From a virus: DNA of 34,719 nt. Every line of letters starts with the position of its first letter. Position 1 is the first letter of the stretch. Below are positions 1-34,719 of the stretch, one piece after another. A program made the translations under genes and the position numbers. The notes under the pieces are model-generated. The model worked only from the letters and a program-made list of their open reading frames with translations. It was not told the DNA's origin and did no database searches. The stretch spans positions 1-34,719 of IMG/VR virus record IMGVR_UViG_3300032311_000493. One strand, given 5' to 3'.

Positions 1-927
1 AATCAAGCGGGTAGTATTCGACTTTCTCACGGCTCCGAAATTGTTACGGCAATGCAGAGTCGTCAAGAGATTTTGATATGGACGGATTCGTCCATGTACT
101 CCCTTCAGTACTTAGGCCCTCCTTTTGTGTGGGGCAATCAACTTTTAGCGGACAACGTATCTATTGCAGGGCCTAATGCTTCCGCTATTGCTTCGGGTGT
201 GGTGTACTGGATGGGTATTGACAAGTTCTACAAATACGATGGCCGTACCAACACTCTGCGCTGCGATCTGAGGCAGTACATTTTCCAAGACATCAACACG
301 TCTCAAGCAGAGCAGATTTTTGCCAGCACCAACGAAGGCTTTAACGAAGTCTGGTGGTTCTATTGTTCGGCTAACTCCACAAGTGTGGATAAATACGTGG
401 TGTACAACTATCTAGAGGATGCTTGGTACTACGGCACTATGGCTAGGACAGCTTGGCTGGATTCCGGCTTGCGTCAATTCCCAATTGCAGCCACCTACAC
501 ATACAACATAGTCAATCAAGAGTCTGGTGTAAACGACAACGAAACCGGTACAGAGCTGCCTATCAACGCCTACATCACGTCATCTGAGTTTGATATTGGG
601 GACGGACACAACTTTGGCTTTGTGTGGAGGATGCTGCCAGACATCACGTTCAGGGGTTCGGAGACTTCTCCAACTCCGCAGGTCACCATGACGCTGCTGC
701 CACTGCAAAACTCAGGCTCGGGATACAACGTGCCCCCTTCTGTGGGCGGCGTGGACTACGGCACTGTGGCTAGGATTGGAACTTATACCATTGAGCAGTT
801 CACTGGACAGATCAACACCCGAGTTCGGGGCAGACAAATGTCTTTTAAAGTAGAGTCTGACCAGATAGGTACAGCTTGGCAGTTGGGTGCGCCTAGGATT
901 GATATTCGACCAGACGGGAGACGTTGA
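1..927 (+). CDS. P22 gp10-like head-closure / DNA stabilization protein (5' truncated)
   Basis: The reading frame is open from base 1, so the true start lies outside the window; 308 residues remain, and the ATG at 52 is internal. Aromatic, beta-rich segments such as VVYWMGIDKFYKYDG and EVWWFYC look like beta-propeller blades. The ending RQMSFKVESDQIGTAWQLG followed by a DIRPDGRR tail is the pattern I know from P22 gp10-like packaged-DNA stabilization (tail hub) proteins of podovirus-like aquatic phages. That family plugs the portal after packaging and links it to the tail. The next gene starts in a TGATG overlap, so the two are translationally coupled. The family assignment rests on pattern recall; a generic tail protein is the alternative. 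Confidence 0.65.
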   Translation, partial: NQAGSIRLSHGSEIVTAMQSRQEILIWTDSSMYSLQYLGPPFVWGNQLLADNVSIAGPNASAIASGVVYWMGIDKFYKYDGRTNTLRCDLRQYIFQDINTSQAEQIFASTNEGFNEVWWFYCSANSTSVDKYVVYNYLEDAWYYGTMARTAWLDSGLRQFPIAATYTYNIVNQESGVNDNETGTELPINAYITSSEFDIGDGHNFGFVWRMLPDITFRGSETSPTPQVTMTLLPLQNSGSGYNVPPSVGGVDYGTVARIGTYTIEQFTGQINTRVRGRQMSFKVESDQIGTAWQLGAPRIDIRPDGRR

Positions 928-1271
928 TGGCGTATGTAATCACATCGGCAGACCCCATAAATCCCATTGCCGCCCCGCGACTTCCCAACGCTCCTACAGA
1001 GTACGAACAGAGATACTTAGACAGTCTAAACAGTATTTTGCGTTTGTATTTCAACCAGCTTGACAACACCATCCGGCAGCTACAAGCAGCTTCCAACATA
1101 AAGCTCAATGTTTACACGGTAAGCACTCTCCCCAGCGCAGTAACTTCGGGTGCGGGAACTCTAGCTTTTGTATCGGATGCTTTGTTGCCAACTTTCGGCT
1201 CAACAGTGACGGGTGGCGGTGCTGTAAAAGTGCCCGTGTATTCGGACGGAACCAACTGGAAAGTTGGTTAA
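927..1271 (+). CDS. Small phage structural protein, function unknown
   Basis: A 114-residue protein. I chose the ATG at 927, which overlaps the upstream TGA as TGATG, over the TTG three bases earlier. The N-terminal half is predicted helical (YEQRYLDSLNSILRLYFNQLDNTI) and the C-terminal half has the motif TLPSA...GAGTLAFVSDA...VPVYSDGTNWKVG. That C-terminal motif recurs in many phage tail and fibre-associated small proteins, often next to the gp10-like gene. A virion location is inferred from position only. No catalytic motif is visible. Confidence 0.75.
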   Translation: MAYVITSADPINPIAAPRLPNAPTEYEQRYLDSLNSILRLYFNQLDNTIRQLQAASNIKLNVYTVSTLPSAVTSGAGTLAFVSDALLPTFGSTVTGGGAVKVPVYSDGTNWKVG

Positions 1272-1320
1272 TTGAACTTAAACTGATAACATCTATTAAC
1301 CCCTATTTCAAGAGGCAAAA

Positions 1321-2865
1321 ATGAGCCTACACGATATCGCCCGTCACTTGGCCGCCAAAGGTCGAGGCCCAGACACTACCCTCGTCCATATGACTGAAGG
1401 GGAAGTTAAAAGCCTGCAAGATATTGCCAAAGCGCATGGTGGGTCGTTGACCATCAACCCACAAACTGGACTGCCCGAGGCTGGGTTTTTGTCGTCCATT
1501 CTCCCTGTGGTGGCAGGTGCTGGGCTAATGATGATACCAGGCATGCAACCTTTGGGCGCTGCCGCTCTTGTTGGCGGTGGAAGTATGTTGCTTAACCCCA
1601 GACAAAGTTTAACTCAGGGTCTTTTGACTGGACTTAGCGCATATGGCGGAGCGAGTCTTGGCCAAAGCTTGGCTATGGAGGGCGTTAAATCAAGTGCCGC
1701 AGCAACCGCTGCCGCACCAACAACTGCGGCATCCACCGTGGCTCCCGTGCCTGTAAACGACGGACTAACAATGTTTTCTCAGCGGGCAGTATCTGCCCCA
1801 TCGTATGTAAGCGACGGACTTTCTTCGTTTAATCAATTACCTCAAGCTGCGCCTATAAATATTGCACCCGTTACACCGGTTACACCCGCACCGGCAAGCC
1901 TACTTGGTACGCCGACTGGCATGACAAACGATATGGCTAGAGATGTTTTTTCCAACCTTGGCCCAATGGAGCGTGCTAGTGCCATGGGCGAAGGCTTTAC
2001 TGGGAAGAATCTGACTAATTATGCTATGGAAAACCCCATGCGAACCGCTGGTATGGTGACTGGGCCTTTATTGGCTTCAGAAAAACAACCTGGGGTTCCG
2101 ACTGTGCCCGTAGATAGAGATCCCGGCCAGCAGTATGATTACTACCCAGGTATAGCTTTGCCGACCCCCTCTGCTGACCCGTATGGCAGAGAGAAGACCT
2201 ATTATTCAGGCTCCTACAGACCAAGAACTGCTGCTAATGGCGGCATGATGGGTTGGCCCGCAGGCGAGTCCGTCATAAAGATGGCGGGTGGTGGCATACC
2301 TAGATACTTTGGGGGTGGGGCAGTAATATTTGATCTGTTGCAAACAGAACCCGGTTTCAGAAAGCTTTTTGGACTTGGCCCCAATCCTAATGATTCGGTA
2401 AAGAAATACACATACGACCCACAGGCGCAAAGATACCTTGAAAACGGTATGGGTACGCCTTCAGAGGCCCCGCGCAGTTACAACTACGACGCCCAGAGCC
2501 AACAGTTTACTTCGCAAGTACCACCGGCTACTGCCACAATTACCCCAATGGCGTCGGGCGGAATCTCCGATCTTCGTTACAACCTAGGTGGTTACTCTGA
2601 TGGTGGCCGACTGCTTCGTGGCCCCGGTGATGGGGTATCCGACTCTATTCCTGCAACCATAGCAAACAAACAACCTGCTCGTTTAGCCGACGGCGAGTTT
2701 GTGGTGCCCGCCCGTATTGTTTCAGAGTTGGGTAATGGCTCAACTGAAGCTGGCGCCCGTAAGTTGTACGCCATGATGGACAGGGTACAGAAGGCTCGCG
2801 GCAACACCGTAGGAAAAGGAAAGGTTGCCAAGAACTCTAGAGCAGATAAATATTTGCCAGCATGA
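1321..2865 (+). CDS. Gly/Ala-rich virion-associated protein
   Basis: A 514-residue protein with an AAGAGG ribosome site 7 bases before its ATG. Residues about 58-110 form a hydrophobic Gly/Ala-rich stretch (SILPVVAGAGLMMIPGMQ, then AALVGGGSMLL) that could insert in membranes. The middle is low-complexity Pro/Ala/Thr. The C-terminal part carries repeats of the MAGGGIPRYF / MASGGISDL type and the segment GPGDGVSDSIPATI...ARLADGEFVVPARIVSELGNG, which I recognise from many phage virion proteins. The stop overlaps the next ATG (ATGA). It is probably an internal or tail protein delivered with the DNA; that role is inferred from neighbours and composition. Confidence 0.7.
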   Translation: MSLHDIARHLAAKGRGPDTTLVHMTEGEVKSLQDIAKAHGGSLTINPQTGLPEAGFLSSILPVVAGAGLMMIPGMQPLGAAALVGGGSMLLNPRQSLTQGLLTGLSAYGGASLGQSLAMEGVKSSAAATAAAPTTAASTVAPVPVNDGLTMFSQRAVSAPSYVSDGLSSFNQLPQAAPINIAPVTPVTPAPASLLGTPTGMTNDMARDVFSNLGPMERASAMGEGFTGKNLTNYAMENPMRTAGMVTGPLLASEKQPGVPTVPVDRDPGQQYDYYPGIALPTPSADPYGREKTYYSGSYRPRTAANGGMMGWPAGESVIKMAGGGIPRYFGGGAVIFDLLQTEPGFRKLFGLGPNPNDSVKKYTYDPQAQRYLENGMGTPSEAPRSYNYDAQSQQFTSQVPPATATITPMASGGISDLRYNLGGYSDGGRLLRGPGDGVSDSIPATIANKQPARLADGEFVVPARIVSELGNGSTEAGARKLYAMMDRVQKARGNTVGKGKVAKNSRADKYLPA

Positions 2866-3266
2866 ACATACAGTACGTGTCGCTGGAGTGGGTGAATAGA
2901 ACTTGGCCGTCGGTCGAGAAGTACATAGCATCCGCACTAGAACACGCAAAGGGAGATTACACTGTAGATCAGGTGAAGTCTTTGGTGATGCAGGGGCAAT
3001 GGGTTTTGTTGGTAGCCACCGATGAAAACGGCGTACACGGCGCTGCTACTGTAAATTTTTATAACCGCCCGAATGATCGGGTAGCTTTCATCACGACTAT
3101 CGGCGGCAGATTAATTAGCAATAAAGATACGTTTCAACAGCTAAAGAATTATGCTACGTCTATGGGGGCCACCGTGATAGAGGGTTCGGCGAGAGAGGCT
3201 ATAGCAAGACTTTGGCACAGATATGGGTTTGAAGAAAAATTCCGGATTGTTGGGGTAAAACTATGA
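2862..3266 (+). CDS. GNAT-like N-acetyltransferase
   Basis: A 134-residue protein overlapping both neighbours by ATGA junctions, so it belongs to the virion operon. The central strands VLLVATDENGVHGAATVNFYN and VAFITTIGGRLI, followed by a helix and GATVIEGSAREAIARLWHRYGFEEKFRIVGVKL, follow the order of a GNAT acetyltransferase fold. The final LWHRYGFEE segment matches the usual beta6/alpha4 motif. The acetyl-CoA loop (Q/RxxGxG/A) is weak: only IGGRL is present, so catalytic activity is uncertain. Similar small GNAT-like proteins sit among structural genes of aquatic phages. The substrate is unknown, and a purely structural role is possible. Confidence 0.6.
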   Translation: MNIQYVSLEWVNRTWPSVEKYIASALEHAKGDYTVDQVKSLVMQGQWVLLVATDENGVHGAATVNFYNRPNDRVAFITTIGGRLISNKDTFQQLKNYATSMGATVIEGSAREAIARLWHRYGFEEKFRIVGVKL

Positions 3267-5275
3267 GATTTAATAACCGCGCACGGGCACTTCTGGATAT
3301 ACCAGATCTTCCGTCAGAAGCGTTTAAACATTATGGTGATCGCAGGATTAAGCCTCAAGGTGGAGACTCGCCCTCTCCAGCTCCGGCTCCAGCGACAACC
3401 GCACAAACCCAAACGGCAGAACTGCCAGAATGGGCGCGTCCGTATGCTAAGGAAACACTTGCCAAAGGCGCGGCATTAACCGACATTAACAAAAATCCGT
3501 ACCAAACTTACGGTGCAGAGCGTATTGCTGGGTTTACACCCATGCAGCAACAGGCTCAACAACAAGCCCAAAACATGCAGCCCTCGGCTCAATTGGGCAT
3601 GGGAACTGGTATTGCGGCGCAAGCTGGTTTAGGCGCTTTAAACACACAGTACCAGCCCGGTCAATTCAGCAATCAATTCCAAGCCCCTCAAGCTTACCAG
3701 CCAAGCCAATTTGGCATGTTAAGTGCCCAAGCTCCTAATTTGCAGTCCTATCAGATGGGGCCAGCCGAGAGAGTTTTTGCCCAAGAACAGGGCGCACCCA
3801 CCATGGCTGCGGCGCAGACTAACTACAACCCCAATATACAAGCGTTCCAGATGGGGCCTGCGGATAGGATTTCGGCACAGCAAGTTGGAACGCCCTTAAT
3901 GGATGCGGCGCAGACTGGGTATCGGCCAGATTTACAAACATTTCAAATGGGCCCTGCCGAGCGGGTCAGGACACAATCTTTTGCTAATCCTTACGCAGCA
4001 AGTGCGTACATGTCTCCGTACATGCAAAATGTGGTGGAGGCTCAGCAACGTGAAGCTCAGCGTAGCGCAGACATTGCGGGTACTCAAAGGGCTGCACGGG
4101 CGACACAATCTGGTGCATTTGGTGGTTCTAGACAGGCCATTGAGAACGCAGAGGCTGCTCGTAACTTAGCAACCCAAAAGGGTGATATTCAAGCTGCGGG
4201 ATTACAGTCGGCATATCAACAAGCACAGGGTCAGTTTAATGCTGAACAGCAAGCTAGATTGCAGGCTCAACAAGCAAATCAGCAAGCGGGTCTTCAGGTT
4301 GGTGGTCAAAACTTACAAGCTGCACTCGGCGTACAGCAATTGGGTGCACAAACTGGTTTACAAACAAGTCTGGCGAACCTCAGTTCTGCTCAGCAAGCGA
4401 ACGTACAAAATCAAGCTGCTCAGCTTCAAGCTCAAGGCTTAAATGCCCAACAAGCAATGCAGGCGGCTCTAGCAAACCAACAAGCTGGATTACAAGTTGG
4501 TCAACAAAATCTAGCGGCTCAACAGGCCGCTCAGCAGCTTAGTACACAAACCGGGCTGCAAACAAGTTTGGCAAATCTTAGCTCTGCTCAGCAAGCCAAT
4601 GTACAAAATCAAGCTGCTCAGCTCCAGACTCAGGGCATGAATGCTCAACAGGCATTGCAGGCTGCGTTGGCTAACCAGCAAGCTGGCCTACAAGTTGGCG
4701 GACAGAACCTTCAGGCTGCATTAGGCATTCAGCAGCTAGGCGCAGCACAAAACCTCCAAGCGCAGTTGGCTAACCAACAAGCATTCCAACAAGCCCAAAC
4801 AGCAGGAGAACAATCCCGTCAGTTTGGCGCAGGTCAAGGACTACAAGCTGCAAGCCTTGGTGCCCAGTACGGTCAGGCCGCTCAACAACTTGGCGAGCAG
4901 TCCAATCAATTCGGCGCTAATCTGGGCATGCAGGGTCTTCAAACGGGTCTGCAAGCTGCCGGTCAGTTAGGGCAACTCGGTCAGACTCAATACGGCCAAC
5001 AAGTGGGCATCAACCAGTTGCTAAACCAGTATGGTACACAGCAGCAAGCTCAGCAGCAGCAAGCAAACGAAATTGCTTATCAAAACTTCTTGAATCAACA
5101 GAACTATCCATACAAACAGTTGGGCTTTATGTCCGACATGATTCGCGGTATGCCGTTGGGTCAACAGTCCACCTCTGCAATTTATCAAGCACCACCTAGC
5201 GCACTTAGTCAGGTTGCCGGTTTGGGAACGGCTGGTATTGCTGGATTGGGTTTGTATAACGCATTGAATAGATAA
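3263..5275 (+). CDS. Gln/Ala-rich tandem-repeat virion protein
   Basis: A 670-residue protein whose ATG overlaps the upstream TGA. After a Pro-rich N-terminus it has three copies of a 32-residue unit (core FQMGPAERV) near residues 160-240, a non-repetitive segment with QREAQRSADIAGTQRAA and GAFGGSRQAIENAEAA, then a long Gln/Ala-rich helical region with 66-residue repeats starting near residues 339, 405 and 471. The C-terminus (LGFMSDMIRGMPLG...GLGTAGIAGLGLYNAL) is glycine-rich and hydrophobic. Such long helical Q/A proteins placed before transglycosylase genes are commonly ejection (internal virion) proteins in podovirus-like phages. That role is inferred; no enzymatic motif is visible. Confidence 0.7.
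   Translation: MRFNNRARALLDIPDLPSEAFKHYGDRRIKPQGGDSPSPAPAPATTAQTQTAELPEWARPYAKETLAKGAALTDINKNPYQTYGAERIAGFTPMQQQAQQQAQNMQPSAQLGMGTGIAAQAGLGALNTQYQPGQFSNQFQAPQAYQPSQFGMLSAQAPNLQSYQMGPAERVFAQEQGAPTMAAAQTNYNPNIQAFQMGPADRISAQQVGTPLMDAAQTGYRPDLQTFQMGPAERVRTQSFANPYAASAYMSPYMQNVVEAQQREAQRSADIAGTQRAARATQSGAFGGSRQAIENAEAARNLATQKGDIQAAGLQSAYQQAQGQFNAEQQARLQAQQANQQAGLQVGGQNLQAALGVQQLGAQTGLQTSLANLSSAQQANVQNQAAQLQAQGLNAQQAMQAALANQQAGLQVGQQNLAAQQAAQQLSTQTGLQTSLANLSSAQQANVQNQAAQLQTQGMNAQQALQAALANQQAGLQVGGQNLQAALGIQQLGAAQNLQAQLANQQAFQQAQTAGEQSRQFGAGQGLQAASLGAQYGQAAQQLGEQSNQFGANLGMQGLQTGLQAAGQLGQLGQTQYGQQVGINQLLNQYGTQQQAQQQQANEIAYQNFLNQQNYPYKQLGFMSDMIRGMPLGQQSTSAIYQAPPSALSQVAGLGTAGIAGLGLYNALNR
3740..3981 (+). 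repeat. 96-bp tandem coding repeat
   Basis: Units begin at 3740, 3836 and 3932, an exact 96-bp (32-residue) period, and each encodes a version of LQxFQMGPAERV. The third unit is partial. The copies differ at many silent positions, so the duplication is not recent. Confidence 0.8.
4277..4770 (+). repeat. 198-bp tandem coding repeat
   Basis: Units begin at 4277, 4475 and 4673, an exact 198-bp (66-residue) period. Each starts with NQQAGLQVG; the first two complete units share TGLQTSLANLSSAQQANVQN, and the third is cut short after about 100 bp. DNA-level identity is lower than protein identity, pointing to selection on the helical repeat. Confidence 0.85.
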
Positions 5276-5288
5276 CAGAGGATAGACT

Positions 5289-7490
5289 ATGCAAGGCATT
5301 GCACAAAAGATCTTGGCCAACCCAGCCAAATACTCAATAGACCAGCTCAAGCAGGGCGTACAGAACGGCGTCATCCCTGCATATGTTGGCATCCCTCTGA
5401 TTCAAGAAAAAATGAAAGAGGAGAAGGCGGCCCAAGCCATGACTATGGGGCAACAGCAGCGCCCTATTGCAGAGCAGATCTTGCAAGAAGCACAGGGTGT
5501 GCCAGCTCTTTCCAGTAACTTGCCCCAAGAATATGCGGGCGGCGGCATTGTGGCATTTGCCGAAGGTGGCGCGTTTGAAGACGACGACGAAGAAGACGAA
5601 GATCCTTACGAAAAAGAAATGACGCAAGCGATGAGCATGATGAATGCTTTGCGCCAACGCATATCGGATATGTACGGGGCTAAAGAAATGCCTTCTTCTG
5701 ATGCAGGAATTGCGGATCTAATGCCTACTCTTATGGCCACAGAATCCAAAGAAGGCATCTCTGTTAAGAAAGGTGATGAGCCGCCTAAATCTATAGAGCG
5801 CCGCACAACTTCAGTTTCTCAGCCGACCGACTTAGAAAACTTACTTGCCTTGGTTCAACAAAAGGAAAGTGGCGGTCGTCGTTATGACAGGGAAGGAAAA
5901 CTTTTAACATCACCCAAAGGCGCTATGGGTGAAATGCAAGTTATGCCCGGAACCGCGCGTGATCCTGGGTTTGGTATTGCGCCAGCTCGTTCGGGAGATC
6001 CAGAGGATTTGGCCCGAGTTGGAAAAGAATACTTTGCAAAAATGATGCAAAGGTACGGCGATCCTAAGCTTGCCGCGGTGGCTTATAACTGGGGTCCAGG
6101 TAACACCGATAAGTGGCTGATGGCTGGCGCAGATCCGTCACGTCTTCCTGATGAAACACGCAATTACATTAGAGGCTTTGATCAAGGTGGCATCGTAGGC
6201 TTGGCTGGCGGCGGAATGGATGGCGTAAAGATTAGCCCTTATCAGGATTTCAGCATTCCTCCTACCGATGATCTAGAAAAACAAAAAGATATGTTGCGCC
6301 GTATGCGTCGTGTCGAATCAGCGCGCGAAGCATTTAATACATTACCGGCTGCCGAAGCTGCAACAACCGCAGCGGCAGAAACGCCTAAAACAGCAGGCGG
6401 AATTCGTGCTTTGCTTAATCGGCTGGCTTTGCCTCTTGGAATTGCCACCACAGGCGCCGAAGCAACCAAAGCTTACATGGACAAAAAGCAAAAGGAAGAG
6501 CTGGAAAAGTACGGCCCAGAACCTGAACTTACAGAAGAAGAAATTGCACGCGCTTCTCAACCTGCGTTTTATCCCAGCATGAGCCGCAAAGTTCAAGAAG
6601 AAAAAGGCATCAAACCTTTAGCGCCTTTAACGTATACGCCCGCTGGTGTAGAAACATATGGCGAACGGCCAAACTACACGCCGCCCTCTAAAGAAAATCG
6701 TACTCCAGATGTGATTACACCCATTGCCGATCAAGTCGTGACGCCGCAAATGCTTGCGCCTTTACAGGCTGCACCAGCACCTGAGGCGGCCGCAGAAGAA
6801 GCCGTCCCAGTAAAAGAATCTGCCGCCGCGACACCAGGAACAGACGACATGGCCGAATTGCGCAAACAAATTGCGGAAAATATTGCGGGCATGAAAAGCC
6901 AAAAAGAAATAGACAATTACATGTCGCTACTTTCTGCTGGTTTTGGAATCATGGGAGGCACTTCACCATACGCCCTGTCCAATATTGGAGCGGGTGCTAT
7001 GCAAGGCATTGGGGCGTATCAGCGCGCAGCACAATTGCGTGGCGCAGAACAACGCGGTTTGCTTTCCGCGCAGCTTGGATTGGGCAAGTTGGCCGGTTAC
7101 GACGCCTACAAACAAGAAGCCCTTGGATTGCGCAAAGATATTGCTGAAGCAGAAGCTCAGCGTAAAAAAGACGCTGCCAAAGACGCGGCTACGGCTAAAG
7201 CTGCTACATTGCTTGAACGTCAACGAAAAACTGACGAAGACATTCTTTTAAACATGGAAAGACAAGCTGAAAAAATAGTTGAGTCGTCAGGAAAACTTGC
7301 GGCTTTAGAAAATATTGGTAAACCTGCTGATGTAATTGCAAAAGCCAAAAAACGCATGACTGATGATTTGCTTATGCAAAATAAGAGGTACCAAACTATT
7401 TATAGTAGGCTTTATCCAGGAGTAGCGGAAAGTTTTGGTGGGTTAAATATCATAGACTATGATGAAAAATCAGGTCAGCTAAAAAGATAA
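5289..7490 (+). CDS. Virion protein with lytic transglycosylase (SLT) domain
   Basis: A 733-residue protein. Residues about 181-297 form a soluble lytic transglycosylase domain: QQKESGGRR with catalytic Glu193, GAMGEMQVMPGTA (214-217 correspond to the family GLMQ motif) and AYNWGPG (265-271, the AYNAG motif). It would cleave peptidoglycan glycan strands so DNA can pass the wall. Before it lies an acidic run (about 97-110). Gly-rich segments GGGIVAFAEGG and GGIVGLAGGGM flank the domain, and a long Ala/Glu/Lys-rich helical C-terminus (about 590-733) is probably coiled coil. An AGAGGATAG ribosome site precedes the ATG. Position among ejection-type proteins favours virion-associated entry over lysis. 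Confidence 0.85.
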   Translation: MQGIAQKILANPAKYSIDQLKQGVQNGVIPAYVGIPLIQEKMKEEKAAQAMTMGQQQRPIAEQILQEAQGVPALSSNLPQEYAGGGIVAFAEGGAFEDDDEEDEDPYEKEMTQAMSMMNALRQRISDMYGAKEMPSSDAGIADLMPTLMATESKEGISVKKGDEPPKSIERRTTSVSQPTDLENLLALVQQKESGGRRYDREGKLLTSPKGAMGEMQVMPGTARDPGFGIAPARSGDPEDLARVGKEYFAKMMQRYGDPKLAAVAYNWGPGNTDKWLMAGADPSRLPDETRNYIRGFDQGGIVGLAGGGMDGVKISPYQDFSIPPTDDLEKQKDMLRRMRRVESAREAFNTLPAAEAATTAAAETPKTAGGIRALLNRLALPLGIATTGAEATKAYMDKKQKEELEKYGPEPELTEEEIARASQPAFYPSMSRKVQEEKGIKPLAPLTYTPAGVETYGERPNYTPPSKENRTPDVITPIADQVVTPQMLAPLQAAPAPEAAAEEAVPVKESAAATPGTDDMAELRKQIAENIAGMKSQKEIDNYMSLLSAGFGIMGGTSPYALSNIGAGAMQGIGAYQRAAQLRGAEQRGLLSAQLGLGKLAGYDAYKQEALGLRKDIAEAEAQRKKDAAKDAATAKAATLLERQRKTDEDILLNMERQAEKIVESSGKLAALENIGKPADVIAKAKKRMTDDLLMQNKRYQTIYSRLYPGVAESFGGLNIIDYDEKSGQLKR

Positions 7491-7498
7491 GGATAATC

Positions 7499-10400
7499 AT
7501 GCCAATCGTCAACATTCCAGAGATTGGGCTGGTTAGATTTCCGGATGAAATGTCAGATGCTGATATTGTCAAGGCAATCCAAAACAACATTCTTAAGCAG
7601 CCAGCAAAAGAACTTGGTGTTAAAGACTATTTAAAAGATGTTCCCAAAGCTCTTGGCCGTGGAGCCGTGGGCTTATTGGAAACATCCGGTATTGGTGCGT
7701 CTGCCCTTCTTCCAGAAGAGTACGAACAGAAAGTTCGCGCTGGAATTGAATCGGTTGCTAAGCCAGCCAAAGAATTCTTGGCACCATCTACACCTGAGCT
7801 TGGAGAAAGCGTCCCCAGTAAACTGCTTTCAGGATTGGGTTCTACCCTCCCGTTCTTTTTGACGGGGCCGTTTGGGACTGCGGGCAGAGCCGCGGCCGGA
7901 GCCTTGGGTGTATCTGCTGGTGCCGGTGAAGCGCGTCAAACAGCGGAGCAAGCTGGCGCTACAAAAGAAGAGCGCGGCACAGCCACATTACTAGGTGCTC
8001 CTACTGGTTTGCTGGACATACTTGCACCCAACATTGGCCCTCTTAAAAACATATTTAGCACAGCATTGGCCAGAGGTGGCGTAGAGGGATTGACCGAGGC
8101 ATCTCAAAAGGTTGCTCAGAACCTGATTGCTCAAGGCGTCTACAACCCCGAGCAAGACGTTCTTGCTGGTTCCGCCGAAGAAGGTGCATACGGAGCTGGT
8201 GTAGGTGCGTTGGCAAGCTTGTTAGTTGACGTGACTCTAGGCCGTAGGTCTAAAGGCGCAAAAGTCCAAGAAAAACCGCCCGCAGAACCAGCTCGCGCTC
8301 CAGAAGTGGAGGCTCCTCCGCCGCAAGTTGCCTTACCTGAAGCAGCCGGATTCAGCGCCGAACAAGCGCAGGCCCTGCGCCAAGATGCCGCCTTAGCCGA
8401 AGAGGCAAGGTTATCGGGTGTTGCGGAAGCCGAAAGAGATCGGCTGGATCAAATTGAACAAGAGATGCAGGCAACACAAGAGAGATTTCGAGGTTTGCCG
8501 GGCATGACTGGTCTGCCCAATATAAATACAGATCTGATGGGCGCGATGCGCGACAGGGAACAGCAGCAGCTAGAAGCTCAGCAAGCAGAACTGATTGCCG
8601 AGCAAGCCCGCAAACAGGAAGAGTACACCGCGCAAGTTGCACAGTACCAAGCACAGGTCAGTGCTATACAAAATTCCACATACAGCTCTGATCCCGTTCA
8701 GAATCAAATTGTCAAAGACCGGCTGCTCAACAACCTGCCGCAACCCGGGGTAAACCCTACCTCACTGGAAACATTTCCAGTGACTGAGGGCAAACCCTTA
8801 GAAGAACCCGCGGGTTTATTTGCGCCCAATGAGCCGTTGTTTAAAGAGCCGCAGACCAAACCGCGTGGCGCTACGGCTTTTAATCAGTTGCCAGAAGAAA
8901 AGCAAGATATTGCCGATCTCAAAACAAATTTGGCTTCTGTTAAAAAAGACATTGCAGAAGCTTCCAAAAAGGAAAACAAGGGCAACCTGTTTAATTTCCT
9001 AAAGGACAAGTTGGTTGACCGGCCCGGAGCGTTCGGATTGTCTGACATTGATCCAGACAACAAAAAGTTACAACAGATGTACAACAAGCAGGGCCAAGGC
9101 GTACTGCTTGAAGACATGGTAAGCGATGGCGCTCTAGATGAATACCTGCCGTTCAACCAACGTGCCGTGATAAATGGCCAGAAGAATCCTAATTTTGATA
9201 CATCAAATGCACTGGAGCACATTGCAGGCAAGCTGCGCTCGGGCGACTATGCAACCGAAAGCTTCAACAATAATCTGTCGGTACTGACCGAACAAAAGGA
9301 TAGGCTTGAGACAGAGATAGAGCGCCTATCTTCTATGCCTGGTGTGAACCTTGAACTTGCTGCCCGAGCCGGAAGACCCAAGGCCGAAGTGGAGCCTAGC
9401 TTGCCTGATCTTATATCTCAGGCGGAAATGGCCGGAGTAGACGTAGAGGGATTGCAAGAACGCGTGGCATTAGAAATGCCGGACGCTACACCGGCTGAGT
9501 ACCAAGGTGCTTTGCGTAGTGCTTTGTTTTCTGCCACAAGTCCTTCGCCGTCTTATGCAATTGCCGGACAAGAATTTACGCAAGATGAAGTTGAAGACTT
9601 AATCAACGAAAGACTGACAGATGAAGAACTCCAAAACATCATTAGACAAACCGAAGCCCAGCAAGCAGCAGCTGCTCGCGCTGCTCAAGTCCCTCAGCCC
9701 AGAGCAGAGACTCCAGCTCCAGTTGGGAGCGCGGAAAAAGCTGAGGAGCCAAGGGCCGAAGTAGAACTACCCAAAACAAGAAACAATCAAAAGCTTGCTG
9801 AAGCGATTGTTGACAATGATTGGGGCCGCGTCACAGGTGCACTTCAAAGCAGCAAAAATCCCATCATTGCAAACATTGGGAGATTGGCTGAAAACTTGGT
9901 AGGTGTTACAACCCAAGTTGATACCAAGCTGATGAAGAGAATTGCACCAGGCGCAGCAGCGGGATGGTCGCAAGACACCAATGGCATTTATGTATTAAGC
10001 AAAGCAAAGTCTGCTAGTGAACATGTTATTGCGCATGAGATTACTCACGCCCTAACTTACTTTGCTGTTAACAACCCAACTCCAGCACAGCAGCCCGCTG
10101 TTAATCGTTTAAAAAATTTGTACCGCTATGTAAAAACCAATCTTGGTGATGAAGGTTTGCGGCTGTACGGACTGAAAGATTTTGATGAGTTTATTGCTGA
10201 AGCAAACTCTAATGCAGAGTTTCAGAATACTCTGAGAAAGATTCCATATCAAAAGAAAACTGCTTGGGGCGCGTTTACTCAGGCAGTTGCCGACCTCCTT
10301 GGCATTCGTGATAGCAATGCGCTAACAGAGATCATTGCCATTACCGAAGAGTTGACATCTACGGAATCTCAAGGCGCACCTAAAGTAGAAGAAAAGCCAA

Positions 10401-13400
10401 TAGAAACTGAAAAGCCTATTTCAGGTCAGCCTCCAATTCTTAAAGCACCTGCCAGCTTAAAGCTGAAGAAGGGGCGCAACGAACAAGTGGTGTTGGCTGC
10501 GCGCGAACTTGCCGCGGGTCGAATTACCAAGCAAGAATACGACAGATACGTTGATTACTACACGCCTATTGGCCCAGTGCTTGGAAGCAATCTTGAAGCG
10601 CCCATCAACAATGATTTGATGACGGACATCTTGACTACCAAGATCAAGCAAAAGAAAAAGGCTGAACTAATTAACGCGCCAATTGCAAACGGCACCCGCG
10701 TTGGTTTACGTATGGACATTCCTGCACTGGAATGGGGTCGTCAGAATGGTGTGAATGGAAGTGTGGTTTCTGTACACAAAGGTACAAGCCCTAATAACAA
10801 AACCACTGGCACAAACATTTCTTATCGCAGCACGGGCCACATTAAAAACGTCGTGTTTGCCCCGAGGGATGCAGAGCGTTCGTTTAGTGTTGCCCAAAAC
10901 CTAGAAGGTCGATTAAGCGAAAAAACACCACAACAAACCATTGAAGGTGATTGGGTGAATACGCCGCCCGATCAGCTATTTAAACAAATTCAAAAATTGC
11001 TAACGAATCCAGAATGGAAACAAGTTAGCCTTGACCCAACGCGACACGCTTACTTCTATGACCGCGGCAATCGTCAGCCTGTAGTGTCTGCGGATGAAGT
11101 GTTACAAGTTGGCCGCTTTGTCTTGGCCAAGAATCCGGTGTATGCGCCTAGGGAAAGCTTCTTGTATGTAAAAGAATCTTGGGCAGACAGAGAAACTCCT
11201 AACGCTTATGGCAGAGAGCAGGCTCTGACTCGGATGTACAACCGCATGAGAGATGCGTACGACGAGGAATACAGCCCTGATGAGGCGTATGAAGCGGCTT
11301 ACCAACAGGCTACTAAGCCAGAGCAATACATCCTGCGTCAACTAAAGAAAGATGATTTCCTTGGTTTTGACTATCCGCACCAAGCGATTGGCGCAATCAT
11401 AGAAGAACCCAATGCTTACGATTTGTCGCCTAGTTTAAAAACAGCAATTTCTAGGTTGGGAAACATATCCATTATTCCCGTTAAACAAGGGGCAGTAACT
11501 CGCACCCAAGAAGGCAACGACGGCATGGAAATCCTTGCTGGCCTTGGACGCTTTGTAAAAGAGCCGGAGCCCAGCTACTTGGCTAAAGCAACACAAGCGT
11601 GGGACAACGCTGTAGACAATCCTAAGTTGACCAGAGAACAGGCTCTGGGCTCATTCCGCAAGTTTACCGATCAAGTGGAAACATGGGCGTTTAGTAGCGA
11701 TGCAGCACTGAACAATCAAATCCGCCGCGAGGTGATGGAGTCTACAAAAAACCAAGAAGAAAAAACAGGCATGTTGCTTAATGCCAGCCTGAGTCAGACT
11801 GTTCACTCTGATGCTGTCTCTAATCTGTTTATCATGAAGGGAAACATCAAGTGGGATGACAAGTTGCACAAATGGACAGGCGTGGATGATGAAAATAACA
11901 TCATCACCCTGTCGCGCCAGCTGGATGAGATTGCAGACAAGCACGGCCTAAGCAAAGAAGAGATTGAGCTTATTGCCCATACTGCTTTTGAGGCAAAGCG
12001 TACTGAATCACTGATACGACAAAATCAAACGATAGATGCAGAAGTTGCAGCCATGCGGGCTGAAGCGGCTTCTATTCGGGATCGTGCTCCTGTGGCGGCT
12101 AGTGAGCTGGCAGACAAAGCTTCCAAACTTGCGCAGAAAAAAATCCAACTGCAATTTGAGGGCGAAGAGCTTGCCCAATTTATCAAGGCAGGTCGAATCC
12201 AGTTTGAACTATTCCCAGAGCTACGCAATGTTGTCAAGACATGGGACGGCATTCGCGAAAACGCTTTGGATGTGATGGTAGAAACCGGCTTATATAGCCG
12301 ACAAGAAGCCGAACAGTTAATGTCCAATGCGGACTACGTTCCATTCTTCCGCGAAGATCAAATTGAAGAAGGCAAAGGGCCCAAAGAGTTTTTGCGTTCG
12401 CTGTCTGTTCAAGCGGACAAGCGGATCAAAGGCTCCAAAAAACCTGTCAACGATATCTTTGACAACATGGTTCGCTGGACTCAGTACGCCATTAATCGTG
12501 GTGTGCGCAACCGATCTGCCCTTGCGTTGGTGAACACGGCTGAGTCTGTTGGTCTGGCCAGAAAGATCAAGGATGCAGATAGCAAAGAGAGCTTGGGTTT
12601 TGTTGGTGTAGATGAGGACAACAATCCCATAATTGGCAAAATTTCCAGTGGCGCACAAGCATTTAATTCGCTGAGGCAAGCTACTGCCGCAAATAAAACC
12701 CTTGATGGTTTTGAAGTTGTTGAGTTCAAAGATGCTGAGGGCAAGACCAAGTATGTGTTGACCCCCGAGGTTGCTAAAGAGAATGTAGTCAAGGTTTGGG
12801 ACGGCGGCAAGCAAGTCGAGTACAGCATGGCTGACCCCATGTTTATATCTGCCTTTAGAGGGTTAGAGTCTGTGGCCATTCCAACGGTCAAGTTCTTCTC
12901 TAAGTTTGCTGACGTGCTGCGCCAGTCCATAGTTTTGTATCCTCTGTTCTCTGTTGCACAGGTTCCGCAAGACTCGTTTGCCGCGATGTTTACATCCGGT
13001 CTAAAGCCACAACATGCTCTGACCATTCCGGTGCGAGCCGTCAAAGAATTTATTCAGACTTTACGCGGCAAGAGCAAGGCTCATGAAGAGTTGAAAAACG
13101 TAGGCGCAACAGGCGTTCGTGACTTTACTTCCTCCATCATTCGAGCTGATGCCGAGATCATGTCCGGCCTTAAGCAAGACACAGGTATCTGGAATGCTGT
13201 GAAGCGCAAGCTGGGCACCTTGGCTATGGCTGCGGATAACGCGGTGCGTCAAGCCACTTATGAGGCAGCATTGGCTCAGGGTTTATCTCGAGCAGAAGCC
13301 ATTGAAAAAGCATTTGAAATTTTCAACGTGCGTCGCCGCGGGACTAGCCAGATGCTTGCCATGGCGGGCCAAGTGATCCCGTTCTTTAATGCTTATCTTG

Positions 13401-14440
13401 CTGCTCAGCACGTTGCTTATCGCACCCTGACCGGCGTGGGTACATCACCCACAGAACGCAAAGCGGCTATGCAGACACTTGCCGCCACTACAGGCTCAGT
13501 GATGGCCTTGTCGGTGATCTACGCCATGATGATGGGTGATGATGAGGGCTACGAAAAGAAAGCCACTCCAACCCGTGATCGCTTGCTCATGATACCAGGT
13601 ACCAATGGCCTTGGGATTCCGTTGCGCGCGGACATCTTTGCATTACCCAAAGTATTGGCTGAGCATGTCTACCATCTGATTACAGACAACGGCATGACAG
13701 ATGCAGGCAAGTTCCGCGCATCTATAGCATCCATTCTGGAAGGTTCTATCTTTAGTCCAACACCTGTACCACAAGCCATTAAACCTATTGCGGAAGCAGT
13801 GATGAACTACGACTTCTTCCAGCAAAAGCCGTTGGTTGGAATTTTCCAAAATCAAAAAGAACTAAGCCGTCAGTTTGAAGACAGCACTTCAGAGTTTTCT
13901 AAGGTGCTTGGTAAGACCGAAATGATTTCGCCCATTGTGGCAGACCATTTAATCCGTGGCATGTTTGGATCATTTGGTGGTTTATTTTTATACATGACAA
14001 ACCCCATGTTGGCCGCTATGTCTGGCACCACCCGCCCCTCGGTCAGCTTCCAAGATGCGTTGGCTACCATTCCGAACGCAAGTGCTTTTGTTTCCAAAGA
14101 GTACGAAGTGGGTTTGCGTAAAGACTTCTATGCTTTGAAAGAAGTTACAGATCGTGCAGCCATGACCATGTCTGATTTGAAAAACCGCAGCCCGCAAGAG
14201 ATTGCAGACTATCTAGAAGATCCAAAGGTTCAACAGCGCATTGCCTTAGCCCCAGCGGTAAACAGGATCGCGAGCCAGCTTACAAAGATTCGCAAGCAGA
14301 TCAATCTGATCACCAACATCGAAACAGAAAAGATGACATCTTCAGAGAAGGAAGATCAGATCAAACAGCTTCGTGAAGCAGAGTACCAGCTGCTGAAGAA
14401 TGTCAACCTAAGAAAGCTCAGAGAGATGGCTCAGGTGTGA
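7499..14440 (+). CDS. Giant polyvalent protein with HEITH metallopeptidase and LPD38-like region
   Basis: A 2313-residue protein with a GGATAATC ribosome site 4 bases before its ATG. Order: an N-terminal FPDEMSDADIVKAI motif (14-27); Gly/Ala-rich possible membrane segments (about 105-240); a Gln/Glu-rich coiled coil (about 280-395); a zinc metallopeptidase site H846-E847-I-T-H850 with probable third ligand Glu901 in FDEFIAEA; a long middle region; and residues about 1850-2180 (VIPFFNAYLAAQHVAYRTLTG...GIPLRADIFALP) that I recognise as the large polyvalent protein-associated LPD38 type. Such phage proteins are thought to enter with the DNA and act on host targets. Which peptide bond is cut is unknown. 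The convergent HNH gene overlaps its last 10 bases. Confidence 0.8.
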   Translation: MPIVNIPEIGLVRFPDEMSDADIVKAIQNNILKQPAKELGVKDYLKDVPKALGRGAVGLLETSGIGASALLPEEYEQKVRAGIESVAKPAKEFLAPSTPELGESVPSKLLSGLGSTLPFFLTGPFGTAGRAAAGALGVSAGAGEARQTAEQAGATKEERGTATLLGAPTGLLDILAPNIGPLKNIFSTALARGGVEGLTEASQKVAQNLIAQGVYNPEQDVLAGSAEEGAYGAGVGALASLLVDVTLGRRSKGAKVQEKPPAEPARAPEVEAPPPQVALPEAAGFSAEQAQALRQDAALAEEARLSGVAEAERDRLDQIEQEMQATQERFRGLPGMTGLPNINTDLMGAMRDREQQQLEAQQAELIAEQARKQEEYTAQVAQYQAQVSAIQNSTYSSDPVQNQIVKDRLLNNLPQPGVNPTSLETFPVTEGKPLEEPAGLFAPNEPLFKEPQTKPRGATAFNQLPEEKQDIADLKTNLASVKKDIAEASKKENKGNLFNFLKDKLVDRPGAFGLSDIDPDNKKLQQMYNKQGQGVLLEDMVSDGALDEYLPFNQRAVINGQKNPNFDTSNALEHIAGKLRSGDYATESFNNNLSVLTEQKDRLETEIERLSSMPGVNLELAARAGRPKAEVEPSLPDLISQAEMAGVDVEGLQERVALEMPDATPAEYQGALRSALFSATSPSPSYAIAGQEFTQDEVEDLINERLTDEELQNIIRQTEAQQAAAARAAQVPQPRAETPAPVGSAEKAEEPRAEVELPKTRNNQKLAEAIVDNDWGRVTGALQSSKNPIIANIGRLAENLVGVTTQVDTKLMKRIAPGAAAGWSQDTNGIYVLSKAKSASEHVIAHEITHALTYFAVNNPTPAQQPAVNRLKNLYRYVKTNLGDEGLRLYGLKDFDEFIAEANSNAEFQNTLRKIPYQKKTAWGAFTQAVADLLGIRDSNALTEIIAITEELTSTESQGAPKVEEKPIETEKPISGQPPILKAPASLKLKKGRNEQVVLAARELAAGRITKQEYDRYVDYYTPIGPVLGSNLEAPINNDLMTDILTTKIKQKKKAELINAPIANGTRVGLRMDIPALEWGRQNGVNGSVVSVHKGTSPNNKTTGTNISYRSTGHIKNVVFAPRDAERSFSVAQNLEGRLSEKTPQQTIEGDWVNTPPDQLFKQIQKLLTNPEWKQVSLDPTRHAYFYDRGNRQPVVSADEVLQVGRFVLAKNPVYAPRESFLYVKESWADRETPNAYGREQALTRMYNRMRDAYDEEYSPDEAYEAAYQQATKPEQYILRQLKKDDFLGFDYPHQAIGAIIEEPNAYDLSPSLKTAISRLGNISIIPVKQGAVTRTQEGNDGMEILAGLGRFVKEPEPSYLAKATQAWDNAVDNPKLTREQALGSFRKFTDQVETWAFSSDAALNNQIRREVMESTKNQEEKTGMLLNASLSQTVHSDAVSNLFIMKGNIKWDDKLHKWTGVDDENNIITLSRQLDEIADKHGLSKEEIELIAHTAFEAKRTESLIRQNQTIDAEVAAMRAEAASIRDRAPVAASELADKASKLAQKKIQLQFEGEELAQFIKAGRIQFELFPELRNVVKTWDGIRENALDVMVETGLYSRQEAEQLMSNADYVPFFREDQIEEGKGPKEFLRSLSVQADKRIKGSKKPVNDIFDNMVRWTQYAINRGVRNRSALALVNTAESVGLARKIKDADSKESLGFVGVDEDNNPIIGKISSGAQAFNSLRQATAANKTLDGFEVVEFKDAEGKTKYVLTPEVAKENVVKVWDGGKQVEYSMADPMFISAFRGLESVAIPTVKFFSKFADVLRQSIVLYPLFSVAQVPQDSFAAMFTSGLKPQHALTIPVRAVKEFIQTLRGKSKAHEELKNVGATGVRDFTSSIIRADAEIMSGLKQDTGIWNAVKRKLGTLAMAADNAVRQATYEAALAQGLSRAEAIEKAFEIFNVRRRGTSQMLAMAGQVIPFFNAYLAAQHVAYRTLTGVGTSPTERKAAMQTLAATTGSVMALSVIYAMMMGDDEGYEKKATPTRDRLLMIPGTNGLGIPLRADIFALPKVLAEHVYHLITDNGMTDAGKFRASIASILEGSIFSPTPVPQAIKPIAEAVMNYDFFQQKPLVGIFQNQKELSRQFEDSTSEFSKVLGKTEMISPIVADHLIRGMFGSFGGLFLYMTNPMLAAMSGTTRPSVSFQDALATIPNASAFVSKEYEVGLRKDFYALKEVTDRAAMTMSDLKNRSPQEIADYLEDPKVQQRIALAPAVNRIASQLTKIRKQINLITNIETEKMTSSEKEDQIKQLREAEYQLLKNVNLRKLREMAQV
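8748..8798 (+). repeat. Triple-palindrome element, copy 1 (inside coding sequence)
   Basis: GGGTAAACCCTA (8748-8759), then the inverted repeat TCACTGGAAA/TTTCCAGTGA with a CA centre (8762-8783), then AGGGCAAACCCT (8787-8798). It is read in frame in the polyvalent gene as about residues 417-433, in a linker. The same architecture recurs at 33507-33560 and in part at 22843-22882. Confidence 0.85.
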
Positions 14441-14712
14441 AGGGCTTCAATGGTCATGGCCAACAAGTCCCATTCCGTTAACCTGTAGCGGACATAAAAC
14501 TCACTGTCGCCTAGACCGTGAAAGCCTGAGTTGCCTTGATGGTGCTCTGGGCACAGTGGGATAACCAACCAATCTGACGCGCGCTGCGCTCCGCCAGCTG
14601 CACCTCTAGGATGGTGAAGATGGGGAGGCGTGGGCCCGTAGCCCAAATGACGACAGAGAATGCAGCCAACTTCGGCAACATCACTCATGTATCTTTTAAG
14701 TGCTTTGGTCAT
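14431..14712 (-). CDS. Ref-like HNH nuclease
   Basis: A 93-residue protein, last gene of the leftward operon and convergent with the polyvalent gene. A zinc-binding pair C17xxC20, then HLHHPR, ASDWLVIPLCPEHHQGNSGFHGLG and a C-terminal helix (YRLTEWDLLAMTIEAL) match the phage Ref (recombination enhancement function) / HNH nuclease group. P1 Ref is a RecA-dependent HNH nuclease; a role with the ERF recombination set upstream is inferred. Its ATG overlaps the upstream TGA (ATGA). Confidence 0.75.
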   Translation of the reverse strand: MTKALKRYMSDVAEVGCILCRHLGYGPTPPHLHHPRGAAGGAQRASDWLVIPLCPEHHQGNSGFHGLGDSEFYVRYRLTEWDLLAMTIEALHT

Positions 14713-14891
14713 TTGAAAGTTTTTTGATAAGGCTTCTCGGTGGGCGTTATGTAGTAAGGGCCACCTCTTTGAACATTGGCCTCAATACGGTTCCTAGCGT
14801 TTTCATTTTTTGTCTGCGGGCTGCGCTCTTTCCAATTAAAGTCATTGTTGTTGCTCTTGGGTATGTTCGTTCCCGGCCAAAATCGTGTCAT
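14709..14891 (-). CDS. Small basic phage protein, unknown
   Basis: Sixty residues from the ATG at 14891, preceded by AAAGGATTAAGTG; the GTG one codon earlier is the alternative. It is rich in Asn, Lys, Arg and Pro, with no recognisable domain and probable disorder. Coding status is supported by the ATGA overlap with the HNH gene. It overlaps the C-terminal 50 bases of the upstream 57-codon gene in another frame, and that gene's Lys-Gly-Leu-Ser codons carry its ribosome site. Confidence 0.6.
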   Translation of the reverse strand: MTRFWPGTNIPKSNNNDFNWKERSPQTKNENARNRIEANVQRGGPYYITPTEKPYQKTFK

Positions 14892-15015
14892 CACTTAATC
14901 CTTTTTGTTGTCCCGCTTTATATCCTAGCTCATAAGCCATCTCCACCACGTCGATTGCTCGAGCATCGACATTGCAAAGGCGCAGCAGCTCTACTAATTC
15001 TTCTTTGGCTTTCAT
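14842..15015 (-). CDS. Small acidic helical protein, unknown
   Basis: A 57-residue reading frame starting MKAKEELVELLRLCNVDARA and ending EQQQ. An AAGGATTGAAGCT ribosome site lies 8 bases before its ATG, and the start follows the upstream TGA by 4 bases. The N-terminal two thirds are amphipathic helix (DVVEMAYELGYKAGQQKG). I do not recognise the family. Spacing within the operon supports translation. Confidence 0.6.
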   Translation of the reverse strand: MKAKEELVELLRLCNVDARAIDVVEMAYELGYKAGQQKGLSDDTILAGNEHTQEQQQ

Positions 15016-15019
15016 AGCT

Positions 15020-15106
15020 TCAATCCTTAAGAATGTGAATGGCGATTAAGACTGCCAGTACTAGCACCGCGCCGCCCAATAACAGCAGTAAGAAGATTTC
15101 AAGCAT
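15020..15106 (-). CDS. 28-residue single-pass membrane peptide
   Basis: A tiny frame whose residues 3-26 are almost wholly Leu/Ile/Val/Ala (IFLLLLLGGAVLVLAVLIAI), a single predicted membrane helix, ending in HILKD. A GAGGGAAACC ribosome site precedes the ATG and is embedded in the upstream gene, with an 8-base overlap. Function unknown; small phage membrane peptides can inhibit host functions or aid lysis, but nothing here shows which. Confidence 0.55.
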   Translation of the reverse strand: MLEIFLLLLLGGAVLVLAVLIAIHILKD

Positions 15107-15299
15107 TGGTTTCCCTCGCTTTCAGCATTGCGTCTGCTAATTCGTAAGCCTGTGTTGGTATCTCTGAAAATAAACCATCATTGTCAATTAACCCTTGCAT
15201 AGCCTTTGCCGCAAAGTAATCACGCAGGGTCATGCCAGCAGTCAGTGGCTTCTGTAGATGTGTTATTTCGTGGGGGAATGCAAATGTGTTTTCGTTCAT
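15099..15299 (-). CDS. Small phage protein of the 'LRDYFAAKAM...ADAMLKARE' family
   Basis: Sixty-six residues. MTLRDYFAAKAMQGLI in the middle and TQAYELADAMLKARE at the end form a pattern I know from many small uncharacterised phage proteins. The gene at 17488-17688 is a paralog (MLDWFAAF...AFDAAEAMLNERA). Its ATG overlaps the upstream TGA. No biochemical role is known to me. Confidence 0.75.
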   Translation of the reverse strand: MNENTFAFPHEITHLQKPLTAGMTLRDYFAAKAMQGLIDNDGLFSEIPTQAYELADAMLKARETNA

Positions 15300-15478
15300 G
15301 TGTTCTTCTCATTAATTGGCTCTAAGGTTTTTGCAAGGTATGCTTCTGTTTTTTGTTTTGTTTTTTTCATGTGAATGAGCATTTTTTCAACATCTTCTAT
15401 GGAATACAAACCTTCAGGTATGTGAAATCTTGCCATGTCATATGTTTTGTATTCATAACCATCATTTTTTTTCTTCAT
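15296..15478 (-). CDS. Small charged phage protein, unknown
   Basis: Sixty residues, strongly Lys/Glu-rich. The segment IPEGLYSIEDVEKMLIHMKKTKQK is predicted helical. The start overlaps the upstream stop by 4 bases, and the last codons (AAC GAG AAG AAC ACA, NEKNT) supply the GAGAAGAACAC purine stretch before the next ATG. No family recognised. Confidence 0.65.
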   Translation of the reverse strand: MKKKNDGYEYKTYDMARFHIPEGLYSIEDVEKMLIHMKKTKQKTEAYLAKTLEPINEKNT

Positions 15479-15660
15479 GTGTTCTCCTTAAGTTTGTCTT
15501 CAACAGCCATTGGCCTGTTAAACATAGCCATGCCCAACTGACCAAGCATGACTGCCTTCAACTCTTCGCGCTCTTCTTCTGGGTACTCACTGGCAACTTC
15601 GTCCATGATTTTCATGATGCTTGCGGCTACTTCTTTTGCTGGGATTGGTTTTGCGCTCAT
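15475..15660 (-). CDS. Small acidic phage protein, unknown
   Basis: Sixty-one residues, almost entirely helical and acidic in the centre (SEYPEEEREELKAVMLGQL). It overlaps both neighbours by ATGA. The C-terminal codons for KENT (AAGGAGAACACA) are also a strong ribosome site for the next gene. Family not recognised. Confidence 0.7.
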   Translation of the reverse strand: MSAKPIPAKEVAASIMKIMDEVASEYPEEEREELKAVMLGQLGMAMFNRPMAVEDKLKENT

Positions 15661-15926
15661 GCGTTCTTACTCCTTAGCTTGGCTTCTATGGCTTTATACA
15701 ACGTCAATGGAAACATCTTGGTTGTGCCGCCCTTGTTCCAATGCTCGTTAACTTCTACCTCCACAGAGGTATATATTTCATTTACCTCATCATCCGTCAG
15801 CCCTACCCACTCACGCTGTGGTGAAACATAACCAACAACTTCAGCATTGAAAGCAATCTGTGGTTTGCACTTGTCGCATTGACAAATAACATGCAATGGG
15901 CCTTCTACTTTCATTGTCTTAGTCAT
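15657..15926 (-). CDS. Phage protein with CxCxxC motif and 'WVGLTDDE' module
   Basis: Eighty-nine residues from the ATG at 15926 (TGATG overlap with the upstream stop, AAAGGAACAAGTG ribosome site); the longer upstream extension overlaps the previous gene and was not used. The N-terminal part has CQCDKC, a possible metal site. The C-terminal part REWVGLTDDEVNEIY...LYKAIEAKLRSKNA is a module common in small phage proteins and is shared with the XRE protein at 17154-17471. Function unknown. Confidence 0.75.
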   Translation of the reverse strand: MTKTMKVEGPLHVICQCDKCKPQIAFNAEVVGYVSPQREWVGLTDDEVNEIYTSVEVEVNEHWNKGGTTKMFPLTLYKAIEAKLRSKNA

Positions 15927-16132
15927 CACTTGTTCCTTTCTTGTAAAAGGTGTACGCAAGCCCATTCGCCCATACCTGCAAACTCTTTTTCCCATTCTTT
16001 GCGCTCTTTAGCTGCCACTAGTTTTGCAAAGCGTTCAATATCCTCGGGATAACAAACCCAATCTTGATCTATGTGCCCCAACCGTTCAAAGCCAGCCTGT
16101 TTAGCCAGCTCAATGATTTCATCTTGTGTCAC
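15926..16132 (-). CDS. Paralogous small protein (MTQDEI family)
   Basis: Sixty-eight residues starting MTQDEIIELAKQAG, with IERFAKLVAAKERKEWEKE and a variant C-terminus (HLLQERNK) in place of the RARGQA tail of its upstream neighbours. It aligns with the 100-residue protein at 16855-17157 (DEITEMAMKCG...LLSFAKSVAEAEREACAK), so it is a diverged member of the same tandem family. Function unknown. Confidence 0.75.
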   Translation of the reverse strand: MTQDEIIELAKQAGFERLGHIDQDWVCYPEDIERFAKLVAAKERKEWEKEFAGMGEWACVHLLQERNK

Positions 16133-16392
16133 GCTTGCCCCCTTGCTCGGATAGCGTCAAGATTGTCAATACAAGCCGCCCATGCCGACTGCGTTGTTGG
16201 GTTTTGTTCAAGCCCCGCATAAACATCAGCGTGTTTCTTGCAAATTTCAGCACACGCCTCACGCTCTGCTTCTACTGCTTTGCGTATTTCTGCATCTATC
16301 AACGCCACAGGCTTGACCTGATTTGTTTCTGATTGCATAACCAGCACGTCGTGGATTTGTCTAAGCAATCCGCAGATTTCATCTTTAGTCAT
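16129..16392 (-). CDS. Paralogous small protein (EREACA...RARGQA family), copy 1
   Basis: Eighty-seven residues from the ATG at 16392, which overlaps the upstream TGA; the 11-residue extension upstream lies in the previous gene. It contains AVEAEREACAEICKKH and ends NLDAIRARGQA. The EREACA...IRARG pattern is frequent in small hypothetical phage proteins. One of four adjacent genes with this tail. Confidence 0.75.
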   Translation of the reverse strand: MTKDEICGLLRQIHDVLVMQSETNQVKPVALIDAEIRKAVEAEREACAEICKKHADVYAGLEQNPTTQSAWAACIDNLDAIRARGQA

Positions 16393-16625
16393 GCTTGTCT
16401 CCTTTCGCGAATTCGCGCCGAACACCGATATGCGCCGCTTGCATATTCAATAGTGTTTTCGTCATTTACAAGGTCATCGCACAACTTTGCACAGGCCTCG
16501 CGCTCCGCTTCGATTGCACTGTTAACTAAACGCAAAACCTCTTCATCACAATCCATTAAACGTTTAAACGCAACAAGATTTAGCTGTTGTTTGTGGAATA
16601 GCAGGTTGTATTCATCCCGTGTCAT
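16389..16625 (-). CDS. Paralogous small protein (EREACA...RERRQA family), copy 2
   Basis: Seventy-eight residues from the ATG at 16625, which overlaps the preceding stop. It starts MTRDEYNLLF, contains AIEAEREACAKLCDDL and ends CSARIRERRQA. The middle differs from the neighbours, so only the ends are conserved. The last codons (CGA AAG GAG ACA AGC) place AAGGAG before the next ATG. Confidence 0.75.
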   Translation of the reverse strand: MTRDEYNLLFHKQQLNLVAFKRLMDCDEEVLRLVNSAIEAEREACAKLCDDLVNDENTIEYASGAYRCSARIRERRQA

Positions 16626-16858
16626 GCTTGTCCCCTTGCTCGAATTTTCCGGGCGCACTCTTCAGCCAAGTTGTATGGTGTGCCGTCATCGGTTTCTTCA
16701 CACACTTTTGCACAAGCCTCTCGCTCCTCGTCAAGAAGCATTTTTATTCTGTCCCCATACATTGACACCACAATTGTCGGCAGGTTGATTGCTCGGGCGC
16801 GGTCGTACAACTCAACGTCTTCAGGGGTTAAAGTAACAGTAAAATCGCGCTCAATCAC
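16622..16858 (-). CDS. Paralogous small protein (EREACA...RARGQA family), copy 3
   Basis: Seventy-eight residues. The N-terminus (MIERDFTVTLTPEDVELYDRARA) differs from its neighbours and looks like a short strand-helix unit; the C-terminal half LDEEREACAKVCEET...CARKIRARGQA is the shared module. The start overlaps the upstream stop (GTGATTG context), and AAGGGG in the RARGQA codons precedes the next ATG. Confidence 0.75.
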   Translation of the reverse strand: MIERDFTVTLTPEDVELYDRARAINLPTIVVSMYGDRIKMLLDEEREACAKVCEETDDGTPYNLAEECARKIRARGQA

Positions 16859-17157
16859 GCTTGCCCCCTTGCTCGGATGGCATCCGCGATGATCTCAGAG
16901 TAGTTGCGTTCAGGCCCGTCAGCGTATTCGTCAGCCACCTTTGCACACGCCTCACGCTCGGCTTCTGCTACTGATTTGGCAAAAGACAACAGAGCCTCAA
17001 TGTAAATGCCATCAAGGTGTGGGCGCATACCAATCAATCCGCACTTCATAGCCATCTCAGTAATTTCATCTTGTGGCTTATTCACAGACACCCATCTTGT
17101 GCGGGTACGCTGGATGCGTTCTATCTCTTCAAAGGCTTCGTCTTCGGGAGTCTTCAT
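16855..17157 (-). CDS. Paralogous small protein (EREACA...RARGQA family), copy 4
   Basis: One hundred residues and the longest copy. An acidic/basic N-terminus (MKTPEDEAFEEIERIQRTR) precedes DEITEMAMKCGLIGM, FAKSVAEAEREACAKVADEY and the shared AIRARGQA end. An AAGGAGAAAAACACC ribosome site lies inside the last codons of the upstream XRE gene. Function unknown. Confidence 0.75.
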   Translation of the reverse strand: MKTPEDEAFEEIERIQRTRTRWVSVNKPQDEITEMAMKCGLIGMRPHLDGIYIEALLSFAKSVAEAEREACAKVADEYADGPERNYSEIIADAIRARGQA

Positions 17158-17471
17158 GTGGTGTTTTTCTCCTTGAGTTTTTTCTCTACAGCTCTGGCAA
17201 ATTCAACCCATTGACTGCCGTAAACATTTTGTTGATCAGACAAATCAAGAATTTCAGCAGTGGTTAAACCAACCCAAGCTGGGCCAAAAAGATTTTTCAT
17301 CTTGCGTATGTATTGAGCGCGCGGCGGCTGGCGCCCATGCTCCCAGGTGCTGATCGTAGAACGCTGTACGCCAATTAAATTCGCAAACTCCAATTGATTT
17401 AGGCCCAAAGACCCGCGCCCTTTTCTAATTTCTTCGGGCGTCAGTGCGTCATCTGTTTTGTCTTCAATCAT
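17154..17471 (-). CDS. XRE-family HTH regulator fused to phage 'WVGLT' module
   Basis: One hundred and five residues from the ATG at 17471; longer starts overlap the upstream gene and give a low-quality N-terminus. Residues about 10-60 (LTPEEIRKGRGSLGLNQLEF then ANLIGVQRSTISTWEHGRQP) form a helix-turn-helix of the XRE/Cro type, with QRSTISTWE as recognition helix. The remainder, WVGLTTAEILDLSDQQ...FARAVEKKLKEKN, matches the C-terminal module of the 15657-15926 protein. It probably binds an operator in this phage; the target is not identified. No strong ribosome site is seen, so coupling to the upstream gene is likely. Confidence 0.75.
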   Translation of the reverse strand: MIEDKTDDALTPEEIRKGRGSLGLNQLEFANLIGVQRSTISTWEHGRQPPRAQYIRKMKNLFGPAWVGLTTAEILDLSDQQNVYGSQWVEFARAVEKKLKEKNTT

Positions 17472-17487
17472 GTGTAATTGCAGAGCG

Positions 17488-17688
17488 TTAGATGCGCTGC
17501 GCCCTTTCATTGAGCATTGCCTCAGCCGCATCAAATGCGGCTTTAGCCGTTTCTTCTGGGGTAGACATGGGAGAAGACCCGAGCAAAGAAAATGCCGCAA
17601 ACCAATCCAGCATAGTGATCTCTTGAATGGAGATTGGGTCACGCTTGATCTTTAAGGCCTCAATTCCCTCTGGGCTTTTTCGTGCCAC
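17488..17688 (-). CDS. Small phage protein, paralog of the 15099 gene
   Basis: Sixty-six residues with a GTG start at 17688 chosen because AGGAGAAGGCAA lies directly upstream; this overlaps the RHH gene by 29 bases. The pattern ISIQEITMLDWFAAF...TPEETAKAAFDAAEAMLNERA is the same family as the 15099-15299 protein. Uncharacterised. Confidence 0.65.
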   Translation of the reverse strand: MARKSPEGIEALKIKRDPISIQEITMLDWFAAFSLLGSSPMSTPEETAKAAFDAAEAMLNERAQRI

Positions 17689-17977
17689 TTGCCTTCTCCT
17701 TCACAACAAGTTTTGAAATTTTGTCTGTCAATGCTGGCATCACTTTTTTACCGTTGATAACCAGTCCACTGATAGATGCTTCAGATTCCACAACCTTAAT
17801 TGAATCATTCAGACCCTTGTTGTAGCCGCTATTAAAAGCTGTACCGCCTTCAATGATTAGCGTGATGGCATCTCTAACAAGAGAGGACGCCTTGCGCTCG
17901 CCCGCGGCTATCTTCAACTTCTTATAGATCTCTTCCGGCAAATGCACCGAATAGGGAATCAGGCGCTTTGTTTCCAT
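17660..17977 (-). CDS. Ribbon-helix-helix DNA-binding protein
   Basis: One hundred and five residues. The first 45 (RLIPYSVHLPEEIYKKLKIA, then ERKASSLVRDAITLII) show the strand-helix-helix of Arc/CopG-type regulators, in which the N-terminal strand of a dimer reads the DNA major groove. The C-terminus is basic (KEKASGTKKPRGN). GAGGAATTTAAATT precedes the ATG, and the start overlaps the upstream gene by 19 bases. It may autoregulate the leftward operon; the operator is unknown. Confidence 0.75.
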   Translation of the reverse strand: METKRLIPYSVHLPEEIYKKLKIAAGERKASSLVRDAITLIIEGGTAFNSGYNKGLNDSIKVVESEASISGLVINGKKVMPALTDKISKLVVKEKASGTKKPRGN

Positions 17978-18378
17978 AATTTAAATTCCTCATTAATTTT
18001 GTACAAGCGGCGAGCCGCGTCAGGTTTGCTTCGTAGTTCGGCCCGAGATGTAATCCCGAACTCTTCCACCATCCAATCGATGGCCTCCTGTTCACTGGCC
18101 GCAAAGATGTTGCCAATGTCAAACAGAAAGTTTTGGAACCCTGTATCACGGCACAACATCCCAGCCAATTTGACTGGATCTGTGCCGTTGTCCGTCTCAC
18201 GGTTCATGGGCTGCTCGTTTCCATTGAGCCGAACCATGACCACTTGATACCGCGCGCCCACAAAATCGCGCAGTATTTCTTCAGGGAGGTCATCAGGGTG
18301 GATAGACAGGGTCAGGATGTAACCTGTCCTGTCTTGCTTGAGGGCCACCTTGACGCCTTCAAACTGAGATGTTTTCAT
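17959..18378 (-). CDS. Conserved phage protein, unknown
   Basis: A 139-residue protein beginning MKTSQFEGVKVALKQDRTGY, with HPDDLPEEILRDFVGARYQVVMVRL and a helical C-terminus ending WKQSA. I recognise it as a conserved hypothetical that accompanies phage SSB/ERF cassettes, so a link to recombination or replication is inferred by location. It starts in a TGATG overlap with the SSB-like gene. No catalytic residues recognised. Confidence 0.75.
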   Translation of the reverse strand: MKTSQFEGVKVALKQDRTGYILTLSIHPDDLPEEILRDFVGARYQVVMVRLNGNEQPMNRETDNGTDPVKLAGMLCRDTGFQNFLFDIGNIFAASEQEAIDWMVEEFGITSRAELRSKPDAARRLYKINEEFKLWKQSA

Positions 18379-18662
18379 CAGAATGGGATGTCCGAATCAT
18401 CAATGGGCTCAGGCTTTCTTTGAGCTGGTGCTTCTTCTTTTTTCTTCCAGTTGTTCCACCGGAGGCTTACAAATTCACCGTAGTTGCCTTGCTTGTTGTA
18501 ACCACTGAGCTTGATCACAATGTCGTCGTCGTCATGCTCCTCGAGCAAAGACTTCAAAGCAGATCGCTCCATCACAATCTCGCCCACCATGTCGGGCTTG
18601 CGTGGATCGTCATTCTTGTAGCGATTGGGGGAAAGCTTCCCGCTGTTTGGATACGTGGCCAT
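18378..18662 (-). CDS. SSB-like single-strand DNA-binding protein
   Basis: Ninety-four residues. The N-terminal segment (NSGKLSPNRYKNDDPRKPDM, with VIKLSGYNKQGNYGEFVSLR) resembles the minimal OB-barrel proteins of phage replication modules. A Lys/Pro-rich linker leads to the terminal IDDSDIPF, a close match to the acidic DDDIPF tip by which bacterial SSB recruits RecO, PriA, ExoI and other partners. It is shorter than classical SSB (about 170 residues). It lies directly downstream of the ERF gene (TAATG overlap). The tip is seen directly; the OB fold is inferred. Confidence 0.7.
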   Translation of the reverse strand: MATYPNSGKLSPNRYKNDDPRKPDMVGEIVMERSALKSLLEEHDDDDIVIKLSGYNKQGNYGEFVSLRWNNWKKKEEAPAQRKPEPIDDSDIPF

Positions 18663-19372
18663 TATTCGGACTCCTTATCTTTTCCTGAAAACGATTTTTT
18701 GTATTTAGTAAACACCTCCATCAGATGTGTGTAGTCTTCGGGTGACTTGGTTTTCAGGACATCAAAGATGTTCTTATTCACCTTGAAGATGTTCATCACG
18801 TCTAAGAGACTGGTAGCAGTGTTTAAGGCCAGCTTCGTAGCCTCCACAACTACGTCAACCCAAGCGGTCAAGTCGTCTTCCATTTCCACCTCGACCGTCA
18901 GCTGCCAGCTGCCTTCTTTGCCCTCCATCTTTTTTGGCAGTGGAGCACTGGGCGCAACCTTGGTTTCAACCTTGGGCTTTGCTTTTGGCGGGGCTTCAGG
19001 GTTAAGGGTTGCATCAAGAATATCGTGCTCTACGATTTCCATGGCAGTTATCCACAGGTACCTGCGTTGATAACTTTCAACAGCGCCTAAATTTTGTATG
19101 GCGTGAGCGCCTTTGAGTTGTGCGTCTGCCATAGGACTGGTTGTAGTGATGATGGTGCCATCATCAATATCAATGATGTCCAGCCGTGCAAAGCTGTTGT
19201 CGAATGTCACCACGCTGCACAAACCCAACTCGAAAAAAATCTGCTGCACCTGCGGCAGAAAATCTTCCAGCTTGAAGTACTTGTAACCGGCGAACTTATT
19301 CTCACCAGACATGGAAAGCTTCATGCCCTGCAACTTAATGCGGGCCTCCATAAGTTTCTTGTGTACTGTCAT
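18662..19372 (-). CDS. erf: ERF-family single-strand annealing protein
   Basis: A 236-residue protein. Residues 26-51 (KFAGYKYFKLEDFLPQVQQI through ELGL) and about 95-113 (GAVESYQRRYLWITAMEI) are signature segments of the ERF superfamily, which anneals complementary single strands in phage recombination. A Lys/Pro-rich linker (about 125-150) separates this core from a second helical part. AAGGATTAACCC precedes the ATG. The SSB-like protein and RecB-like nuclease are adjacent, as expected for an annealing-based recombination system. Confidence 0.85.
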   Translation of the reverse strand: MTVHKKLMEARIKLQGMKLSMSGENKFAGYKYFKLEDFLPQVQQIFFELGLCSVVTFDNSFARLDIIDIDDGTIITTTSPMADAQLKGAHAIQNLGAVESYQRRYLWITAMEIVEHDILDATLNPEAPPKAKPKVETKVAPSAPLPKKMEGKEGSWQLTVEVEMEDDLTAWVDVVVEATKLALNTATSLLDVMNIFKVNKNIFDVLKTKSPEDYTHLMEVFTKYKKSFSGKDKESE

Positions 19373-19375
19373 GGG

Positions 19376-19642
19376 TTAATCCTTCTTGGCGCGGCCAGGT
19401 TTGGCTTTCGGGGTGCCGTCTTTCTTTAAGCCATAAGGCGCGTCAACCTTGGGCTTTAACTCTTCTACATGCGGCTTAGGCTCTTCAACGTTCTTGAAAA
19501 GATGTTCAATGGTTTCACTTTCTTCGGTGGCATCTAATGAACAATCCTCGATGTACTCCAGCATTTGTTGAGCGTGTTCAGCAAGCAGTTGTTTAACAAG
19601 CGCGCCTTCGGCCAGAGTTAAATTAATTTCAAACGTCTTCAT
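19376..19642 (-). CDS. Small protein with basic tail, unknown
   Basis: Eighty-eight residues: an amphipathic helical N-terminus (LTLAEGALVKQLLAEHAQQM), an acidic middle and a Lys/Pro-rich tail ending PKAKPGRAKKD that could contact DNA like an AT-hook. AAGGAGAAACCAA lies before the ATG inside the upstream gene (14-base overlap). Position between the nuclease and ERF genes suggests a recombination accessory; no family recognised. Confidence 0.7.
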   Translation of the reverse strand: MKTFEINLTLAEGALVKQLLAEHAQQMLEYIEDCSLDATEESETIEHLFKNVEEPKPHVEELKPKVDAPYGLKKDGTPKAKPGRAKKD

Positions 19643-20513
19643 TTGGTTTCTCCTTCAGGTAGGTTTGGTACTGTTTACAAAATTTGCTGACTTGACAAAA
19701 CTTGTCGCAGCGGGTTCTCTCCCCCGGTCTCACCTCTACGTAGTAGTCCTTCGGGGGCTGGGCTGCTACGGCTTCCTCGCGCGTGGCGTGGACACTCTTT
19801 GCACGTTGACCGCCAACTTTCTTGACGGCAAACGTAGTGGGCTTTTCCCACATATCTTCGCTTGTACAGTGGGGCAGATCGCCGCCGGTATCACTCTCAA
19901 AATAAGCCTCAGAGTGAAGTTGAATGCGCTTCTCAACAAACAACTCTCTGTGCTCCATGGGCCATATAGGAATATCAATCACCACAATTGGGGCTTGTGG
20001 GTAGTCTTCTTTAATGCTTGCTTCGCGGCCTGACCAGTCTCTAATGATGGCCACGATCTGTAGCGACTTCACTGTTTTCTTCTTGGCCTTCTCAACCATC
20101 CATGCATAAATGTTGAGCTGGTCGTGCCACTCTTGTTTTTCATTTCGGACTGCCCATGCGCTTGTGACTTTGTAATCCTTGATATGGATGCCGCCATCTT
20201 CATCAACTTCCTGTAAATCAATAGCGCCCGACAGATGCCAGCCGTCATGATTCAAATGAATGCGCTCTTCAACAATGTGGTTAGCGTCTTTGCCATGCTC
20301 CAAGATGCCGTGTACGGCCGAGCCAAACAATGACCAAACCATTTCGCTGGCATCAACTTCAATCTCATCCCAGTGGCGGTGCTTCAGGACAACGATCTGA
20401 GGACTGTTGATCATCTCTGTTGCCGAAAGATTGGCATTACCTTTTGAATAGGTGGGCCGTTTAATGACGTTAACAAACGTCTGAGGCAGGTTGTGAATGT
20501 TGGTCAGTTTCAT
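19629..20513 (-). CDS. PD-(D/E)XK (RecB/Cas4-like) exonuclease with Cys cluster
   Basis: A 294-residue protein from the ATG at 20513, chosen because it overlaps the stop of the upstream 45-codon gene (ATGA). Nuclease motifs are visible: FGSAVHGIL (His68), LSGAIDLQ (Asp99), IKDYK (Asp113, Lys115) and HDQLNIYAW (Gln132). C216 and RCDKFCQVSKFC (C269, C273, C279) form a four-cysteine set like the iron-sulfur site of Cas4/AddB-type nucleases. It would resect double-strand ends to give single strands for the ERF protein. Enzyme class is well supported; polarity is unknown. Confidence 0.85.
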   Translation of the reverse strand: MKLTNIHNLPQTFVNVIKRPTYSKGNANLSATEMINSPQIVVLKHRHWDEIEVDASEMVWSLFGSAVHGILEHGKDANHIVEERIHLNHDGWHLSGAIDLQEVDEDGGIHIKDYKVTSAWAVRNEKQEWHDQLNIYAWMVEKAKKKTVKSLQIVAIIRDWSGREASIKEDYPQAPIVVIDIPIWPMEHRELFVEKRIQLHSEAYFESDTGGDLPHCTSEDMWEKPTTFAVKKVGGQRAKSVHATREEAVAAQPPKDYYVEVRPGERTRCDKFCQVSKFCKQYQTYLKEKPNEDV

Positions 20514-20647
20514 AGGGCAGTCCAAGGTTTGTTAAACAGCATTTGATTGGCCAACATAGAAACCAGATGCTCCAGATCAGCAATCCGCTTTTCATGTTCG
20601 GCAATGATTTCTTCAAATGATTTCAAATCAGATGGATTGCTAGTCAT
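20510..20647 (-). CDS. 45-residue coiled-coil protein
   Basis: A short frame starting MTSNPSDLKSFEEII and continuing as one heptad-like helix (HEKRIADLEHLVSMLANQML) to KPWTAL. It overlaps the upstream stop by 8 bases and its own stop overlaps the nuclease ATG. SlyX-like small coiled coils are similar in size, but I do not assign that family. Confidence 0.6.
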   Translation of the reverse strand: MTSNPSDLKSFEEIIAEHEKRIADLEHLVSMLANQMLFNKPWTAL

Positions 20648-20864
20648 CAATCACCTCTGTATTTTTGTGGATGGTCATTACCAATTCAATCGTGTCGTGT
20701 AGGCTGACTCCCATCTCTTTGGCCACGGTTGCGTAAGCTATGCCCAGTGCGAGACTCCATTTACCTTCGTTGATTGATTCGGAGGCTATTAAAAAATCTA
20801 CGATCTTTACAGATAGCGCCTGTGCTTCCACAAGTCTTTCCATTAGTTCTATGTTGGTTTCCAT
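20640..20864 (-). CDS. First gene of leftward recombination operon, unknown function
   Basis: Seventy-four residues from METNIELME; the ATG at 20864 has AGGAACAAA directly before it, whereas the longer start is inside the promoter region. It is all-helical (LVEAQALSVKIVDFLIASES, then LALGIAYATVAKEMGVSLHD). Small acidic helical first genes often act as early regulators or inhibitors, but no family is recognised here. Confidence 0.65.
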   Translation of the reverse strand: METNIELMERLVEAQALSVKIVDFLIASESINEGKWSLALGIAYATVAKEMGVSLHDTIELVMTIHKNTEVIDD

Positions 20865-20892
20865 TTTGTTCCTATCAGGTAGAGGGGAAATA

Positions 20893-20920
20893 AATGTACC
20901 ACACATATTGCATCTGTCAA
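20893..20920 (-). promoter_or_regulatory. Leftward sigma70-type promoter of the recombination operon
   Basis: On the minus strand TTGACA (20920-20915), a 16-base spacer and TACATT (20898-20893) lie about 30 bases before the ATG at 20864. The -35 is a perfect consensus. It overlaps the rightward promoter in the same gap. Confidence 0.65.
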
Positions 20921-20937
20921 CACCTATCTGTTACAAT
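20908..20937 (+). promoter_or_regulatory. Rightward promoter with start at or near the ATG
   Basis: TTGCAT (20908-20913), 18 bases, TACAAT (20932-20937). Transcription would begin around 20944, within 2 bases of the ATG at 20946. There is no Shine-Dalgarno in the TTTGTTCCC before that ATG, so the message may be leaderless. The -35 regions of this and the leftward promoter interlock, so both cannot be occupied at once. Confidence 0.5.
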
Positions 20938-20945
20938 TTGTTCCC

Positions 20946-21230
20946 ATGAGATACGCCGCAAGAATTGACGCCAACCAAGAACAGATCGTTTCCGCCTTGA
21001 GGGCGCACGGTGCCACTGTGCGAATCGTTACCCAGGGAAATGGTTTGCCTGATCTTTTGGTGGGCTACAAGGGGTTCACTCTTCTCTTGGAAGTTAAGGA
21101 TGGAAACAAAGTTCCCTCCGCAAGAAAGCTCACTCCGGCCGAGCAGAAGTTTTTTGATGAGTGGACTGGCGGCATGTTGGCCGTAGTCAACAGCGCAGAT
21201 GAGGCAATTGAAATACTGAAGCGTTTTTGA
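20946..21230 (+). CDS. VRR-NUC-like PD-(D/E)XK nuclease
   Basis: Ninety-four residues. RIDANQEQIVSALRAHGATV, then GLPDLLVGYKG (Asp36) and LLLEVKDG (Glu49, Lys51) give the D...ExK active site of stand-alone VRR-NUC / Holliday-junction-resolvase-like phage nucleases. LTPAEQKFFDEW follows, as in that family. It probably cleaves branched or damaged DNA in recombination or packaging. It is the first rightward gene, with no ribosome site before its ATG and a terminator-like hairpin after it. Confidence 0.8.
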   Translation: MRYAARIDANQEQIVSALRAHGATVRIVTQGNGLPDLLVGYKGFTLLLEVKDGNKVPSARKLTPAEQKFFDEWTGGMLAVVNSADEAIEILKRF

Positions 21231-21238
21231 TAGGATGG

Positions 21239-21264
21239 GTTGCGGTTTAAGCAGTTGCCGCAAC
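21239..21264 (+). other. Hairpin downstream of the nuclease gene
   Basis: GTTGCGG (21239-21245) and CCGCAAC (21258-21264) form a perfect 7-bp stem with a 12-base loop, just before the terminator hairpin. It could protect the nuclease mRNA 3' end or act with the next hairpin. Confidence 0.5.
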
Positions 21265-21280
21265 TTCCGTAGGTAGGTTT

Positions 21281-21310
21281 TGCAGGGGTGGAAACATCCC
21301 TGCATTTTTT
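21281..21310 (+). terminator. Intrinsic terminator or attenuator with GAAA tetraloop
   Basis: TGCAGGGGTG (21281-21290) pairs with CATCCCTGCA (21295-21304) in a 10-bp stem with one G-U pair, closed by a GAAA (GNRA) loop and followed by TTTTTT (21305-21310). The next gene starts only 10 bases later with AGGAAG in between, so its expression would depend on read-through or an undetected promoter. Confidence 0.8.
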
Positions 21311-21319
21311 AGGAAGTTT

Positions 21320-22168
21320 ATGGATCCGTTTCTTGTCGATCAACCTACGGTTATCTCCTTTTCAGGGGGTCGCACTTCCGCTTACATGCTGTGGCGGGTA
21401 CTGCAATCTAACAATGGACTACCCAAAGAAGCCATAGTCTGTTTTGCTAACACCGGCAAAGAAGAAGAGGCCACGCTCCGGTTTGTAGACCGCTGCTCCA
21501 AAGAGTGGAATGTCCCCATCACTTGGCTGGAATATGCCGATGCGCCTGAAGTCAAAGACCGATTCAAACAGGTTACTTTTGAGACTGCCAGCCGCGAGGG
21601 TGAACCGTTTGAGGCCCTGATTCTGAAGCGGAAGTACCTGCCCAATCCTGTGAGCCGGTTCTGTACTGTAGAGCTTAAGGTTCGCACCATTCACCGGTAC
21701 TTGAAAGCCAACGGCTGGACAGAGTGGGACTCCATGATTGGAATCCGAGCCGATGAACAGCGTCGCTTGGCCAAGATTGGCAATCAAGACTATGGAAAAC
21801 ATGAAGAAAAGGTAGCCCCGCTTGGGAGAGTGGGCATTACCAAAGAATTGGTGGGTGAATTTTGGCGCTCTCAGCCTTTTGATTTAGAGCTGCCGAACAT
21901 GAACGGCGTTACCAAGCACGGCAACTGTGATCTCTGCTACTTAAAACCTGCTGGCCAGGTGTTGAGCTTGATTCAAGAGAAGCCCAGTCGTGCTATTTGG
22001 TGGGCCAAGATGGAGCAGGTCATTCAGTCTACCGGCCAGCTTACGGGTGACGGCGCAAGATTTCGCAGTGACCGGCCAAGCTATTCGCAGATGGCGTCTT
22101 TTACAGATCAGCAAACCGACATGTTTGACACCAACGAAGAAGGCATAGCTTGCTTCTGTGGCGATTGA
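21320..22168 (+). CDS. PAPS reductase / PP-loop ATPase-like protein
   Basis: A 282-residue protein with AGGAAG before its ATG. SFSGGRTSAYML (13-24) is the SGGxxS PP-loop of the PAPS reductase / adenine nucleotide alpha hydrolase superfamily, which binds ATP or PAPS through the pyrophosphate. CTVELK (115-120) matches the conserved C-T-x-x-x-K segment. Cysteines 203, 206 (GNCDLCYLK) and 278, 280 (ACFCGD) could hold an iron-sulfur cluster. Phages carry such genes widely; proposed roles are sulfur assimilation or DNA/tRNA thiolation (DndC relatives). The sequence does not decide between them. Confidence 0.8.
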   Translation: MDPFLVDQPTVISFSGGRTSAYMLWRVLQSNNGLPKEAIVCFANTGKEEEATLRFVDRCSKEWNVPITWLEYADAPEVKDRFKQVTFETASREGEPFEALILKRKYLPNPVSRFCTVELKVRTIHRYLKANGWTEWDSMIGIRADEQRRLAKIGNQDYGKHEEKVAPLGRVGITKELVGEFWRSQPFDLELPNMNGVTKHGNCDLCYLKPAGQVLSLIQEKPSRAIWWAKMEQVIQSTGQLTGDGARFRSDRPSYSQMASFTDQQTDMFDTNEEGIACFCGD

Positions 22169-22194
22169 GATACGGCATTTAACTAGGAGGAACT

Positions 22195-22410
22195 ATGCTG
22201 ATCGACTACGCGCTCCCCACCATGAAGGCCGAAAAGGCTCTTAAAGATTTGCATGAAGCGATGACCGAGAGAAGGTACAAAGATGCCCTGAAGCTGGCAA
22301 TAGATGCCGGTAACAACATCCAAGACATACAGTACGCTGTAGTCCATGAGACCGAACAGTCCAAGATCCGCGAAAGCAAACACTTGACAACCGACAACAC
22401 AAATCTATAA
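22195..22410 (+). CDS. Small helical phage protein, unknown
   Basis: Seventy-one residues with a very strong TAGGAGGAACT ribosome site. MKAEKALKDLHEAMTERRYKDALKLAIDAG is a helical pattern I have seen in small phage hypotheticals. The last codons contain a consensus promoter for the downstream gene-free segment. Function unknown. Confidence 0.8.
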   Translation: MLIDYALPTMKAEKALKDLHEAMTERRYKDALKLAIDAGNNIQDIQYAVVHETEQSKIRESKHLTTDNTNL

Positions 22411-22411
22411 T
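22384..22411 (+). promoter_or_regulatory. Consensus sigma70 promoter before the structured RNA segment
   Basis: Exact TTGACA (22384-22389), 16-base spacer, exact TATAAT (22406-22411). It overlaps the 3' end of the preceding gene, whose stop is at 22408-22410. The predicted start is near 22418, immediately before the first stem strand of the RNA candidate. Confidence 0.8.
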
Positions 22412-22842
22412 CCGAACTGTTGCCGTAGCAAGCGACGAAAGTTAAGGCCGTTTACACATGCAATTTCGCCTTATCAAATAACCTCGGTCGGAGGGATATT
22501 TGCTAAGGTTGCTACCGGAATTGCAGTTGTAAGCGGCTTTTTTCGTTTCGGGACTGGGTAGATAACGGGTTAGCGCCGTTAGGTTAATCTCCTTTGTAGT
22601 AGTAGTTTAGAAACGCTGCTTCATGCGAACTACCCAGTTCCCTCCTCTACGGCATCCGCACTCCGAGCGTTATCACTGGGCCTGAATGGGCCGCGCGGAA
22701 GTAAACACCGGCACTGGTACTCCCCCAGTTTAAAAGCCGTCCAGCCTGTCAGCGAGGGACTGGGCAAGACGGAAGGGCAAGTGGTGAGACAAACCTTCCA
22801 TCGAACAAATCGCTGCCTCCAAGGAGTGCTGGTCTGGATTTC

Positions 22843-22882
22843 TCACTGGAAACGGTTTCCACTGACGTAGGGTAAACACCTA
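22843..22882 (+). repeat. Triple-palindrome element, copy 2 (degenerate)
   Basis: TCACTGGAAAC-G-GTTTCCACTGA (22843-22865, one mismatch from a perfect inverted repeat) followed two bases later by TAGGGTAAACACCTA (22868-22882), which has a one-base insertion compared with copy 3. The left GGGTAAACCC palindrome is absent. It lies in the 3' part of the RNA candidate. Confidence 0.8.
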
Positions 22883-22951
22883 GTCAAATCGCGCACAGTG
22901 ATAAATACAGGTGGGCAGGGGATGAACAGCCAAGGCTATCACCCTTGGTCA

Positions 22952-22971
22952 ACCGTGGGCGGTATTTTTTT
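22952..22971 (+). terminator. Possible terminator of the RNA candidate
   Basis: A short ACCG-TGGG-CGGT hairpin (22952-22963) is followed by ATTTTTTT. A second hairpin, CCAAGG/CCTTGG (22930-22948), lies just upstream. The 4-bp stem alone is weak, so termination is tentative. Confidence 0.45.
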
Positions 22972-23003
22972 GATGGGGAATATAACAGTTAGTTTTTTTG
23001 CAA

Positions 23004-23040
23004 CCTACCTGTTGACATGGGTCAGAAAGGTAGGCAGAAT
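23004..23040 (+). promoter_or_regulatory. Promoter with operator-like dyad before the replication block
   Basis: TTGACA (23012-23017), 17 bases, CAGAAT (23035-23040; 4 of 6 consensus). A nested dyad spans it: CCTACCT (23004-23010) with AGGTAGG (23028-23034), and inside it TGAC (23013-23016) with GTCA (23021-23024). The dyad covers the -35 and spacer, as a repressor site would. Confidence 0.5.
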
Positions 23041-23066
23041 TCTTTTCCCGAACCAAAGGAGTGGAC

Positions 23067-23252
23067 ATGATCGTACAGGAATTGATAGACAGCATTGCCG
23101 AAGTAGCAAATCTCAAGTACGAGGGAAGACCCGCCGAAGAGCGCCTGGCTTTCCATGTTGGGATGCTTGAAGGAAAACTGCGTGAATACTTTTATATGCT
23201 TGAAAATCTCAGGCAGGAGGTTCATGAAATTGAAAAACTATTACGAGACTGA
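23067..23252 (+). CDS. Small helical phage protein, unknown
   Basis: Sixty-one residues from the ATG at 23067 behind AAAGGAGTGGAC; a GTG two codons earlier lies within that ribosome site and was not used. It is helical with a probable coiled-coil end (YFYMLENLRQEVHEIEKLL). It is the first gene of the rightward replication transcript and its end overlaps the possible early start of the next gene. Confidence 0.7.
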   Translation: MIVQELIDSIAEVANLKYEGRPAEERLAFHVGMLEGKLREYFYMLENLRQEVHEIEKLLRD

Positions 23253-23262
23253 GGAGAAGGAC

Positions 23263-23427
23263 ATGGACGATTTGATTACGTACCGGCATCCGAGGACATT
23301 GCTCGAGGCGTTCCCGCACGACTACCCCGAAGCTCTTGAGCGTCCAGCCAAATGGACGTGTAAAAAAACATGGTTGATGGTGTTGTGCGTTGCCATGTTG
23401 GGATTATTTTTAACCTGTTTTCGATAA
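23263..23427 (+). CDS. Small 'YRHPRTLLEAF' protein with C-terminal membrane helix
   Basis: Fifty-four residues from the ATG at 23263, which has GAGGAGAAGGAC before it; an upstream ATG at 23224 with AGGAGG would add 13 residues. I prefer the shorter form because YRHPRTLLEAF is usually near the N-terminus in small phage proteins. Residues about 33-53 (TWLMVLCVAMLGLFLTCF) form one membrane helix. Function unknown. Confidence 0.65.
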   Translation: MDDLITYRHPRTLLEAFPHDYPEALERPAKWTCKKTWLMVLCVAMLGLFLTCFR

Positions 23428-23442
23428 CCTAAAGGAAGTTAA

Positions 23443-24318
23443 ATGAGTGAAATGAAAGATACCGTAATAAAAAATGTACCTGCGGTAGCCATACGAATTG
23501 ATGGCGGGACTCAGTCCCGCACCAAAATCAACATTGATGCGGTAGAAGATTACGCTGCCAAGATGGCAGACGGCGTGGAGTTTCCGCCAGTTGTTGTGTT
23601 CTTTGATGGCAAAGACCATTGGCTGGCAGACGGTTTCCACCGCTATCACGCACTGAGAAAAATACAGAAGGCTAGTGTCCGGTGCCAAGTACAAAACGGC
23701 ACAGTCAGGGATGCCATCCTGTATTCATTTGGTGCCAATGGTATGCATGGCCTGCCCATGACCAACGAAGACAAGTGGCATATCGTTACAGAAATGGTAG
23801 GCGACTTTGAGTGGAGCGAATGGAGTGACCGCGAGATCAGTCGGCGCTGCCATGTGTCCCACATTTTTGTGGCCAAGGTTCGTTCATCAGTTGGCAAGGC
23901 AGATGAAGTTATTGAGAAGGCTCAAGAGTCGTCCAGTGAAGAGGTGGGCCGCAAGTATGTAGACAAACACGGCAACGTTTCCACCATGAAACCCGCCTCT
24001 AAAAAGAAGGAAGCTGTTAAAGAAGAAGAGCCCCCAGCGGAACCATCAGTGCCCGCGGCCGAAGCGGATAAGTTGCAGGAAACCATAGAGTTTCTGATCA
24101 AAGAGAACGAAGCGTTGACCGACAAGTTGGCAGCTGGTTCATCAGATGATCCTGAGTTCACAGCCAGAACCATCGAGGAATTGCGCGATGAAAACAAACA
24201 GTTGCGGATTGAGGTCAAGTCTTTGACCATCAGCCGCGATCAGTTCCAAGCAGAGAATGCCCAGCTCATGAAGCAGGTCAACTACCTTACCAAGAAGCTA
24301 AAGAAATTTGAAGTCTAA
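23443..24318 (+). CDS. ParB-like (ParB/Srx-domain) protein
   Basis: A 291-residue protein with an AAAGGAAG ribosome site. Residues 18-70 (IRIDGGTQSRTKINIDAV... VVVFFDGKDHWLADGFHRYHA) are a ParB N-terminal domain with its GxHR-like GFHRYHA motif. Residues about 108-150 (NEDKWHIVTEM...DREISRRCHVSHIFVAKVRS) are a KorB/ParB-type helix-turn-helix. The C-terminal 110 residues are acidic linker and coiled coil (ENEALTDKLA, RDENKQLRIEVKSL). ParB-domain phage proteins may bind CTP or act in DNA replication or regulation; there is no ParA partner here. It precedes helicase and primase. Confidence 0.8.
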   Translation: MSEMKDTVIKNVPAVAIRIDGGTQSRTKINIDAVEDYAAKMADGVEFPPVVVFFDGKDHWLADGFHRYHALRKIQKASVRCQVQNGTVRDAILYSFGANGMHGLPMTNEDKWHIVTEMVGDFEWSEWSDREISRRCHVSHIFVAKVRSSVGKADEVIEKAQESSSEEVGRKYVDKHGNVSTMKPASKKKEAVKEEEPPAEPSVPAAEADKLQETIEFLIKENEALTDKLAAGSSDDPEFTARTIEELRDENKQLRIEVKSLTISRDQFQAENAQLMKQVNYLTKKLKKFEV

Positions 24319-24353
24319 ACCCACGCTGGGGGGTGTCCCAGCAGAGGATCTAT

Positions 24354-25838
24354 ATGAGTTTGCAACTGCGGCCGTATCAGGCCAACATTTTGGAAAACCT
24401 GCGTCAAGGTTTTGCATCCGGAAGTAAAGCCCAAATCCTGTACGCCCCCACGGGGGCTGGGAAAACAGAGATGGCCATAGAGCTATTGAGGGCTACCAAA
24501 GCAAAGGGAAACAAAGCGGCCATGATTCTTGACCGCATTGTTCTATGTGATCAGACCAGCAAGCGCCTTGAAAAATATTCAATTGATCATGGCGTTTTGC
24601 AGTCTGGCCATTGGCGATACCGGCCCTTTGAAAACATTCAAATCTGTTCTGCACAAACGCTCGAGCGCCGCGGTGATTTCCCCGGCCTACAGCTTCTGAT
24701 CGTAGATGAGTGCCACCAAACAAGAGAGCAGACCATTGAGTTCATCAAAAACAATCCGAACATTCGCGTGATCGGGTTGACTGCTACGCCCTTTACAAAA
24801 GGGCTGGGCAAGGTTTACGACAATGTTGTCTCCTCCATTACTACCAAAGATTTGGTGGATCAAGGGGTGCTTGTCCCGCTGCGCGTGTTCATCTCAAAAG
24901 AAATTGACATGGATGGTGCAAAGAAGGTGGCCGGAGAGTGGTCACAGGCCGAAGCTACCAAGCGCGGGATTATCATCACCGGAGACATTGTTCAAGAGTG
25001 GATTAAAAAGACTCATGAAATCTTTGGCCGCCCTCGCAAGACCATTGTGTTCTGCGCTGGCGTAGAGCATGGCGTCGACCTGAGCCGCAAGTTTGCAGAA
25101 CAGGGCTACAACTTCATCTCCATCAGCTACAAAGATGATGATGAGTTTAAAAAAGATGTGATTGCTGATTTCAGCAAGCCCGATACAGAAATCCACGGCC
25201 TGATCGCGACAGACATTCTGACCAAGGGATTCGATGTGCCGGATGTCATGATAGGCGTGTCTGCCAGACCGTTTAGCAAATCACTTTCTTCCCACATACA
25301 GCAAATGGGCCGCGTCATGCGCGCCAATATGGGAGATCCCGAATCCAAGCCCTTCGCATTGTGGCTAGACCATTCCGGCAATTACCTGCGCTTCAGAAAA
25401 GACTGGGAAGATGTCTTTGAAAACGGCGTTAATGAGCTGGATGAAAGCAAAGAGAAGGCAAAGAAAGAGCCCACAGAAAAAGAAAAGAAAGAAGCCAAGT
25501 GCCCAGTCTGCGAGGCATACATGCCTCCATACATGGATATGTGCGCCAGCTGCGGCCACATAAGAGAAAAGCGCAACACCGTTTCTGTTACCGCCGGAGA
25601 AATGGAAGAGCTTCAGACCATGAGCCGAGGCAACAAACAAAAGTGGTGGTCGATGCTCCAGTGGTATGTGCAGAACCAAGGGAAAAAACCTGGCTGGGCT
25701 TTCTATACATACAAGGAAAAGTTTGGAGTCAATCCTGTAAATTTAAGTGATGAAGCAGTGGAACCCGACCATGAGGTGCATGGTTTTATTGAAGCAAAAA
25801 AGCGCGCATACATTCGCGCCATTAAAAGGGGACGTTAA
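24354..25838 (+). CDS. Superfamily 2 DEAD/DEAH-type helicase
   Basis: A 494-residue protein from the ATG at 24354, behind AGAGGATCT; a GTG at 24333 would add seven residues. Walker A APTGAGKT (31-38), Walker B VDECH (117-121), motif III TATP (143-146) and motif VI QQMGRVMR (316-323) are all intact, so this is an active ATP-dependent SF2 translocase of the UvsW/RecQ-like phage type. A zinc ribbon C383-x2-C386...C397-x2-C400 follows a Lys/Glu-rich linker. It probably unwinds the origin or recombination intermediates; the primase follows immediately. Confidence 0.9.
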   Translation: MSLQLRPYQANILENLRQGFASGSKAQILYAPTGAGKTEMAIELLRATKAKGNKAAMILDRIVLCDQTSKRLEKYSIDHGVLQSGHWRYRPFENIQICSAQTLERRGDFPGLQLLIVDECHQTREQTIEFIKNNPNIRVIGLTATPFTKGLGKVYDNVVSSITTKDLVDQGVLVPLRVFISKEIDMDGAKKVAGEWSQAEATKRGIIITGDIVQEWIKKTHEIFGRPRKTIVFCAGVEHGVDLSRKFAEQGYNFISISYKDDDEFKKDVIADFSKPDTEIHGLIATDILTKGFDVPDVMIGVSARPFSKSLSSHIQQMGRVMRANMGDPESKPFALWLDHSGNYLRFRKDWEDVFENGVNELDESKEKAKKEPTEKEKKEAKCPVCEAYMPPYMDMCASCGHIREKRNTVSVTAGEMEELQTMSRGNKQKWWSMLQWYVQNQGKKPGWAFYTYKEKFGVNPVNLSDEAVEPDHEVHGFIEAKKRAYIRAIKRGR

Positions 25839-26081
25839 TTGGACTTTATAAATTTTTGTCAGGCCCATGGCATCTTGATCACTTCGCCTCCACCCATTGG
25901 GATTTGGAGGAGATACCCAACGGTTGACCATCCTAAAACGCGAAACGGTGCGGTCAAGTTTATGGGTGACCATGCCTTTGTTCAGAATCATGCGATCAAT
26001 ACAGAGGTATCTATTTGGAAGGGCGAAAAGTCTAGCGTGGCTCGCACCAGAGACTTTAAATCGCTGGCAGATTCTGCGTAG
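25839..26081 (+). CDS. Primase N-terminal segment (ends at in-frame TAG)
   Basis: Eighty residues from a TTG start adjacent to the helicase stop, with AAAAGGGGACG before it. IWRRYPTVDHPKTRNGAVKFMGDHAFVQNHA is the N-terminal domain I recognise from small phage Toprim primases. The TAG at 26079-26081 is in the same frame as the Toprim part, which resumes directly (CTG GAG CGG GTT AGG ATG). It is either a separate subunit, a nonsense-interrupted gene or a readthrough product. Confidence 0.6.
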   Translation: MDFINFCQAHGILITSPPPIGIWRRYPTVDHPKTRNGAVKFMGDHAFVQNHAINTEVSIWKGEKSSVARTRDFKSLADSA

Positions 26082-26096
26082 CTGGAGCGGGTTAGG

Positions 26097-26678
26097 ATGC
26101 AAAGAGATGCAGCCAATCGCGCCGCCGCTATCATGAAACAATGCACCCTTGGGCACCATGAATATTTCAAGGCCAAAGGGTTTGAAGATGAGACAGGAAA
26201 CATCCTGATGCAGAGCGGGGTGCCGACCTTGGTTATTCCCATGCGCGTTGATGGCAGTCTTGTCGGGTGTCAGATGATCGACATTCAAGGCGGCAAAAAG
26301 TTTTTGTACGGCCAGCGCACCAGCAATGCTGAGTTTATTTTCAACAACAAAGGGATGGATATCCTGTGCGAAGGCTTTGCTACCGCGCTATCTGTTCGGG
26401 CGGTAATGAAATCCCTGAAGCGCAGGTACACCATCCACGTATGTTTTTCCGCGGGAAACATGAAGAAAATCGCCTCCACAATTAAGTCTGGGGTTGTGAT
26501 TGCAGACAATGATGAAAGCAAAACCGGTGAGCGCGTTGCCCAAGAAATTGGGTGGCCGTACTGGATGAGTGATCAGGTTGGCGAAGATGCGAATGACACC
26601 CACCTGCGGGTTGGCCTGTTTAATTTTTCGCAAAGCCTGTTGAAATCATTGAACCATGGGGCAGCGGTCTACCGGTAG
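26097..26678 (+). CDS. Primase Toprim segment
   Basis: A 193-residue protein in the same frame as the upstream segment. The toprim metal site is visible: MDILCEGFATALSVRA (catalytic Glu) and VVIADNDESKTGERVA (DxD). GGAG 9 bases before the ATG could allow independent initiation. Toprim primases make RNA primers at the fork; the helicase just upstream fits a primosome. No zinc-finger domain is visible in either part. The 3' end overlaps the convergent gene by 33 bases. Confidence 0.75.
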   Translation: MQRDAANRAAAIMKQCTLGHHEYFKAKGFEDETGNILMQSGVPTLVIPMRVDGSLVGCQMIDIQGGKKFLYGQRTSNAEFIFNNKGMDILCEGFATALSVRAVMKSLKRRYTIHVCFSAGNMKKIASTIKSGVVIADNDESKTGERVAQEIGWPYWMSDQVGEDANDTHLRVGLFNFSQSLLKSLNHGAAVYR

Positions 26679-26849
26679 CATTACCAGCATGTCGCCTCCA
26701 CTAGGGTCGCTCGAGCTGATGAGGTTCTCAAGAATTTCAAAGCCCATGCCCAAGGCTTTTTCTCCATTGCCATAACTATCTGCACGAACGTAGACCTGAC
26801 CGGCCTCGTCTTCGTACAGATAAATGGCAAACATGGATTTTTGAATCAT
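26646..26849 (-). CDS. Small phage protein, unknown (last gene of leftward accessory block)
   Basis: Sixty-seven residues; MFAIYLYEDEAGQVYVRADSYGNGEKALGMG has a natural strand-helix pattern. No ribosome site is visible and its last 33 bases overlap the primase gene on the other strand, so this call is less secure than its neighbours. Confidence 0.5.
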   Translation of the reverse strand: MIQKSMFAIYLYEDEAGQVYVRADSYGNGEKALGMGFEILENLISSSDPSGGDMLVMLPVDRCPMVQ

Positions 26850-26869
26850 GCGGTATTGTGTGGCCTAAT

Positions 26870-27487
26870 TTACAAAAGCGCCAGCTGTGGCTGCTTTACC
26901 CCCCATTGGGCAGCCATCGCCTCCGCTATCCCTTTGTAGGTGGTGCTTCGCAGTTTCCACCGATCTTCAGAGGGCGGCAGGTAATGCAGCCGCTCCCGCT
27001 CGCGCTTCGGAAGCAGCATCATCTGAGCTTTTACATCGTTGGTCGGCTGCAACAAAGGCAGCCCCTCCAACCACAGGCAGGTAGCCTTTTGCTCCATATG
27101 CCCAAACATCCAAGGTTGAATAACCTGGCTTTGTGTGCGGCCAATACGCTCTTTGGCGTACTTGTGTTGGATTGGATTCTCTATACATTTCAGCGGTATA
27201 GGGCATTCCAGCAGGGCCCGAAAGAAATCGGCAGCCTCATCTAAAAGCCTCCACCTATCAGGATCGCGATGCAGCCAACATACACCCGAATTGGTGAGGT
27301 AGGTGCAGGGCGGGTGAGCAATCAACAAATCCCAATCATGGTCTAGGATGTCCAGCACATTGCATTGGTAGTGGTCACCCAGCGGTGAGTCGCTGGGCAA
27401 CAGATCACAAGATGCAGCATAGTGACCGGCGCGAATAAATGAATCGCGCACGGTGCCTGAGTACTCGCAAGCGACAAGTACCCTCAT
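26870..27487 (-). CDS. C5-type DNA cytosine methyltransferase-like protein
   Basis: A 205-residue protein. VLVACEYSGTVRDSF (3-17) is the SAM-binding motif I, ASCDLLPS the following acidic strand, AHPPCTYLTNSG (57-68) the PPC catalytic motif with Cys61, and CIENPIQHKY the ENV-like motif. It is shorter than typical restriction methyltransferases (about 330 residues) and has little room for a target-recognition domain, as in other compact phage versions. Modification of phage DNA against host restriction is the likely role. No cognate nuclease is nearby. Coupled by ATGA to the gene before it. Confidence 0.8.
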   Translation of the reverse strand: MRVLVACEYSGTVRDSFIRAGHYAASCDLLPSDSPLGDHYQCNVLDILDHDWDLLIAHPPCTYLTNSGVCWLHRDPDRWRLLDEAADFFRALLECPIPLKCIENPIQHKYAKERIGRTQSQVIQPWMFGHMEQKATCLWLEGLPLLQPTNDVKAQMMLLPKRERERLHYLPPSEDRWKLRSTTYKGIAEAMAAQWGVKQPQLALL

Positions 27488-27663
27488 CGCGCAATCACCA
27501 CTTCAAAGTCTTGGTTTTCCTCCAGTACTCTGCCTTCCCATAATTCTTCATGGCTGGCAGCGTCTTGGGCAATTTGCAGCGCAAGCTTGGCATTGTCAGC
27601 CTCCACCGCATACTCGAATCTCTCTTGCACTAGCCTGTACAAAGTAACTTTGTAGTTGTTCAT
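27484..27663 (-). CDS. Small protein upstream of the methyltransferase, unknown
   Basis: Fifty-nine residues beginning MNNYKVTLYRLVQERFEYAV. A strand-helix-strand pattern (EADNAKLALQIAQDAASHEE, then DFEVVIAR) resembles small adaptor folds of phage. Both ends are ATGA overlaps, which supports translation. Confidence 0.7.
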   Translation of the reverse strand: MNNYKVTLYRLVQERFEYAVEADNAKLALQIAQDAASHEELWEGRVLEENQDFEVVIAR

Positions 27664-27848
27664 ACGTACTCACCTTTAATTTGTTCCCACTCAAGCGCGG
27701 TAAATGCGATGCGCCTAGGGAGCGCCATGTATTCACCGTAGTAATCCTTTAGGGATGTCAGCACATTGCCGTTTGGCAGCATATCTATAACCTGCGCTCC
27801 TTTAATGTCCCCATCAATCATGAGCACAATATCTTCGCCCTTTTTCAT
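27660..27848 (-). CDS. Small beta-rich phage protein, unknown
   Basis: Sixty-two residues; alternating strands (DIVLMIDGDIKGAQVIDMLP, NVLTSLKDYYGEYM) suggest a small beta-barrel. ATGA overlaps at both ends. Family not recognised. Confidence 0.65.
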   Translation of the reverse strand: MKKGEDIVLMIDGDIKGAQVIDMLPNGNVLTSLKDYYGEYMALPRRIAFTALEWEQIKGEYV

Positions 27849-28045
27849 TCTTTCACCTCATTAAACCATTCATCCAATACACCGGCATTTTGTAATTGCA
27901 CCTCAATATTAAAAACGAAATCGCTCAAAATTTTGGGCATATCAATAAGCTCGTAAGCGCGTCTAAGGTTATTCACCAAAGCCAACGCGGTACCAGTATC
28001 TCCATCAAATGAGAGGCCTTTTTCTGATGCGTGTATAAATATCAT
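27845..28045 (-). CDS. Small phage protein, unknown
   Basis: Sixty-six residues from the ATG at 28045, chosen because AAGGAGAACAGA lies directly before it; the longer frame overlaps the upstream gene. MIFIHASEKGLSFDGDTG then helices (ALVNNLRRAYELIDMP). Not recognised. Confidence 0.65.
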   Translation of the reverse strand: MIFIHASEKGLSFDGDTGTALALVNNLRRAYELIDMPKILSDFVFNIEVQLQNAGVLDEWFNEVKE

Positions 28046-28055
28046 TCTGTTCTCC

Positions 28056-28340
28056 TTATGATCCAATAGCAGAGTAATAACCGGCGGCTGCAACTTTGTA
28101 CTCATCGCCTAAGTTTTCCACCACCTCGAGCTCGCAGCCGGCGAAGAAAGCCACGGCAGCAGATGCCGCATCAAAATCCTCGGCTTTGATCTTGGCGCGA
28201 ATAGGCTTTCGCCAATCTTTGCGGTTCTTTACTTTGCCAAACGCCTCCGCTAATTCCTCGCGCGTGTAGCTAAAAAAAACGGCGTCCGGTTTTTGTGCCG
28301 CGGTTTCGGATTTGGGCGGGTCAACTAATACTAAAGGCAT
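28056..28340 (-). CDS. Phage protein, unknown
   Basis: Ninety-four residues from the ATG at 28340 with AAGGAGAACATC before it. Basic middle (KVKNRKDWRKPIRAKIKAED) then an Ala-rich helix and a strand (CELEVVENLGDEYKVAAAGY). The middle could contact nucleic acid; no family recognised. Confidence 0.65.
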   Translation of the reverse strand: MPLVLVDPPKSETAAQKPDAVFFSYTREELAEAFGKVKNRKDWRKPIRAKIKAEDFDAASAAVAFFAGCELEVVENLGDEYKVAAAGYYSAIGS

Positions 28341-28350
28341 GATGTTCTCC

Positions 28351-28728
28351 TTACCAGTTTGCAAGTTTTCTAAATGCGGTCTCGTATGCTTTGTAATTTT
28401 TGAATGGGCCGTGCTCTAAGCAGTAATCCAAAAATTCGTCAGCCATAAAGTGCCCCTGTGCTTTCTCATTCCCTGATTTGGGAAGGTCTTTGTAATCCTC
28501 ATCAGCGTAATGCTGCCGCAGCACCATCTTCACCGAATCCCATATGAATTCCCCCGCTTCGTTCTCTATTAGTGAAAGCCCCCCCACTCGGCCATATCCG
28601 TCATATGAGCCCGCCACTTTGGTGCCATTTGGCAATAGTGCTACCACCTCATTTAATAGGTCGTATCCCCTGCCTTCGTGAACGATAGGAAGGTTGGTCT
28701 TGGCGCAGCATTTGGAAGTAAAACCCAT
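28351..28728 (-). CDS. Conserved phage protein, unknown
   Basis: A 125-residue protein starting MGFTSKCCAKTNLPIVHEGRG, where the N-terminal Cys pair could bind metal. VVALLPNGTKVAGSYDGYGRV follows, then a helical C-terminal half (FMADEFLDYCLEHGPFKNY). GAGGGGATTAATC before the ATG is encoded by the end of the upstream gene. Function unknown. Confidence 0.7.
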   Translation of the reverse strand: MGFTSKCCAKTNLPIVHEGRGYDLLNEVVALLPNGTKVAGSYDGYGRVGGLSLIENEAGEFIWDSVKMVLRQHYADEDYKDLPKSGNEKAQGHFMADEFLDYCLEHGPFKNYKAYETAFRKLANW

Positions 28729-28730
28729 GA

Positions 28731-28865
28731 TTAATCCCCTCTAATTTGAAATGTGTGAACGTGAAAATTTCTTAGCCCTAATTCGGCGGCCAATTTGTAT
28801 GCCAGCTCTTTGGTTTTAAAAACCGCAATGACATCTACCTCTTCTTGTAAAACGTAAACAGTCAT
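28731..28865 (-). CDS. 44-residue protein, unknown
   Basis: A short frame MTVYVLQEEVDVIAVFKTKE followed by a helix (LAYKLAAELG) and a last strand, a compact alpha/beta layout. It starts one base after the upstream stop and stops two bases before the next ATG, with no alternative gene in the gap. Confidence 0.6.
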   Translation of the reverse strand: MTVYVLQEEVDVIAVFKTKELAYKLAAELGLRNFHVHTFQIRGD

Positions 28866-28866
28866 G

Positions 28867-29358
28867 TCAAGCCCCCGCTTTCGCACGATAAATTGAGAGT
28901 GCCTCCGCAAACGGCAGCAGATTTAAGATCTTGAAATAATCCAGGTTTTTGAGGTGGTGCTCAGGGCGCATCAATGCTTTGTTTAAAGTATCTTTAGGAA
29001 GGCTTTTAGTTTCTTTAAGTTCGCCTCCGCTAGACAAAAACAGAATCCTGCGGCTCATCGCGCGCTTTAGATCTTGCGCTAGTAAGTGCTGCACCAGCAG
29101 TTCGCCAATTACTATGTCGGCGTCCTGTTTAAAGGTTATGGTTTCGCCTCCGCTATCGTATTTTGTGGGTGGTAGTGTCTCGGCGTGGCGCTCGAGCGCC
29201 TCCGCTAGAGTGTTCGGGTGGTACATATTGGGCCCACCTTGGCCGTCATTTGAAGCGGTGCCGGCGCGCTTGCCATCGATGTAAACGGTGGCTTCGAAGC
29301 ATTCCGTTTCATGGCTGGCAAAATTAGAGTGTTTAATGTTCTTTAGAGTAATTTGCAT
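28867..29358 (-). CDS. Conserved phage/plasmid protein, unknown
   Basis: A 163-residue protein. MQITLKNIKHSNFASHETEC, then FEATVYIDGKRAGTASNDGQ, is a pattern I know from conserved hypotheticals of proteobacterial phages and plasmids. The N-terminal half is beta-rich, and the middle has a helical segment IVIGELLVQHLLAQDLKRAM. It carries four of the six GCCTCCGC octamers. Function unknown. Confidence 0.75.
   Translation of the reverse strand: MQITLKNIKHSNFASHETECFEATVYIDGKRAGTASNDGQGGPNMYHPNTLAEALERHAETLPPTKYDSGGETITFKQDADIVIGELLVQHLLAQDLKRAMSRRILFLSSGGELKETKSLPKDTLNKALMRPEHHLKNLDYFKILNLLPFAEALSIYRAKAGA
28901..29205. repeat. Cluster of GCCTCCGC octamers
   Basis: The octamer (GCGGAGGC on the coding minus strand) occurs at 28901, 29023, 29146 and 29198, with further copies at 28243 and 26919. 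Five of six are extended to CGCCTCCGCTA. It is read as Ala-Glu-Ala in some copies and Ser-Gly-Gly in others, so protein conservation does not explain it. Confidence 0.6.
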
Positions 29359-29374
29359 GTTTTCTTCCGTAGGT

Positions 29375-29476
29375 TTACTTAATTAGAATGTCAAAATAAG
29401 CGAAGGCTAGAATTGAAAGGGCCGCACCTAATAGCAGGGCCGTCAACAAGTCCCAAACAAAGTGTTTATTTTTCAT
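29375..29476 (-). CDS. 33-residue single-pass membrane peptide
   Basis: MKNKHFVWDLLTALLLGAAL followed by SILAFAYFDILIK: a positively charged start and one membrane helix (about residues 8-30). It overlaps the upstream gene by 11 bases. Ribosome site is weak. Function unknown. Confidence 0.55.
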   Translation of the reverse strand: MKNKHFVWDLLTALLLGAALSILAFAYFDILIK

Positions 29477-29612
29477 CTTTGTATTCATCCATCAGGGTTT
29501 GGTGAGCTTCATCCAATAGCAGAAGGTCTGCCCTATCGTCTAGGATTTCTTCTATTTCGTCTTCGTCTAGGTCGCGCTGGATAAGCCTAAATTTAAATTG
29601 GCGCTCGTTCAC
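29466..29612 (-). CDS. Small acidic protein, unknown
   Basis: Forty-eight residues from a GTG at 29612 chosen because AGGAGAAACAAAA lies directly before it; the upstream in-frame ATG at 29714 would start inside the previous gene. Strongly acidic (RDLDEDEIEEILDDRADLLL). Acidic small phage proteins are often DNA mimics or inhibitors, but nothing here proves it. Confidence 0.55.
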   Translation of the reverse strand: MNERQFKFRLIQRDLDEDEIEEILDDRADLLLLDEAHQTLMDEYKDEK

Positions 29613-29645
29613 TTTTGTTTCTCCTGTAGTGGGCAAAATTACCCC

Positions 29646-29669
29646 ATAAGCCCCACAAGTGAGGCTTAT
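29646..29669. other. Intergenic hairpin
   Basis: ATAAGCC (29646-29652) and GGCTTAT (29663-29669) form a perfect 7-bp stem, with CAC/GTG pairing inside. No T-run follows on the transcribed minus strand, so it is more likely an mRNA-processing or operator element than a terminator. Confidence 0.45.
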
Positions 29670-29682
29670 AGAATGCTTTGCT

Positions 29683-29916
29683 CTAAATAGTGCAACATCC
29701 GCAGCAAGGGGCATCCTCGCAGCGGCCGGCCTTGTTTCTGTAGAATTCTTCCCCCCCTAGGTTAAATACATCAGAGATATATCTATCCGAAAAACCAGGT
29801 TTTTTAAGGATAGATTGTCGCGTGTGGGTGTTGAAAATAATCGTATCCCCTGCGCGGATTGGGTTGCCGGTGCGCGCGCAGCGGCCGGAATACTTTGCGG
29901 TGATTGTTTTGATCAT
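29683..29916 (-). CDS. Small Cys-rich, possibly zinc-binding protein
   Basis: Seventy-seven residues from the ATG at 29916 (ATGA overlap); the longer frame is a shadow of the upstream gene. AKYSGRCARTGNPIRAGDTIIF resembles the N-terminal fold of small zinc-binding proteins that start with a C-x2-x-G-pattern, and the end CEDAPCCGCC adds five cysteines. Metal binding is inferred. Confidence 0.65.
   Translation of the reverse strand: MIKTITAKYSGRCARTGNPIRAGDTIIFNTHTRQSILKKPGFSDRYISDVFNLGGEEFYRNKAGRCEDAPCCGCCTI
29790..29804. repeat. AAAAACC-A-GGTTTTTT inverted repeat
   Basis: A 7-bp perfect inverted repeat with a one-base centre, inside the Cys-rich protein gene (codons for LKKPGF). The same sequence with T at the centre recurs at 31187-31201, followed in both cases by TTTAA. 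Confidence 0.6.
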
Positions 29917-30656
29917 GCTTCCACCCCTATAGATATCACGCGGCGGGCGTGGCCGCGGGCGTGGTCTTTGATGACGATATCGCGCGCGGTTTTGCTGGTG
30001 CCAGCGCATAACAGACAGTCGGCGCATTGTGCGCGCCGGCCGGCTTCGGCCGATGCTGGGCAAATTGTCTCGGCCTTTTGTTTGTCGTTGGCCATGGTCA
30101 CGCGAAAAACGCGAAGGCCCATCAGGTTTGCTAATGCTGCATCGTCTAAGCTGTCCGCGCTCGCCATTATTAGGCTCTTCCAACGGTCTACATTGAAGCT
30201 GCGGCGCTTCCATTGGTGCGAATATCCGGTGTGGCCGGCGGTGTACTGGGTCAGGGTTTCCCAAAGCTTCACCGGTGCGGCGGCGGGGTCTCCATAGGTG
30301 CCAAGCCTGAGCTTTAAACCTGCGATCAATGCGGCCGCTTCGTCCGGCGTTGCGTGGGCATAACTGCCGCGCTTGTAGGCTTTAAAAACCCCAAGCGGGG
30401 CGCGTCCTAAATTGACATAGCAGGGCGCGCGGCCGGTTTTTGCTGCCAGTTTAGGGCGGTGCTCGCATTGGCCGCAAATTGCAGAGTCTTTGCCAAGCTT
30501 GGCGGCGCTTACTGGGTCAATATCTGCGCGCAGGATATACGACTGGACTAAATGGCCGGTTTTGCTGTTGGCGCTGCCCTTGATGGCCGTCAGGATAACC
30601 ACCACCGGCGCGCCGTCTATGCGGCTTGGCCCTTCGTAAACGATCAGGCCCTTCAT
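29913..30656 (-). CDS. Conserved Cys-containing phage/plasmid protein, unknown
   Basis: A 247-residue protein starting MKGLIVYEGPSRIDGAPVVV, a start I know from conserved hypotheticals on betaproteobacterial plasmids and actinophages. Two cysteine groups (ICGQCEHR...PCYVN at about 60-80, and CPASAEAGRRAQCADCLLC near 200-218) could bind zinc or an iron-sulfur cluster. GVFKAYKRGSY and HQWKRRSFNVDRWKSLIMAS are basic. Function is unknown; nucleic-acid binding is a guess. Confidence 0.75.
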   Translation of the reverse strand: MKGLIVYEGPSRIDGAPVVVILTAIKGSANSKTGHLVQSYILRADIDPVSAAKLGKDSAICGQCEHRPKLAAKTGRAPCYVNLGRAPLGVFKAYKRGSYAHATPDEAAALIAGLKLRLGTYGDPAAAPVKLWETLTQYTAGHTGYSHQWKRRSFNVDRWKSLIMASADSLDDAALANLMGLRVFRVTMANDKQKAETICPASAEAGRRAQCADCLLCAGTSKTARDIVIKDHARGHARRVISIGVEA

Positions 30657-30841
30657 TTCAAGCTCCTTAAAGCGGAATCGTGAAATTCAACAATTTCAAA
30701 CCCTAAATTTTTAATGTGCTGCAAAGTGGCAAGCGTCAGGGTTTTGGTGCCAGCTATGGCCGCAAAAGCTTCGGCCGCTTGGCATGCGGGATATATGACT
30801 TGATTTCCGTAAACGGTGCGTGAATAAATGTGAATTTTCAT
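30653..30841 (-). CDS. Small conserved protein, unknown
   Basis: Sixty-two residues from the ATG at 30841; the longer start lies in the upstream gene. MKIHIYSRTVYGNQVIYPAC is a recognisable conserved start. The end overlaps the next ATG (ATGA). No ribosome site is visible, suggesting coupling to the gene 4 bases upstream. Confidence 0.7.
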   Translation of the reverse strand: MKIHIYSRTVYGNQVIYPACQAAEAFAAIAGTKTLTLATLQHIKNLGFEIVEFHDSALRSLK

Positions 30842-30845
30842 GATT

Positions 30846-31172
30846 TCAAAATATTTGATAAACAAACACGCCATCGGATGGCTCGCCCACAATTTGCGTA
30901 TAGTGCTCTAAATATTGGCGGACGGTTTCGCAGCCTTCGTCATCGTTTGCGGGCATTTCGATAGAGTAATCGTCCGCTATGTCTTCCCAAGCTGATTCGT
31001 TGTAGTCGCAGCAAATTGAGATAACGTCTAGTTCGTATTCTTGGCCGGTGGCGTTCTCCATTTCTTCAAAGGCGGCGAATAAAATTCTCAGGCCTTCGCG
31101 AGAAAATTGCTTACCGCGCCCAGCGGCTTGAAATGCTTCAATAAATTGTGATTCATTAATAGTGATTTTCAT
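30846..31172 (-). CDS. Conserved phage protein, unknown
   Basis: A 108-residue acidic protein; MKITINESQFIEAFQAAGRG, then GLRILFAAFEEMENATGQEY and LDVISICCDY form a pattern widespread in enterobacterial and betaproteobacterial phages. AAAGGTAAACC precedes the ATG. No function is established to my knowledge. Confidence 0.75.
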   Translation of the reverse strand: MKITINESQFIEAFQAAGRGKQFSREGLRILFAAFEEMENATGQEYELDVISICCDYNESAWEDIADDYSIEMPANDDEGCETVRQYLEHYTQIVGEPSDGVFVYQIF

Positions 31173-31186
31173 GGTTTACCTTTCGT

Positions 31187-31201
31187 AAAAACCTGGTTTT
31201 T
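31187..31201. repeat. AAAAACC-T-GGTTTTT intergenic inverted repeat
   Basis: A perfect 7-bp inverted repeat in the 37-base gap between two leftward genes, 15 bases before the next ATG. It repeats the sequence at 29790-29804. As RNA it would form an A-U-rich hairpin near the ribosome site. Confidence 0.6.
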
Positions 31202-31209
31202 TAAACAGT

Positions 31210-31503
31210 TTAGCGGCCGGATATCCGGATGGTGGGCTTCGGCGCGCCGGTGGTGGTGTGTGCTTTTATAAGCTGCGGTGAGGGGTTCAAGCGGTCAGCG
31301 ACTGCGCGCCAATCGGTAACGGTGCGCGGCACGTTTGTTATGGTGGCGCGGTGAGTGGTGCCATCAATGGCTTTATGGCCGCTTGCGATGAGCATGGCTT
31401 TAAATGATTCTTCAGCGCATTTCAAATCCGCAATTTGCGCGCGAATTTGTGCCAGCTGGTCAACAATATTGATTAGCTCATCGGGGGTGAATAGTTCGTT
31501 CAT
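31210..31503 (-). CDS. Conserved phage protein with N-terminal coiled coil
   Basis: Ninety-seven residues. A coiled coil (LINIVDQLAQIRAQIADLKC) precedes a small beta domain: GTTHRATITNVPRTVTDWRA, then ADRLNPSPQLIKAHTTTG. This arrangement is common in small phage proteins located near recombination genes (Gp157-like in layout). ATG overlaps the upstream stop. Function unknown. Confidence 0.7.
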   Translation of the reverse strand: MNELFTPDELINIVDQLAQIRAQIADLKCAEESFKAMLIASGHKAIDGTTHRATITNVPRTVTDWRAVADRLNPSPQLIKAHTTTGAPKPTIRISGR

Positions 31504-31694
31504 TTTGGGGCTTTCGTGAGTTGTTTTAGGACGGCGGTTTTCAGGCCGTAGGTGTCGGCCATGGTTTCAAGTCCTAACACGCATTCGGCGCGCAAAGCGG
31601 CCATTTTGGGGTCATTGCCATCGATTCGCATAAAGTGGCGCGCGAGGTTCGCCCATGCGGTGATAGTGTGAAGGCTTTTTGGTAAGGTTTTCAT
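31500..31694 (-). CDS. Small helical protein, unknown
   Basis: Sixty-four residues, helical and basic (TAWANLARHFMRIDGNDPKM, then ALRAECVLGLETMADTYGLK). Both ends are ATGA junctions. Not recognised. Confidence 0.65.
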   Translation of the reverse strand: MKTLPKSLHTITAWANLARHFMRIDGNDPKMAALRAECVLGLETMADTYGLKTAVLKQLTKAPK

Positions 31695-31777
31695 TTGATT
31701 GGGCTATATGGTGCGGTTGCTGTTTGGGTGGCGCGCCGGACGTGCCAGCGCCAAAGGTTTATTTTTCCGGTGGTCAT
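31691..31777 (-). CDS. 28-residue Trp/Arg-rich peptide
   Basis: A short frame containing INLWRWHVRRATQTATA. Its ATG overlaps the upstream TGA and its own TGA overlaps the next ATG, and it fills the gap between two genes exactly. Such a double fit is unlikely by chance. Function unknown. Confidence 0.6.
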   Translation of the reverse strand: MTTGKINLWRWHVRRATQTATAPYSPIK

Positions 31778-32025
31778 TTGATGGCCGCAAAAATTTCGGC
31801 TTCATATCGGCCGGAGTCATAAGACGCAAGAATGTCTTTTGCGATAGCCAGTTCAGAATCACCCATCGTAAAAAAATTCACTTGGCCGGCTATGTGGCGC
31901 GAGCGGTCAATGAAGCGCGCGCGGCCTTCGATGAATGATTCATCAGAGCTTACGTGCATGAGTTGTATCTCGAGCACTTGGGGCTCATCGTAGGTGCGGC
32001 CGGTGGCGTAGGTAATGGTCTTCAT
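31774..32025 (-). CDS. Conserved small phage/plasmid protein, unknown
   Basis: Eighty-three residues. MKTITYATGRTYDEPQVLEI then SSDESFIEGRARFIDRSRHI is a pattern seen on betaproteobacterial plasmids and phages. GAAAGGGAAAAA precedes the ATG. Mostly beta strands with a helical end; no known function. Confidence 0.7.
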   Translation of the reverse strand: MKTITYATGRTYDEPQVLEIQLMHVSSDESFIEGRARFIDRSRHIAGQVNFFTMGDSELAIAKDILASYDSGRYEAEIFAAIK

Positions 32026-32035
32026 TTTTTCCCTT

Positions 32036-32221
32036 TCAAACGATGAAATCAGGGTGATTAGTCACGCCGAAAATTGGCGCATATTCCATCAGCGCAGCGC
32101 GGGCGCGCGCAGTACGGGCCGCGCGGATAAGGGCAGATAAACCGCGCGCAACGGCTCCTGTCATTCCAAGCTTGTGCATGATGGCTAAATTGCCGATTTC
32201 ACGAAGTTGATACTTGTTCAT
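32036..32221 (-). CDS. Small Ala/Arg-rich conserved protein, unknown
   Basis: Sixty-one residues. MNKYQLREIGNLAIMHKLGM then ARGLSALIRAARTARARAAL is a conserved plasmid/phage pattern. AAGGAGCCCAGTAA precedes the ATG. A basic helical protein with possible nucleic-acid contact, not demonstrated. Confidence 0.7.
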   Translation of the reverse strand: MNKYQLREIGNLAIMHKLGMTGAVARGLSALIRAARTARARAALMEYAPIFGVTNHPDFIV

Positions 32222-32244
32222 TTACTGGGCTCCTTTGTTTGATT

Positions 32245-32508
32245 TCAAAATCCGGCGAAATGGTCGCAGCTTAAGGCGCGATTAGCTTGGTCTTCGGCTT
32301 GAAGCTCTTCCATCACTTCATGGTGAAGGCGCAGGGCTTCGACTTGTTCGGGCGTCAAATATTCCGTTTCCAGCATGTCCAGCGCGTGGAAATAGTCGGT
32401 GCTCTCAAACACGGTTTCATTGTCATTGTTCAGAATGCGGCAGGTGCCGTTTTCGTCCTCATGCAGCCTAAATTCCACCGTGTCGATGATTGCTTCTAAA
32501 TCTGTCAT
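32245..32508 (-). CDS. First gene of leftward accessory operon, acidic, unknown
   Basis: Eighty-seven residues, very acidic (TDLEAIIDTVEFRLHEDENG, then ESTDYFHALDMLETEYLTPE). AAAGGATAGACACA lies before the ATG. As the first gene of the block it could be an early host-takeover or anti-defence protein, but no motif supports a specific role. Confidence 0.65.
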   Translation of the reverse strand: MTDLEAIIDTVEFRLHEDENGTCRILNNDNETVFESTDYFHALDMLETEYLTPEQVEALRLHHEVMEELQAEDQANRALSCDHFAGF

Positions 32509-32532
32509 TGTGTCTATCCTTTGTAGTTACGT

Positions 32533-32546
32533 TTGCAAAATTGCAA
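32533..32546. promoter_or_regulatory. Operator-like palindrome
   Basis: TTGCAA-AA-TTGCAA, two palindromic halves 25 bases upstream of the first leftward accessory gene. No convincing -35/-10 pair was found for the leftward operon in this gap, so its promoter is not assigned. Confidence 0.3.
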
Positions 32547-32606
32547 GACTGTATTATCGGTTGAAACCCGACAAATTGTGTGAATAGCAAGCATTTTTTT
32601 AAGAAT

Positions 32607-32626
32607 AAAAACCCTAATGGTTTTTT
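32607..32626 (+). terminator. A/U-rich hairpin with T-run
   Basis: AAAAACC (32607-32613), loop CTAAT, GGTTTTTT (32619-32626). It resembles a weak intrinsic terminator on the plus strand and is related in sequence to the 29790 and 31187 inverted repeats. No rightward gene lies directly upstream. Confidence 0.35.
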
Positions 32627-32650
32627 GTACAGTACTGCCAGCGCGCCCAG

Positions 32651-32679
32651 TTGATCATTCCGGTTTTGTTCTGTATGCT
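32651..32679 (+). promoter_or_regulatory. Possible promoter of the terminase module
   Basis: TTGATC (32651-32656), 17 bases, TATGCT (32674-32679), about 38 bases before the terS ATG. Both hexamers match the consensus at 4 of 6 positions. Confidence 0.4.
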
Positions 32680-32716
32680 TGAAGGCCGGTAAACATAGCG
32701 AAGCGAGGCAGCAAAA

Positions 32717-33472
32717 ATGGCATTAACACGTCAGCAAGTAAAGGAGGCATTGAACACGGTGCCAATGGATCAGGTCTTGATGGTGCCTAATGAGTTAACA
32801 CATAAACAAAGGGAATTCGCTCGTTTAGTTGCATCAGGGAATACAGGGGCCGAAGCATACAGGCGCACCTATAACACGAAGACCAATAAGAAGGCTCAGG
32901 GAGATCAAGCCAGCCGGTTAAAAAAGAGCCCAAGAATATCCGCGGAGATCGAAGCGTACAGGCTCGCAAATGAAGCGGCGAAATATCGTACACCCCAACA
33001 ATTGAGAGAGCTAGTAATCCATTCTCTTGTTCAGGTCGTGATTGACCCTGATGCTAAACACGCGCAGCGCGTACAGGCTGCCAAGGTGCTCGGCACCGTT
33101 TCCGAGGTGTCCGCCTTCGGCCCCGAGCGGCGCGAGATAACGCATATCCGAAGCGCGGCCGATGCTAAGTCCGCAATCATGGCCAAGCTTCGAGAGCTTA
33201 TGAATAGCCAAGCGGTGGACGTGACTGCGCGCGATGCGGACGCGCTCGAGCACGAGCTTGCGCGCGAGATGGCCGCACCCGTTGACGATTCCGCGGTCGA
33301 CCTGGACGAGACCCCCACCCCCCAAAACGCCAATTGGAGTCCCTCCTATACCATGCATAGTATTCCCAACACTCAATCACAACTAGATTCGGTACCCCCG
33401 AATAATTCCCCAGAGGATGCTGAATCTGCGGATACAGAGAACACCCCCCATGGTGATTTGGAGAAAAAATAG
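32717..33472 (+). CDS. terS: Terminase small subunit
   Basis: A 251-residue protein with GAGGCAGCAAAA before its ATG. LTHKQREFARLVASGNTGAE followed by AYRRTYNTKTNKKAQGDQAS is the N-terminal helix-turn-helix of phage terminase small subunits (Terminase_2 type), which bind the pac/cos site and recruit the large subunit. Helical oligomerisation segments follow to about residue 180. The last 60 residues are low complexity (PQNANWSPSYTMHS..., acidic end). TerL follows 430 bases later, with a LexA-like gene between. Confidence 0.85.
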   Translation: MALTRQQVKEALNTVPMDQVLMVPNELTHKQREFARLVASGNTGAEAYRRTYNTKTNKKAQGDQASRLKKSPRISAEIEAYRLANEAAKYRTPQQLRELVIHSLVQVVIDPDAKHAQRVQAAKVLGTVSEVSAFGPERREITHIRSAADAKSAIMAKLRELMNSQAVDVTARDADALEHELAREMAAPVDDSAVDLDETPTPQNANWSPSYTMHSIPNTQSQLDSVPPNNSPEDAESADTENTPHGDLEKK

Positions 33473-33506
33473 GGGGGGGTATGTATAAAAATGGAAACGG
33501 ATACCC

Positions 33507-33560
33507 AGGGTAAACCCTATGTCACTGGAAACGGTTTCCAGTGAGCTAGGGTAAACCCTA
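33507..33560 (+). repeat. Triple-palindrome element, copy 3 (complete)
   Basis: AGGGTAAACCCT (33507-33518), then a perfect 11+1+11 inverted repeat of half-site TCACTGGAAAC (33522-33544), then TAGGGTAAACCCTA (33547-33560). It sits in the gap between terS and the LexA-like gene, about 28 bases before the latter. It is the best-preserved copy. Confidence 0.9.
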
Positions 33561-33587
33561 ATATGAAATGGTCAAAAAGGTTGGAAT

Positions 33588-33905
33588 GTGGAGAAAAAAG
33601 AAGTTTTTACCCGTAAATTAGTCATTAATCGGCCGATGTCTGCGAAGTCTAGGAAGACTAAGGATGAGTGTGTGGAGGTGATTGTGAGTCCGGTGCAGAA
33701 GGAAGTGTTTTTGATAGTGGATGAGTGGTGGAAGCGTTACGGGCACAGTCCGACGTTGAGGCAGATTGCGTATATACGTGGGAAGACTGGGATTGGGAAT
33801 ACGAAGGAGATTGTGGATAGGTTGGTGAAGATTGGGGTGTTGAAGAGGCTGGAGGGCCGGCGATCTATACGGCCGGTTTATGTGAATTTTCGGAGTGTTG
33901 AATGA
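33588..33905 (+). CDS. LexA-like winged-helix protein without peptidase domain
   Basis: One hundred and five residues from a GTG at 33588 with AAAAAGGTTGG before it; the internal ATG at residue 17 is an alternative. SPVQKEVFLIVDEWWKRYGH then SPTLRQIAYIRGKTGIGNTK and VDRLVKIGVLKRLEGRRSIR follow the LexA N-terminal winged-helix (helix, PT-x-x-x-IA turn, recognition helix, wing). No autoprotease domain follows, so it cannot self-cleave like LexA. Its stop overlaps the TerL ATG. It may bind the palindromes just upstream. Codon use is rich in TTG/GTG/AAG, unlike terS. Confidence 0.65.
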   Translation: MEKKEVFTRKLVINRPMSAKSRKTKDECVEVIVSPVQKEVFLIVDEWWKRYGHSPTLRQIAYIRGKTGIGNTKEIVDRLVKIGVLKRLEGRRSIRPVYVNFRSVE

Positions 33906-34719
33906 TTGCGGATGCAGCTCTGGCTGAGTTGTTGGAGGGGATGGAGCCGGCTTTGTATGAAAAGCTCAAGGATGAGATTTTTGACTACCATGCGGCTGTG
34001 GAGAGGGAGAAGGCTCAGGGTAAGTTTATGGATTACGTGAAGATGATGTGGCCGGGGTTTGTTCACGGGCGGCATCACGCTTTAATGGCTAAGAAGTTTG
34101 AGGCGATAGCTGAGGGGAAGACGAAGAGGGTGATTATTAATATGCCGCCTAGGCATACGAAGTCTGAATTTGCGAGCTATTTGTTGCCGTCGTGGTTTTT
34201 GGGGCGTTTTCCGGAAAAGAAGGTGATCCAGTGCTCGAATACGGCAGAGCTGGCGGTGGGTTTTGGCCGTAAGGTGAGGAACTTGGTGGGTTCTGAGGCT
34301 TATGCGAAGGTGTTTCCGGATGTAAGTTTGAGGCAAGACTCGAAAGCGGCGGGTCGGTGGGCTACTAATAAGAGTGGTGAGTACTTTGCTATTGGTGTTG
34401 GAGGTACGGTTACGGGTAAGGGTGCGGATTTGTTGATCATTGATGACCCGCACAGTGAGCAGGAGGCTGCTGCGGCCGCGGGAAACTCTGAGGTTTACCA
34501 GAAAGTGTATGAATGGTACACGTCTGGCCCGAGACAGCGTCTGCAACCAGGTGGTTCTATTGTGATTGTGATGACTCGGTGGGCTGAGAATGACCTGACG
34601 GGTCGAGTTTTGGCGGATTCTTTAAAGAGGGAGAAGGGTGAAGAGTGGGATTTAATTGAACTGCCCGCGCTTTTACCGTCTGGCAAGCCTCTTTGGCCGG
34701 AATTCTGGTCTATTGAAGA
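33902..34719 (+). CDS. terL: Terminase large subunit (3' truncated)
   Basis: The ATG at 33902 overlaps the upstream TGA and the frame is open to the window edge, giving 272 residues. NMPPRHTKSEFASYLLPSWF contains the Walker A-like PPRHTKS, LLIIDDPHSEQEA is Walker B with the catalytic acid pair, and IVIVMTRWAENDLTGR is the coupling motif III. These are the ATPase motor motifs of the TerL family (Terminase_6 / gp17-like). The nuclease domain is beyond the window. Codons favour GTG, TTG, AAG and GGT strongly. Confidence 0.9.
   Translation, partial: MIADAALAELLEGMEPALYEKLKDEIFDYHAAVEREKAQGKFMDYVKMMWPGFVHGRHHALMAKKFEAIAEGKTKRVIINMPPRHTKSEFASYLLPSWFLGRFPEKKVIQCSNTAELAVGFGRKVRNLVGSEAYAKVFPDVSLRQDSKAAGRWATNKSGEYFAIGVGGTVTGKGADLLIIDDPHSEQEAAAAAGNSEVYQKVYEWYTSGPRQRLQPGGSIVIVMTRWAENDLTGRVLADSLKREKGEEWDLIELPALLPSGKPLWPEFWSIE

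Follow-up and report, generated by a model that had tools for sequence, protein, structure and literature searches.

Few large structured RNAs are known from phages, and their functions are open questions. Two of them resemble the RNA that we describe here: ROOL (RF03087), which is found in phages and prophages and contains several pseudoknots, and GOLLD (RF02032), which sometimes has phage tRNAs in its linker. Both form RNA cages (PMC12286853).

We analyzed a 34,719-nucleotide stretch of viral DNA (positions 1 to 34,719 of IMG/VR record IMGVR_UViG_3300032311_000493; "the window"), for which a preliminary description had proposed a large structured RNA, either GOLLD-like or new. We give a probability of roughly 0.55 to our main reading, which is that positions 22384-22971 encode a large structured phage RNA, one of a new class with a modular build, and that this RNA acts in trans, as a scaffold or binding partner. 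All of the RNA features described below are on the + strand.

We compared the region to known RNA families. In Rfam 15, none of the 4227 families matched at the gathering threshold (group I and II introns and HEARO included), and a relaxed scan with E up to 10 gave nothing relevant in the RNA region. We also searched the window directly with the GOLLD and ROOL models, with E up to 10, and neither model matched; the ROOL search was run without a positive control. The whole-library scans gave no GOLLD match, and at the gathering level no ROOL match. So the proposal that the region is GOLLD-like, in the sense of belonging to that family, is not supported, and the alternative, that it is new, is supported.

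The region is gene-free: no open reading frame of 50 or more amino acids lies wholly inside 22411-22897 on either strand. As the preliminary description had noted, there is a sigma-70 promoter at its edge (TTGACA at 22384-22389, 16 nucleotides, and TATAAT at 22406-22411). It matches the consensus at 12/12 positions, and the predicted start is near 22418. The preliminary description also correctly reported T-runs at 22538-22543 (T6) and 22965-22971 (T7). The second T-run follows a short terminator-like hairpin (ACCG-TGGG-CGGT; 22952-22971 with the T-run), which from its sequence is probably the 3' end in this phage. A clear terminator at the 3' end is seen in the window only, as the hairpin is not universal among homologs. 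(Just 5' of the RNA, at 21320-22168, is a gene similar to phosphoadenosine phosphosulfate reductase, phrog_424, a kind of auxiliary gene that is common in phages.) Folded as a single sequence, 22418-22975 has an energy of -215 kcal/mol, compared to -181 +/- 6.7 for shuffled sequences (z = -5.15). Low fold energy alone does not prove that there is an RNA gene, so we relied on comparisons to homologs.

To find homologs, we started from a neighboring gene that encodes a ParB-like protein (23443-24318; phrog_1033). This search gave 41 viral loci, 24 of which have the RNA region by nhmmer. We then ran a degenerate pattern for the core of the RNA over 2.9 million viral contigs, where it matched 56 stretches, and a profile search afterwards brought the collection to 57 distinct core sequences, the window among them. 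In bacteria and archaea (genomes from 84,980 species), the core pattern had 7 matches, none of them homologous by nhmmer, and we rejected all 7 as chance. When we compared the RNA region to phage and plasmid records with blastn, the window's type of RNA (type 1) had no matches, and RNAs with other types of 3' domains (see below) had weak partial matches to three assembled spring phages. In three GenBank records with related RNA loci (MW202545.1, MW202753.1, and MW202484.1; L275, L276, and L277 in our collection), hypothetical proteins are called across the RNA. These proteins are probably spurious. In phage genomes that have been deposited, the RNA class goes unnoticed or is mislabeled as hypothetical proteins.

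Covariation among the homologs supports a pseudoknotted 3' core (22655-22947), which the preliminary description had not worked out. We ran an APC-corrected G-test on all pairs of columns in the core; the top-ranking pairs were canonical and mutually consistent, and they revealed two pseudoknots. In an alignment of 44 sequences, the 46 pairs that we proposed (including a kissing candidate that we later rejected) were kept in 91.4% of cells, versus 38-42% if the pairing was slid. Compensatory changes, on both sides of the pair, occurred at 28 of the 46. The covariation score was 0.442, versus 0.06-0.08 for slid pairings and 0.17 for shuffled sequences.

The core opens with stem P1 (22657-22659/22667-22669), pseudoknot PK1 (22662-22665/22696-22699, with variation at all four pairs), and hairpin P2 (22679-22682/22689-22692). 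This part (22657-22699), which comes from the covariation analysis, recurs 5' of other types of 3' RNA. Stem P3 (22709-22712/22736-22739) is paired in 100% of cells, with compensatory changes at 3 of its 4 pairs, and its inner stem P3b (22713-22717/22725-22729) is paired in just 56% because the register varies among homologs. Stem P4 (22741-22744/22760-22763 and 22745-22747/22756-22758) is paired in 99.7% of cells and has four compensatory pairs. The loop of P4 (CAGCGA, 22750-22755) pairs with UCGCUG at 22810-22815 to form pseudoknot PK2, which is 100% paired. Compensatory changes affect 4 of the 6 pairs of PK2, giving variants such as CGAUGA/UCAUCG and CCGUGA/UCGCGG. Stem P5 (22771-22776/22794-22799) is 96% paired, with compensatory changes at all 6 pairs. 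(Our covariance model spans P1 to P5.) We have lower confidence in the long-range contact PK3 (CAA at 22790-22792 with UUG at 22945-22947): the pair 22792-22945 is 98% canonical (U-A in 31 sequences and A-U in 23), variation is seen at only 1 of the 3 pairs, and a cruder count of the motif was noisier. Between 22828 and 22944, a variable stem P7 (22828-22836/22908-22916) and a hairpin P8 (22919-22930/22935-22944) were read from individual sequences and folds. We rejected a kissing contact between the loops of P3b and P5 (UCUCACC/GGUGAGA), which was paired in only 75% of cells and had almost no compensatory changes.

The core is not coding, because nearly all of its indels are short (102 of the 113 indels relative to the window are 1 or 2 nucleotides). 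Any single frame is open across the core in at most 7 of 56 sequences, so relatives do not share a reading frame. In short, the region in the window is a conserved, covarying, non-coding RNA.

The loop of P7 also contains a palindrome (GGAAACGGTTTCC, 22848-22860) that recurs in the terminase region. We considered whether it was an operator or a pac site, but the homologous RNAs lack it, which marks it as an insertion into the variable loop. More broadly, a CACTGGAAACGGTTTCCAGTG palindrome and TAGGGTAAACCCTA-like repeats are common to the P7 loop (22844-22881) and to 33506-33560, which is the gap between the gene for the terminase small subunit and the next gene. These repeats are possibly sites for a regulator or for packaging.

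Upstream of the core, the homologs seemed unrelated at first, and a common order emerged when we read them by their architecture. In most homologs, the promoter is followed by hairpin D, whose loop contains strand A5', and then by B5', an inner hairpin, A3', B3', and a T-run. In the window, this 5' domain occupies 22419-22543. The stem of hairpin D (22419-22423/22432-22436) is paired in 98% of cells. Its loop (22425-22431) forms the 7-bp pseudoknot helix A with 22509-22515 (93% paired, with compensatory changes at 5 of 7 pairs). Helix A joins this loop to the loop of stem B, a terminator-like stem (22447-22456 and 22459-22461 with 22523-22525 and 22528-22537) that ends at the T6 run. Stem B is paired in 99% of cells, with compensatory changes at 9 of 13 pairs. 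A pseudoknotted 5' domain had been proposed at 22423-22539; covariation upholds the pseudoknot, and we refined its pairing to helix A. In the homologs, the -35 and -10 elements are conserved at the same distance, with a mean of 8.8 of 12 matches versus 5.1 at random places, and in most of them the elements stop 10-15 nucleotides ahead of helix A.

The 5' domains fall into two sequence types, which we aligned separately. In the alignment that includes the window, 97.2% of cells are paired, versus 30-54% if slid. Type II has the same architecture (99.2% versus 25-53%). When we shuffled the upstream regions, the arrangement was absent from 46 of 57, and the top score was 16; most of the real regions score 17-29.

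Between the T-run and the core is a slot whose content varies across phages. It may hold nothing (1-9 nucleotides), an RNA module closed by a stem, or an ORF of about 90 amino acids. The window has an RNA module at 22550-22642, closed by a 12-bp stem (22550-22561/22630-22641) that the preliminary description had already picked out. RNA modules are also found in L066, L072, L082, L033, L048, L096, L075, and L092. The ORF is missing from most members of type 1, the window among them. Among the homolog loci that we compared at first, all 23 matches to the slot ORF were directly 5' of the core. We then searched the viral contigs with the slot protein alone and found 43 loci (36 + 7). Many of these are on contigs that we already knew, and about half were not known to us before. 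By the covariance model, 33 of the 43 have the core RNA just 3' of the ORF (L122 and L141 are borderline); another locus (L125) is cut by the end of the contig. The remaining loci, on inspection, mostly have divergent 3' RNAs that open with the P1/PK1 motif, with a promoter and a pseudoknotted 5' domain upstream. Among the loci compared, the small protein occurs only next to RNAs of this kind. It has no relative in PHROG, Pfam, or PDB, and a fold search with its AlphaFold2 model, whose confidence is fair (pLDDT 84), had no significant match.

Two other kinds of RNA structure were seen near these loci. Directly after the stop codon of the slot ORF, L112 (at 1768-1800) and other ORF-bearing loci have an H-type pseudoknot of the type GUUACCUG-U-CCCGG-CAGGUAAC-CCGGG, which varies in a compensatory way. 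And 5' of the RNA's promoter, L012, L033, L039, and L131 have more conserved RNA-like modules (GAATGCGTAGGCTGAT ... GCCGGAGATCAGCGCCGGCCACCA), one of which is also found as a slot insert in L033. There may be islands of several structured RNAs in these phages.

We also found that the 3' domain is exchanged. A pattern for P1 and PK1 only matched at least 120 stretches. With the matches to a second pattern added, we compared 125 tails: 23 are of the window's type, and the other 102 have unrelated 3' sequence and form clusters of 71, 10, 7, 7, and 5, plus two singles. The 5' domain is present in 85 of the 92 tails with enough upstream sequence, usually 7-30 nucleotides before P1 (a count made without a shuffle control). 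In the largest of the other clusters, covarying pairs are among the top-ranked pairs, less cleanly than for type 1. None of the 3' types that we sampled matches Rfam. In other words, other phages join the same front part, the 5' domain and the first helices of the core, to different 3' RNA domains, with at least five such types in about 100 more viral contigs. Counting all of the 3' types, well over a hundred contigs of uncultivated phages have an RNA of this class. Such an RNA class is absent from Rfam 15 and from the open-access papers that we searched, and we found no description of the modular architecture in those papers.

How might such an RNA work? The constant order of promoter, 5' domain, slot, and core supports our main reading. 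Some homologs have just 1-9 nucleotides between the T-run and the core, too few for a second promoter, which implies that the core is transcribed through the terminator-like element. The simplest model has one promoter and two products. Host RNA polymerase would start near 22418, early in infection; some transcripts would stop at the U-run (about 125 nucleotides) and others would read through to give a long RNA of about 550 nucleotides. Conservation, covariation, and the position of the promoter back the preliminary description of a promoter-driven, multi-domain, pseudoknotted, non-coding phage RNA of about 550 nucleotides. By analogy to GOLLD and ROOL, the most likely role of the long RNA is as a folded scaffold or binding partner in trans, either as RNA only or with protein. 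In some phages, it would be expressed with the small protein from its own slot. The downstream genes have their own promoter after the RNA in most cases, which favors action in trans over a simple leader. (In loci such as L015 and L033, the next promoter, just after the core, is flanked by repeated CTAGATNTAG-like sites, which are possible operators.)

A broader picture, which we offer tentatively, is of a widespread superfamily of phage RNA machines built like exchangeable cartridges. In it, a constant, pseudoknotted 5' chassis would use its terminator-like element to control how much short RNA is made relative to long RNA, a slot would take a small protein or an RNA module, and the 3' domains would be interchangeable and have different targets in the host during infection. 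The class offers concrete constructs and predictions for testing the roles of large phage RNAs.

The main rival to action in trans is control in cis, which we consider possible but doubtful. Here, the 5' domain would be a regulated terminator (an attenuator), and the core, in the manner of HK022 put or EAR, would be a leader or antitermination element for the slot ORF and the downstream early operon. Those elements resemble our RNA in being RNA structures that lie close to where a phage or operon transcript begins and that are related to terminators. Consistent with control in cis, nearly all homologs have a T-run after stem B, the 5' domain is directly 5' of the ribosome-binding site of the slot ORF in ORF-bearing phages, and the unit is 5' of early genes (for a ParB-like protein or a helicase) in many relatives. 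Cases in which the next gene begins directly after the core, such as L085, would also fit a leader. But a fresh promoter usually follows the core, and in MW202545.1 the unit is located elsewhere, not 5' of the ParB-like gene. Also, put and EAR are much smaller and less constrained than the core, and usually no independent promoter follows them.

The terminator-like stem at the end of the 5' domain is strong and lies in the middle of the unit, so there could be two adjacent RNAs instead of one: a terminated sRNA of 125 nucleotides and a core that is processed or expressed independently. The insertions of variable length between them would fit. This is unlikely given the loci that lack space for another promoter, and given that the 5' domain and the 3' part occur together across several 3' types.

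An RNA for a replication origin (a primer or an R-loop RNA) is quite improbable. The RNA is near replication genes, and the cumulative GC skew of the window turns at about 21 kb, but that is also where the gene strand changes, so the turn is not independent evidence; and we would not expect an origin to exchange its 3' domain or to contain slot ORFs. Least credible of all is a unit like a type III toxin-antitoxin system, which would share with ToxI a pseudoknotted RNA, a leaky terminator, and (in ORF-bearing phages) the order of RNA, terminator, and ORF, but in our class the ORF is optional, the RNA in the window has no direct repeats like the tandem repeats of such antitoxins, there is a large 3' RNA domain, and the slot protein matches no toxin family or known fold.

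GOLLD and ROOL are among the closest known systems. Like ROOL, whose model has 574 positions, our RNA has pseudoknots and a similar length. Like GOLLD, it is large, pseudoknotted, and borne by phages, but it does not match the GOLLD model and it lacks a regular linkage to tRNAs: the window has no tRNA, and just 3 of 23 homolog loci have one (two of those are near-identical). Also, in GOLLD the 3' part is conserved and the 5' part less so (PMC12286853), whereas our class has a constant 5' domain and exchanged 3' domains. Large phage RNAs are a known kind; our results support that the combination of a constant 5' part, a slot, and exchangeable 3' domains is new.
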